From Circinella umbellata (lineage: Eukaryota; Mucoromycota; Mucoromycetes; Mucorales; Lichtheimiaceae): a stretch of DNA of 64,000 nt. The notes below the pieces were generated by a model. The model was not told where the DNA came from and did not search any database. It worked only from the letters and a program-made list of their open reading frames with translations. Every line of letters begins with the position of its first letter. Position 1 is the first letter of the stretch. The position numbers were made by a program, and so were the translations under genes. The DNA lies in the NCBI GenBank assembly GCA_025093555.1, contig JAIWNF010000008.1, forward strand, positions 682,001-746,000, given 5' to 3'. This document shows positions 1-64,000 of the stretch, piece after piece.

Positions 1-1143
1 ATCACCTGTAGCAGGTTGAACAGCAACAAGACCAATTTGAACACGTTCATCTGGACCACCGCCACCGCGTTTTTCTTCCACAATACACAATAAGTAATTT
101 GAAGATGATCCACCACCACTACTGCTACTCGCATTGTTATCATCCAATTCCAAATCATCCCCGGTAGCCATTTCATCGACGAAGGTTCCCTTGGTATATA
201 AATGTTTCAATTCTCGAAGAAAAGGACCTCCTTTATTCGTTCCTGACGCTTTCAGTGCTGCTGTTTCTGTTTGTCGAACTACACCTACTTTATGACCTGC
301 ATGTACCAAACGACGTACATGAACCGCCAATCGATGAGTAGGTATACTTGCCACATAAAAATTTCTGTCAATAAAATGAGCAATATGAAGAACCCGTGAG
401 GCAAGTTTGGCATCATCACCAAAAAATCGAAATTTGTAACCCACTTCAATGGCTAATAAAACACCAGGATGCTTTTTTTTCAATTCAAGGACTTGAAGTT
501 CAAGCGGTGACCAATTCTTTTTATCTTTTCCGTTGGTTGTAGTGTTAGTTGTATCATCCTCATTATAGTTATTCATACGTCGCCGTTTTTGTTCCCGTTC
601 TTGTTCCATTTGTCCAAAACGTGCGACAAATTCTGCATGACGTTTTTCTTTGATTGGATCGTTCTCTTTCGTTGATTGACTGGGATTAGCATTATGATTA
701 TTAAACGCGTATTGTTGTTCTAATTGAGGTATAGAATGTTGCTGCGATGATGTTTGTGTAGTGATAGTAGTAGTTGAGACTCGATCGTCTGGTGAGGAGA
801 GGAAAGGTACAGGAGCTGTGTCATTATCATTTTTAGTTGTTGTTGATTCATCAGCATATATAAATTGATCGCGTTGTAATCGTGGAGCAGGTGGTTGTGG
901 AGGAGGTGACAGTGAATCGGTTGGTGATGAGAAAAAAGGTGAATTGGAACCAGAGGGTGATTCTTCAATCACTTCTAAAATAAAATAATAACAAAGTTCA
1001 TTTTCAATAGAAAAGTCCTCGTTTAAACACTACCCGTTACGTATTTGTGAAATAATTAATAAAAAGCGTATATTACCATTCTCTTTTGGTTTTTTGGTTT
1101 GTTGAAAAAAAGAACTTAATGTCAACTGTCGCTTTTTACTCAT
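1..1143 (-). CDS. MSH3: DNA mismatch repair protein MSH3, N-terminal part (gene continues past left edge)
   Basis: MutS homologue that pairs with MSH2 (MutS-beta) and binds insertion/deletion loops in the nucleus. Exon 1 (1143..1077) begins MSKKRQLTLSSFFQQTKK, a textbook N-terminal PCNA-binding PIP box (Q-x-x-L-x-x-F-F). An intron with GTAATA donor and TTTTAG acceptor (1076..975) follows, then exon 2 runs off the window. About 200 residues of low-complexity Ser/Pro/Asn/Gln linker precede the mispair-recognition domain I. That domain is recognisable by LELQVLELKKKHPGVLL, the aromatic YKFRFFG motif, ASIPTHRLAVHVRRLV and VGVVRQTETAALK, the last two being strongly MSH3-like. A poly-Gly/Ser/Asp loop (about 1-130) interrupts domain I. 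The ATPase region is not in the window. The start is the first ATG and directly precedes the PIP box. Confidence 0.93.
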
Positions 1144-3271
1144 TATGCAAATAAGTTATTGTGGTAAAAAAAAACGCGAAAAGAAAGGGATGCGAAAGTT
1201 CTTGAGCTCCAATTTTTTTTTTTCGGTTCACGCGTCTTCTGTCACTGTTCCTCATCCTTTATTATAAGTTTTTGAATTGTAATGTATTTACAGTATTTAT
1301 GAATATTCTTAAAGATAAATAAAATTGTTAAACATCATACTAGACCAAGTGAATGTAAATCACAAATATAACTGTTATATATTGATGAGAATGTGCAATT
1401 TACTGCCTTTAATGTATGTATATATGTATATAATCTATATCATTTTATATATCGATTTTGTTGCGAGTTTTTTATATACATAGATCCTATTTTACATAAT
1501 TTTTATTAAACAACATGTGATATTTATATCTATATTTTATCTTACTACACATCTTATCAAGTACCAAGAATTACATAAGGACGGGCATGTCAAAAAATTT
1601 CAAACGGTTACTATGGAAACCAATAGAAAATGGGATCAGTAAGACAGTTTATCATGTACTTGTACTATTGTTTTCACTTCTTGATCATGTTAGACTGTAA
1701 TTATTAACGTTAGTATAATCAATCGAAAACTTGAGTAGAAAAATCAAAACAGTCTGTACAAATGTAGTATATCATAAACTAAATAGTTATAAATAAAGAG
1801 TGGTGATTATTAAAAAAAAGTATCCATATATATATGGAAAAGGGATAGACAGTGCATGTCACCACCCTCTTTTTTTTTTCGCGCTACTACATAATACAAA
1901 ATAATATTGTGGTATTTTTTTTAAGAAAAAAAGTAGGTATATGAAAATATGCATACAACATAAATTCTTAGTCTCAAAGGTTTAATAACATTTAACATGT
2001 GTGCATTTGATGTATGGAGAGAAACGGAATGGAATAATAAATATATAATAAAATAATATACGTATAATATATAATATAATATATATATAATTCCAACAAA
2101 AAAAAAAGATAAAACAGGATCAGTATAAATAAGGAGGTAAATAAAGTTAGCAAAAAAGGATCGACGATATGTCAAAAAAAAAAAAGATGGCAGCTATACC
2201 TAATGTGGGGTGCGCTCAGTGAAAAATTATAATACTAATCAAAGCAAGAGATCGACAAGGGCACTCTTTGTTAAAGTATAACACATATAATTGAAATAAA
2301 AGCGGATAATCCCTTTTGAAATACGGATGACTCCTAAACAAAAATATTCTCCCTTTTTAAGATAAAAGTAGTTGAATATCATCCTTTATTTGATAGCAAG
2401 TTTTTTTTTCATTAAAATAATGATGACAGAAAAAAAAAGATCGACAAAAATAAAAGTTAAGTTTATATACAAATATTAAACGAAGATGTAAAAAACAGAA
2501 AAAATTCGTGATAATGATTCATAATTTATTTTTTTCTGTAAAAACAAATCAACAAATTTGTTTATTATATTTATTTAATTTCGTCATAATTTTTTTTCTA
2601 CGTATTTTTTATATCTTTAACCAAATAATCATATTAAAAAAAGATGATGTTGATGTATATTATAGCTCTCTAAATATATTCTATTTTCATATTGTTGTTA
2701 CAACAAGAAAGAAAAATGCAAGTTTTTCTCTCTGCTTATAAGGAGTATATGTAGCATCATAAAAATAGTAAGACTATATATACTCAACGTGCCCGTTCTA
2801 TTACTAACACCAGCAACCTACCAGCATAATATGTTTATAAAATGCAGAAGTTTCTTTTCAGTTATCTATTATTTTCTTTTTTTTCTTTTCTGTTATTCTT
2901 CTGCTACATCAGTATCATAAGGAATCTGTCGGTCTCTTTTTTTTTTCTTTGCTTTCGGGATATTTTTTTTTTTCTTTTGTTTTCAGTTGAAGCAGTAATT
3001 TTTTCTTTTTGGTAAAGTAAACCTCATCTATTTTCCAATTCTAATTTTATTATCATTTTTGTGTATATAAACCACCATCAGAATTTGGTCCAGAAAGAAA
3101 TAACTACTTTCTTTTGTTATTTTTCTTTGTTAATAATTATAATATATGACTTTAGTTACCACATTCGTCAACAACTATACATAATAGCTATTATACACAT
3201 ATAACAAAAGCATAAATTTAAATAAACAGATTCGTGTTTATAACAATAAAAGTATAAAAGTATAAACAAAA
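1144..3271. other. Intergenic region between MSH3 and the first transporter (divergent promoters)
   Basis: About 2.1 kb of AT-rich DNA between two divergently transcribed genes, with many T/A homopolymers and short TA runs (about 2040-2095). Long pyrimidine tracts at 2870-2990 lie upstream of the transporter start. No convincing coding frame, RNA gene or repeat family was seen. Confidence 0.6.
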
Positions 3272-5898
3272 ATGTCTAGCGCACCACTTGATATAAATAA
3301 CAATATGTCAGCATCAACAACTGCAACAACTATCAAGATAGAACAAAGCATAGCCATAAAAGAGGATGATATGCATTATCATGACAAAAGTGTCGAACGA
3401 AAAATAGATCATGAAGAAGATACTGGAGTAAAAATTGAAGACATGACTAATTTATCAACAGCATCATCAGCATCATCATCGACTACAGTATCTTCTTATA
3501 ATATTGAAGGTGACAAACGTTCCGTAGAATCATATTATTCAACAGACGATGGCGGATATGGTTGGGTTATCGTTCTCGGGTCGTTTTTAGGCATGTTTAC
3601 AATATATGGTGCAACAAATTGCTGGTAACTACTGAAACAATAGAGATAATTTTGACATTTTCTGCTCAATCAGACATAGCATATAACCAATAGTCAACTA
3701 TTAACTAATTGTTTAAATTTATTTCTACATTTCTTTGTATTTTTTTTTAAAAAAAAAACAACAACAACAAACAAACTAGGGGTAGGTTAATATCATATAC
3801 TATCTTCTTTTTTATGTATTTTACACTGAAATGTGTGATGGTGATGAAAGGAAGAAATTATACTAATGGTATTTCATATGTATACTAATATTACCACCTC
3901 CTTCTTTCTCCTGTCTTACCCTCTCTCTCTTTCTACCCTTGCTTTATCAATCATTCCCTTGATCATGCTCGTGCCCTATATACCCCCTCTTTTTTGTACT
4001 TATTAAATTCTACATAGGTATCATGATTAATCATTACGTTGAAAAGGTATTTTCTGGAGACCGAGGAATAGCCACATCACTTAGTCTTGTTGCTGTATTA
4101 ATCAGTTTTATTGGTGGTGTTTTTGCTCCCATATCAAATATGATCGAATCAATACTTGGTGTTCGTTGTACTCTTTTCATTGCCACTCTTCTCATTTCAG
4201 GCGGATTTGCTGCTGCAGGTTCAGCAACAGAAGTAATTGTTTAAACTGCTTTATTATCTCTCTTTATACGTACTACGTATTATTCAATTGCAACATAACA
4301 TCATTAATAATATTAACACATATATGTACATACTAAATAGGTATGGGAATTATTTCTTGCATTAGGTATCTGCTTTGGTATGGGCTTCTCTATGATGATC
4401 ATGGTATTTATAATAATAATTAACTGTAGCCTACACAGCAACAATTAAATAATTTGTTTTTTTTTGTTCGAGAAAAAAAAATTACATAAGAGTACAAGGG
4501 CTAAAAATAAATATTATAAAATGTCAAACTATCCTAGGTTACTTCAAAAACAGTACCACTATGGTTTAATCGTAGAAGAAGTACAGCAATGGGTATTGTA
4601 GCATCAAGTGGTGGAATAGGTGGTCTCATTTTACCTTTCATAATTACTCCACTGAATGATTCATTAGGTGTCTCATGGTAACTATCTTTTTATTCTGATT
4701 ATTATTATTGTATATACAAATGGAAGAAATGGAATAATAGTTGTCATAAATAAACAATAACCTTATTTTTATTTTTTAACATAATAGGACATTCCGAATC
4801 TTAGCAGGTTGTTTTTTTGTAATCAATCTAATCACAACAATGATTGTCAAAGAAAAGAACCCCCCAACGAAACGAGTTTTCAAGAATCCGTGCGACATTC
4901 TTCAACTTGACTTATTACGTGATATAAACTTTCTTATTTGGTGTTTAGCTGCATTTTTACAGGTGTCTTACATGAATATGCTTTTCTATTTTTTACCATG
5001 TAATGTGTAACATTCTGATTTCATCCCTTAATTTTTTTTTTGTGGTGGCCATTATCATTCATTTATACATTGCTTATTAATATCTTTTTTTTTTATTGAC
5101 GGTATCATTATCTTATGTTGCTGATATTGCCATTATATTTGAATATATATATATATATATATAATAGCATATGCAACACATATCGGCTTAGATACAATGC
5201 ATGGGTCAGTATTAGTGTCCGTTACCGCAGCAACCACTTTTATAGGACGACTTTCTGTGGGGTAAATATCTTAAACATGAAATATCGGTTATTGGTTATA
5301 TACTTGTTATATATATTAATATAATAATGTAAATTTTTATAACACTATTTTTTTTAGAGTACTAGCTGACCGCGCAGGGAATTTGAACATGTGTATTATA
5401 TTCAACCTAATTACATGTTTGGCATCTTTTTTTATTTGGACGTTTGCAAATAACTTTAATATTCTATTATTGTTTGGAATTATTCATGGCTTTTTCGGTG
5501 GATGTTATATTGCCTTGTGTAAGTAAATAACTTCCTTTATGATATGTACGCCGAAGATATAAAAGAGATCGTTGATGATAAAAATGATGATATAAATACA
5601 TATTCTAAATAGTAACAAACAAACAAATGATTTATTACTTTTTATGATTATTATAGTGGCACCTATTGTATGTACCGTTCTCGGTCCAGAAAAATTTTCA
5701 TCTGGGTTCGCATTGGTATCATTTATTGTTGCCCCTGCATACGTAGGACCTAGTATTGCAAGTGCTTTGGAAAATATCACATCCATTGAACCATTCTTGA
5801 TTTTCAAATTATTTACAGGTAGCACTGCGTTTGGAACAGCCATTGTTGTTTTAATTCTTAAACTTCGGATGAAACGACAATTATGGGCAATCATCTAA
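3272..5898 (+). CDS. MFS monocarboxylate-type transporter, paralogue A (493 aa, 9 exons including a 2-nt exon)
   Basis: Major facilitator of the monocarboxylate transporter (MCT/fungal MCH) group, expected at the plasma or organelle membrane; substrate unknown. A Ser/Thr/Glu-rich cytosolic N-terminus of about 85 aa precedes the family signature DDGGYGWVIVLGSF opening TM1. Twelve hydrophobic segments follow, with a loop between the two six-helix halves in exon 6 and the RILAGCFF-type motif at its start. Exons: 3272-3624, 3780-3781, 4018-4232, 4341-4403, 4538-4677, 4788-4999, 5168-5261, 5358-5518, 5657-5898. They sum to 1482 nt, in frame only when the 2-nt exon is included. All other introns are GT..AG, and several show TACTAA-like branch points. 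Its tandem neighbour at 7605 is a paralogue with matching intron positions. Confidence 0.9.
3780..3781 (+). other. 2-nt microexon (GG) of transporter A
   Basis: Exon 1 ends TGC-TG at 3624 before GTAACT, and the next long exon begins GT-ATC-ATG at 4018 after CATAG. Direct joining gives a frameshift and an early TAA. At 3776 the intron reads CTAG|GG|GTAGGT, so including the two G bases gives TGG-GGT-ATC-ATG, the conserved Trp-Gly of this transporter family. Paralogue B has the same arrangement at 8143-8144. Inferred from sequence, not from transcripts. Confidence 0.8.
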
Positions 5899-7604
5899 AA
5901 AAGCACAACCATTGTTATTATCATCATGAAATCAGTTGCTATTGTTGTTGTTATTGTTTCTGTGTATCTGTATATATTTGTTTTGTATTTGAAATTTTGT
6001 ACGTAAACATGATATAATAATTTTAGTAGTAATAAAAGTCATTATTTTTATGATTACAAATGATCAATTTTTATATTATTATGATTTATACATAATAACA
6101 TAACATATAAATAATCGTTTTATTTAGTATTTATTTATTTATTTAAATACACAAACAAAAAAAAAATTGGATAGTATTTTCATTCACTACCAACTAATCT
6201 TTTATTATTTATTAGTATTATTTGTTTTTATTTCTTGATATCAAATCATTGCAAAATAAAAATTAAGGTTCTTTCTTTTTTTTTTTTTGACAAATGGTAA
6301 AGATCTTTATCATAATTTATAATGTATTGGTGACCACATATACCTTGGATCTCCTGCGAGTAAAAAATAGTATCATGGTATGTAAATATATATAAATGTT
6401 TGTTAAGTCAATCATTTTGTGAAAAATAAAATAAAAGTATAACAAGGGGCCATTATGTCCATACAACATAAAATAAATAAAGTTTCTGCATAAATTATCA
6501 TCCCATTCTCTCTCATACACTCATTTTTCTTTGATATACGTTTTAAAAAGTCAGAGTAAAAATATGTTTTTGCCACCTCTACGTAATTTTCTTTTCTCTT
6601 GTTGATCTGTTATATAGACATCCATCGATCAAATTCCTTATCACATTTTTATCAAGTGTACGTAATAATAACAATAATAATTTAAAAGCCAAAATGATCA
6701 CAGGACGAACGGCCTTTATTTTAATTTGTTTTATCAAACATTTATTGAAGTACTATGATATCGTTTCTCTTATTTTGGTATTATCATTGAGTATATAATA
6801 ATTATTTCTTATTGTTTCTGGCTTCGAATGTTTCAAAGAGGAGGTCTAAACAGTGTCATCGTATTATTATTACTTTTTAGCAATAAATGATCCGGTGTCA
6901 TATGTATCACAACAACCCCAAGAAAACTTATCCGTTTTTTTTTCCATTTATGATAAGCTCGAAGATTAATTTGTTTGTGTTATTATGTATATGTATAAAG
7001 AGAGGAAGAAGGGAAAAAGACCCATATTATACCACTAGTAATCGCATATTATCTCTTAACTAATAATATATGGGAGAGGGCTCTTTTCTTTATTCTTAAT
7101 GTTGATACTTTTTTTTTGCTATATGATGTTATTGAATCCAACAATCAGGAACAACAACAAAAAGATCTCCCATTTTTGCGGGAAAAAAGTCAATCTATAG
7201 TTCGTACATATGTTGAAAATGTTAAACGTGATTGTTCAATGTGGCAAATGATAGAAGAAAAAAATATCTGAAGTTTCGTCCATTTCTATATTAAAAAGGG
7301 AAACTCTTTTTTACAACAACAGTAACAATAATGAGGGAGTTTTATTTTAATTTTTGCAGAAAAGAGAAATCGTTTTAAAGCAATCAGCTGTTTACCTGTC
7401 TTTTTTCTCTACCTTTTTTTTTCACTTTCCTCTTATTAACAAAAAAGGTACAAGCTACTCAACTATTGGTATTTATACTAGATAGAAAATATATAAATGA
7501 ACAACGTACTTATTCTAATAAGTATATGTTTATAATAACTTTTTATAAATTTATTTCTATATCATTAAATTATAATAAGTATATTCAAACAGCGAGGGAA
7601 AACA
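5899..7604. other. Intergenic region between the two transporter genes
   Basis: About 1.7 kb of AT-rich DNA holding the terminator side of paralogue A and the promoter side of paralogue B. Poly-T and poly-A runs are frequent (6160-6290, 7100-7120, 7410-7450). An open stretch around 7081-7270 lacks a usable start. No RNA gene or repeat was recognised. Confidence 0.55.
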
Positions 7605-10277
7605 ATGTATGGAAGTAACCAAAAAACAATTTCGCTTGATATGAAGCGAAAAAGAAATGGACTCTTTATGAATCCAGGTAATACACCAAGTACACTGGTT
7701 GCTAATAACCAATCAAACAGTAACGAAAAGAATAGTTTTGTCAGAAATGATAGCTCAGTTGAAGTGCGAAGCATTGTTTCCTCGTGTGGATCGGATAGCT
7801 CATTGTCATCTAGTATAACCAATTCTGCTCTTGAAGATCAACATGGAAAATCTGAATATGATGGTGGTTACCAAGGCTGGTTGGTCGTTTTAGGATCGTC
7901 GTTGGCTTCTTTTACTGTATTTGGAACCATGATGAGTTGGTAAGATTTAAAGATTTTCTATTAATTACGGTACGCAGGTAGTTTTGTTTTTTTAATTGAC
8001 TACAAGCTCAAGCAGTCAATACTATTATTCTTGAACTATTATTAACAACTTGTCATGCCTTCTTTGTACACTTTTTTTTTGCGTTGCTGTTGTTGGCTGC
8101 CGGGGCGCCTTTACAATTATATGATACATAAACATAACACAGGGGTAAATATATTATAATAATAAACTACGTATCCAAATTTTCGTTAATTGAAAATGGT
8201 TTTGACATTCTTTTTTTTCCTTTCTCATACTCGTCCATGTATGAGTATTTTTCTTATTTTCTAAACGCTCCAATTATTATTATTATGATGTAATGTCTAT
8301 TTATAGGTGTCATGCAAAATTATTGTGTGCATTATGTATTCGGAGATACAGATCGAAATCAAGTTCTCATTAGTTTTGTTGGAACGCTTTGTTATTTTAT
8401 ATCGGATGTATTTACACCCATTGCATGTATGCTCGAATCGTTTATTGGCACACAAAAAGCCTTGCTTTTTGGTACCTTTCTTGTTAGCGGAGGACTTCTT
8501 GTATCTGGATCCGCTACAGAGGTAATAAAAAGCGACAATAATAAATAAAAGTTTAAAATATATTATCTAGTATATCAATTATTGAGTAACCTCCCTCTCT
8601 CAACGTTTTAATTTATAGATTTGGCATTTATATTTATCACATGGAATTTGTTTTGGACTCGGTTCATCAATTATATATATTGTAAGCTGCTATTATTGTC
8701 AAGTGAAATTTCATTTTATTATCTCAGCAAACGTTCATTCTTATTTTTACCATTTTGTATATATCTACGTATGTATGTTTTATAAAATACTAGGTTACCA
8801 TGACAACTACAACAGAATGGTTTCAACGAGGAGGAAAAGCAAGTACTGCTACAGGAATAGTAACAAGTAGTATAGGTCTTTCTGGTTTAATTACACCGAT
8901 GATTATGACTGCTTCAAATAGTAAATTAGGTGTTGGCTGGTAATAATAATATCTCTTTCTTTTTTTTTTCAATCCACCAAAACATTATATGCTTAAAAGA
9001 AACAAAAAAATCATTGACTCTATTATAGGACATTCCGAATACTAGGCTTTACATTTTTTGTTGCTAATCTTGTTATGACAATCTTGGTGAAACCGAAAAC
9101 TTTAAAAGAAAATAAAAAATCAAAAAATAATGTGGGTGACGTTATCCAATGGGATTTATTAAAACATGCCAATTTACAAATATTTATCATTTCCGCATTT
9201 TTTCAAGTATTATGCGTTTTTGTACCCTATTTCTTCTTGCCATGTAAGTTATTTTTTTTTCTTTGTATACGTTCTCACTTAATAGAATAAAAAATATACA
9301 TGATTTTTTCTTCTTGAATATGGTGTTTTCTTGAATATGTATGTACTCATACAATTGTATATATGATAGCATATGCTACCTATTTAGGATTGTCTACTAC
9401 ACAAGGCTCTTATTTAGTATCTGTCACTGCTGCTATGAGTTGCCTCGGTAGAATTTCAGTGGGGTATTTTTTTTAAACATTTTGATAGACATTATATAAA
9501 TCATCACCAACATCATAAAAAATTTAGCTGATTAGATGTACTTTTTTTTTTCTAATACCAATTTTTTTTTATCTTTTTCCCTCTGCCTACATTTTTATAC
9601 GTATGCTCTAAATACGTAGAATAATTGCAGATCGTATAGGCAATTTAAATGCAAGCATTATATTTTCCTTGCTTGGCGGATTATCATCGTTATGTATTTG
9701 GACTTTTGCATATAGCTATCCAATATTAATGGTTTATTCAGTAGCTTTTGGATTTTTTGGTGGATCTTATTATACCATTTGTAAGTTTGAATATACACAC
9801 TTTTGCACTTGTTAGCTAGAGTTTATATGTCTAATATAAACATATATAAATTATATATACGTACGTACTCACCCAGAATATATTTTTTCTTATATGTGTT
9901 AGTGGCACCTACTTTAAGAATTATTCTTGGTGCCGAACGATTTCATGCTGGATTTTCTCTTTTAATGGTGATGGTATGTATATACATATGATGTAAATAT
10001 AAATTTATAGAGATTATAAAAAATGATACTGCTTATTGTACAGAGGGAAACAAAATGACACTATTGACGTTATTATTATTATTACTATTTTGGTACTTTA
10101 ATATAGACTTCTCCTGCCATCGTTGGACCGACAATTGCTTCAACAATTGAAAGTATAAGTCCGTTAGAACCTTTCATGAGCTATAAACTTTTTTGTGGAT
10201 GTATATCCATCGTCAGTTGTATTTTTACATTAATTTTAAAGTTACGTCTTCATGCAAATGTATTAGCAAAGATTTGA
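7605..10277 (+). CDS. MFS monocarboxylate-type transporter, paralogue B (490 aa, 10 exons including a 2-nt exon)
   Basis: Tandem paralogue of the transporter at 3272. A polar N-terminus of about 80 aa is followed by YDGGYQGWLVVLGSSL, the MCT-type TM1 signature, then twelve hydrophobic segments. Exons: 7605-7939, 8143-8144, 8307-8521, 8619-8681, 8794-8939, 9029-9243, 9370-9463, 9620-9780, 9903-9973, 10107-10277; total 1473 nt, in frame. Exon lengths 215, 63, 94 and 161 are identical to paralogue A, and every A intron is at the same position. B alone has an extra intron, 9974-10106, inside the last coding block. The N-terminal tails share little, so the cytosolic ends have diverged much more than the membrane core. 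Substrate unknown. Confidence 0.9.
8143..8144 (+). other. 2-nt microexon (GG) of transporter B
   Basis: Exon 1 stops at 7939 (ATG-AGT-TG|GTAAGA) and exon 3 starts at 8307 (TATAG|GT-GTC-ATG). The intervening intron contains ACACAG|GG|GTAAAT at 8137-8150. Using the two G bases yields TGG-GGT-GTC-ATG (Trp-Gly-Val-Met), matching Trp-Gly-Ile-Met in paralogue A. Without them the frame is lost within about 20 codons. Inferred from sequence. Confidence 0.8.
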
Positions 10278-10944
10278 TTATTCTATAAAGTATTTTTTGA
10301 GTGCAAAGAAGTATTTTGACATTCGTAATATAATGAGATATAAAGGTGATATTGAGTGTCATAATAATAGTTTATATGTATACACACCCTCACCCATGCG
10401 TATGTATGGATTAATTATTCATTTGATTAGGATGAGGATGACAAGAACAAAATAAATAGAGAAAAGGTCGGAATGATTTTACCGAGCTTTTTGTTTCTTT
10501 TTTTTTTTTTTTTTTTGCTTCGCTGACTTCATGTCCACCCTTCATTTGCAGATGACATGGCAACCAATCAATTATACGGCAGTTGATATATTAAGAATAA
10601 GCTTAATAATAAAATGCATGATCTCACTCACCGCTTGTTTGATTTGTTCAAAGTTTTCTAGTTGATAGGTAGCAAAATATAAACTAGGTACATGCAAATT
10701 CTAACGGGTTTTTATTTTGGTGATATCTACTTGTAAATATCTTATCAATTGAAAACATGAAACAACGCTTTATAAAATACCATGCTGGGAATCGCAATGA
10801 TACGTTTCACAAAAGATATGTGGAAAACAAACAAACAAAAAACTACTTTTTTTTCATCTTGGTGTATGGGAAAAAAAAGCCTTGTATCTTTTTTTTTCCT
10901 TTTTTTTTTCTTTTTCTCTCTCACACTATATACGTATTGCGGTC
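10278..10944. other. Intergenic region with long poly-T tract
   Basis: About 670 bp between transporter B and the next gene. A T-run lies at 10498-10516 and pyrimidine-rich blocks at 10890-10925, immediately upstream of the ATG at 10945. Nothing else was recognised. Confidence 0.5.
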
Positions 10945-11763
10945 ATGGAAAGTAGTATCGATCATAATGATAGTGATGAAGAAGTAGAAAGAATGGAACA
11001 AGATACTGAATCACCATATCCTTCAATTCACGAACTTTTATCATTACTTGTGGAGAAAACAAACAGTATCGAAACTACTTTGTCCGGTGTTTTAACTACT
11101 CAAAGTCAACATAATGAAATACTAAAAGCAATTACTCAAACGCTTGGTGTCAACGTGGAAATACCTATTATAAACGGATATAATCATAATAGTATCACTA
11201 AAGAACAAACAGAAGCACAAAATAGGACGCGACTTTTGGTTGACCCTACTACGAGGACCCCATTATCACCAACAAGAACACCTACTCCATCTATACAAAA
11301 TGAAAGTCTAACAGGTAATACCCATGGATCTTCTATTATTACAACCAGTAATCATAGTAGACAGAGTCATCAACTCCCAAGCAAGTTTGTTTTGGCTCCA
11401 AAAATGAAACGGAAAGGGAATGTTGTTCAAGCCATCCATAGTCTGGCAAGATCTCCTGTGGAAGGTCGAAAAATGGTGAATTTTCTACATACCAGTGCCA
11501 ATCTGGCGGTACGCAAAGTATTTGAAAAAGCGGAATCCAATCGGCCCGATTTAGGTGGTAGTTGGAGTAATCAAGATGAAAACGTGCGTCAAGAAGCAGT
11601 AGAATGGCTAGTACAAGCTGCAGCCAATTTTCGCCCAAGTATCCCATTAGCCAAATGTGAAGATGATTGGATTATAAAATATCTTTTCCCAAGAAAATAT
11701 AATGATTTTGTATATACAGAAAGGAAACGCATAAAGAAGAGAGAAACCCGAAGAGGATTATAA
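10945..11763 (+). CDS. Unrecognised 272-aa nuclear-type protein
   Basis: Single-exon frame starting MESSIDHNDSDEEVERMEQD. This ATG is chosen over an upstream in-frame one at 10882 because the intervening codons only translate a poly-pyrimidine promoter tract. Residues 1-20 are acidic. Residues 28-65 are predicted helical or coiled-coil with heptad-like Leu/Ile spacing. About 75-165 is a polar Thr/Ser/Asn linker. The C-terminal 110 residues look folded (LARSPVEGRKMVNFLHTSA, QEAVEWLVQAA, CEDDWIIKYLFPRKYNDFVY) and end in a very basic tail (ERKRIKKRETRR) resembling a nuclear localisation signal. I do not recognise the family. It lies about 240 bp from the left end of the giant inverted-repeat element. 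Confidence 0.6.
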   Translation: MESSIDHNDSDEEVERMEQDTESPYPSIHELLSLLVEKTNSIETTLSGVLTTQSQHNEILKAITQTLGVNVEIPIINGYNHNSITKEQTEAQNRTRLLVDPTTRTPLSPTRTPTPSIQNESLTGNTHGSSIITTSNHSRQSHQLPSKFVLAPKMKRKGNVVQAIHSLARSPVEGRKMVNFLHTSANLAVRKVFEKAESNRPDLGGSWSNQDENVRQEAVEWLVQAAANFRPSIPLAKCEDDWIIKYLFPRKYNDFVYTERKRIKKRETRRGL

Positions 11764-12003
11764 AAATTTATAAAAAAAAAAAAAGGAACAGATGATGCTA
11801 ATAGTAGTAATATAAGTAACTTTTTTTTTCTCAGTATTATTACCAACAAAAAAAAGCGATGGGGTGGTAGATCTAATGACGTTAATAATAGAGGACTACT
11901 CCTTGACGCACACAAATATACATGTATATTTTAAGAGAAACATTTTGGGTAGGGGGGATTTCGACAGCTAGTACTTTTTTTTTAATTGTTGTAAAAATTA
12001 ATA

Positions 12004-12165
12004 CAGTGCTTTCAGCGTCAATTGGTCACCTTACCGAAAAAATTGGTCACCTTTCTGAGAACCAATTGGTCACTTTTCTGACTGCCAATTGGTCGCTTCT
12101 CTGAAAACCAATTGGTTGCTTTTTTGAACTCCAATTGGTCACCTCTTCACTGCTTAGAAAAAAAA
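12004..12165 (+). repeat. Array of AATTGGTC-type motifs at the element end
   Basis: Six copies of a motif of the form AATTGGT(C/T)(A/G)C(C/T/G), most preceded by C to give CAATTGG. They are spaced about 20-27 bp apart by variable spacers that usually contain TTCTGA or TTTTGA. The mirror copy lies at about 18677-18838. The arrangement resembles clustered protein-binding sites near a transposon end more than a plain minisatellite. A second CAGTGC-like sequence (TACAGTGCGACGG) follows at 12173. Confidence 0.75.
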
Positions 12166-12624
12166 AACTGGTACAGTGCGACGGTCCATTCAGCGGCTTC
12201 TAAGAACCCAATTATCGTAAAATAAAAAATCAATAAGCGTGAAAAAATTATCCAATTAGCAGTTCTCAAATCTCAATGAGCGTGTACAAAATTTCCAAAT
12301 AGCCTTATTGCGAAAAATCATATATAGCAGACTCGTTCATCCTAAAAGGCGTTTTTTTATTTTAAATACATTTAAATGGACAATTTACGTGGATTTTTTT
12401 TTATTGAAGACGGTTAAGGCGGAATAACTACAGAAGATGATGAAGAGGTCACGGATTACATAACCACAAAGTTCCAGCTCGAAGTGTCATTGCGTGTGAG
12501 AGGAATCGGGGGAGAAATAGAGAGAGAAATATTTGCCTGTGAGAGGAATCGGAGAGGAATCGAGAGGAATCGAAAGAAATAGAGAGAAATATTTGTGTGT
12601 GTGTGTTTTTTTTTTCGCACCATC

Positions 12625-14101
12625 ATGAACGAATATAATGTTGCTTGCGAATTTTGTGAACTACTCTTCAAATCGAAAAAGGTCTTGTCAACTCATAAAT
12701 TTAAGACTCATGTAACGTGTGTAGAAGTTCACATCGAAAAAGGTAAAAAATAGATTGATAGTTTAAAAGATAAACTTGGCATTTGTTTTAAAAAAAATAG
12801 TTATAAGATTAGTTCACAAAGAAGACGATGGATTCCAGTGTCCAAAATGTAAAACGAAACTTAAGAATCCCTCAACATTCAGCAAACATATTAAAGATCA
12901 ACACAATGGTACCTCTAAGCCCATTTCAAAAAATAAACATAAACGTACAAAGGATCAAACAGGCAGCGAAGAAGACAGTGGCTCAGATGAGGAATCAAGC
13001 GTAACTTTAAAGCACCAAAAAATTACAAAACCACAGTTAAATGTGAATACAAGCATTTTGTATTCTTCCAGTTCATCTTTTACCCGTTTGGATCACGACT
13101 CTGCAGTTCTGATGGCCTCCAGTGCTCTATCATTACCAAAGGCTGAACAGGAAAAAAAATTAATGTTAGCAAAAGTTGGTGACTGGAAACCGATATCAGT
13201 TATCACGAAGACAGGAAAAGCATATAGTGTTATCGCCTCGCAGGATGTGATCAAAGAGCTATTGTCAGATCAACCATCAGGAGAATGGAAACTTCCAAAA
13301 CCACCAATCAATAGAGAAACACAAACGTTTGATTCTCCAAACGACCTTTTAACTCACATCATGTATTCAAGCCCATTGAAACACCATCTATCAACTGCTA
13401 AATACGTTGAACTGACTAAAGACTTGGTCAAAAACATCAACCGTGACTGGACTGTTTTTCCTCAGTTGCGATTTGCAACATCAAAATTGTTTGCAGGTGC
13501 AATTCTCATGGATCAAGCATCGGCACTGCTTATCAATGCTGTCGAACCATATGGACGACTAAAAGCAACAGATGCTCACTATGAGCATCGCTTGTCTGTA
13601 AGTCATGACCAAAGCTCATTTCCAACAGAAGAGACTGAGTATGGATGGATTAAATTCGTGAGTGTCATCGAAGATAATGTCAGGAAACTAAAAATTGGAA
13701 CCCTTGTCTCGAACTTATTGGTCACTTCCAGCGTGAGACTGGACAGTGATTCTATTAAATCAAAAGGATTTGTAAACATGGGACCAGAAACACCTATGTT
13801 TGCCCCTACCACAACAACCAAAATGTATATCAATGTTGAATCGTTAAAACATGCGAGACAGCTGATTGAAGATGAATCGTATGAGAGTGTGGAGCAATCT
13901 CACTTGTTCTCACAACTACGGCAAGTGCGCTCTAAGTTTCATTGCTTATCAACTTACACACTGTGTCGCTCGTTTTCAAACCTTGCCATGGACATCGCAC
14001 ACCGCCCGTATACAATTTGGACTATGTACAGGATTTTGCATTCATTTCCGGACACAACCTTCAATTTTTTCGCTTATAAGAGTAATTCTTTTCGCTTATG
14101 A
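12625..14101 (+). CDS. C2H2 zinc-finger protein carried by the element (left arm), 3' end disrupted by MITE
   Basis: Exon 1 12625-12742, intron with GTAAAA donor and AATAG acceptor, exon 2 from 12801. The spliced frame is 472 aa, of which the last 25 or so residues are read from the nested MITE. Finger 1 is split by nothing: CEFCELLFKSKKVLSTHKFK followed by H. Finger 2 in exon 2 is CPKCKTKLKNPSTFSKHIKD followed by QH. An acidic/Ser nuclear-type linker (about 70-110) leads to a folded region of about 280 aa without a motif I recognise. There is no DDE, RT or tyrosine-recombinase signature. Without the 481-bp insertion the frame would end 14 codons beyond the insertion site. It is probably an element-encoded DNA- or RNA-binding accessory protein. 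Confidence 0.6.
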
Positions 14102-14509
14102 TGTTGATTTTTTTTCGCTTATGATATGCTATATTTTTCGCTTATGATGGCGGTGTTTTTCGCTTATGATAGCATTAATTTTCACTTATGATATATGATA
14201 CTTGGTTAATCATGTAAAAGCAGATGCAGCAAATATTAAAGAAAAATTGGTATTAGTCGCGAAAAACTCCCCCTATCATTTATGTAAATCTCTTGGACCT
14301 CATAAGTAAGAAATTATATAGGTATTACAAGCGAAAATTAATGCTATTATAAGCAAAAAACACCGCCATCATAAGCGAAAAACATAGCATATCATAAGTG
14401 AAAAACACCGCCATCATAAGCGAAAAATATAGCATATCATAAGCGAAAAAAATCAACATCATAAGCGAAAAAATTGAAGGTTGTGTCCGGAAATGAATGC
14501 AAAATCCTG
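14029..14509. mobile_element. Nested 481-bp MITE-like palindromic element (left arm)
   Basis: Begins CAGGATTTTGCATTCATTTC and ends with the reverse complement, flanked by TA (14027-28 and 14510-11). This is a TA target duplication with terminal inverted repeats of nearly 200 bp. Each half is built of repeated TTTTCGCTTATGAT units (about six per side, inverted on the other side) with a unique core of about 130 bp (14200-14320). No coding capacity. It interrupts the zinc-finger gene's exon 2. TA duplication and CAG..CTG ends fit a Tc1/mariner-type non-autonomous element. Confidence 0.85.
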
Positions 14510-14511
14510 TA

Positions 14512-14918
14512 TGATTACGATTTGGATACCTATGTCAAACAAAGAACGCAGTAGATGCATTCGATGGCGAATTGGATGGCTACCAGGTGGAAAACACAAA
14601 ACCTGTCTTACTTGCCAATCCCATACATTCACTAAACACCATGCGATACAATGTCTTCAAATGCACCGTCGCCTCAATCTCAATTCCAACCGAACTGACG
14701 ATCCGCTTTCATTTATACTTAACAACATTCCAAAATCTAAACCTAAATCACCCCGACGAATACAGTATTTAAAACGTATATGGCCAATTGTCTGTCAAAT
14801 ACTTTCAGAATTAGACGCACACCAGCATCCAACATCGAATCAACAACAATACAAAGACTTGAACCCAGGACAGGCATTCATTCATTGGATAGATCCACCC
14901 CCTCCTGAGCCGGACTAG
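14512..14918 (+). pseudogene. LINE-like reverse transcriptase C-terminal fragment (left arm)
   Basis: The frame ending at 14918 contains RCIRWRIGWLPGGKHKTCLTC, then a Cys/His-rich block (C..C..H..TKHHAIQCLQMHRRL), then DPLSFILNNIPKSKPKSP and a Trp-Pro-Ile-Cys segment. From memory this resembles the extreme C-terminus of non-LTR retrotransposon polymerases in Mucorales; I could not check it. No endonuclease or RT domain lies upstream in the arm, so only the tail survives. It is in a different frame from the zinc-finger exon and its apparent start lies in the MITE. A short 3' region and a poly(A) run (14972-14986) follow, as expected for a retroelement 3' end. Confidence 0.5.
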
Positions 14919-14986
14919 GTAACTATAACATTCTTTTTTTAAATAGTACCCTGTACATTATGAATTCATATAAAAAAAAAAAAAAA

Positions 14987-15845
14987 TTGAAATTAGAAAT
15001 ACTCGACATTTGAAGGTATAAAGAGAAGAGAGATTATTATATTTTATTTAGTTTATATATATTTTAAAAAAGGAAAATAAAGCGCGGCTCTTGGAGCCTG
15101 TACCACATTTTCAGACTTCGCTTCGTCAATAATCGTATTGACAAAAAGTTATGTTAAAGAGATATGGAGACACGTATTTGTTTTAATTTAACAATTCGTT
15201 GGATATAAAAAGATGATATCAACTATACAATGTAGTATGTAATCCGATGGATAAAAATAGTAAAACTAATTGCGATAATCGGTTTTAAAAAAGTTATGAT
15301 TGCAAATGGCTTGTTGACAATTTTCTTGACATATTGTTCGCTTTTTGAATAGAAGTTGTCATGTTTTCGGCAAGCTTTTTTAAAAGTCTATCTAAAGAAT
15401 AGTTGTTGATGATGGTGACATTTCCTTCTTTGGCTAAATCGATAATATCAGCTACTATTTCTTTTGTTTGTCCATCTTTCAAAGTGCCAAATGCAGAAGA
15501 TACTTCTGTTATGTTGAATTTCGCATTGATTCCATTTTTTATGACAGAAAGAGCGACAAGCTGAAAAAATCTTGAGCTCTTCTTCGCTGCGGAGTCTACT
15601 TGTTGGGGCGAATCGTAATCATACGATGAAATTTTTTGGTTTTATTTAACCTCTCCCTTAAACACGTCGTCAGGTTTGACATTTTTGTTTGACACAGTTC
15701 TTAAAAGTATAAAGGGAATAAAACCCCTGTTGTGTTACAGGGAAAAGGTCATAGGAATAAGGAAGTGGGTACAATAAGAGTCATTTGTTCGGTTTATGTA
15801 CGTGAAAGATTCATTGTGATACTAAAGTAGGGGGATACATAATAG
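14987..15845. other. Unique spacer between the two arms, with a remnant minus-strand frame
   Basis: About 860 bp with no copy in the arms. On the minus strand an uninterrupted frame of about 105 codons (about 15640 to 15294) reads coherently, e.g. SSRFFQLVALSVIKNGINAK and EIVADIIDLAKEGNVTIINN. It has no ATG at its start and is preceded by a stop. It may be a fragment of a captured host gene or of a lost element gene. I do not recognise it. Confidence 0.4.
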
Positions 15846-15922
15846 TTTTTTTTTTTTTTTTTTTTTTTTATATGAATTCATAATGTACAGGGTACTATTT
15901 AAAAAAAGAATGTTATAGTTAC

Positions 15923-16330
15923 CTAGTCCGGCTCAGGAGGGGGTGGATCTATCCAATGAATGAATGCCTGTCCTGGGTTCAAGTCTTTGTATTGTTGTTG
16001 ATTCGATGTTGGATGCTGGTGTGCGTCTAATTCTGAAAGTATTTGACAGACAATTGGCCATATACGTTTTAAATACTGTATTCGTCGGGGTGATTTAGGT
16101 TTAGATTTTGGAATGTTGTTAAGTATAAATGAAAGCGGATCGTCAGTTCGGTTGGAATTGAGATTGAGGCGACGGTGCATTTGAAGACATTGTATCGCAT
16201 GGTGTTTAGTGAATGTATGGGATTGGCAAGTAAGACAGGTTTTGTGTTTTCCACCTGGTAGCCATCCAATTCGCCATCGAATGCATCTACTGCGTTCTTT
16301 GTTTGACATAGGTATCCAAATCGTAATCAT
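15923..16330 (-). pseudogene. LINE-like reverse transcriptase C-terminal fragment (right arm)
   Basis: Exact mirror of the left-arm fragment, with an identical predicted protein (WLPGGK...C..C...TKHHAIQC...HRRL). It is followed on the minus strand by the same 3' region and a longer poly(A) (seen as T24 at 15846-15869). Poly(A) length is the most visible difference between the arms, A15 against A24. Confidence 0.5.
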
Positions 16331-16331
16331 A

Positions 16332-16812
16332 CAGGATTTTGCATTCATTTCCGGACACAACCTTCAATTTTTTCGCTTATGATGTTGATTTTTTTCGCTT
16401 ATGATATGCTATATTTTTCGCTTATGATGGCGGTGTTTTTCACTTATGATATGCTATGTTTTTCGCTTATGATGGCGGTGTTTTTTGCTTATAATAGCAT
16501 TAATTTTCGCTTGTAATACCTATATAATTTCTTACTTATGAGGTCCAAGAGATTTACATAAATGATAGGGGGAGTTTTTCGCGACTAATACCAATTTTTC
16601 TTTAATATTTGCTGCATCTGCTTTTACATGATTAACCAAGTATCATATATCATAAGTGAAAATTAATGCTATCATAAGCGAAAAACACCGCCATCATAAG
16701 CGAAAAATATAGCATATCATAAGCGAAAAAAAATCAACATCATAAGCGAAAAGAATTACTCTTATAAGCGAAAAAATTGAAGGTTGTGTCCGGAAATGAA
16801 TGCAAAATCCTG
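16332..16812. mobile_element. Nested 481-bp MITE-like element (right arm copy)
   Basis: Mirror copy of the element at 14029-14509, at the identical insertion point and with the same TA flanks and TTTTCGCTTATGAT arrays. The insertion therefore predates duplication of the arm. Confidence 0.85.
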
Positions 16813-18217
16813 TACATAGTCCAAATTGTATACGGGCGGTGTGCGATGTCCATGGCAAGGTTTGAAAACGAGCGACACAGTGTGTAAGTTGATAAGCAAT
16901 GAAACTTAGAGCGCACTTGCCGTAGTTGTGAGAACAAGTGAGATTGCTCCACACTCTCATACGATTCATCTTCAATCAGCTGTCTCGCATGTTTTAACGA
17001 TTCAACATTGATATACATTTTGGTTGTTGTGGTAGGGGCAAACATAGGTGTTTCTGGTCCCATGTTTACAAATCCTTTTGATTTAATAGAATCACTGTCC
17101 AGTCTCACGCTGGAAGTGACCAATAAGTTCGAGACAAGGGTTCCAATTTTTAGTTTCCTGACATTATCTTCGATGACACTCACGAATTTAATCCATCCAT
17201 ACTCAGTCTCTTCTGTTGGAAATGAGCTTTGGTCATGACTTACAGACAAGCGATGCTCATAGTGAGCATCTGTTGCTTTTAGTCGTCCATATGGTTCGAC
17301 AGCATTGATAAGCAGTGCCGATGCTTGATCCATGAGAATTGCACCTGCAAACAATTTTGATGTTGCAAATCGCAACTGAGGAAAAACAGTCCAGTCACGG
17401 TTGATGTTTTTGACCAAGTCTTTAGTCAGTTCAACGTATTTAGCAGTTGATAGATGGTGTTTCAATGGGCTTGAATACATGATGTGAGTTAAAAGGTCGT
17501 TTGGAGAATCAAACGTTTGTGTTTCTCTATTGATTGGTGGTTTTGGAAGTTTCCATTCTCCTGATGGTTGATCTGACAATAGCTCTTTGATCACATCCTG
17601 CGAGGCGATAACACTATATGCTTTTCCTGTCTTCGTGATAACTGATATCGGTTTCCAGTCACCAACTTTTGCTAACATTAATTTTTTTTCCTGTTCAGCC
17701 TTTGGTAATGATAGAGCACTGGAGGCCATCAGAACTGCAGAGTCGTGATCCAAACGGGTAAAAGATGAACTGGAAGAATACAAAATGCTTGTATTCACAT
17801 TTAACTGTGGTTTTGTAATTTTTTGGTGCTTTAAAGTTACGCTTGATTCCTCATCTGAGCCACTGTCTTCTTCGCTGCCTGTTTGATCCTTTGTACGTTT
17901 ATGTTTATTTTTTGAAATGGGCTTAGAGGTACCATTGTGTTGATCTTTAATATGTTTGCTGAATGTTGAGGGATTCTTAAGTTTCGTTTTACATTTTGGA
18001 CACTGGAATCCATCGTCTTCTTTGTGAACTAATCTTATAACTATTTTTTTTTAAAACAAATGCCAAGTTTATCTTTTAAACTATCAATCTATTTTTTACC
18101 TTTTTCGATGTGAACTTCTACACACGTTACATGAGTCTTAAATTTATGAGTTGACAAGACCTTTTTCGATTTGAAGAGTAGTTCACAAAATTCGCAAGCA
18201 ACATTATATTCGTTCAT
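16740..18217 (-). CDS. C2H2 zinc-finger protein carried by the element (right arm)
   Basis: Mirror of the left-arm gene: exon 1 18217..18100, exon 2 from 18040. The predicted protein is identical. The extra base in the intron homopolymer is outside coding sequence, so both copies remain open to the stop supplied by the MITE. The two genes are convergent. Transcripts of both would be complementary across nearly their whole length, or would fold into a long hairpin if read through the spacer. Confidence 0.6.
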
Positions 18218-18840
18218 GATGGTGCGAAAAAAAAAACACACACACACAAATATTTCTCTCTATTTCTTTCGATTCCTCTCGATTCCTCTCCGATTCCTCT
18301 CACAGGCAAATATTTCTCTCTCTATTTCTCCCCCGATTCCTCTCACACGCAATGACACTTCGAGCTGGAACTTTGTGGTTATGTAATCCGTGACCTCTTC
18401 ATCATCTTCTGTAGTTATTCCGCCTTAACCGTCTTCAATAAAAAAAAATCCACGTAAATTGTCCATTTAAATGTATTTAAAATAAAAAAACGCCTTTTAG
18501 GATGAACGAGTCTGCTATATATGATTTTTCGCAATAAGGCTATTTGGAAATTTTGTACACGCTCATTGAGATTTGAGAACTGCTAATTGGATAATTTTTT
18601 CACGCTTATTGATTTTTTATTTTACGATAATTGGGTTCTTAGAAGCCGCTGAATGGACCGTCGCACTGTACCAGTTTTTTTTTTCTAAGCAGTGAAGAGG
18701 TGACCAATTGGAGTTCAAAAAAGCAACCAATTGGTTTTCAGAGAAGCGACCAATTGGCAGTCAGAAAAGTGACCAATTGGTTCTCAGAAAGGTGACCAAT
18801 TTTTTCGGTAAGGTGACCAATTGACGCTGGAAGCACTGTA

Positions 18841-19657
18841 TCGACTTATAATTATATATATACAAATTGAGAAATCAGATGAGCAGTTATTATATCAACT
18901 AATGTATTGTGAGAGTCAACGACAACTGAATCAAAAACCTTCCTTCTTTCCCAGTGTTAAAATTAACTAGCACCGCGTTCAACACTTTACTAAAAAAGAT
19001 TGCTTATAAACAAGAACTTCCATAGTAACCATATGAATAGCGTGTTTTTTTACACATAGGTTTATTGATAAGAATTATTTCTCTCTTTCTATATTATTCG
19101 TGAACTTTGTTTCCCAAATTATAAAGTTGATCATGAAGGAATGTCATTATTATTGATTAAAAAAAGAAAATAAAAATAAAGGGAGATTCATCTTGAAATA
19201 ATGTACAAGAGGGTAAATTATAGTGACCTGCATGACGTTTACTTTATTCAGCAGAAGTATCAGTTATAACTTGTGATGTTTTTTATTCTTCGTCATTTTG
19301 TAGACCATTTTAAAAAAGTTACTTTTAAATAAAAGGTTCTGAAAATGACGTTTACTTTGCATTTTTTTTTTTCGCAAACAATAATTATATTCTTTTAGCG
19401 GGGTAGAGGGACTGCCTTATAATTTTGATTTGACATATAACAAAAAAAAAACATATTACATTTTTCTTCAATATATTTATATATAATATAATATAATTCT
19501 CTAGAATCCTATCTATCTTTATTCTTTTTTTTTTAATATGAAAATAAAAGTCATTGACAACAAAAGAAAGAACAAAGTGAAATACAATTATTGTTGAGCA
19601 GCGGGAGTTGGGGGGTTGGGTTAGGTTGTAGTTAGGTAGGAAAGGTATATATATATA
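18841..19657. other. Intergenic region, nothing recognised
   Basis: AT-rich DNA between the right end of the inverted-repeat element and the 3' end of the MCP1-like gene, with homopolymers and short TA runs only. Confidence 0.5.
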
Positions 19658-20458
19658 TTATTTTGCCGAAAAGATCATGCTATAAATCGATGCATATTCA
19701 TTTCGTAAAGGAATCTTTTGTGTACATCGACCAATTATAATTAGTCCAGATAATAAGACAATGCCCGTTGTTGCTATGGCAGTCATCTTTTTCTTATTTT
19801 TTGTTGTTGTAATAAACGAGTCATTTTTCTTTGTTGTTGATCCACTATTTCGTTTCCTGGTAAATGTACGTTGATAAGCTGTTGCTCCTCCACTAATAAT
19901 ATGATATGCTGCTGTACCAATCAATGCACCATGTACAGTATATGTGAATAGAGGCCAATTCTGTAATCCCCAAGCAACAATACCTACATCCAACATGGAA
20001 GAATCACCAAAGACCTTCACAGGTAATTCGCGTACTAAACGATAATGAATCCAGCATAAGGGTATTAAAAAATATCCCGTCACATTATGATAAGATAATA
20101 ATCCATCGGTCTTTTTCTTATTGTTGACAGTTAGGATCGTATCAATATCCTCCTCATTAGAGTCGCTGCCACTTTTATTCAGTTGTTTTTTTCGTTGACC
20201 TTGCCAATATTGTCGAATAGCTGCTTTAGCTAATCCAGATACAACATGAACTGTAATAGCTCCTGTTACTACGAGTCCTTCAGTATGTTCGTCTTGATAG
20301 AAAGGTCGACCGAGTAATAGCCAACGGTTTGTCATGTCTGGACCACCGACATTGGCAAGTGCAATTTGTGAACCATGAACAAAAATAAATGACGAGAATG
20401 CAACGGCAGACGCGGACTGAATAGTAGTTAAAATACCATATGTTTTATACAAGACCAT
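19658..20458 (-). CDS. MCP1-like mitochondrial outer-membrane protein (266 aa)
   Basis: Single-exon membrane protein resembling the fungal MCP1/DUF1691 family, known in yeast as a mitochondrial outer-membrane protein that suppresses ERMES (Mdm10) defects and is linked to vacuole-mitochondria lipid traffic. Visible features: an N-terminal helix with QSASAVAFSSFIFVHGSQIA, then LLLGRPFYQDEHTEGLVVTG, VHVVSGLAKAAIR, a charged Lys/Ser/Asp loop (about 105-130), CWIHYRLVREL, and VHGALIGTAAYHIISG. About four to five hydrophobic segments and several conserved His residues are seen. The start is ATG at 20458 (MVLYKTYG); an upstream open extension begins with TTG and is not a plausible start. Confidence 0.72.
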   Translation of the reverse strand: MVLYKTYGILTTIQSASAVAFSSFIFVHGSQIALANVGGPDMTNRWLLLGRPFYQDEHTEGLVVTGAITVHVVSGLAKAAIRQYWQGQRKKQLNKSGSDSNEEDIDTILTVNNKKKTDGLLSYHNVTGYFLIPLCWIHYRLVRELPVKVFGDSSMLDVGIVAWGLQNWPLFTYTVHGALIGTAAYHIISGGATAYQRTFTRKRNSGSTTKKNDSFITTTKNKKKMTAIATTGIVLLSGLIIIGRCTQKIPLRNEYASIYSMIFSAK

Positions 20459-20746
20459 TTTTGAAGGGAACAAAAAAAAAGGAAAAAGCTAAATGAAAAG
20501 AAAGAAAAAAAAATAGTATAAAGAGAAGAGAAAAATAATAATAAGAATCGTCGGCCCCGCAAAACAAACCCGTTTGTCATACAACCCATCCACACACACA
20601 CACACGCGTATTCCTTTTAGTCAATATATTTTGTAATAAATAAATAATAAGTGTAGTTTATGTAAGTTTTGAATAATATGTAACAAAAAAAAACTCTATC
20701 TGCTTTTTTTTTTCCTTTTATTATTTGCATAAATATATATGGCAAT

Positions 20747-21887
20747 TTAACCAATGATTAACTTATCCTCAGCGAATGAGTATTCTAGAAAAAATAGTTA
20801 TATGTTTTAGTTTTTGACAGTTTTTAACTTATTAAAGAAATTCCCAGATTCGAAAACAATTATATATAAAAACTTACCAGGAATTTCAAGGTTAAGAGGG
20901 GCAGGACCCTTACGGATACGACCCGAGATATCATAATGGGAACCGTGGCATGGACAGTACCAACCTCCATAATCACCGGCTTCACCAATTGGCACACAAC
21001 CCCTATATATTATCCAATTATACATTATACATTATATATCAGTTATATTAATCATACTAACAAAAACTCATTCTTTCCCTTTCTGTTCCTTTTGAGTCCT
21101 TTTCTAAAACATTTTACCTCCCCCCTTCACAAAAATATATATAAATATATAGAACTTACAAATGGGTACAGACACCCAACATGACCAACCATTCAGGACG
21201 CTTTACACGTTCAGCATCTGATTGGGGATCACGTAATTCTGAAACGCTGACGCCGTTGGCTTCAGTAATTTCATCAGCAGTACGGTGACGAATAAAGACG
21301 GGCTTACCACGCCACTTGATTGTTACGTTCTTACCCTCGGGAATAGAAGCCATATCAACTTCAGCCTTAGCCAAAGCCAAAACATCAGCAGAAGCACTCA
21401 TGTTAGCCAAAAAGTCACTCACAGTAGCTTGAGCACCAGCAGCACTGATCAAACCAGTGGTACCGACCATCATGTAAGCAAATGAACGACTGGCTTCACC
21501 ACTTGTGTTGGTCTTTTTATACTTTGAGAAATCGGGAACAGCAGTGGTGTTGTGCATACGGACTTGATTGTTGTTCGCGCCCACTAAATAAAATAAAATG
21601 TATGTTAATTTACGTATAGTAAAATAGACCATTTTATACATAATTTTAATTGTGTTTTTTTTTTATCATCAGGATAGGTTGGTTTTTTTTTTCATCAAGT
21701 TATCATTATCAATTGATTCCATTTGTTTTTCTTTTTTTTTATCGAGAATAAAATTTCCAAATTATATAAAAAAAATAAATAAAAAAATATATATAAATGT
21801 ACCAGCAACAGCCGACAAAGCATTAGTAGAGCGTTGCTTAAGGGAATGAGCAACGGCCGAGGTTAATGTGCGCGACAATGCAGCCAT
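20747..21887 (-). CDS. RIP1: Rieske iron-sulfur subunit of cytochrome bc1 complex (223 aa, 4 exons)
   Basis: Ubiquinol-cytochrome c reductase Rieske protein of the inner mitochondrial membrane, passing electrons from ubiquinol to cytochrome c1. Exons: 21887..21803, 21583..21160, 21002..20878, 20784..20747 (672 nt). A basic, Arg/Ser-rich presequence ([20 protein letters not shown]) is followed by PDFSKYKK and one TM helix ([20 protein letters not shown]). The flexible hinge and head come next. Both [2Fe-2S] ligand loops are present: CTHLG (the Leu-Gly codons span intron 2) and CPCHGS. The end is [11 protein letters not shown], as in other Rieske proteins. It is a complete and apparently functional gene. 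Confidence 0.97.
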
Positions 21888-22073
21888 TATATTTAAAGAG
21901 AGGGGAGTTGAAAGGGTTGAAAGGAAAAAAAAAGGTTTTGTTTACTGTTTGTTGAAAAAGTAATACGAGTTTTTGCTGTCCTTAAAAAAACTGGGGGGGT
22001 TGTTGTTATCCATTTCACCAAACAAAAAAAAAAATCTAATGATTATAATCCCCCCCTTCTCTCTTTTTTTTTA

Positions 22074-22861
22074 TTATAACCATCCAGGTTTATTTGCAGG
22101 TATTCTCACTAAATCTGTATCAAATAATTCGATAAATTGTTCATTTAATAATCTAACTTTTGGTCCTGCATAACGTCGATATTCTTCAAAAATGGATGTC
22201 AAATTCCATCGTTGTAATTTTCGTAAGCATCCAACAATTGTACCTAAATTATATAATTAGAATATTAGTTTTTTTTGTGACCTTCTTGATTTATACTCTT
22301 CCATGTATTCAAATAAATTCTTACCTGTACGATGACGACCTAAATTACACATAATCATCATAGGATAATTACTTGGTTGTAAAATAAGATCTAAAGCTTC
22401 TAATACCGCTTCTTCTGTAATAGGATCCCATGCATTAACAGATGATACAACACCTAAATGATGTAATTGAATTTCTTGATCATCAATAAAGTCCAAGCTA
22501 AAAATAAAAAACACCATATGTTTTATAACTTAGAAAAACCATACAATAAATTATACATCACCACTACCACTAATGGTAAATATCGAACTTACAATCGTTG
22601 ATTAGGTTCTTCAGGTGCAAGCCATGCAATTGTTTTCAAACCAAGTTTCTCAAGAAATGGAAAATTAAGTTCATTGGGTTGACCTGATCGATAAAGATCT
22701 TCTTCAATCATTCCAAAATTCTATATTTTTTTTTTCAAAAAAAATACCTTGATTAGGTTAATGGATGGTTTTCTTTTTCTTTTTTTCTTTTCTCCATTAA
22801 GAGTATATATATATATATATAAAGTACATACGACAGGTGGTATAAAATGTTGAGAACTCAT
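22074..22861 (-). CDS. OCA1-like dual-specificity tyrosine phosphatase (166 aa, 4 exons)
   Basis: Atypical dual-specificity phosphatase of the SIW14/OCA group; yeast members act in oxidant-induced arrest and inositol-pyrophosphate metabolism. Exons: 22861..22832, 22720..22593, 22497..22325, 22243..22074 (501 nt). Motifs: [40 protein letters not shown], then the P-loop CNLGRHRTG (C-x5-R), followed by [20 protein letters not shown] and [15 protein letters not shown]. The residue before the catalytic Cys is Met instead of the His of canonical HCx5R, as I recall for OCA1-type proteins. It is divergent from CFT1, with 578 bp between starts. Confidence 0.85.
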
Positions 22862-23439
22862 TATAAAGAAGAGAGAAAAAAGGTGGAATATATATAAATT
22901 GTATAAACAGAGGTTTTATTTTTATTTTTTTATGAATACATTGAGCGAAAAAAAAAAAGAAAAAAGAGAGAGAGAGAGAAAACGCGTAAAGTAACTTAGG
23001 ACTTGAAATAGACTCTACTTTTTTTTTTTTGCCACTCTTCTAAAAATTATAAGTTATCCCCTATGCTTTTCATAATAATATAGAAACATAAACTATGTTC
23101 TTTTTTTTATATATTAATTAAACAAGTAAGCATAATAAACATAGTTCAATAACCAAAAAACACTATGCGCCAAAAAAAAAAAAATAACGTATCGGGTTTC
23201 GTGTTTTAATTTTTACGTTAGAAAAAAGAGACAACTCCTCCCTCTCCTCCTCCCTTTTTTTCTTCATTCCAAGAAAAAAAACTTTCCATGTGTGTATAAT
23301 ATATATATATATATCTATTTTTATTACAATTCAAAAAAAATTACCAAGAATATACGGAAACAAAACGCAAAAAAAAAGCTTGATCGAAATACAATTCAAT
23401 ATATATTTATTACCCAAAAAAATAAAATAAATATACATA
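22862..23439. promoter_or_regulatory. Bidirectional promoter region, OCA1-like / CFT1
   Basis: 578 bp between two divergent ATGs, rich in poly-A/poly-T and TA runs (23300-23315). The CFT1 start is preceded by an A-rich leader (AAATAAATATACATA-ATG). No defined factor sites were identified. Confidence 0.5.
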
Positions 23440-26400
23440 ATGTCAGCTTATACAATTTATAAAGAATTGTTTCCAGCACAAACAGTGGAACATGTCAAAT
23501 ATGGTCAATTTACTTCACCCGACGCGAAAAATCTCATTGTAGCTAAAGCTTCATTGTTACAAATTTATGATTTTGTTGAATATACACCTACAGACACGAC
23601 TCTTGTTGAAACACAAGATGATCAAATTGAAATGGAAGCAGACGATAATGCTCAAGATCGATTTAATGACAAAGACGAACAGGTAAAAATATATATATAT
23701 TTCATAAGGGAAAAAAACAAGTTCTCTTTTATGCGATTCAATTCATATAAAAAAAGATCTTGTTAATATTAAATAATTATTATTATATTTTTAGGCACTC
23801 GCGTTTCCTAAACTTAAACCATTAAAAGACGAATTACTTGAATCAAGTTCAGGACGACTTGAATTAGTTGCTCAATATAAATTAAATGGAAGTGTCACTT
23901 CCATGGGTATTGTAAGAACAATATCACCTCGTGGAAAACAAGGTTGTGATAGTTTATTACTTGCTTTTAATGATGCAAAGGTAAAAAAAAAAAGTCATTC
24001 TTTTGCGTCAAATTATTTTTATTTGGATCCAACCTAATTGAAATTGTAAAAAACAAAAAATTAGTTATCATTACTTGAATGGTCACCTGCAACAAATTCA
24101 ATTGTTACAGTATCTATTCATTATTACGAACGAGATGATTATAAGGTAAAAAAAAAACATAAATGATATGAAGAATGTGTATCCTTTCCTTATTGAAATA
24201 GATTTTAATCAATTTATTTATTTATTTTATATATAGAAAGAATTCTTAACGAACCCTTATCCACCTGATATTCATATTGATCCACAACAACGATGTGCTG
24301 TATTAAATTTCTATGGAGATAAATTAGCTGTATTACCATTTCGACAACCTGACAGTTTAGAAAATAATTCATCCAATGAGTAAGATTTAACAAAAATTAT
24401 TTAATGAATGTAAAAAAAAAAATTAGCTAATTATTCTCTTTGTATATAGAAAATTACCTTATTCATCTAGTTTTGTTATTCATCTCGAATCAATTGATCG
24501 ACGGATTAAGAATGTATTAGATATGACTTTTTTGGGTGATTATTATGAACCAACATTAGCCATTCTTTTTCAAACGGATCAAACATGGACAGGGTAAAGC
24601 GATATATATATGGATTTTTTTTTTAAAAAAAAGAGAGAGATGTATTTAAATTTCGCATAATAACTGATTATTATTATTATTGATTAGACGTTTAGCGAAT
24701 ACCAAAGATACAGTATCCGTTGTTGTTATTTCACTTGATTTATCCAACAAAATCTATCCCATCATTTATTCACTTGATCATTTACCTTATGATTGTCGAA
24801 GACTTGTTGCTATGCCTAAACCCGTCAATGGTTTATTAGTTATCTCGGCTAATTCGATTTTACATGTCTCTCAAGGTTCACCTGGTGTAGGTGTTGCTGT
24901 CAATGGGTATACAAAGACAGTGACTGATTTTCCTGGGATGGTTTATGACGAAGATACGATTAATTTGGAACTTTTATTGGATGGTGCCAATGCAATGCCT
25001 TTGAATCAAGGACGTTGTTTATTATTTTTACAAAATGGTGATTGGGCTTCTGTTAAAATTAAACAAGATGGTAGTAAAGTGGTAGGCATCGAAGTATCCA
25101 AAATTGCTTGGACAGATACAGATCATCAAACAATTATTTCTGGAAAAAATAAAACGCCTTTGGCAGCTGTACCTACATGTGTCACCAATGTCAAAAGTGG
25201 TGAATATTTCTTTTTGGGTACTCGTGTAGGGGATTCTCAATTGATTAAATGGAGTTATAATTCAGGTAAAATAGAATAATGAAAATGCCCCCCCCCAAAA
25301 AAAAAGTGATGAGTTGAATTCAAATAGGATTATTATTATGTTATTTTAGAAACTGAAGAATATACGTTCCGAGTCTGTGATACTTTATTGAATTCAGGTC
25401 CTATTGGAGATATGGCCATTGGTCAAGCTGATGAACCCGAGGTAATTCATTGAAAAGATGATAAATATACTGTCATTGTTAAACATACTCTATATATCTT
25501 TGTAGGAACAACAGCAAACAAATGATCCAAATTCTCTTCCAGATCTTGAACTTGTCAGTTGTTCTGGTCAAGGTAAAAATGGTGCATTATGTGTATTACA
25601 GGTAAATTCTTTTTCCCCCCTCTTTTCATCATAAAAATAGATTTTTTATATCTTTTTTTTATATATATAATTGGACAAAATAAATAAATAAAGAAAAAAA
25701 AAACTTACGATTGTGTTATATATATGTATTGTATATAAACCTATTTATTAGCGACATATTCGACCTATCACCACTTTTCAATTTAATCAAAATAATTGTG
25801 AAGCTGTATGGTCTGTAAAATGTCGAAAAGAACAATATTTTGAAGGTGTTAAAGTGGGTGGTAATTTACATCAAGAAATGAGAGGTACAACTTGGGATGC
25901 AACCATTGATTCAGGAACTGGAAATGTATGGAATACAGATGGATCATTAGGGGACATATATGATAAATTGCTTTTTATTGGAAAAAAATCGAGTACTTTG
26001 GTAAACAATTATTATTATTATTATCATTATTTAAAAAGATAATTTTTAGTGTACTGGTTTAAACTCATGCCACTCTTTTTAATATATATATATATAGGTT
26101 CTCGCTGCAGGAGAAGAGCTTCAGGAATTACAGAATACAGATTTTTATACCGCTGGACGAACCATATTTGTTGGTACATTATTTGATAATACACGAATTA
26201 TTCAAATTCATCGAACTGGTGTATTGTTATTATCACCTGGTAAATTATATATACATACATAAAGAGTAAAAAAAAGAAAATAATAATAATAATAATAATA
26301 ATTCTTACTTATATAAATAGGAGGCAAACTGATTCAAACTATCAATGTAAAAAATTCAAAAATCATCGATGCTAGTATACGAGATCCTTATATTCTTCTA

Positions 26401-29400
26401 CGAATGAGTAACAAAAGTATTATGATTCTTCGAGGGGATATGAATACAAAACAACTTTCATCTATGCAAATTCCAAGTTTTATTCATGTAAATTTATAAT
26501 AATAATCAACAGTTGGAAAATGGGGGGAGAGGAGGAGAAAGAAAACTGATATTTATGGTTTTATATATAAATATATATTTTAGGAAAAGAAAATTGCACT
26601 TGCAAGTGTATTTGCTGATACGACTGGATTATTTACTCGTATATCTGATAAACAAGCAGAAGAAATAAAATCACAACAATTACGTAAATCATCGAATGAA
26701 AGAAAACGAAAAATAGATCAAAGTGGATCACAACACAAACAACACCAACACCAATCCAGTAAAAAAAAGTATTCAGGTCCATCATCAACAACTACAATTG
26801 AAAAGACAATAACAGAGGAGCTTGAATTTGATGATATTGATCTTGATTTATATGGTGAACAAGATATAACGGATGATAAACCAAAACAACAAGAAAAAAC
26901 CAAAGAAGAGAATAAGGAATCCACTTCTCAACAAGAAAGTGATATAAAAGAGGAAGAGGAAGATGATGATGATGATGCAATGCTCTATGGTGGTCAAAAT
27001 GATAATAATACTCAAAATAATCTCGGTAATTCGACCATGATGGATGCAGCATTAGGTGATGTGGATGAAGTGAATGTTAGTGTCAAGGGTAACTTGAGTG
27101 AATTGACACCCATTACATTTTGGTGTATGATTTATGGTATGGATGGAACATTACAATTATTCAGTCTTCCAGAATTTGAAGAATGTTTTACAGCACCTTT
27201 ATTCAATATGCTCTCTTTACTGGTGACGGATCGACGCACCCATCATGAATCGAATCATCAAAATTCAACGACAACAACACATTCTACTACTGATACTACT
27301 ACTGAAACAAAATCATCTAATAGTAGACATTCAAATGAATCAAAAAGCAAATCACTACCGGGAACAACAACAGCAACACCTGGAATGATAGAAGAAGAAT
27401 TTGTTGATGCTGGATTAGTACAAGAAATATTGATGACCAATATTGGCAAAGAACGCAAGGATCCACATTTAGTGGTTCGTACACGTGCTAATAATATCAT
27501 TGTTTATAAAGCATTTTCATATATACCTATACCTGGTGTGGATAGTAATGATGTGGAAATATCAGATCGACACAGTGAAATTGTGGATGGTAAACGATTG
27601 GCTATACGATTATCTCGCGTTCATCACGAATATGTATCAAGACAAACAGAATTAGTAGATGAACAGCAGCAACAACAACAAAAACAAACGTTAGGTGTGG
27701 ATGTAGATGTGGATGATGATGTTGACGATGACGAAGGGTTGAATAAGAATAATAATAATCAACATCAACGACTTTTGATACCATTTGATGATGTGGCTGG
27801 ATATACAGGTGTATTCGTGGCTGGCTCTCAACCCATATGGCTCATGTGTTCTTGTAAAAGTTTTGTTCGCGTCCATCCAATGAGAGTACAATTTAATGAG
27901 GAAATTATTGGATTTACACAATTTCACAATGTCAATTGTCATCATGGGTTTTTAACTATTGATTCCAAGGTAATATATATATATATATATATCGCTTTCC
28001 TCTTTATCAAGTAGTATTCAAATCTTATTTTATATACATATATAGTCCAATTTACGATTATGTAATCTTCCAACCGATGGTATATCTTATGATATGGATT
28101 GGGTCATGCGAAAAGTACCTCTTGGACAAACTGTACATAAAATTGATTTTCATCCTACAATGCAAGTCTATGGCGCTTTAGTATCAGAACCCAAACAAGT
28201 AAGATTAAGTAATGAAGAAGGGACATTTATGGATGGTGAAGAAGATGAAGAACGTGAACCAGGTCAATTCCTTCCTATTGTCGATCAATATTCCTTAATT
28301 ATGATATCCCCTGTCACTTGGGAAACTGTGGATCGAGTTGATTTTCAAGAATATGAACAAGGATTATCATTACATTGTTCTGTATTGGAATCAAAACAAA
28401 CAAGTAGTGGTACAAAACATTTTATGGCTGTTGGTACAGGATATTTACGTGGTGAAGATACTGCCATGAGAGGTTCAGTAAGTGGTGTCTATTCGTTTAT
28501 TCCGAATATATGGTTTAATAAATTAGAGATAAACTAATATAATAATATTTATATATAAAATAGATTTATATATTTGATATTATTGAGGTTGTACCTGAAC
28601 CAAATAACCCACAAACGAATCATCGATATAAACATCTTCACACAGAAGATGTCAAAGGTGCCGTCACAGCCATGTGTGATGTGAGTGGTCATCTTGTTTC
28701 ATGTATTGGTTCCAAGGTCATCATTTGGAGTTTCGAAGATAATGAAAGTTTAGTAGGTGTTGCTTTTATTGATGTACAAATCTTTGTAACCACCATCAGT
28801 TCCATCAAAAACTTCATTGTATTGGGTGATGCACAAAAATCGGTTTGGTTCTTAGGGTTCCAATTGGAACCAGCCAAATTGGTCATGTTGGGAAAAGATT
28901 ATCAATCCTTTGAAGTATCTACAGCCGACTTTATTATTGATGACAAGTCCATGTATCTTTTGATTGGGGATACGGATGATAATTTGGATATTTTTCAATA
29001 TGCACCATTTAATTTGCAATCCTTTGCAGGTCAAAAATTAATGCGTCGGGGTGATTTTCATGTGGGTTCTCAAATACGATCGATGGTTCGATTACCTCAA
29101 ATTTCAAGAACAATTGATAAATATGAATATAATCGACGTCATTTTTGTTTATGTGGTAAGTAAAAAGAAAAGAGGGAGGGGTTACATTTATATTTCTAAT
29201 TCTCTAATGTTTATTTCAAATTTTTTTTTTCCAGGTACAGTGAGTGGAAGTATATCAGTTGTATCACCCATACCCGAAAAAACATTCAAACGGTTACTTA
29301 CCTTGTATGGTCAATTGGTAAATGGATTACAACATGTAGCAGGATTGAATCCACGTGCATTCCGATTGATTAAAGGACCTAAACATCGTATGTCATCCAA

Positions 29401-29554
29401 TCGTACCAAAGCTGTATTAGATGGTAATCTAATCTTTGAATTTGCTGGATTATCTGTAAACAAACAACGAGAAATGACAAAACAAATTGGTACTACCGTG
29501 GCAAGGATTATGGAAGATTTAGTAGATATTGATAGTAGTATTGATCATTTCTAA
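23440..29554 (+). CDS. CFT1: mRNA cleavage and polyadenylation factor subunit CFT1/CPSF160 (1616 aa, 15 exons)
   Basis: Large WD/beta-propeller scaffold of the cleavage and polyadenylation factor, acting in the nucleus in 3'-end formation. Exons: 23440-23682, 23795-23980, 24065-24145, 24237-24379, 24450-24593, 24688-25265, 25350-25441, 25506-25601, 25752-26000, 26098-26239, 26321-26487, 26584-27969, 28046-28477, 28564-29155, 29235-29554. They sum to 4851 nt, in frame. Landmarks: MSAYTIYKELFPAQTVEHVK, SLLEWSPATNSIVTVSIHYY, DFPGMVYDEDTINLELLLDG, LSCSGQGKNGALCVLQ-type motif (ELVSCSGQGKNGALCVLQ), RGSIYIFDIIEVVPEP, and a C-terminal CPSF_A domain ending LYGQLVNGLQHVAGLNPRAF. Fungal-specific inserts of Gln/Asp/Asn repeats lie in the 1386-nt exon (about 26700-27780), making it longer than mammalian CPSF160 (about 1440 aa). 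Confidence 0.96.
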
Positions 29555-31152
29555 ACAAATTTTATATATATATAATTATAATTATTATTATTATTATTCT
29601 CTCTCTCTTTTTTTGTTTTCATCAGTGTTTTTCAAGTTGATTGAAAACAATTTATTGAAGTAATATAGTGTGATTAGAAAATTGGGATATTATTACTTTC
29701 TATTCACACTCTTTTATATGTCTCAATTATGTAAATTGCAATAATATGTAACTGAAACATATTAGACTAGGGGCATGAGTGGGGGAGGGGAATGTGTTTA
29801 GAACATTTCTGGTGTAATACAGTTACCTGGAAGAAATCAACGTATAATATACTTTTGCTAGTCAGTGATTCGCAACATAACAACGTAGCTCCCTCCCCCC
29901 CTCCCCAATTAAACATTATAAAAGTCTCGTTGCTTTGACAACAAAGAACAACTAGGACAAAAGACTTGTCAACAAAAATGGAAACACTTTTCTTTCCGAT
30001 TGTTGTCATAGCAATCAAACATAAAAACTTAAGAAAGTCTATTTATTTACAAAGTGTGAAAAATATATAGTTATGAAATAAATCTTTTTTTCATGACAAT
30101 TTGAAACGTAACACCAAGTTTCTTTGTTTCGAATTTTAATAATCTTGTTTACTTTTTGAAAAGATTCTAGACTTGAAAGATTCTAAAATCCCCCCTCTTT
30201 TTTATTTTTTTGTCAATCCGCATTGTTGATCAGGGTCCTCATTACTTTTTATAAAAAGATTGACATATTGAACGTTTTTTTTTTCTCTCTCTCTCTCTTT
30301 TCTTTTTTTTTTTTGATACGTACTAGAACTTTTAGCATTTACAATTTTATTATAATTACTTTAACTGTTCAAACTTGTTATTAAATACTACGTATATATG
30401 AGAATTTGAAAGAGATTGTAAGGTGGAAGGGGGCAAAAAAAAAAAGTCAAAATACTTGAGCAAAATTTTATTCTAGATTCATAAAAGAATTATTTTTTTT
30501 TTTGGCGTAATTATTATGGCTTACCTTAATTCTATCAAGAAACTTCGATATATATACATATTTATACTAACTTTAGTAGATAATTAATAAAAGTACTCGG
30601 GAACTTTGATTCCAACAGACCTGAATAATTATTCACTGGGCGAGAAAGAGAGAGAAGAGGAGGAGGGGGGGCGTTTTTGTTACCTATTTAATTAGTAAAA
30701 TAAAAATAGAATTCAATGGTGACATATAATGAACCCAACTCTTTTTTCAAGTCAAAAAAAGTGCCAAGTCCAATCAATTATATAAGTTAAAAGATTTTTG
30801 ATTATAATCATCTTTTTGTACTACCTTTTTTGAAAAAGTAGTATCGGCCCAGGAAAAAAAAAACCATTAATGAATATAGGTGGTACGAAAGAATGAGGGG
30901 GGGGAGAGATAGTTTTTAACTTGTTAATAAAAACATGTGGCAGGTTTTAAAAACCGCGTTTAGGATCCAAAAGATCCATAAATAACAAAATGATTTTCTC
31001 CTCATTCGCTTATTAACCATCAGCCTCATTTCTTGTTTTTTTTGAAAAAAAAAGTGGGTATTAGTGATTTTTTAATTTGTTTTGTTATTCAGTCCATGTA
31101 GAATGATATACCATAAATAATAAAACGATATCTAATAGTCAATAGCCATATT

Positions 31153-31186
<34 letters not shown>

Positions 31187-31810
31187 TCTTTCTATCATAT
31201 ATATATATATATATATATATATACTATTCAAGCATTAACATTTATAGCATTCAAATCCTATTTACATTTAAGGTTATAAAAGGAAATTGTAGTAATTTGA
31301 GTAACACTTAACTTTGTAACCAACAAACACCTGAGTTGTTTATTATTATTATTATTTCTGAGGAATTAAGTCGTATTTCATTTACTCTCCCCCTTTTTCC
31401 TTTTCTCTCTTTTATATTTGTACAATTAGGTTGGTTGTTCTTTACACATTCTCAACCATTTGTTAAAACTTTTTACATTTGTTTCTCTCTCTTCACCCAC
31501 CCAACCCTTTCCTTTTGACCTTTGAAAAAAAAAAAAAAACTTTTTTCTTTTTTAAACGACCATTTCGAACTTTCAAAAATATACGATTTCTCAACTACAG
31601 CAATAAACAACAATAAACAACAAGAATATCGAATAATTCAAGAAACTTCTTTTTTTTTGTAGAAAAACAGAGACAGTAACAATCATAATATACATTAATA
31701 CTTGATACCCCTTCCTCCCCCTCTTTTTTTTTTTACTCCTTATTATCTATCTGTCTTTCTATCTATCTATATATATATATAAATATATATATAACGAACA
31801 ATTATAAATT
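29555..31810. other. Intergenic region with TA arrays
   Basis: 2.25 kb of AT-rich, homopolymer-rich DNA between two tandem plus-strand genes. A CFT1 3' region with TTATTA repeats lies at 29580-29600. G/C-run patches (29885-29905, 30660-30670, 30895-30905) are scattered. No gene or RNA was recognised. Confidence 0.55.
31157..31221. repeat. Pair of (TA)n microsatellites
   Basis: Two TA dinucleotide tracts of about 26 bp each, separated by about 16 bp (TGTTTCTTTCTATCAT). As self-complementary tracts they can form cruciforms. Similar but shorter TA runs recur through the window. Confidence 0.85.
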
Positions 31811-33395
31811 ATGTGGATCATATCACGAATCGTAAGGAATATACACATATGTATATACATTATAGAAATAACATCCTAATATCTTTTATATATATATATA
31901 TATATACTTATAGTTTGGTGAATCAAGATGGACACGAACCATTTTTTTAACCATTGTTATTCAAGCACTTTTAGCAACCATATTTGAAGCCATTATTTTT
32001 GCTTATCATGCTAATCAAATTAGTATTATTGATAAAGAAAGACTTGATCAAAAAGGTTTTGGTGATAATTTAGCCACTGCTTATGCAAATGCGCGTTCAT
32101 TACTTGTTTATTTCATTTTATTTATTCTTGCACAAGTATTCACATTAGCTCTTGTTATTGATGCGGTAAATATTGTCCTATACATTATTATTACTATTAT
32201 TATTGTTATTAAGAAAAAAACTAATGAGATTCCAAAAAAAAAAAAAAAAATAGATTTATCAAAAAAATACAATTCAACTTATTGCATTGATTGCATTTGA
32301 ATTAGGAATGTCAGCTTATTCAATTATTCAATACCATCAATCGTCGACATTATTTGATACTGATGATGCCAATGTACAATTAGTGGTTGCTTATCTTGGT
32401 GACGCATATCACGCTTCTCGATGGGCGGAAATTACAATGATCTGTATTATGATTGTTAGCAGTATGATTTTTTGTTTTCTTGCCTATAAATTATATCTTG
32501 AATTTGGTTGGCATATTTATAAAAAAATTGGTGCAGATTTAGCTATGAGAGGTAAGTTTCATCTTATTAGCCTATTAGTAGTAGTAGTAGGGGGAAATAT
32601 ATAATATATACTCACTTTTATTATTATTATGTAGATCGATATAAAATGTATCAAATTTTTATGATGCTTTTAAAATTAGATTTCTTTTTCTTTTTAGCAT
32701 TATCTGTTCAATATTTAGCATTGTTATGTGTTGCATGGTGGCCAGAAGCAACTACAGAAGAAGCAAAATCAATTATTATTAAAGAATTAATTGAACATGT
32801 TATATTAAGTTGTCTTGTCTCTGTTGTGATGCTTTGTTTAGCTTATTGGGGTGTAAGTATACTAATCGGAATGATAATAAAGTAATAATAATAGTTATTA
32901 ATAACAATATGTATATTTTATTATATAGTTACGAAGAGAAAAGAAACTTGTTATGTATATGTTTCATGTACTTGCAGCAACAAGTCAAGGTTATTTTATT
33001 TATTTATTAGTACAAATATTTTCAAATCCTGATCGATTTGTTGGGTCGAAAGTTTTTCTTACTTTTTTTTGTAAGTTATTTTTAATTGAGTGATCATTTT
33101 TATATTTTAAGAAACTAAATTCCCTCTTCTCTCAATTATAATAGTAATTGTTGATATCATTTTAATTGTGGTTTCTGTACCTGTTTCATTTATATGTGTA
33201 CGCAACTTTAATCATGGATTAATTAATCATAGTAAGTAATCTATCTATTCTGCATTGAAAATATGTATATATCTATATATTAATTCATTGACAACAATAG
33301 TATCACATGCAACAGCATCAGCCAATGCCACAAGTCATTCAATGGCAGTTATTGGACAAGAAAAAACAGGTAGTCGAAGATGGTCTATTGAATAA
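31811..33395 (+). CDS. UPF0658-type Golgi/endomembrane multi-spanning protein (370 aa, 7 exons)
   Basis: Exons: 31811-31831, 31914-32165, 32254-32551, 32635-32852, 32929-33070, 33145-33231, 33301-33395 (1113 nt, in frame). The predicted protein has about seven hydrophobic helices: [100 protein letters not shown] and the last two in exons 5-6. A short hydrophilic tail follows (SRRWSIE). Pattern and topology resemble the fungal UPF0658 Golgi membrane protein family of unknown function. The first exon encodes only seven residues (MWIISRI) before a GTAAGG donor. Confidence 0.65.
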
Positions 33396-33972
33396 TCCTT
33401 CTTCTTCTTCTTTGATTCACTATATAACCCTCTCCATCTTTACTTTATTCAATATCATTTCTTTTATTCATCATTTAATTCATCCATCATCATAAACTCA
33501 AAAACAATAACTATATAATTATATATATTGTTGATTCCTTCTCCTCCATTATCTTCTTTTTTTTTATACCATTATCTTTTATTATTATTTTTATTATTTG
33601 TAAGTTTAACCAAATCATCCATCCACCCTTTTTCTCCTCTGAAACCCCCCCCCATTATAGCATTCTATTACAACAAATAAACAAAGACATTTATATTACT
33701 TTTTTGGCATTTACCGAGTCGTATGATCAATACTGAAATACTTTTCCCTATCGTGGGAAAATAACCTCCGCCTTTCTCTCTCCCCCCCCTCCCTCTCCCC
33801 TTAAAGTGATATTCTTTGCATTATTTTTTCCACACTTTAAAAAGGGCGTTTTTTTTTTTTGGCTTTTTTTTTTGGGCTTTTTTTTTCTTTCTTTCTTTCG
33901 TATCTCTCTTCTCTCCCCCTCTCTCTCATTCTTAGAATCTTTCTTTTTTTTTTACTGATAAATAAATAAATA
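33396..33972. other. Intergenic region, pyrimidine-rich
   Basis: 577 bp dominated by C/T runs (33540-33960), typical of a strong fungal pyrimidine-rich promoter upstream of the sulfite oxidase gene. Nothing else was seen. Confidence 0.5.
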
Positions 33973-35743
33973 ATGTCATCATCCACACTGGATTATAGTC
34001 AAGATCCAAAAAGACCCCAATATGATCTCATTATACGAAAAGATCAACCGTTTAATGCTGAACCACAAATACAAGATTTAGTTAAACATTATATTACACC
34101 TGAAAAATATATGTTTGTTCGTTCCCATGGTCCTGTGCCTATGCATTTAGATGATTCGCATATCATTACGATTCAAGGTGGAATAAATACAAAACAATTT
34201 ACTGTTCAACAATTAAAAACACAATTTGAAAAAGCACATGTTATGATGGCAATGCAGGTAAAGGATATATTTCATTTATTTGTTTGTTTATTTATATATA
34301 TATATATATAATAGTAATAATAATTCATATTATTGTCATTCCTAGTGTGCTGGTAATCGTCGTGATGGATTACATCGAGTTAAACATACCAAAGGGGTAA
34401 ATATGCTATAATAAGAAGAAAACCCCCCCTTGGGGTTATCTTTAGTTACTTAGTGGAGAAAAGAGAGAGAGGTTACACAAGATTATGGAATATTACGTAG
34501 TAACGCGCAATCAATGATCATACACACACACATAAACTAAAAAAAAAATTAAAAAAAAATATGACAAAGGTCATTTGGGGAGCTGCTGCTGTAGGAAATA
34601 GTACTTTTGCAGGTTGTCGTCTCAGGGATGTACTTCATGCAGTGGGTGTTGTCTCTTTTAAAAATGATCTACATGTTGCTTTTGAATCGGTTGAACAGGT
34701 AAAAAATAAAAAAAATAGTGTTATCAAATAAGTATAATAAACAGTTTTATATATATTTATACTTATTTATAGTGTGAAGAAACCAATTGTTATGGATCTT
34801 CTATCCCACTTTGTAAAGCATTGTAAGGAATGATTCTTTTTTTTTTTGTCGTCAATAACCCAAAAATATATATATATATTGATTATTATTATTATTATTA
34901 CATAGAGACGAATTTGGTGATGTATTATTGGCTTATGAGGTATAGTTTCTCACCCTACTTGATAATAATAATAATTGTTTCTAATAAATTGAATACGTAC
35001 TTAGATGAATGGAAAACCACTTACACGTGATCATGGATATCCACTACGTGTTGTTGTTCCTGGATATATCGGTAAACTGACTTTCTCTTCATCCATTATT
35101 TACACTAAAAAGAAAACTAAATCATCTCCTACTTCAAAAAAAAAGGTGCTAGATCAGTTAAATATTTAAAATCGATTATTGTTCAAGATCATGAATCAAC
35201 ATCTTATTTTCAACAACGGGATTATAAATTATTACCTGGCAATGTAGATTGTGAAAAAGAAGCAGAAGAATATTGGTGTAAAGTACCTTCGATTGGAGAA
35301 TTCAATGTTCAATCTTTTGTATGTTATCCTCCTCCTACTCATGATAATGAAATGAATAAATTAATCATGGCACAAGGTTATGCATTATCAGGAGGGGGTA
35401 GAGGTATTCAACGTGTGGATGTTTCAAATGACAATGGTGAAACGTGGCAAGTAGCTAAATTATATCAACCTAGTTTAACGACATCAGCTCATATTTGGGG
35501 TTGGTGTCTTTGGACAATTCCATTAGACTATAAAGGATATCCTATTGTTTGTAGAGCAGGTAAAAAAAAAAAAATTAAAGTTATATTTGCGGTGTTTTTT
35601 TTTTTTTTTTGCATGATATAAAAATAATTGACATCTTTATATGTTTTTTTTTAGTGGATTCTGCTGGTAATGTTCAACAAGAATATCCTGTATGGAATTA
35701 TCGTGGTGTATTAAATAATTCATGGAGAACTGTTAATTTGTAA
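33973..35743 (+). CDS. Sulfite oxidase, molybdenum-cofactor type without cytochrome b5 domain (372 aa, 8 exons)
   Basis: Oxidises sulfite to sulfate using a molybdopterin cofactor. Exons: 33973-34257, 34346-34396, 34570-34698, 34773-34822, 34906-34939, 35005-35071, 35146-35559, 35655-35743 (1119 nt, in frame). Motifs: LIIRKDQPFNAEP at the start of the Mo domain; AMQCAGNRRDGL with the cysteine that ligates Mo; AFESVEQCEETNCYGSSIP; RDHGYPLRVVVPGYIGARSV; then the dimerisation domain with VDVSNDNGETWQVAKL and WGWCLWTIPL. There is no N-terminal cytochrome b5 haem domain or mitochondrial presequence, so the architecture is like plant sulfite oxidase (which uses O2). The C-terminus is RTVNL, only loosely like a peroxisomal PTS1. 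The next gene is convergent. Confidence 0.93.
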
Positions 35744-36033
35744 TAATGAATATAATTTTTTATTTTTTTAATTTTTTTTCCAAATGATTTGAGAGTGTGG
35801 AAGAAGGGCGATTTCTGTACAAATTAAAAAAAGAAAAGGGACGGAGGGAAAATATTTACAATGAGTTTTACTTTAACACAAGATCATTTGTGTATAGGGA
35901 AAGAAAGAGAGGGGGGTGGGTGGAAAGTACTATATATTTTTTGTTAGTCAAATAAAGAAGAAGAAAAACAACAACAACAATAACATTAACAATAACAATA
36001 ACAATAAAACAAAAAAAAAACGAAAACAATTAT

Positions 36034-36864
36034 TTAAATTGAAGAAGGTTGGGTATGGAAGAAGGGCAATCGACCACCTGCTTGTTTTTCACGAATCATT
36101 TGAAGAATATGTCGCATACCTTTTCGTGCCTAATGAATAGTATATATTAGTTTCTTATATTATATACAAACTATATTTATCTATCTATCTATCTTACCTT
36201 GGAAGCATTAGCAGCAAAATTACTTTGACCAAACATTTCAATTTTACCTGTCATTCCCCAACCAAAACGTGAAACAATACAAGCTTCTGATTTACAAATG
36301 GTTGTATTTTCACCTTGTTTTCCAGATTGAAAAGTTTGTGTTTCAATAATTTGCATAATTCGAACATGATTCAAGTTTTTAGTACGTGTTATCATCGTCA
36401 TTGTTTTTGGATCCACTTCTGATTCTTCAATGACAAACGCTTCTGAATTTTTCAAAAACTAAAGTTGTTTTTAAAGTAAGTTTTGTTTTCTGAGGTATCA
36501 TAATAATAATTAATTCAACTTACAGTTTTTGGAAACCATTTAGGTGCTTTTCCTTTTTTAAGTACAAGTCGTGTTGTTCTTAATACACCTTTTTCATCAA
36601 CATAACGATCTAATACATCCACTGCTAATACTATATATACATATTTATATATATATATTAGTTTTTAAAAATAACTTTTTAATTAGTATTTGATATAATT
36701 ACCATGAGAAGCAAAAGGATTAGGATAGCGTAACCAAAATGCTAAAGTAACATTTTGCCATGGGTGACTAAAAATAAAATAATAATTAGAAATTTATTTA
36801 TTTTTATAAAATAATGTTGAAAAACTTACTCATAACTAAAACTGTGTTGATAAAACTTGACCAT
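36034..36864 (-). CDS. PRELI/UPS (MSF1) family mitochondrial phospholipid transfer protein (187 aa, 5 exons)
   Basis: Intermembrane-space lipid carriers of this family (yeast Ups1-3, human PRELI/SLMO) move phosphatidic acid or phosphatidylserine with Mdm35. Exons: 36864..36830, 36767..36703, 36630..36524, 36458..36198, 36129..36034 (564 nt). The start MVKFYQHSFSYDHPWQNVTL is the conserved N-terminus. WLRYPNPFASHVLAVDVLDR, RLVLKKGKAPKWFPK, ESEVDPKTMTMITRTKNLNH and a C-terminal helix (GMRHILQMIREKQAG) complete the domain. Length fits the family. It is convergent with sulfite oxidase, with only about 290 bp between stop codons. Confidence 0.93.
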
Positions 36865-38449
36865 GGCTTTTTTTTTCAACCCTCTCTCACACTCTTTTTT
36901 TTTTCTCTTTTTATTTAAGACAAATAAAACTTTTCTTTTGCTCAATTAGTTTCAATTTCGTTATAAAAAAAAAAAAAAAAAGAAAAAATATTTTTTCAAG
37001 TGGAGAGAGCTTTTTCTTTAATATATATAGAAAAATAGAAAAAAAAAAGAGAGAAGAGATCAAAAAAAGCTTAGTGGCGTGATATAGAAAGTGAATAATA
37101 ATAATAAAAAAAGCTTACCGAATTACCCTAAATGGATTTACTTTTTAGGTAACCCGTTTTGTGACTCTTTTTTTTTTAGCGCGGGGGTGGGTTCTTTCTC
37201 TGCAACATGTGAACTTTTTTTATTTTTTAAAAAGGGTTTAGCTTTTTTTTTTCAATGATGAAATGCTACTTTATGACGACAAGGGGGAAAGGTTTGTCCT
37301 ACCATAAAAAAAAAAGAACACTCTTCTTGATGTCAAAATGCATAAAAATCACTCTCAAAACTCTTCTTTTTTTTAATATCATCATTCAATCTCATGAAGC
37401 ATTTTTTTTTATATGTTCAAAAAGTGTTATTTTTAATCCTTGTTTAAAAATAACAAAAGAAATATTTAATAATGATCTTTTTTAAATAAAAAGTTTCCAG
37501 ATTAGAAAGGAGCCAAAGCGAATTTTATTGGGTAATTAGAACCAGAAAAAATTCTGTCGCTAATGCTACAGTTCTCTTAATTAGTAGACATTTTTGCATT
37601 AGCTTGAACTCAAAACAAATCATGAGTTGGTTCATATAAAGGTGACTTGTTGATATCACATACTCTTTATTTAATATAGTCACTTTGTGAATTATGTAGA
37701 ATAATCCTCCCCCCCCCGCACATTACTGGTATTGCATTTTTTAATAAAGAATTTTACCTCAATTTGGGTTTCAAATGTCAGAACACCCAACTCTCTACTT
37801 GAGAATTGATAACGAAAAACCAAAGATCGTACTACTATGTCACTTTGCCTCAATTGTAAAGAATAAGTAAATTATTAACAAATAACATTCTACGTATTAC
37901 ATGATTGATATTAAAACGTTTGCTCTTTTTTTGTATTTTATTTTATTTCCCAAATTTTAAATAGTTATAGAGGTCGCAGCATCTTTAATATAAACAGAGA
38001 TGGGGAAAGTAAAAAAAAAATTGTGGTTTTTCCTTAGGCTTATGAAGCTGGAAGCTAGTTCATGTTTCCAGAATGCGCACAGCGATCAATTGGAATGGGC
38101 CACGGACCTAAGAAAAGTTAAAAGATCTTTTATGGATAGAATTAGGGGGTGACGGTTATCAAAAATCCAAAAAATTGATTTTGGGAAATCGACATCGATT
38201 TTGTTGCTTTTCGTCGATTTCATTTTTTTTTTTTTTTTTTTGAAAAACCCCTTCTAATGAATGGAGAAAGTATCTATTAGCCACGAAATATTGAAACAGT
38301 TTCTAATGTTCATCGTATACAACTATGTATATAATTTCACTAGCTCTCGAAAAAGGGGTTCTTATCATATGTGAATGACATGATTGTTTATCAACTCTTG
38401 AACGACGATTGTTCTGGACATTCTTTGCTTCAATTGCGAATTGCCTGCC
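36865..38449. other. Intergenic region, nothing recognised
   Basis: About 1.6 kb of AT- and homopolymer-rich DNA. A short imperfect inverted repeat is present at about 38030-38120 (TTTTCCTTAGG ... CCTAAGAAAA). No supportable gene. Confidence 0.45.
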
Positions 38450-38665
38450 TGTCCCCTCCCACAGCCATTTTGCTGGTGCTATTTAGCATCAGGTAAATAG
38501 CAACGAAGCCCATGACAACGGTAACCAAGAAACAGATAAAGTGCTTGTTGATCCACTGAATGATATTGAAATACAATAAAGATCCAGATAATGGAATCAT
38601 TGCTACAATGAAAAGATGGATATCAACTGTACTCTTCGACGATTTGGTAATTTTCAAGCTTACTC
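38450..38665 (+). pseudogene. Broken copy of the 3' end of the 501-aa gene
   Basis: Plus-strand frames read HDNGNQETDKVLVDPLNDIE and, after a frameshift, DNGIIATMKRWISTV. The intact gene at 42986-44918 ends with HDNDHEGTEEVFVDSLENN and ENGIIGTMKEWVSTTFRRF. Frameshifts and a changed stop show it is dead. It marks the outer limit of the inverted duplication. Confidence 0.7.
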
Positions 38666-39424
38666 GATTCAAAGAAAAAAAAACGAGTAAAGACTATAAA
38701 CGTTGTCCACTTCCTATCCCTTCATCCATATATATATATATATATATATAGGATCCCCGTTAATTGAATATCCGTAGATTCAGGTAGAAAGAAAAAGAAG
38801 TAGCATAGACTAGCCCTCCTTTTTTTTTTCTTGGACACTAATATTTCAAGTAATAAGTTTTTTAATGAAGATGATCTAGTCCTTCGTGTAATCTAATACA
38901 AATATCTAGTATTATTCCGCCCATTGTTATTCAAAACAAATAGATTTAATATTATCATACCACGCGGATGGAAAGCTGTTTTTTAATAATATAAATTTTT
39001 GGTTGATCATAATGTCTTATATCAATTATTTTCTCTCTCTCCCCCCTGCCCTGCCTTTCTCCCCCCCTGTTTTTTTGTAAATTTAGATGCTAGGTAAAAA
39101 TAAATAAAAATCAATTAAAATAAAATAGAATGGAATAGAATAGACAAAGTCAAATACTATAAATGGATATTTAAGGAGGGGGCAAGGAAAAAGAAAGAAG
39201 GAGGAAACAGACTAATATTATATACAAAAGACCGGAGTATGGGAAGTGGAAAGGAATAGGGCTTTTTTTATTATGATATAGAAATTCTCCCTATTGAAAA
39301 TAACAATTTAACTAAACAACAGTTTATAAAAAAAAAGAAAAAACTTTAATATAAAAAGGGAAACTCATATTTCGATCATTTATTCCTTCATCTTTCTTTT
39401 GTATTCAAAAACCTCCCTCCAAGA

Positions 39425-39604
39425 ATGTATTACCGTCACCTCACAATTACTTTGACAGCTCTCATTATCATGTCATTATCAATTTTAGCAGTATCTGCTG
39501 GTACTCAAAAAGAAACAAGAATAAAACCATCATTAAAGAAACGTCTACCATTAGAACGAACACCTTATGCAGATAGAACTATTACACGTCGTCAACAAAA
39601 ATAA
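39425..39604 (+). CDS. Predicted small secreted basic peptide, 59 aa (left copy)
   Basis: Single-exon ATG frame. Residues 1-25 form a classical signal peptide (MYYRHLTITLTALIIMSLSI, then LAVSA as cleavage context). The predicted mature part, about 34 aa, is strongly basic, with 6 Lys and 6-7 Arg, and contains an internal KKR site suitable for Kex2-type processing. Cutting there would release a peptide of about 19 aa. There are no cysteines, so it is not a disulfide-rich defensin type. An identical protein is encoded by the facing copy at 41716-41895. The only nucleotide difference is a synonymous CCA/CCG, whereas flanking duplicated DNA shows several per 200 bp. I know no family for it. Confidence 0.6.
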   Translation: MYYRHLTITLTALIIMSLSILAVSAGTQKETRIKPSLKKRLPLERTPYADRTITRRQQK

Positions 39605-39964
39605 AGATATACTCTTTGGCCGTTATCAAAAAGAAAAAAAGTCGAATTCAACTTTCAAAAAAAGAAGTACGACACGTTGTAAAGTTTTTTAAATATAATC
39701 CATAATGAATAAGTATGTTATAAGATATAGAAATAAAAATACGTAAGAGTGTTTACGAGGAAGGTGGGAGAGAGAGTAATACTTGAATATTTAAAACATA
39801 ATACTAACCTATTATTCACTTATTAGGGAACAAAAAAGAACCCTTGTTTTTTTGTTTTGTTATTGTTATTGTTTGACATTGATAACAATAGAATTCAATG
39901 ATAATTATTTTTCTGTTTAATATTTTGAATAAAAAAAATCAAATAATATATATATATATACCAT

Positions 39965-40315
39965 ATGATGAGAATGACTACGAGCGCACCAATTTTGAAC
40001 CGGTATCATATAGTAACATGGCGCATCCTTTGCCATTTTAATTATTTGGTTCTAAATCTTCACAGTGTGCTAATGTGTCTTTTTTCTATTCTAAGTTATA
40101 TTATTCATCATTTTCTTTCTTCTTCTTTTGTTCTTGTTTTGCTTTATCTCTGTCAATACGTAGTTGGAAAACTACTGATAGCTTTTTTACAAGTTATGAC
40201 TTATTCTTCAATTATAAAGGGGAAAAAAAGATCCAACCGGAGAGTTTTTAATTCTTACAAATTAGTAAAAACGTCTACTTTTCACAGGCTTATTTTGGAT
40301 AGAAACATCAACTAG
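39965..40315 (+). other. Open frame of 116 codons in the left arm, doubtful
   Basis: Begins with an ATG-ATG-AGA context and runs 116 codons with hydrophobic segments. In the right arm the corresponding sequence (about 41020-41365, minus) is interrupted by a stop and indels after about 45 codons. That lack of conservation, compared with the neighbouring 59-aa frame, argues against a real protein. Confidence 0.2.
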
Positions 40316-40847
40316 TATGCGCTTTATAAACAGATGAGATTAATAAATAATAGTAGACTAGCTAGAAAGAGCTGGCAATGATAGTCTGGTAGGAATGATA
40401 TTAAAGCAAATAGCAAAAGTAGTGTAACCAAGATACATGGGGTCAGTTTGTAACATAGAAATATAAATTAATATGACACAAACATAAAAAGTCGTTCTGT
40501 AAATTTGGTGGTAAAAAAAAAAGATCTTTTTGCTTGTTGAATATACCTTTTTCTCTTTCGAACAAGCGGCTAGTTATTATTTAAAGAAAAGTAAAGTACT
40601 CATTTATTTATCTTTTGAAAAATAAAAACATCTTTTTTAATTTTTTCTCAGAATAACGCAAAAAAATTTTAACCAGTGTTTTTACGTATTTATTTTATTT
40701 AGACTTCAAATGGCTGTTTTGGCAGTTGTTGCTATGAATGCGTCGTTATTGTCATGCGTCATAAAAAGTTTAATATTGTAAGGGGAATTTTTATTTTTGA
40801 ATGATGGGAGTCATGTAGTTATAATAATGACAATTTCACAGGACTAC

Positions 40848-42822
40848 TTTTTATTTTTGTGTCATATTAATTTATATTTCTATGTTACAAACTGACCCCA
40901 TGTATCTTGGTTACAATACTTTTGCTATTTGCTTTAATATCATTCCTACTAGACTATCATTGCCAGCTCTTTCTAGCTAGTCTACTATTATTTATTAATC
41001 TCACCTGTTTATAAAGCGCATACTAGTCGATGTTTCTATCCAAAATAAGGCTGTGAAAAGTAGACGTTTTTACTAATTTGTTAGAATTAAAAACTCCCCG
41101 GTGGGATCTTTTTTTTTCCCTTTATAATTGAAGAATACGTAAGTCGTAACTTGTAAAAAAGCTATCAGTAGTTTTCCAACTACGTATTGATGAAGATAAA
41201 GCAAAACAAGAAGAAAGAAAATGATGAATAATATAGTTTAGAATAGAAAAAGAGCCATTAGCACATTGTGAAGATTTAGAACCAAATAATTAAAATGGCA
41301 AAGGATGCGCCATGTTACTATATGATACTGGTTCAAAATTGGTGCGCTAGTAGTCATTTTCATCATATGGTATATATATATATTATTTGATTTTTTTATT
41401 CAAAATATTAAACAGAAAAATAATTATCATTGAATTCTATTGTTATCAATGTCAAACAATAACAATAACAAAACAAAAAAATAAGGGTTCTTTTTTGTTC
41501 CCTAATAAGTGAATAATAGGTTAGTATTATGTTTTAAATATTCAAGTATTACTCTCTCTCCCACCCTCCTCGTAAACACTCTTATTTTTATTTCTATATC
41601 TTATAACATACTTATTCATTATGGATTATATTTAAAAAACTTTACAACGTGTCGTACTTCTTTTTTTGAAAGTTGAATTCGACTTTTTTTTTGATAACGG
41701 CCAAAGAGTATATCTTTATTTTTGTTGACGACGTGTAATAGTTCTATCTGCATAAGGTGTTCGTTCTAATGGTAGACGTTTCTTTAATGACGGTTTTATT
41801 CTTGTTTCTTTTTGAGTACCAGCAGATACTGCTAAAATTGATAATGACATGATAATGAGAGCTGTCAAAGTAATTGTGAGGTGACGGTAATACATTCTTG
41901 GAGGGAGGTTTTTGAATACAAAAGAAAGATGAAGGAATAAATGATCGAAATATGAGTTTCCCTTTTTATATTAAAGTTTTTTCTCTTATAAACTGTTGTT
42001 TAGTTAAATTGTTATTTTCAATAGGGAGAATTTCTATATCATAATAAAAAAAGACCCTATTCCTTTCCACTTCCCATACTCCGGTCTTTTGTATATTATA
42101 TTAGTCTATTTCCTCCTTCTTTCTTTTTCCTTGCCCCCTCCTTAAATATCCATTTATAGTATTTGACTTTGTCTATTCTATTCTATTAAATGACTTGTAT
42201 TTTTTATTTTTACCTATCATCTAAATATATAAAAAAAAGGAGGGAGGGGAAAAGGCAGGGGGGGGGAGGAAATATAAAAATTGATATAAAACATTATGAT
42301 CAACCAAAGGTTTATATTATAAAAAAAAGTTTTCCGTCCGCGTGGTATGATAATATCAAATCTATTTGCTTTGAATAACAATGGGCGGAACAATATTAGA
42401 TATTTGCATTGGATTACGTACATGGAGGACTAGACCATTTTCATTATAAAGCTTATTACTTGAAATATTAGTGCCCAAAGAAAAAAAAGGAGGCCCTAAT
42501 CTATCCGACTTTTTTTTTTCTTTCTACCTGAGTGTACAATTGTTTCATTTAATAATCAACCTTTTCACCAAAAAAAAAAAAAATCTAACCAAATAAAAAT
42601 ATGCAAATGAATGCAGATTAATTTATTTTACGTATTGCGCTTTTTTTTTGCGCCGCATAAATGTGATAGATGAAAAAATAAAATACTACGTACAACAAAT
42701 ATTTATTTACGATTCGTGATATATATATACTTTAAGAGTTCATATAAAAAAAGACTAAAAGAGAAACTGAGAATATGTGATATTTACTAATTACTACCTA
42801 CAATTGAAAAAAAAAGAGTTTC

Positions 42823-42860
<38 letters not shown>

Positions 42861-43165
42861 AGATAATGGGGATAGGGGGGAGTGGAAGGGAAGAGACAGG
42901 AAGGAGGTTAAAAGGTGGACAACGTTTATAGTAAAAGAAAAGAAAAAAACATTGTCTTCACTCGTTTTTTTTAAATTGGGTAAACTTAAAAGTTACCAAA
43001 TCGTCGAAAAGTAGTTGATACCCATTCCTTCATTGTACCAATGATTCCATTTTCTGATTCTTGTTGATTTTTATTATTCTCCAATGAATCTACAAACACT
43101 TCTTCCGTTCCCTCGTGATCATTGTCATGGTTACCTGTACCAATCAACCTGGTATTATCACTCAC
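40848..43165. repeat. Right arm of inverted duplication
   Basis: Mirror of 38450-40492, separated from it by a spacer of about 355 bp (40493-40847). It contains the second copy of the secreted-peptide gene and overlaps the last 180 or so nucleotides of the intact 501-aa gene. Confidence 0.85.
41716..41895 (-). CDS. Predicted small secreted basic peptide, 59 aa (right copy)
   Basis: Minus-strand copy with 100% identical protein to 39425-39604: signal peptide, basic mature region, internal KKR. It lies downstream of, and on the same strand as, the 501-aa gene (about 1.1 kb beyond its stop). In this arm the ancestral order gene-then-peptide is intact, which suggests the right arm is the parent copy. 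The two peptide genes are convergent with about 2.1 kb between their stops. Confidence 0.6.
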   Translation of the reverse strand: MYYRHLTITLTALIIMSLSILAVSAGTQKETRIKPSLKKRLPLERTPYADRTITRRQQK

Positions 43166-44414
43166 TTTACTATCACCAATACCAATACCACCACCATTAT
43201 TATCATTATTATCATAATAAGCAACAGCAGGAGTAGGAATAGTAGTAGTTACTATTTGTGGAGACATCATTGAATGAATCGATGAAGATCCTGCAACAGT
43301 TCCACGTGCTGTTGTACGCACATGTGGCTGTTGTTGTTCTTGTTGTCCTTGCTGATGCTTATGATGATAACTATCCAATCCCCTTCTTCCTCCCCTATTT
43401 ACTTGTTTAATATCATTTTCAACATTCATTTCAACTAGTTCATAAGATGATAATAATGATTGTTGTGGTGGTAATTGTAATGGTATAGTAGGTGGTTGAT
43501 TAGTATGAATCATTTGATGACGATGTACAATTCTTGGATTGGGCTGTGATTGTGATGACAGCCTTGGTATACCAAATCGATACATTTCTCTTTGGGATCG
43601 AACCATATCATTATTATTACTACTACCATGATTGGGATTATTTTTGATTAAATGAGCAGACTGTAATGGAGCTGGTAATTGATGATGAAATGGAATCGTG
43701 GTTATCACATGGTTATTATTACGGTTATCATTACTATTCATCATCAGAGGCTGTTGCATTTGATTTTGTACTACAGGTAGCTGATACATATCCTCGTTTT
43801 GTAAATTACTTTGAATTGATCCTCTTTTGCCTTGACCTGGACGACTTTTTCTATCAAGGCCTCGTTGGGAAAGACTTTTTTTAAAGAAAAGATAAATAGT
43901 GATTAATATATATATATATATATGATGAATAAAATAAAAATGTTTACGTACTATAGATCACGTTCTTCTGCTGCAAGACTGCGTGCTTTATTGAGATAAT
44001 ATCTTTCCTTTTCATCAATTCGAATATGCTAATTTTATAAATTATTAGTTAATATTATTCTTTGAAATAAAATAGAAAAAAAAAGGTTATTATTTACTTA
44101 CACGTTTAGAATTAACTGATAAGTTTTTTTGACTAATTATTGTCGAAATTTCTTCCTTCACTGGCTTGATTAAATGTTCATCTTTAAACCTTATTTCAGA
44201 TAAACCATTTAAAACTATAAATGAAAATGAAAATAGTTATAAATAAAGTAGCGTATTTTTTCTTTCTTTTTGTTACTCACAATTAAACATAACGGGGCCG
44301 TTGGTTATAATAGTAACCGATTGATTTTCTGGACATACTTTGAATAGTTGAACTAAACTCTAAATATAAGAATAATATTATTGTTATTTTGAATCTCTAC
44401 AAAATTGTGGTCAC

Positions 44415-44447
<33 letters not shown>

Positions 44448-44918
44448 ATTTATTTTACCTTTAGTTGGTAAAGATATGCAGAACGAGAGAGACCACCTTC
44501 AATACCTCGAATAGAAGGAATATCACCAGCTATAGAAGTGAATCCATAACCTGAAAAGTATTTTATCGGACCTGAACGATCTAAACGTCTATAGGCTGTT
44601 GCAAATGCCACAACATTGGTATTTGTTTGAATCTATTTTTTTTTTTTAAAAAAAGAAAAGAAAAAGACATGGAGCCAATATATAAAATATTATTAGGGTT
44701 TTTATTTTCTTATATTTTTCCCCCATTGAAAAAAGAGTGCTTACGTTTAATCTTTCGTGAGTTGCTTGTAAATCTTCAAGTTTTTCTTTCTGTCGTATTT
44801 GTTTTAGTACTTTTTTACTTTGCTTTTCATTTTTTACAACATTTTTTGGAATATTTTTAACATTAGCTTCTTTCGAAGGTTGTTTTCCCTTTCTTGTACG
44901 TGGTCGTGTGCGACCCAT
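42986..44918 (-). CDS. Unrecognised 501-aa protein with possible RNase H-like fold (6 exons)
   Basis: Exons: 44918..44745, 44632..44459, 44359..44281, 44214..44102, 44028..43952, 43874..42986 (1506 nt, in frame). The N-terminus is very basic (MGRTRPRTRKGKQPSKEANV), nuclear or nucleolar in style. The folded part (about 58-145) includes VVAFATAYRRLDRSGPIKYF, GDIPSIRGIEGGLSRSAYLY and SLVQLFKVCPENQSVTIITN. The alternation of strands with a central GG and a final T-I-I-T-N strand is reminiscent of RNase H-like folds, but key acidic residues are not obvious. A charged helix (HIRIDEKERYYLNKARSLAA) follows. The last 270 residues are disordered and rich in Asn, Gln and His. Function unknown. Confidence 0.7.
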
Positions 44919-45189
44919 TGTTTTTTTTAAAGAATTTATTAATGTCAAAAGATGGTGGGTTAAAAAAAAAAGGAGGATTTCTTTCAAAGAGACTCTTGGA
45001 CTAATTTTTTTTAAATGCAGATTTTATTACTGGTAAACAGCAGGATTATAACTCAAACTGATTAGAAAATGTATAACGGAATCGATTTTGTACAAATCTT
45101 TCAAGTCTTTTATTATATAGAAAATAATAAGATAATAATAATAAAAAAAAAAGGTAATTATTTCCTACTCTTATTAAAACAACCAAATA

Positions 45190-45870
45190 TAACAATTATA
45201 TTATTTCATCCAGTATACACACTGATCCTGATAAAACCAAAGCTATTTAAGAAACGCCCATTCCAATCACCCGAAAACAATTACAAAGTTTTCTCAGTTG
45301 CTGTAACTACTTTAGAAAATATATAATCCTTTATTCTCAAGAGCTCGACTATTGACAAAGATGTCAGGCATTGATCCACCACCTTGGGGAGAAGCGGAAA
45401 CAAAAGCATTCGATGATACAAAATTGGCGTTGATACGTACAAGCGCCCGTATTTCACGATCTGACTACAACAAAGACCTTTACTTAATCACAGATAAAAG
45501 CAAATTTGGCTTAAGAGGTACGCTCAATCAACTCTCTGATGATTGAAAAAAAGAAAACTGTAATATGATATCTATCCTGTTCCGCTACTAAAGGAGAAGA
45601 ATCATTATCCGCTACAGAACTAGAATGGGCAGCATTAGTATATTGCGTACAGTAAACGCGTCATTATCTCTCAGGAAAAAAGAAATTTTATATTTTTACA
45701 GACCATCAACCTTTAACAGGCTACTTTAAAGAAAAACAACCCATTGGAAGACATGCAAGAGCCATAGTATTTTGAGCGAATACAATTTTGAAATTCATTA
45801 CAGCAGTGGCCACATCACCGATGACTACTATAACAAAATTGTTGGTGTTTATTATCCAATTATGCAACTT
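45190..45870 (+). pseudogene. Ty3/gypsy-like retrotransposon pol fragment (RT end and RNase H)
   Basis: Degenerate plus-strand match to the RT C-terminus and RNase H of Ty3/gypsy elements, scattered over frames. It reads ITRKQLQSFLSCCNYFRKYI, then WGEAETKAFDDTKLAL, DLYLITDKSKFGLRG (RNase H), SATELEWAALVYCV and FTDHQPLTGYFKEKQPIGRH. Stops and frameshifts interrupt it (e.g. after 45543 and near 45655). No LTRs, gag or integrase were found nearby. Confidence 0.85.
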
Positions 45871-45874
45871 TCGC

Positions 45875-46110
45875 CCTCTATTCCCCATACATCAAAATAT
45901 CCAACCCAATGATCATCTAAAACTGAATGTGCCAATTTTTTCCCTGCGTCCTTGATAATTTTCGACAATGGCTTTTGGTCTGTAATATCAGTAATAGGTG
46001 GAAGCATGGTACATCTACGTATATTAAAGTCATGTACTTCTATACAATTTTGACCATTGTATCATAAAGCTCCTTTGCAAGTTTTCGAAAATATATGTTC
46101 ACCATTCAAC
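45875..46110 (-). pseudogene. Decayed protein-coding fragment of unknown family
   Basis: Minus-strand frame reading EVHDFNIRRCTMLPPITDIT and LAHSVLDDHWVGYFDVWGIE to a stop, preceded in a shifted frame by GEHIFSKLAKELYDTMVK. It has coding-like composition but no start and at least one frameshift. It abuts the gypsy fragment and may be a separate remnant. Confidence 0.35.
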
Positions 46111-46458
46111 TTTAATATCACATGTTTTATTTTGAATATTTAGTAATAATATTACGTCTTTTCTTTTGTACTGATATCATTTTTTAGTTATACGTACGTA
46201 CTACAAAAACCAAAAAAGAAAAGGACGGGAGAGGGAGCAGGACGGAAAGACATAATAATCCATTTTAGATCTATAGTATGCTGTATATCCAAAATAAACG
46301 ATGAAAAGCATTAAAATATGTATAAATGATATTGGACCTATCGTTTTTCCCTTCTAGTAATTTCAATCCACTGGTGAGTGCACTTTGTGAGCATCAGTAA
46401 CTTTCTTTAGCTTTTCCCAGTTCCAGATTCAGGTTAGGATACGTAAAAAAAAAAGGGT

Positions 46459-46566
46459 TCACTTTTTTGGTAAAAGATCCCAGGGAGTTTTAGTATCACG
46501 TAGCACAATAACTTCTCGGAACTTTTTATAACTCTTTTTTTTTAATTGTTTTTCTTTGGCTTTCAT
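46459..46566 (-). other. Possible 35-aa ORF or exon, weak
   Basis: ATG at 46566 reading MKAKEKQLKKKSYKKFREVI, then VLRDTKTPWDLLPKK and a stop. Amino-acid use looks coding-like. A further coherent stretch (WEKLKKVTDAHKVHSPVD, stop) lies downstream on the same strand near 46430-46370, but I found no clean splice joining them. It could be a small gene, an exon pair or a remnant. Confidence 0.25.
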
Positions 46567-47210
46567 TATTTAACTAATTGAATTAAAAAAATTAATTTAT
46601 TTTTCATACCTATAATATATTTCTATTTATTAATATCAATAATGAATCAATGATAGTATTTAAAATACTTTCATCCACATATATACAGCACACAAACAAA
46701 AGGGAATGTCTCATAAATGTTACAGATTTATTTAAGGTGTAACGCATAATTGTATTATATAATGTCTTCCCTAAACTTACGTTTTACAATAAGCATGATG
46801 TAAGCAAAAAAATAAAAAAGAAGGTACAGAATTTGTTAAAGAAAGATGACAAATTCCGTTCAGTGCTGTTTTTTTTTCAAAAAAAAATAAAAATCACCAT
46901 AAAAACAGTGATGATATGACTACTATTAATTGTTCGGCATAGATTTTTGTTATCTGTTTGGTTATGCACAAGTTCTTTTTTTTGTAAAAAAAAATGTAGC
47001 ACAAGATATCATTATAAGAAATAGTGGGTTAAAAATAAATATAAAGTAAATGATGGAATGTAAAAAAAAGAGGGGGTATCTATAATAATAATATAAATGA
47101 TAATAAAGCTAATATACAAATGAGGTGAATGAAAGAAAAAATAAATAGAAAGAAAAGAACTACAAGTTATAGAGGGGGGTATGTAAATATCTTAATTGAT
47201 ATTATTATTT
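46567..47210. other. Intergenic region, nothing recognised
   Basis: AT-rich with poly-A and poly-T stretches; downstream of the NRG1-like gene. Confidence 0.5.
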
Positions 47211-48558
47211 TTATCCAAAAGTACTAACAATATTTGCAAATTGGCTTAGACTTTCAGAAGAAGGGGATGAAGATGAAGATGAAGAAGTAGTAGAAGAGTT
47301 AGAAACAGAAGATGTATTTCGTTGACAATGGTTCCCATGACGATCATTTATATCATTAGAATGATTTTTTTCAATAACGGACTGCTCTCGAGAAAAACCA
47401 TGTTGATTTTGTTGTTCAGACAATCCTGATGATGGACTAAGTAAAGTAGTGGTTAATTTACCATTGTTTTTTATATTTTTTGAAAACGTCAATGGTCTAT
47501 GTTGATAAAATGTAGTCGTCGTTGTTGTTGGACCTTCTCTCGTAGTTGTAGTCGTCGTTGTTCCAGTTGTACTACTGGTTGTAGTAGTAATAGAATTAAA
47601 GCTAGTTATCATATGGTGAACTGAAGGTAATGTCGATCGTTCTTGATTGGAACGATGATAGTTACTTAAATGTTGATCGATAGTTAAAGGTCGTTCAGTC
47701 TGAAATGGATCAGAACGAATACGATGATGTGCGTGTAATCGAGGTTTGGGTCGAATAGTGTCTTCTATAATGCTATTATTACGAGTTGCAGCATGTTGAC
47801 CTCCAGCTGCTGCTACTGTTGCTAAACTAGTTCCTCCTGTTGATCGTTTATTATGTGAACGTTTGGATCGTGGTGACATATGTGTACGATAATGTTGCAT
47901 CATATTATCTTGTCGAGAAAATCGACTTTGACAACCAGGAAAAAGACATGGAAAGTTTTTTTCACCAGTGTGAATTCGATTATGTCGAGCTAAATGACCA
48001 CTAAAAAAATGTTTGTTTATTTTATAATTGATGTAAATATTTGTTCTTTGATATTTTTTTGACCCTTTTTGAGAATATAAATATAGTTTTTTTTTTTCTT
48101 TTTTCTTTTTTTTTTTGCCTCGAAACAACCAGTCCAATAAGAAATATGTACCTTGTTGTAAAACTTTTATGACATTCTGAACATTGATGACGACGTTTGG
48201 AAGTTTTATTATTGGTGGTAGTTGTAGCTGCAGTTGTCATGGCAACTATTGTAGTATTAGGAGAAATCGGTGGTGATGAAGGTGTGTTGACAACATTAGT
48301 TGAATCTTGTTGATGCCACTGATTATTCATGATGGGCATTGAATCCGTCATGAAGTCTTTAAATCTTTCTGTACTTTCTAAATTAGTCTCTCTTATTGTG
48401 TTAGAAATACAAGACTCTATTCTCCTTGTTGACATAACAATACCAGAGTGGTTGTCGGTATCATTATTATTATCATCGTTATTAAGTAAACTGACTTGAC
48501 GTCCAGAACAATCAGTGATAGAAAAAAATGAATCCTCTTCGACATCATTTGAAAGCAT
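47211..48558 (-). CDS. NRG1-like C2H2 zinc-finger transcription factor (398 aa, 2 exons)
   Basis: Exons 48558..48152 and 48000..47211 (1197 nt). Two adjacent C2H2 fingers straddle the intron: CSECHKSFTT-SGHLARH then TGEKNFPCLFPGCQSRFSRQ, DNMMQHYRTHMSPRSKR. The SGHLARHNRIHTGEK linker and FSRQDNMMQHYRTH helix closely match the yeast Nrg1/Nrg2 group of glucose- and stress-related repressors. Flanks are low-complexity Thr/Ser/Asn/Gln, as usual in fungal regulators, and an acidic N-terminus (NDVEEDSFF) is present. The intron splits finger 1 between FTT and SGH. Nuclear. Targets cannot be inferred here. Confidence 0.88.
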
Positions 48559-50123
48559 TGTTTTTTTTATAGTAAAGGGGAGGATGTATATATTCAAATT
48601 CAAGAAGAAGCAAAAAAAGAGAGAGAAGAGACACAATATTTCCAAGATGGGAAAATAAAATAAAATGCTGAACCCTTTTTTTTATAGGTGTTGCACAAAA
48701 TCTCTCAATTTTAGTTATTTTAAGAGGAAATTACTTTCTTTACTTTTTTTTTACTTCGCTTTTGAAGTGAGTAAATTAGTTATAATTTGTTAGTTTATGC
48801 GTGTAAAAGCATTTATTTGTTATGTAGGGGGAGGGGGGAGTGGGCATCTTTATTATTCATAAAATATACTTGGTTAATGATGCAACTTTAGAAACCAGTT
48901 TATTTGTTTGTTATGTTGTCGGGAAGCATTTACACACATTTTAGATGTAGTGCATTAACCAATTTTTTTTTTACTTGTTAACCTTTTCGTCCCTTTTGCT
49001 TCTACATACTCTCATATAGACATGGGAAAGAATATTGGTGATATATAGTAGCATCTCTACTTATCATTCATGACTTTTATTAATTTAGTCATTTATGGGA
49101 TTCTGTTCGTTTTAAATGCGTAATTGTATATAGTATCTAGAGAAAAAGTCAAATACGAATCACAATAAAAAAAAAAAAGATACATTTATTTGTTATAGGT
49201 GGTCGATCTTTTTCTTTTTTTTTTGATATATGTACAAGATAATTTCAAGAGTTTTCAGCTAATTGTTGTTATCACGTAAGAGGAAATCATACATTTAGCT
49301 TACTTGATTTTACATTATTATATATTAGTTTGCTCTTCAATGATTTAATGTACATGGGCAATCAAAAGTACCTGTCTAACCAAGATCTAATTCTTCCCTT
49401 CAAAACATAATAAAAATAAGCATGATAATGTACCTGCATCATGAATCAAAAAGAAATCACGGTCTTCCCCCCCTTCCTCTTTTTTTCCACAAAAAAGAAA
49501 AGATACGTACATATGTATTTAAATCGATTTTTTCAATCTAATAATGCTACTTTTAGTGTTAAAAATCTCAATAACTTGATTGAATAATAATAATAATAAT
49601 AATGTATAATCAGTTAAAATAAAAAGATATTTATGCATGGATGCTCTCTCTCTCTCATTTCTCCGTTTTGAGTCACAAGAACTTCTTTTTGAAAGGAAAG
49701 GTCAAAAAAAAATATAAACAAAAAAAAACAAAGTTAATATCAATGATCCCTCCCCTTTCTTTCTTGGCTTTTTTTTTCCTTATCATAAAGCCATTTTAGC
49801 ATCTTTCAATTTTCTTATAAACAAATAAAAAATATAGTTTTATGTATGTGTGGTGATCATCTGAAAAAAATAAAGTGTTTTTCATTATTATTATTACCTG
49901 TGACCGGGCCATGATGTTTTTTTTTGAAAGAAAAATGCAAGTTCCTTGTTTCATCTTATTATTATTCTTTTCTTTCCTTCTTTTTTTCCTTTCAAAATTA
50001 ATCTTTTTTTTTGATACGTAATTGCATCATCTACGTACATTAAATATCCATTTTTACTTTATATAAAATACTTTTCTTTTCTTTAATACGTTTTCTCCCT
50101 TTCTTTTACGCTTTATATATAAA
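48559..50123. other. Intergenic region, divergent promoters
   Basis: About 1.57 kb between the NRG1-like gene (-) and the gene at 50124 (+). AT-rich, with numerous homopolymers, a TAATAA repeat at about 49584-49602 and CT tracts. No gene seen. The large size fits regulated fungal promoters. Confidence 0.5.
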
Positions 50124-51742
50124 ATGCTTTTAAGATTTAATTCGATTATTCCACATGATATTCTTATATTTTCTTCCCAAAAACAACAGCAATCATTAAG
50201 TAATTCCTCTATATCACCTTCTTGTAAAGTATAAAAAAAAGATGTGTACAGAGTGGATGGAAAGGCGGAAGGGGGGGGAGGAAGAAGGTTTCTACTTAAT
50301 TCGCAATGGGGTTATATTTTTTTTAACTAAAAGGAGATACGTAATATTTATAGTAACGTTGAAAAATAATGAAGATGGTGTCACACATTTAGCAGACTTA
50401 GTAGATTTAATTATTCGTGCAAGAAGACTCTCTGCTGCAATTGAGGGAAATAATACAATGACATCACCCATGACAACGGGGACAACAACAACAGTAATTA
50501 AAAGTAATTATACTTAATATATATATGAAGGGGGTGGTGGGATGGGATAATGAGCTAATTTTTGGGCAATGTTGAGTTGTTGACGATGAAGGGGGATACA
50601 TACGCGCCGCAAATATACATAAATTTCTTACTAATAATGATAAAAAACAATTAATTAATATAATAATAGTAAATGATAAGAGAATAAACATGCCAGAGAT
50701 AGATCGTCGAAATACTATACAGGGAGTTTCCATCCATAAACAACAACAAGAGCAATTGAAAAAAACACGTCGAGCATCTAGGGCATCTTCCTCCTCTTCA
50801 ACATCATCCACTTCTGTATTATCCATTTTAAATGAGGAGGAACGACAGCAGTATCCAGATGTGAACGTAGTGGAAAACAAACAGACGTCAAAAGATAACA
50901 AAAAAGGAAAAAAAGCTATTCCTACTATGATTATTACAGCATCAGACAATGAACAACAAAAACGTTCTTCCTTTTCTTCTTCTCGTTGCTATAGTAATAA
51001 TAATAAAAATGGTAGCTATTTTTCCCATGGAGATCATAGTGTACGATCATCAACAACAGGATCTACTTCATCATCAGCCAATGAAGATAATGCAACCATT
51101 ATAACAACAAAGAAAAAAGGATCTTATTATTACGATGAAAAAGCAACCCAATCATTACCTGATGTACATTATCCTTATCAAGAAGAGCAGCGAAGAAAAT
51201 CAAGTTTTAATAATAGGAAATTATCGTTTCGAAGCGACCGTTCTACGGATCCATACTTTGAAAGAAATACTAGCACAAATAGTGTAGACCCCAGATTACG
51301 TTTGATGGGTCCTATTTCACCTACTGTGGATGGTATGCTTGGTACGAATGAACAACGTAGAACTTACACGACACTAAGCTCCTCTTCTTCTTCAACATCA
51401 TCAGGACGTCCATTAACACCACCACCATCTACTGGATCCTCATATTCTACAAAAGGAAATGGGTTAATAATTGCAAGAGACTCTGATGATAATAGGTAAT
51501 TCTTTATACGTATATATAAAGTAGTTAATTGTTTTGTTGTTCAAGGTAGTTCGAATATATATATATATAAGTCTAACATAATTTACTATTCAATATATAG
51601 TAGATCATTTTTTACAAAAAAATTAATGAGTTCAACTGGATCATTGACTGGAAAATTACAAGAAGGATTACATCGAAAAACAGCAGTTGTTAAAAAGCTT
51701 AAAAATGCTGTCAAACGGACTTCTTATTCAATTCGAACCTAA
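50124..51742 (+). CDS. Unrecognised Ser-rich 405-aa protein (4 exons)
   Basis: Exons 50124-50223, 50354-50503, 50670-51495, 51601-51742 (1218 nt). Exon 1 uses donor GTAAAG directly after TCA-CCT-TCT-T; exon 2 ends ATT-AAA-A before GTAATT. Both joins preserve frame. N-terminal part: MLLRFNSIIPHDILIFSSQK, then a helical block DGVTHLADLVDLIIRARRLS. The central 260 residues are Ser/Thr/Asn/Arg-rich, with RRASRASSSSSTSS and RRKSSFNNRKLSFRSDRS-type basophilic phosphorylation motifs. The C-terminus is basic and amphipathic (SLTGKLQEGLHRKTAVVKKL, KNAVKRTSYSIRT), perhaps membrane- or coat-interacting. Family unknown. If the first exons are wrong, an ATG at 50691 gives a shorter form. Confidence 0.6.
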
Positions 51743-52217
51743 AAAAATAACAAGATTTTATTATCAATGTATATTTATATTTATCTATCTATCTTTGTTT
51801 GTCTATCTATACAATCAAAAAATATTGTTGTTTTTATGTTGTTGTTGTTTCAAGCCTTTTTGTAATCTTTTATTTATTTTCGATCATAACATACTTTTTT
51901 TTCACTCTATTTTCTTGTCATCTATTTATCCATAATTTATATATATACAACAAATTTGGTTATTTTTATTTAGTTTCAAATTTATTTATTTTTTGTACAA
52001 TGAGAAGAAGAAGCTTCATAATATTCCTTCTATGTATATACGCACTATAATATACATAATAGATACATAAGAAAAAGAATAATTTGGTTCACACTATGGC
52101 AATATAAATATAGCATCCACTCTTTTTTTTACATATAGCTTCTTTTAACAGTTAGAATACGTAAAGGTAGTGAAACAAAGTGTGAATTTTTTAATTAGAG
52201 AAAATCATGCAGGCATA

Positions 52218-52342
52218 TGCACAAACCGTTTTACAGCGCTGGAAGTTGAAAATGAGCCATAATTTCCAAATTGAGCTGTTTGAACGAAATTGAGCCATGC
52301 CAAGCAAATTTAAGCTACTGATTTACAAATTTGAGCCAAGAA
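52218..52342 (+). repeat. Array of AAATTGAGCC-like motifs upstream of Tc1-like pseudogene
   Basis: After TTTTACAGCGCTGGAAG come irregularly spaced copies of (A)AATTTGAGC(C) (about 52248, 52272, 52292, 52312, 52330, some imperfect). This resembles the motif array at the ends of the giant inverted-repeat element and may mark the 5' end of this transposon. The matching 3' end was not clear. Confidence 0.5.
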
Positions 52343-52439
52343 AAATATGAATATATATTGTATCTGTATGTGTACAGGTTTCATCTTAAGAAAGGCACTT
52401 TTTTTTGTTATCCCTACTTCTTTTATATTCGTTTCTACT

Positions 52440-53710
52440 ATGGCACATAATAGCTCTACTGATGCTAATAACACTGCTCCTGAGGAGAGAATCGTACTTT
52501 TCCAAAATTATATGGACTGGGAGGGTGCTGCAGGGATCAACCACAGACGGAAAATGGAAGAGGAAAAAGGAAGGAAAGAAAAAGCGCTCAAAGGACCTAT
52601 TAGTAGCAATGATATATCTTCACGTCAGCGTCGTGGGTCATACAATACAAAGAATGATATCAAAGTCGCAAAAACGATCAATTTATTTTCAAGAGTTTGA
52701 AGGGGTGTCAATTAGGGTTGCTGCACGCAAAGTTACTTTGCCTTATTCAACTGCTAAACGGCGTGTTAATCAATGGAACGAAACACACAACAATGGTGAA
52801 GATGTATTTTCAGGCGCATCTAGGAAGACCGGTGCTAAATCAAAGCTTACTGATGACCATACGTACAGTTTTTATCTTTGAAAAAATTCATGAACAACCA
52901 ACGATCAGTTGTAATGATGTTACCAATTTACTTTGTCAGCATTTCTAAGGTTTGGATATCACCAGTCGCGCTGTTAATGAGCATATGCGTAAGAAATGTC
53001 ATCTCGCTTACTAGCGTACAGTTCGTCAACTTGCTGCTCGTGATGATGATACAAATATTTTGCAACGGTATGAATCTGTATCAGCATGGATAGCACTTGG
53101 GATCAACTTCTTTTCTGAGTGTATTTTCATTGACGAGGCTGGGTTCAATAGAAATATGCATCGATCTCAAGGTTGGTCTGAAGTTGGATCACCATGCAAA
53201 ATTACTACGTACGGAAACAAAAGGACCAAACATCAGCATATTGGGAGCTATTACTGCCCATGGTGTCATTACATTGTTAAGACGAGAAACTTGTGCACCA
53301 ATAAACAAAAAAAGAAAAGCTAATAATCCAGCATCCAAAAAGGGACAACTAGTAGTGATTTCATGGAATTTATTGAACAAGTACTTACAAATATTGAAGC
53401 CCATGATCTTCCATATCGACATCTTGTTGTGAATAATGCTGCTATTCACAAAACAATTGATGTTAACGATTGGGTTACTGAGCGTGGTTTTGAGATTATT
53501 TATTTACCCCCATACTCACCTTTTTTGAACCCTATTGAGAAATTTTGGTCGAAACTTAAAGATGTGGTTAACAAAGACCCTGCTTCAGTGAGACTTAATA
53601 CTAAATTAAGTGATCGCATTAAAAGGGCATCAGAATACATTTCCGTGAAGATTTTGTCAAGCTTGGATCAAACATTCATTAACCTTTTGGGACCGCTGTT
53701 TAGCAGGTGA
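52440..53710 (+). pseudogene. Tc1/mariner-type (IS630-like, DD34E) transposase, inactivated
   Basis: The frame starts MAHNSSTDANNTAPEERIVL. The helix-turn-helix region GVSIRVAARKVTLPYSTAKRR lies in a second frame. Then follow stops, the first catalytic Asp (FSECIFIDEAGFNRNMHRSQ), GAITAHGV, and a final frame with LVVNNAAIHKT and YLPPYSPFLNPIEKFWSKLK. At least four frameshifts and several in-frame stops are present. The second catalytic Asp (normally VMDNA) is Asn. The spacing from that residue to the Glu is 34, as in Tc1. It is a dead copy. Confidence 0.9.
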
Positions 53711-53992
53711 AAAAGAATTATAAAAAATACATTTGATATATAGTTATTTATTTGAATATAAATAAAGGAATATAAATAAAAAACATTGTTACGTTTCATT
53801 TGGACCATATTCATTTTTATTATCTGGTAGGTTATTATATTCATATGATACAGCCCAATATAAGAGTGCTCATTTTTATTTTGCATGGCCAAAACCTGTT
53901 GAATTTCATGGTCAGCAACTCTATTTCTTTGCGCATAAACTCAAAAGAATCTTCTTTACAACGTTTACATTTATATACATTAAAAAGAAATC

Positions 53993-54935
53993 ATGAGTGT
54001 CAATTGGGCAATGTTAAGCTCAGAACAAGGTGACCCAATTTTACTTGCTGGTGAAAAAGGTCGGCTTTATACCCAAGATAAGATTAAAGCAGTACTTAAT
54101 GAGTAAGAAAGTTTTCTTCTTTATTATTTCATTTCTATATATCAAAGCAACCCTTTATAATATAATTTTGTTTGTTATGGTGAAAAAATAATGACTCAAT
54201 ATAAAACTTCATAATGATTCATGTTATAGTCAAACTTCTAATTGGGAAGCAAAAGGTCGAATATGGGTATCAAACCAAAGGGTAAGTATATATTATTCAT
54301 TACCCAAAAAAACCAAAATCACGACTGAATGACGTATGATAAGTTGAAAAATAAAAATAAAAGTAAAATAAATATATTTTTATATTAGATTGTAGTGATT
54401 TCAGAATCAGGATCTTTTCGTACGTTAAATATACCTTTGACGAGTCTTCGTAACTTTAAGCTCGAACAGCCTTGGTTTAGTGCCAATTATGTTAGCGGAA
54501 CAATAATACCAACACCCGGAGGTGGGTTACAACGAACTTCAACACTGACATTAACATTTACTGAAGGAGGTAAAAAAAAAAGAAGTAGATACATACTATA
54601 TCTTTTATCTATTATATATACTAAAAATATAACATGGACATATATGTAAATAGGTGCTATAGAATTTACCAATATATATCGTAATTTAATGGAACAAATA
54701 GCAATAGGGGGTACAGTAATAATAATAATCCAAAGCGGATTAAATAATTTTTTTTTTGTGGTTGTGAATATATAAAGAATATAAGGTTGCAGTAAAGAGA
54801 AAGAAGGCTTAACTAAAATAGAACATATAACATAAAAAAAATTGTAATTTGTATTGTATGTAAATGTGTATGTATATATAATATATAGGAATGGAGGAGA
54901 GTTTACCACAATATCAACCATTGCCAGGACCATAG
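53993..54935 (+). CDS. WBP2-like GRAM-domain protein (148 aa, 5 exons)
   Basis: Exons 53993-54102, 54230-54281, 54389-54569, 54654-54710, 54889-54935 (447 nt). A GRAM/PH-like domain of the WW-domain-binding protein 2 (WBP2/PGAP) kind covers almost the whole protein: MSVNWAMLSSEQGDPILLAG, GRIWVSNQRIVVISESGS, PLTSLRNFKLEQPWFSANYV, LTLTFTEGGAIEFTNIYRNL. It lacks the long Pro-rich PPxY tail of animal WBP2 and ends SLPQYQPLPGP, with an LPQY sequence that is a weak PY-like motif. Fungal homologues are small proteins of unclear role, probably membrane or Rsp5-adaptor related (inference). Confidence 0.82.
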
Positions 54936-55373
54936 AAAATAATAATAATAATAATAATAAAGAAGAGTAGGACAATTAAAAAGTCTGTTCTGTTTTGGTG
55001 ATGTGAAGTGTGAATAAGGTGAGTAGTAAATGGTTTTTTTTGCATGTGTAAAATATGTATATTATATATATGTTGCATTGTTAATGAGCAAAAAGAAAAA
55101 TAAAAGAGAAAAAGCTGATATAAGTTTGGGGGGTAGGTGTGTTTGTATATGTTGATATATTTATATATTGAGTGGGTATCAGCAGAATGGAAAAAAAAAC
55201 AACAGAAAAAAAAATGTATTACTACAGAGTTGTTTGTGTGAAGGGGGAAAGAGTTACAGTTTTTTTTTGTATGTAAATACACATGATAAATGCTTTGTAC
55301 TTGTTTGTATCAGGATACTCTAGTAAATTTGTGATGGAATAGGATTGTAATTGCCTTTGCTTGGTTTTTTTTT
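54936..55373. other. Intergenic region between convergent genes
   Basis: Only 438 bp between two stop codons, AT-rich with an AATAAT repeat at 54937-54960. It contains both 3' UTRs. Nothing else. Confidence 0.5.
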
Positions 55374-58300
55374 TTACATGACATGACCTTCGCTTCGTTG
55401 AAGATCTTCAAATCCAGGATTAGAAGTGGTGTTTGGATTAGATCCAGCAAATAAAGAAGACCATTGATCACCCATTAAATAATCATTCATTATTATGTTT
55501 TGTGCTTGATCATTGGTAGGTGGATCAATTACCATCATACTTGTATCCATAGTACTCGTTGCTGACATTGTCGTTGAATTATCTATCACACTTGGTGTCG
55601 TTGATCCAGCCCCAATAGTTGTCGCATTCATTGATACCTGTGTTGGGAATCCAAGATAATCATTTGGACTATTACCATGATTATCCAATTTTAATCCGCT
55701 ATCCATATTCATCATAGTATCATTTGGAATGACATCTGGGTAATTAAGATAACCCATCCCTTCCTGTTGTTGTATCATTCCTGTAGGATCATTATATGCA
55801 GAAGTAACACATGTATGAGGAATAGTATTAGCTGTCACTGATGTAATAGCACCACTCGCTGGAACAGATATAGTATGTCGGCGCTGATGTTGAGCCGCTA
55901 CTGCTGCTGCAGCAACTTGTTGCTGTTGTGGAGTAGGATGTTGATGAGGTTGTTGTTGTTGTTGTTGTTGCCGGGGTACTGGTTGAGGTTGCGAGTGTGG
56001 TTGTGATGGAGGAGGTTGCTGGTGTTGTTGCTGTAGAATAGAAGGAGGAGCATGCCGTAAAGGAGCAGTGGATGGCATATAATGTTGTTGCTGTTGTTGA
56101 CGTTGTGCATAATACGATGGCATCATGGTCATAGATGATTGTCGACGTAATTGACGATTCATGCGATGTTGTTGTTGTGGGTATGGATTGGGGAAACTAT
56201 CATGATGCCCCATATCGGTGGGAAAGTGATTACCAAAATTAAAATCAGTTAAATGAGGTGAAGTCCTTGCTTGCGCGGATGGCCAATTACTTCCACCCCC
56301 AATCGGTTTATTCATTTGTGCTCTTCGTAAGGATCGTAAATCTTCTTGTGAATAAGACCAGTGATGACTGAGACGAGATTTTCGATAAGTAGGCGGATTA
56401 CTGCTAGCAAAATGCTGTTGAGGATGTTGCTGGGGATGATGTAGGTGTGGTTGTGGTTGTTGCTGTTGAGGAGTGTGTGGGAGCGGTTGTTGGTGGTGGT
56501 TGTACAACGGTAAATTAACTCCACCTTGCATCATCAGTGATGCAAACCTTGAAGGATCTGAGATTGTTGCACTTGAATTTAATAATGATGCTTGACTGAA
56601 TGGTGTACTATCAATCCAGTAGGGTGAATTTGGGTTGTTGACATTAGAATTAGCAGAAGAAGGTTGAGAAGCTTGTTGTTGTGGCGGTTGTTGTGGCGGT
56701 TGTGGTTGTAGTTGGGATGAATGTTGCCACTGACTACCCAAGGGAGGATGTTTTGCCATCTGCATCAGCTGGGTATTTCCTGTCCCAGTAAGAGTATGTC
56801 GTCGTGATTTCGGTAATTTAATCGGTCGTGCATTTCCAGCACGCGTGGGCATATCCACAGACGATGATAGTCTTGGGGAGGAGGATGTTGAAGAGGCATC
56901 AGAAAGAGAAACATGATCAGGTGGTATTGGTTGTTGCTGTTGTGGTGGTGTAGAAGACGAAACAAAATTACTATCGGTTGATGACGTTGTACTTGCATTA
57001 CTGCTATGTATCGGTGATGAATAAGTACAGTTGTTACCATTAGCACTTATTGTTGTTGTCGTTGTCGTTGGAGTAGTATTTGCTGCACGGGTGTTATTGC
57101 TATTGTTACTGCCGTTATTATTATTATTATTATTATTACTGCTGTTATTGTTAGGATTATTATTACTAGAATCTACTACCATACGACCATACATTTGTGC
57201 CAGTTCTGCCTCCTTGATATGAGAATGAAATTCCATTGCAGGAGATTCCGCAGCCAATTGATTCAAAATGTTTAAAGCCTTGACATACTTGTGTTTGGAT
57301 TGTTCAGCGATCGAATTATCTTGACTTGACATACCGTCTCGATGAACAGTTGCTGCCATAGTAACACAGTGAATTGTATGTTGAATACCACGGGTAGGAT
57401 AACTAAACGCATCCATGGCCTGACTTTCCAAAATAGTTTCTGCAATCTGCGTAATGTTAGATGCAGATGCAGCACACATTTGTTGATGTTGATAAGGTTC
57501 CATTTCAAGGTCGCAGGAAGGAAGTGGGTGTAACACATAGTGACGATGTAATAAAATCACACTGAAATGGTAAGTCATATGCAGAAAACCAACAAATACA
57601 TTGCTGATTGGCTGTTTGCTATTCGCACTGTTATTATCCGATGTAGTTGACAAAGTCGAGGAAGTTGCTGCTGCAGTAGATGTTGAGCTTTGTGTGGGGC
57701 CATAAGATAATGCTGCAGGTAACTCATGCACAAAATTTTCCAAATGCGTATTGAGTAAAAACAACTTGCCTTGTTCTTCAATAATTTGCACTTGCGTTCT
57801 TTGATCGCCTTGGACATGTTGTCTTGTCGTGACTCGTCGCGACATGAGTAAAATATCGGATAAAATCCTTGCTAATTGAATGACAACATTGTTGTTAGTC
57901 ACGACTTCTTCCAGATAAGGACCTTCTTCACTTGTTGCTAGTGGATATTCAGTTGTACATTCAATAGAAGCGAAATAGGGTTCACGACCTTGTTCAATAC
58001 TATATATATATATATATAATAAACGGCATTAGCTTTTATTTTATTTTAATTTCACCCATTTACAGAAGGAGTAAGCCTAAATCAATCAAATACATTCTTT
58101 AAACCAAAAAAAAAAATCAAAACTATATGTATATATATACCTCATCATTAAATCATATATAAACACCATCCAAAAAGTACGTTTTTTCTCTTCATGTTCC
58201 TGTGGATCTTCATCCTGACCTGGGACTGAATCTAATTTAGGCAGACCTAGATCGTTACACATTCGTACAGCCATACCAAGATAAAGCCCAGGACGATGGA

Positions 58301-59941
58301 AAAAGCCTAATCGACGATAATATTCTTGATACTTTGTCAACAACAACAATGCTTGAATAGTAGAAACTCTTGGAGCATCTGAATATTCATCAATTTTTGC
58401 AAATGCACGCTGGTAAAACGAAAAACCAGGGGCAATCTGTCCAGAAGCTGCACCTGTATATTCTCCTGTCCAACGTGAAGCAACAGCACACATCGCATAT
58501 AAAAGTAATGGTGAAGGAGGATCGACCTTGTTGGATAATTGTTTATAAAAATATGGATTATGTATCATGGGGACATACTTGTGTACGTGTTCAAAATATG
58601 TTTTAATCAATGATTGTGGAACGTCGTGAGGTAATGCGGTAACAGCTGACGAAGAAGCTTCTGATCCAGTATCTGTGTCCATTTTTTGTGATGATCGATC
58701 CGTATCATTGTTGTTCTCGGATTTGATTGATGTAGTTGTTGGCTGCTGTTGTTTTGAACCAAAAGAAGGTGATATGATCGAATCCATTTGTGATAATGAT
58801 GACGAGTGAATACTAGGTATCCTATCAATCCTAGCCCTGATATCATTTACATACATAGCTTGTCCAATTTCATTGATTCTAAATCGATCTGCTTCATCAA
58901 TTATTTGTTGTGAATTTGGGCTACAAGGTGCCGCAGAAGACACACTGGGTTCATCCTCTATAATAGTAATTATATAAATAAAGTTTAAAAATTTATGTAA
59001 CCAGCATTGTGTATCAATTTGATTTACATATAAGTATATGTTTATATTACCTTCTTTAATCACTACAGGAGTTGAAGTAGTATTCGTGGTATCCATTGCA
59101 TCATTTTGTTGACTTTTTTGATATTGGGAAGAAGGTGACGATGGTGATGAATTAAGTACTTTGACACTGTCCAATGATAATGCGTCATCCAAAATTCGAC
59201 GTGCAGGACCATCAATTGTTCTTAATGCTTTTTCAATTAAATGTAAGCGTGCTTCCAGTAATTCAATATACTGTTTCGGTGGACCTCTTTTTGGTGGTAA
59301 TTTTGCAAATACACAAGCAATTTCTGATTTTCGACACTTGGCACAAGGCTGCACCCCATCACATTTGACCTACAGTGTTTTGAATTTTAGAGAAGTGTGT
59401 GTGGGAAATATAACAAAACACAAATAAGTGAACAAAGCCGAATACATACAATTTTTTTTTAGTGTGAACTCCACTCTTCCTCTCTCTAAATGTAATCCGT
59501 CACCCCCCTCATTTTTTTTTTCTCTTTTGCCCAACACAATTATTCTTTCTAAAGCTCATCTTTAAGTTTTTGCCCACCCCTTACGTTTGTGACACCCTAA
59601 ACACTATATTCTATATATATTGTTGTGTATATACTCACTCACCCACTCTCTTTCTTAACTCTAATCATTATTATTTATATCCATCACCCATATCATTGTT
59701 ATTATTAAGAAGAAGGAAAAAAAAGAAGGATAGAGAAAAAATATATTATCTGTTTTTTTTTTACCTTGCGTTTTCGGCACTCGTCACAAGCACGCATACT
59801 TTTACTTCGTCTATTTGGATTATTACTCGCGGCTGTATTATTTGCATTATTTGAAGTATTTCCACCTTTTTTAGTACCTCGTTTTGTTGGTTCAGGTGTT
59901 GTGGATTCTGGGGAGCTATGTTGGTCTGTCGACAGGTCCAT
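55374..59941 (-). CDS. Zn(II)2Cys6 fungal-specific transcription factor (1312 aa, 4 exons)
   Basis: Exons 59941..59765, 59369..59051, 58957..58141, 57999..55374 (3939 nt, in frame). The binuclear zinc cluster begins in exon 1 (CDECRKRK) and finishes in exon 2 (VKCDGVQPCAKCRKSEIACV), all six Cys present. A coiled-coil dimerisation helix follows (YIELLEARLHLIEKALRTID). The fungal_trans middle-homology domain covers exons 3-4: LIKTYFEHVHKYVPMIHNPY, SPLLLYAMCAVASRWTGEY, GLYLGMAVRMCNDLGLPKLD, KKRTFWMVFIYDLM. The C-terminal 600 residues are Gln/Asn/Pro/His-rich, probably activation region. A nuclear regulator; regulon unknown. Confidence 0.93.
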
Positions 59942-60635
59942 TTCGAAATAAAATAATAAAAATAACCGGAACCCCTTCTCTCTTTTTTTGTTTTTGTTGT
60001 TGAATTCGAAATGAGAAAATAATATAAAAAGTTAGCTTTTTTGTAATAAAAAAAGGGGTGAGTTAAAAAAAAAGCAAAAAAAAAAGGGACCCTATTTCTG
60101 GGTGGCAAAAAAATAAAATAAAAGCCAGAAAAAGAGGAAAAAAAAAGAGAGAGGAACGAGTGCAAGGCACAACTTAAAAAAAAAAAGTTATATTTTTTAA
60201 CACAAAAAAAAAAAAAAGGTGTTGTTGGAGGAGAACGGGAAGAGGGTATGTATATGTATTGTGCAGTATGTGTACAAATGAAAGAAAAGAAGAAAGGATC
60301 AACAAAGCGCGCAGTAAAACCTTCTGGTTAAAAAAAAATAATCTTTGGCTGAGTTTTCTTTTTGGGTTGTAAAGAGAAAAGAGTTTAAACTGTTTACTGG
60401 TTTTTCCACCAAGCAGAAATAATCTTGCATCAATGAAAATAAATTTTGCGTTTCCATATTAAAGATTTTGCGTTGCCTAGGAAACAAATTTGTCCTAGTG
60501 ATTTTGGGCTTCTAGCTTTGCGCTTTTATTTTTGCGAGAAAGGAAAAGAAGAATGTCGTCATATAAAAAATAATCTTATTTGTTTGCAAAAGAAGAAAAA
60601 TCAAAATGTTTGCATTTTTAATATAATATCAGCGT
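59942..60635. other. Promoter-side intergenic region of the Zn2Cys6 gene
   Basis: About 690 bp with purine-rich homopolymer blocks immediately upstream of the start (60000-60220). No gene seen. Confidence 0.5.
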
Positions 60636-61640
60636 TTATATTATTAAAAAAAATGTACTACGAACTGTTACATTTTTTTTTTCAAAGTAAGCAATTAGAA
60701 TCGACTTTGCATGCTTGATCGATCCGCCACAGTCATCCTCAGCTACTTGGTTAACAGCTTCAGCTATCCTCAAGATCAATAGATTATTTTCACTAAGCTT
60801 GTATCTTTGAGTATCTATCATGTTAATAACATTAAAATTAATACGTAACTATAATGCTGACCAAACGCCATACTTACTTAGTTTTACCTTCGACCAGAAC
60901 TGTTCGATTGAATTGAGAAAGGGATAATAGGAAGCCAGGTAAGTACACTTGTAACGGCGTTGTTCCGCAAGCCGAGGAATTGACTGATTTGTATGAATGT
61001 ACGCGTTGTCCATCACTCAGTAACGTCCTTTCATGTTAATGTCATTAATAGTATCCATAATCTTGTTGATAAACTCAATAAAATGTACTTCACATGTTGC
61101 AATTCGGGCATTCAACACTAGAGATTCCATGCTCGTACAAGCGATGTATTTTTAATAACACCAACTTCGCAAATAGCACTGACATTACTAATGATATGCC
61201 AGATTGGGAAGGAGTTAGCTCGAGCAAAGACTTCCACTCACTCTTGGGTCGACCAAAGTTACGGCGTATATGGAAGCTAAAGTCATTGTTAAGAACACAT
61301 TGACTATCCAAATAAAATTCAGTATCGCTGTTCCATTGATTGATCAATTTTGCGTATTTATCTAGTAATTCTCGCTATTGGTGACTTTTCCAGTTTCTTC
61401 GAGGTCAAGTGAGATTTTGCCGACAAGGTGTTTATGATGCCTGTTTAGAGTTATTGGGATGCCCATCGAATTTCTCAGTAACGCATCTCGTGCTTCAAAG
61501 CACACTGCATTCACAATTTTGTCACAGTAGTCGATGAGTGGCGTAGTGTGTTAATTAGTCAAAATGGGCGGACGGTTGTTCAATGGGACAGTTGTGAGTT
61601 GGTATTTCATCGGCAATGATTAATTCGTAAATAGATTGCA
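60636..61640 (-). pseudogene. Tc1-like (DD34E) transposase fragment, minus strand
   Basis: Decayed copy. Reading on the minus strand: an early block DFSFHIRRNFGRPKSEWKSL, then FINKIMDTINDINMKGRY, a stop, and VMDNAYIHTNQSIPRLAEQR with YYPFLNSIEQFWSKVK, where Asp to Glu spacing is 34. The tail (YKLSENNLLILRIAEAVNQV, EDDCGGSIKHAKSILIAYFE) follows a possible intron or decay gap near 60830-60890. Several stops and frameshifts. Confidence 0.8.
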
Positions 61641-62439
61641 CAGGCCATAATTTTTTTAAAGAAAAAACGCGAACGCAAATAATTTTTTTAAAAAAAGTGT
61701 GTAAACAAGTTCATCTAAATTACATAGACGGCTCCTTTCAGTAGCTTTTTTTTTTTTTTGGCTCATTGAGTAATACACACAAGAAACAAAAAAAGCTGTA
61801 CAAAGTTGTAATTATGCAACAATTCAATGCGGAGTGCAGTTTTTCCATTTTTGAAACCCTCTAATAGAAGTAGGTTAAAATTTTTTATAATATTTATTAA
61901 ATGGAAGACTAAGATGACCTTCGCCAATGGGCATGTGGTCGCTTCCTTGCGGTACAGAATGGATTGACAGTTATATATAAAAGAGCGAAGAGGTATCAAC
62001 TGAAAAACCCCTCATTAAGGGGAAAAGTTAAACTAGTGGGGGGGGAGAGAAAAGTAAAAGCTAAGTATAAGGTAGAAACGTAGGAGAATTAAGACTAAGT
62101 TTATCGAAGGTAAGATAATAAAATAAATAAGAAAAATAGGAACAAGAAACTCTAATAGAAGTAATGTAACATAACTTGATATTTAACTCTTCTTTCATAT
62201 TGTTTACTTCAAAATAAAATGAAAGCAATTTCAACTCGACCGCTACCTAAGATTAGGTAACAGTAATATCAATAATCTCACTACCATCTAACTTGAAGAT
62301 TTTTCACAGCAAGGATAGCTGTAAACCGTAATCAAGGTTGAATTACAGTCGGCAAATTGGAGATTATCCCAAGTCCTTCAGAACCCTCAAGTCGTTTGTT
62401 AGGTTTTTATCAGTCTAGCTGCACCTTTTTGCTACAAAG
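61641..62439. other. Region without recognisable genes
   Basis: About 800 bp lying between two divergent transposase fragments. It may be transposon-derived or an old LTR, but no terminal repeats were identified. Confidence 0.4.
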
Positions 62440-62650
62440 AAAAAAAGAAAGAGCCACGAGAATCTGGAGAGCTTTATCAACAAGATTATGGATACTGTTG
62501 ATGGCATAGCATAAAGGACGTTACTTGGTGATGAACAGCGCGCCCATTTATACAAGTTGGTCACTTGTTCGGCTTGTGGAACAACGTCGTTACAAGTGGA
62601 CTTGCCTGGCTCCCTATTCTCTCTTTCTCATTGAATTGCTTCCCCGAAAC
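62440..62650 (+). pseudogene. Second short Tc1-like transposase fragment, plus strand
   Basis: The plus strand reads NKIMDTVDGIA, stop, KGRYLVMNSAPIYTSWSLVR and LVEQRRYKWTCLAPYSLFLI. This is homologous to FINKIMDT..KGRY..VMDNAYIHT..LAEQRRYKCTYLASYYPFL of the minus-strand fragment at 60636-61640, in opposite orientation. The catalytic Asp is Asn. Confidence 0.75.
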
Positions 62651-63069
62651 AAAAAGTATTGTAACACTTAGTAGTACATTTTTTTTTTGAATAACATAGA
62701 CGCTGGTATCATATTAAAAGTGCAAATATTGATGCGAAATAAAAACACAAAGCTAGGAACGCAAATGCAAACAATTTGTAAAGAACAGATACAATCCGAA
62801 ACAAAAGTGTTCCATCCTTACTATTATAATGATATTGTGTTATCCATTCATTCAGAAACGACGGTGAAGACAACGGGAGTCACTTGTGAAAACAATAAAC
62901 ATATAAAGGTGTTATTAAAGTGCTGTTCATCTCTCTTTCTCTCTTTCTCTCTTATTTATTTATATTTTCATTAAGGAAAGAATAATCATATTTTGAATTG
63001 TTGATCATTACACATGTGTATTATTAGACGAACGAAAAAGGGATAATGTTATTTACAATATTATGAATA
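62651..63069. other. Intergenic region, nothing supported
   Basis: About 420 bp. One open stretch of about 95 codons begins with TTG only and ends in CT repeats; not supported as a gene. Confidence 0.45.
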
Positions 63070-63961
63070 TCAATCAGTTTTTGCAGCTACGCTAACACGT
63101 CTTGGATACTTTGTTGTTTGTATACCAGCACTTTCTGCTAAAACGCGAGATACATCTGTAAGAGATACCACACCAATAGGTCTGCCCATCTCATCCGTTA
63201 CCCAAACACGGTGAGATCGAGTGGCTAATAATTTGGCAATTGTAAATCCAAGTTGTGTATCCAGACGGACATCAAATACAGGTAAACGATCCTGAGGAAA
63301 TGATTGGAAATGTTTTACTTGGTTGCATTTATTTACCCTTTCCCACATATTATCTCTCCGCTCACTTTCTCTTCGTTATATACATCTAAATGCTATCCTA
63401 CAAGCAATCCCAATCGTTCAAAAGAAAAGTTTATTTACCTGTCCATCTTCAATTCCTTGTTCTGTTCGTACCATACTTACAAATTGAAAACATGTCGCCC
63501 ATAACAAATTATGCTTATAATCTTTCATCACGTGCTATTATGATATAAAAATAATCCACAGAACAATTATAGTGTTAACAAAAATTGAAAAAGTAAAACT
63601 GTCACATGGTATGAATTTTACTATTGTTACAATAACAACTGTCCTTTTTTTTTGTGTTTACCTTAATGTCTGTCATACTAATGTTACCCAATGCAATACC
63701 ATTGGAACCAACAATAGCTACTGAAGATACTCCGTTCTGGCCTGTGCGTTTTTTTTAGCATATTTAAATATGTGATACATAAATGTATATATATCTTGGT
63801 TAGCTTTTCTTTATCAACAGCCTTCAAGAAACAAAAACAGGTATATATTAAAACGTGTGAAAAAACAAGAATACTTTACTCATTAATGAAAGTGCATCAA
63901 GAACACGCGCATCTGAACTTGCACTTATTACATCTGTTTCACCCAAACCCAGCTGACGTAA
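63070..63961 (-). CDS. SDS23-like CBS-domain protein, 3' part (gene continues past right edge)
   Basis: Exons visible: 63961..63880, 63741..63662, 63534..63439, 63291..63070; further exons lie beyond 64000. The spliced frame reads LRQLGLGETDVISASSDARV, QNGVSSVAIVGSNGIALGNI, SMTDIK, HVMKDYKHNLLWATCFQFVS, RLPVFDVRLDTQLGFTIAKL, HRVWVTDEMGRPIGVVSLTD and ends RRVSVAAKTD. Two CBS motifs (G-V-S-S-V-A-I-V...NISMTD and H-R-V-W-V...GVVSLTD) form a Bateman-type pair. This resembles Sds23/Moc1 of fission yeast, which inhibits PP2A-like phosphatases and affects APC/C and stress responses. That assignment is from memory; CBS identity is firm. Confidence 0.75.
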
Positions 63962-64000
63962 CTATATGGCGAAAAATAAAGGGGAAGACTCAGAGGATTA

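Follow-up and report, generated by a model that had tools for sequence, protein, structure and literature searches.

Ultra-short constitutive exons are already known. The Fusarium gene CYP621A has been reported to carry a constitutive exon of 1 nt (PMC12940212), and an earlier report of exons of 2-5 nt in Arabidopsis, Drosophila and human is cited in the same article. Constitutive 1-nt exons have also been described in the plant genes APC11 (PMC4674806) and VPS55 (PMC8831610). The exon analysed here, found in Circinella umbellata (Mucorales, Lichtheimiaceae), resembles that of CYP621A as presented in PMC12940212: both are fungal, both consist of an ultra-short stretch of G that is flanked by AG and GT and lies within a conserved motif, and both were inferred from the reading frame with an intron-free relative as the yardstick. 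CYP621A was confirmed by reads, whereas the present exon is deduced from sequence. Moreover, the Fusarium exon is 1 nt long and is described for the orthologues of one gene in Fusarium, whereas here 2 nt are found at 23 loci of one Mucorales genome, and the group includes a gene with one intron. The plant exons are likewise described as ancient and overlooked by annotation, and copies without the flanking introns exist (PMC4674806, PMC8831610). They differ in being 1 nt long, in occurring in plants and in unrelated genes, and in being backed by cDNA, minigenes or RT-PCR in these reports (PMC4674806, PMC8831610), whereas our case is built on genomic sequence. What is unusual here is that such an exon recurs in many paralogues of one large group, one member of which has a single intron. 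No report of a 2-nt exon in Mucorales was found in the open-licence literature.

Positions are given in the window, the 64-kb stretch of DNA that was analysed (C189:682001-746000 of a 50.8-Mb assembly of 210 contigs). Gene A (3272-5898, forward strand) is a predicted MCT-type MFS transporter of 493 aa. The PF07690 domain scored above the cut-off in its product as well as in P0161, a public C. umbellata protein related to A, and a search of solved structures made with P0161 gave human MCT8, MCT10, MCT2 and MCT1 as the best matches. The first long exon of gene A ends in phase 2 inside a Trp codon (..TGC TG/GTAACT; slashes mark splice junctions), the second long exon opens with GT ATC ATG and is preceded by CTACATAG, and the stretch between them (3625-4017) holds CTAG/GG/GTAGGT, much as an earlier note on this DNA had described. 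When the long exons are joined directly, the frame breaks after Trp (..NCWYHD, followed by a stop). With GG included, the total length of the nine exons is 1482 nt, without an internal stop. Because the long exons are in frame only with two added bases, and exactly one AG/GG/GT lies between them, GG is read as an exon of 2 nt. It is very probably a constitutive exon between two ordinary introns of gene A. The claim of the earlier note that transporter A needs this exon for its frame was thus borne out, and the restoration of Trp-Gly by GG is the best reading, the same exon being present at 22 other loci of the genome. The coordinates are listed in Table 1.

Table 1. Exons and introns of gene A and of the 5' part of gene B, in positions of the window.
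Feature	Position	Strand	Basis
Gene A exon 1, 353 nt, phase 2 end inside Trp codon (TG/)	3272..3624	+	exon arithmetic; end also picked by spliced alignment
Gene A intron 1, 155 nt, GTAACT...AACTAG	3625..3779	+	sequence reading
Gene A 2-nt microexon GG (Trp codon base 3 and Gly codon base 1)	3780..3781	+	exon arithmetic, spliced alignment, 22 further loci alike
Gene A intron 2, 236 nt, GTAGGT...ACATAG	3782..4017	+	sequence reading
Gene A exon 3, 215 nt, start GT ATC ATG	4018..4232	+	sequence reading and spliced alignment
Gene A exon 4, 63 nt	4341..4403	+	sequence reading and spliced alignment
Gene A exon 5, 140 nt	4538..4677	+	sequence reading and spliced alignment
Gene A exon 6, 212 nt	4788..4999	+	sequence reading and spliced alignment
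Gene A exon 7, 94 nt	5168..5261	+	sequence reading and spliced alignment
Gene A exon 8, 161 nt	5358..5518	+	sequence reading and spliced alignment
Gene A exon 9, 242 nt including stop	5657..5898	+	sequence reading; spliced alignment stops short of the stop codon
Gene B exon 1, phase 2 end TG/	7605..7939	+	sequence reading
Gene B intron 1, 203 nt, GTAAGA...ACACAG	7940..8142	+	sequence reading
Gene B 2-nt microexon GG, same codon pair as in A	8143..8144	+	sequence reading and spliced alignment
Gene B intron 2, 162 nt, GTAAAT...TTATAG	8145..8306	+	sequence reading
Gene B exon 3, 215 nt, start GT GTC ATG; then seven more exons up to 10277	8307..8521	+	spliced alignment and exon arithmetic

A paralogue, gene B, is located 1.7 kb downstream of gene A and reads TG/GTAAGA ... 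ACACAG/GG/GTAAAT ... TTATAG/GTGTC at the same codon pair; its ten exons sum to 1473 nt and encode 490 aa with a single terminal stop. One genome search with protein A yielded at least 126 exon matches to MCT-like loci, which were grouped by eye, and the resulting set comprised 41 loci (A, B and 39 further loci). Of the 41, 23 (A, B, L044-L048, L050, L051, L057, L058, L066, L068-L075 and L077-L079) had two introns and the 2-nt exon at the same Trp-Gly codon pair, which belongs to the first membrane helix. Among the remaining loci, spliced alignment left the interval from the preceding Trp or Tyr codon to the Gly codon free of introns in 15 and gave no resolved structure at the Trp-Gly site in L076. 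The GG exon has the sequence features of a constitutive ultra-short microexon (an internal coding exon of 1-15 nt): it is needed for the frame and for a conserved motif, it lies between the AG and GT sites of two introns whose lengths are workable, with a slightly weaker intronic donor part, and it is kept among related genes beyond chance. The statement of the earlier note that exons of this size are near the physical limit needs qualifying, as constitutive exons of 1 nt are published (PMC4674806, PMC8831610, PMC12940212).

The hexamer AGGGGT occurred seven times per strand in the window. In the combined introns of 22 tabulated loci it was found exactly once in 21 and was absent from L067; with L078 added, 22 loci had a single AGGGGT, and with L070, which also has one, 23. 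Dinucleotide shuffling of those 22 combined introns predicted 0.47 occurrences in total versus 22 seen, although these introns had been picked for having AGGGGT and the fair count is 23 with and 1 without in the 24-member group. In the same 22 introns, AG/NN/GT sites formed by the other 15 dinucleotides together numbered only five. The letters GG follow from the Trp and Gly codons, and the identity of the dinucleotide by itself is therefore weak proof. Spliced alignment with a Mucorales profile, which is not neutral as the profile contains Trp-Gly proteins, recovered the GG exon in A, B and 18 others (20 of the 23 loci); it was missed in L069, L073 and L078, and these three rest on anchoring. 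When the GG acceptor of gene B was forbidden, the alignment took another 2-nt exon (8013-8014) with a score of 1186 versus 1199. No 2-nt exon was placed by spliced alignment at any other junction of the examined loci; a dubious 5-nt exon was placed in L052.

Some loci of this group deviate from the usual form. Intron 1 of L070 (C1:1098000-1100300, minus strand) is 1112 nt long, about ten times the usual length, with the 2-nt exon and its sites kept. A GC donor was observed in intron 1 of L075 (TG/GCAAGT) and another on the 3' side of exon 4 of the L058 gene (C138:437165-437227; TTAT/GCAAGT).

The public protein P0161 matches the model of L058 that includes the 2-nt exon, all 448 of 448 compared residues being identical, and the genomic bases that follow (GTG TAG) supply the last residue and the stop. 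The uninterrupted sequence WGVIQ was absent from all three forward frames of the L058 locus, and a genome search found no intron-free copy of P0161 elsewhere, the best matches being on C138, to that gene and its neighbour. Exons of 2 nt are believed to be rarely predicted without transcript data, and on this ground we infer that the P0161 model had RNA support.

Gene A might instead contain one intron only, with exon 1 ending at 3608 (G/GTGCAA) and joined straight to 4018, so that the protein would lack six residues of helix 1 (..TIYGIM..). The join 3608^4018 is canonical (GT-AG), in frame and, in the range searched, the only GT-AG join of this kind for A. Spliced alignment reverted to it once the microexon acceptor was forbidden, with a score of 1139, which is below the 1156 obtained with the GG exon. 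Several public Mucorales proteins (e.g., P0001 and P0011) are annotated with a single-intron join, and the C. umbellata protein P0162, from the L047 gene, is annotated with an alternative junction, a single-intron join at -4 (ASR/IMQ) by which Trp-Gly is dropped. However, single introns would require differing donors in the paralogues (-4, -10, -16 or elsewhere) with differing losses of residues, whereas outgroup paralogues that lack an intron at this place retain the residues lost in this way, and the same stretch of P0161, including the Trp-Gly site, aligns gap-free to human MCT8. A single intron would also leave the AG/GG/GT of all 23 loci unexplained, and we regard it as very unlikely. Single introns of exact length (GT-AG, GC-AG or AT-AC) were searched for in the 23 loci and rejected: nine solutions were obtained in seven loci (one GT-AG in L069, one GC-AG and seven AT-AC), none with Trp-Gly.

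The frameshift on direct joining of the long exons would also be expected from a frame-broken pseudogene or an assembly error at the site, but the reading frame stays open through the remaining exons of A, whose phases match, and 22 other loci are arranged alike at the same place, which makes this highly improbable. A classical recursive (ratchet) splice site leaves no exon. The site of gene A resembles such sites in that the acceptor is followed directly by the donor and stepwise removal is possible; unlike them, it retains 2 nt (AG/GG/GT), which are needed for the frame and hence required in the mRNA, and its donor is complete ahead of the first splice. The earlier note had proposed that the first splice regenerates the donor GTAGGT. 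This is not required, as the three preceding bases are GGG before (AG/GG) as well as after (TG/GG) removal of intron 1. Fungal stwintrons, as described in PMC5639578, are comparable in that tightly packed introns need consecutive splicing, and two consecutive splicing events would likewise take place close by in gene A. In a stwintron, however, the inner intron interrupts one of the splice motifs of the outer one, namely its donor, acceptor or branch point, whereas here donors and acceptors are complete and uninterrupted before splicing and two coding bases stay. A stwintron or a zero-length recursive site in place of the 2-nt exon is thus extremely improbable.

With GG as an exon, the two flanking introns were compared with 173 other introns of at most 300 nt, those near the Trp-Gly site being left out. 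The median lengths of the two halves in 22 loci were 103.5 and 98.5 nt, versus 102 nt in the comparison set. Whole donors scored 8.43 and 7.87 (7.53 in other introns) and acceptors 6.72 and 6.53 (5.61 in other introns). The intronic part of the donors scored lower (5.91 and 5.73 versus 6.47), the totals being higher only with the exon bases. Branch-point matches were weak for all introns scanned. By these measures each half is rather like an ordinary intron, and it may be recognised as a separate one. Intron 1 ends in a 3' splice site that overlaps the 5' splice site of intron 2, and joint occupancy would hardly be possible. Because AG, GG and GT are adjacent and both sites could hardly be bound at once, the introns would be removed one after another, although intron 2 could equally go first; either order would leave a normal remaining site (TGGG/GT or AG/GGGT). 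Stepwise removal would thus be reasonable by geometry, and the loci would offer many natural replicates for studying how the spliceosome deals with 3' and 5' splice sites that overlap.

Skipping of the exon would lead to a stop 4 to 22 codons past Trp in 22 of the 23 loci and after 101 codons in L057, but any frameshift gives such early stops by chance and they are no evidence of regulation. Retention of intron 2 would lead to a stop 3 to 50 codons on. It seems rather unlikely that the 2-nt exon and its introns have been kept across Mucorales as a gate, in which ordered two-step splicing would yield the full-length transporter and skipping or half-splicing an early stop. If true, the gate would be one splice-level on/off switch common to the whole transporter clade.

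The relationship of the loci was analysed with an unrooted tree built from all loci but L076 (40 of 41; 235 columns, LG+F+G4; N-terminal ends of L069, L073 and L078 placed manually). The 23 loci together with L067 formed one group against the other 16 (ultrafast bootstrap 98), and L067 grouped with L047, L066 and L072 (ultrafast bootstrap 98). L067 has one intron and an exon of 217 nt (2 + 215) in which GG is fused to the next exon, as expected from the loss of intron 2 alone. The outgroup locus L059 has a single intron at the same place, after TG, and GGGTGTT opens its next exon. The two-intron structure probably arose once, ahead of the duplications of this group, and its origin was perhaps early in Mucorales. 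The finding would extend the known constitutive microexons to one of 2 nt that an early-diverging order of fungi has retained across a gene group of two dozen members, and the one-intron genes illustrate a way in which an exon of this kind can be undone.

The evidence from other Mucorales is at the protein level. The public protein searches gave 59 matches, the best 120 of 215 and the best 120 of 249; among the matches listed, 167 public relatives were classed by script, with P0029-P0059 (31 proteins) left out. Among the matches listed, Trp-Gly was kept in 46 of the 167 (one as Trp-Cys, which the script allowed), the upstream half of helix 1 was missing in 69, and 52 of the 98 that have this half were broken at the Trp-Gly column. 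The broken proteins, among the matches listed, came from Mucor, Rhizopus, Absidia, Lichtheimia, Phycomyces, Cunninghamella and Apophysomyces. A 2-nt exon would account for the frequent mis-annotation of helix 1 in this transporter clade of Mucorales. In 29 of the 69 proteins that lack the upstream half, among the matches listed, the first residue is the Met right after the junction (e.g., within P0107-P0118). Several of these Met-start proteins stem from ORF calling on contigs, so that in their genes the downstream introns seem to have been lost while the break at the Trp-Gly site stays, and many relatives seem to have no intron left downstream of this site.

Moreover, the C. minor protein P0102 reads WGKRINQENV, and retention of intron 2 in the similar locus L066 would read WGKQVNQEV, which suggests AG/GG/GTAAG in the P0102 gene too. 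Trp-Gly is kept in P0009 and P0072, whose source is given as 'lgn', which we take to be assembled sequencing runs, and whose contigs barely exceed the coding region. Both are transcript-like in look but were not counted as proof. Scans of viral and prokaryote contigs with one Rhizopus protein revealed no relatives, and the uninterrupted pattern TGGGGTRTYATGCAAGA had no match in the genome, the pattern being too narrow to mean much.

Elsewhere in the window, a near-perfect inverted repeat was observed at 11992-18850, with 868 nt in the middle. Its arms at 12786-14986 and 15855-18055 are 2201 nt long and 100% complementary, and those at 11992-12797 and 18045-18850 are 806 nt long and 99% complementary. 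The repeat may represent a mobile element of recent origin or else a palindromic duplication. Finally, a gene on the minus strand at 1-1143 seems, as read by eye, to start with MSKKRQLTLSSFF.., which we take to resemble the N-terminal PCNA-binding motif of a mismatch-repair protein.
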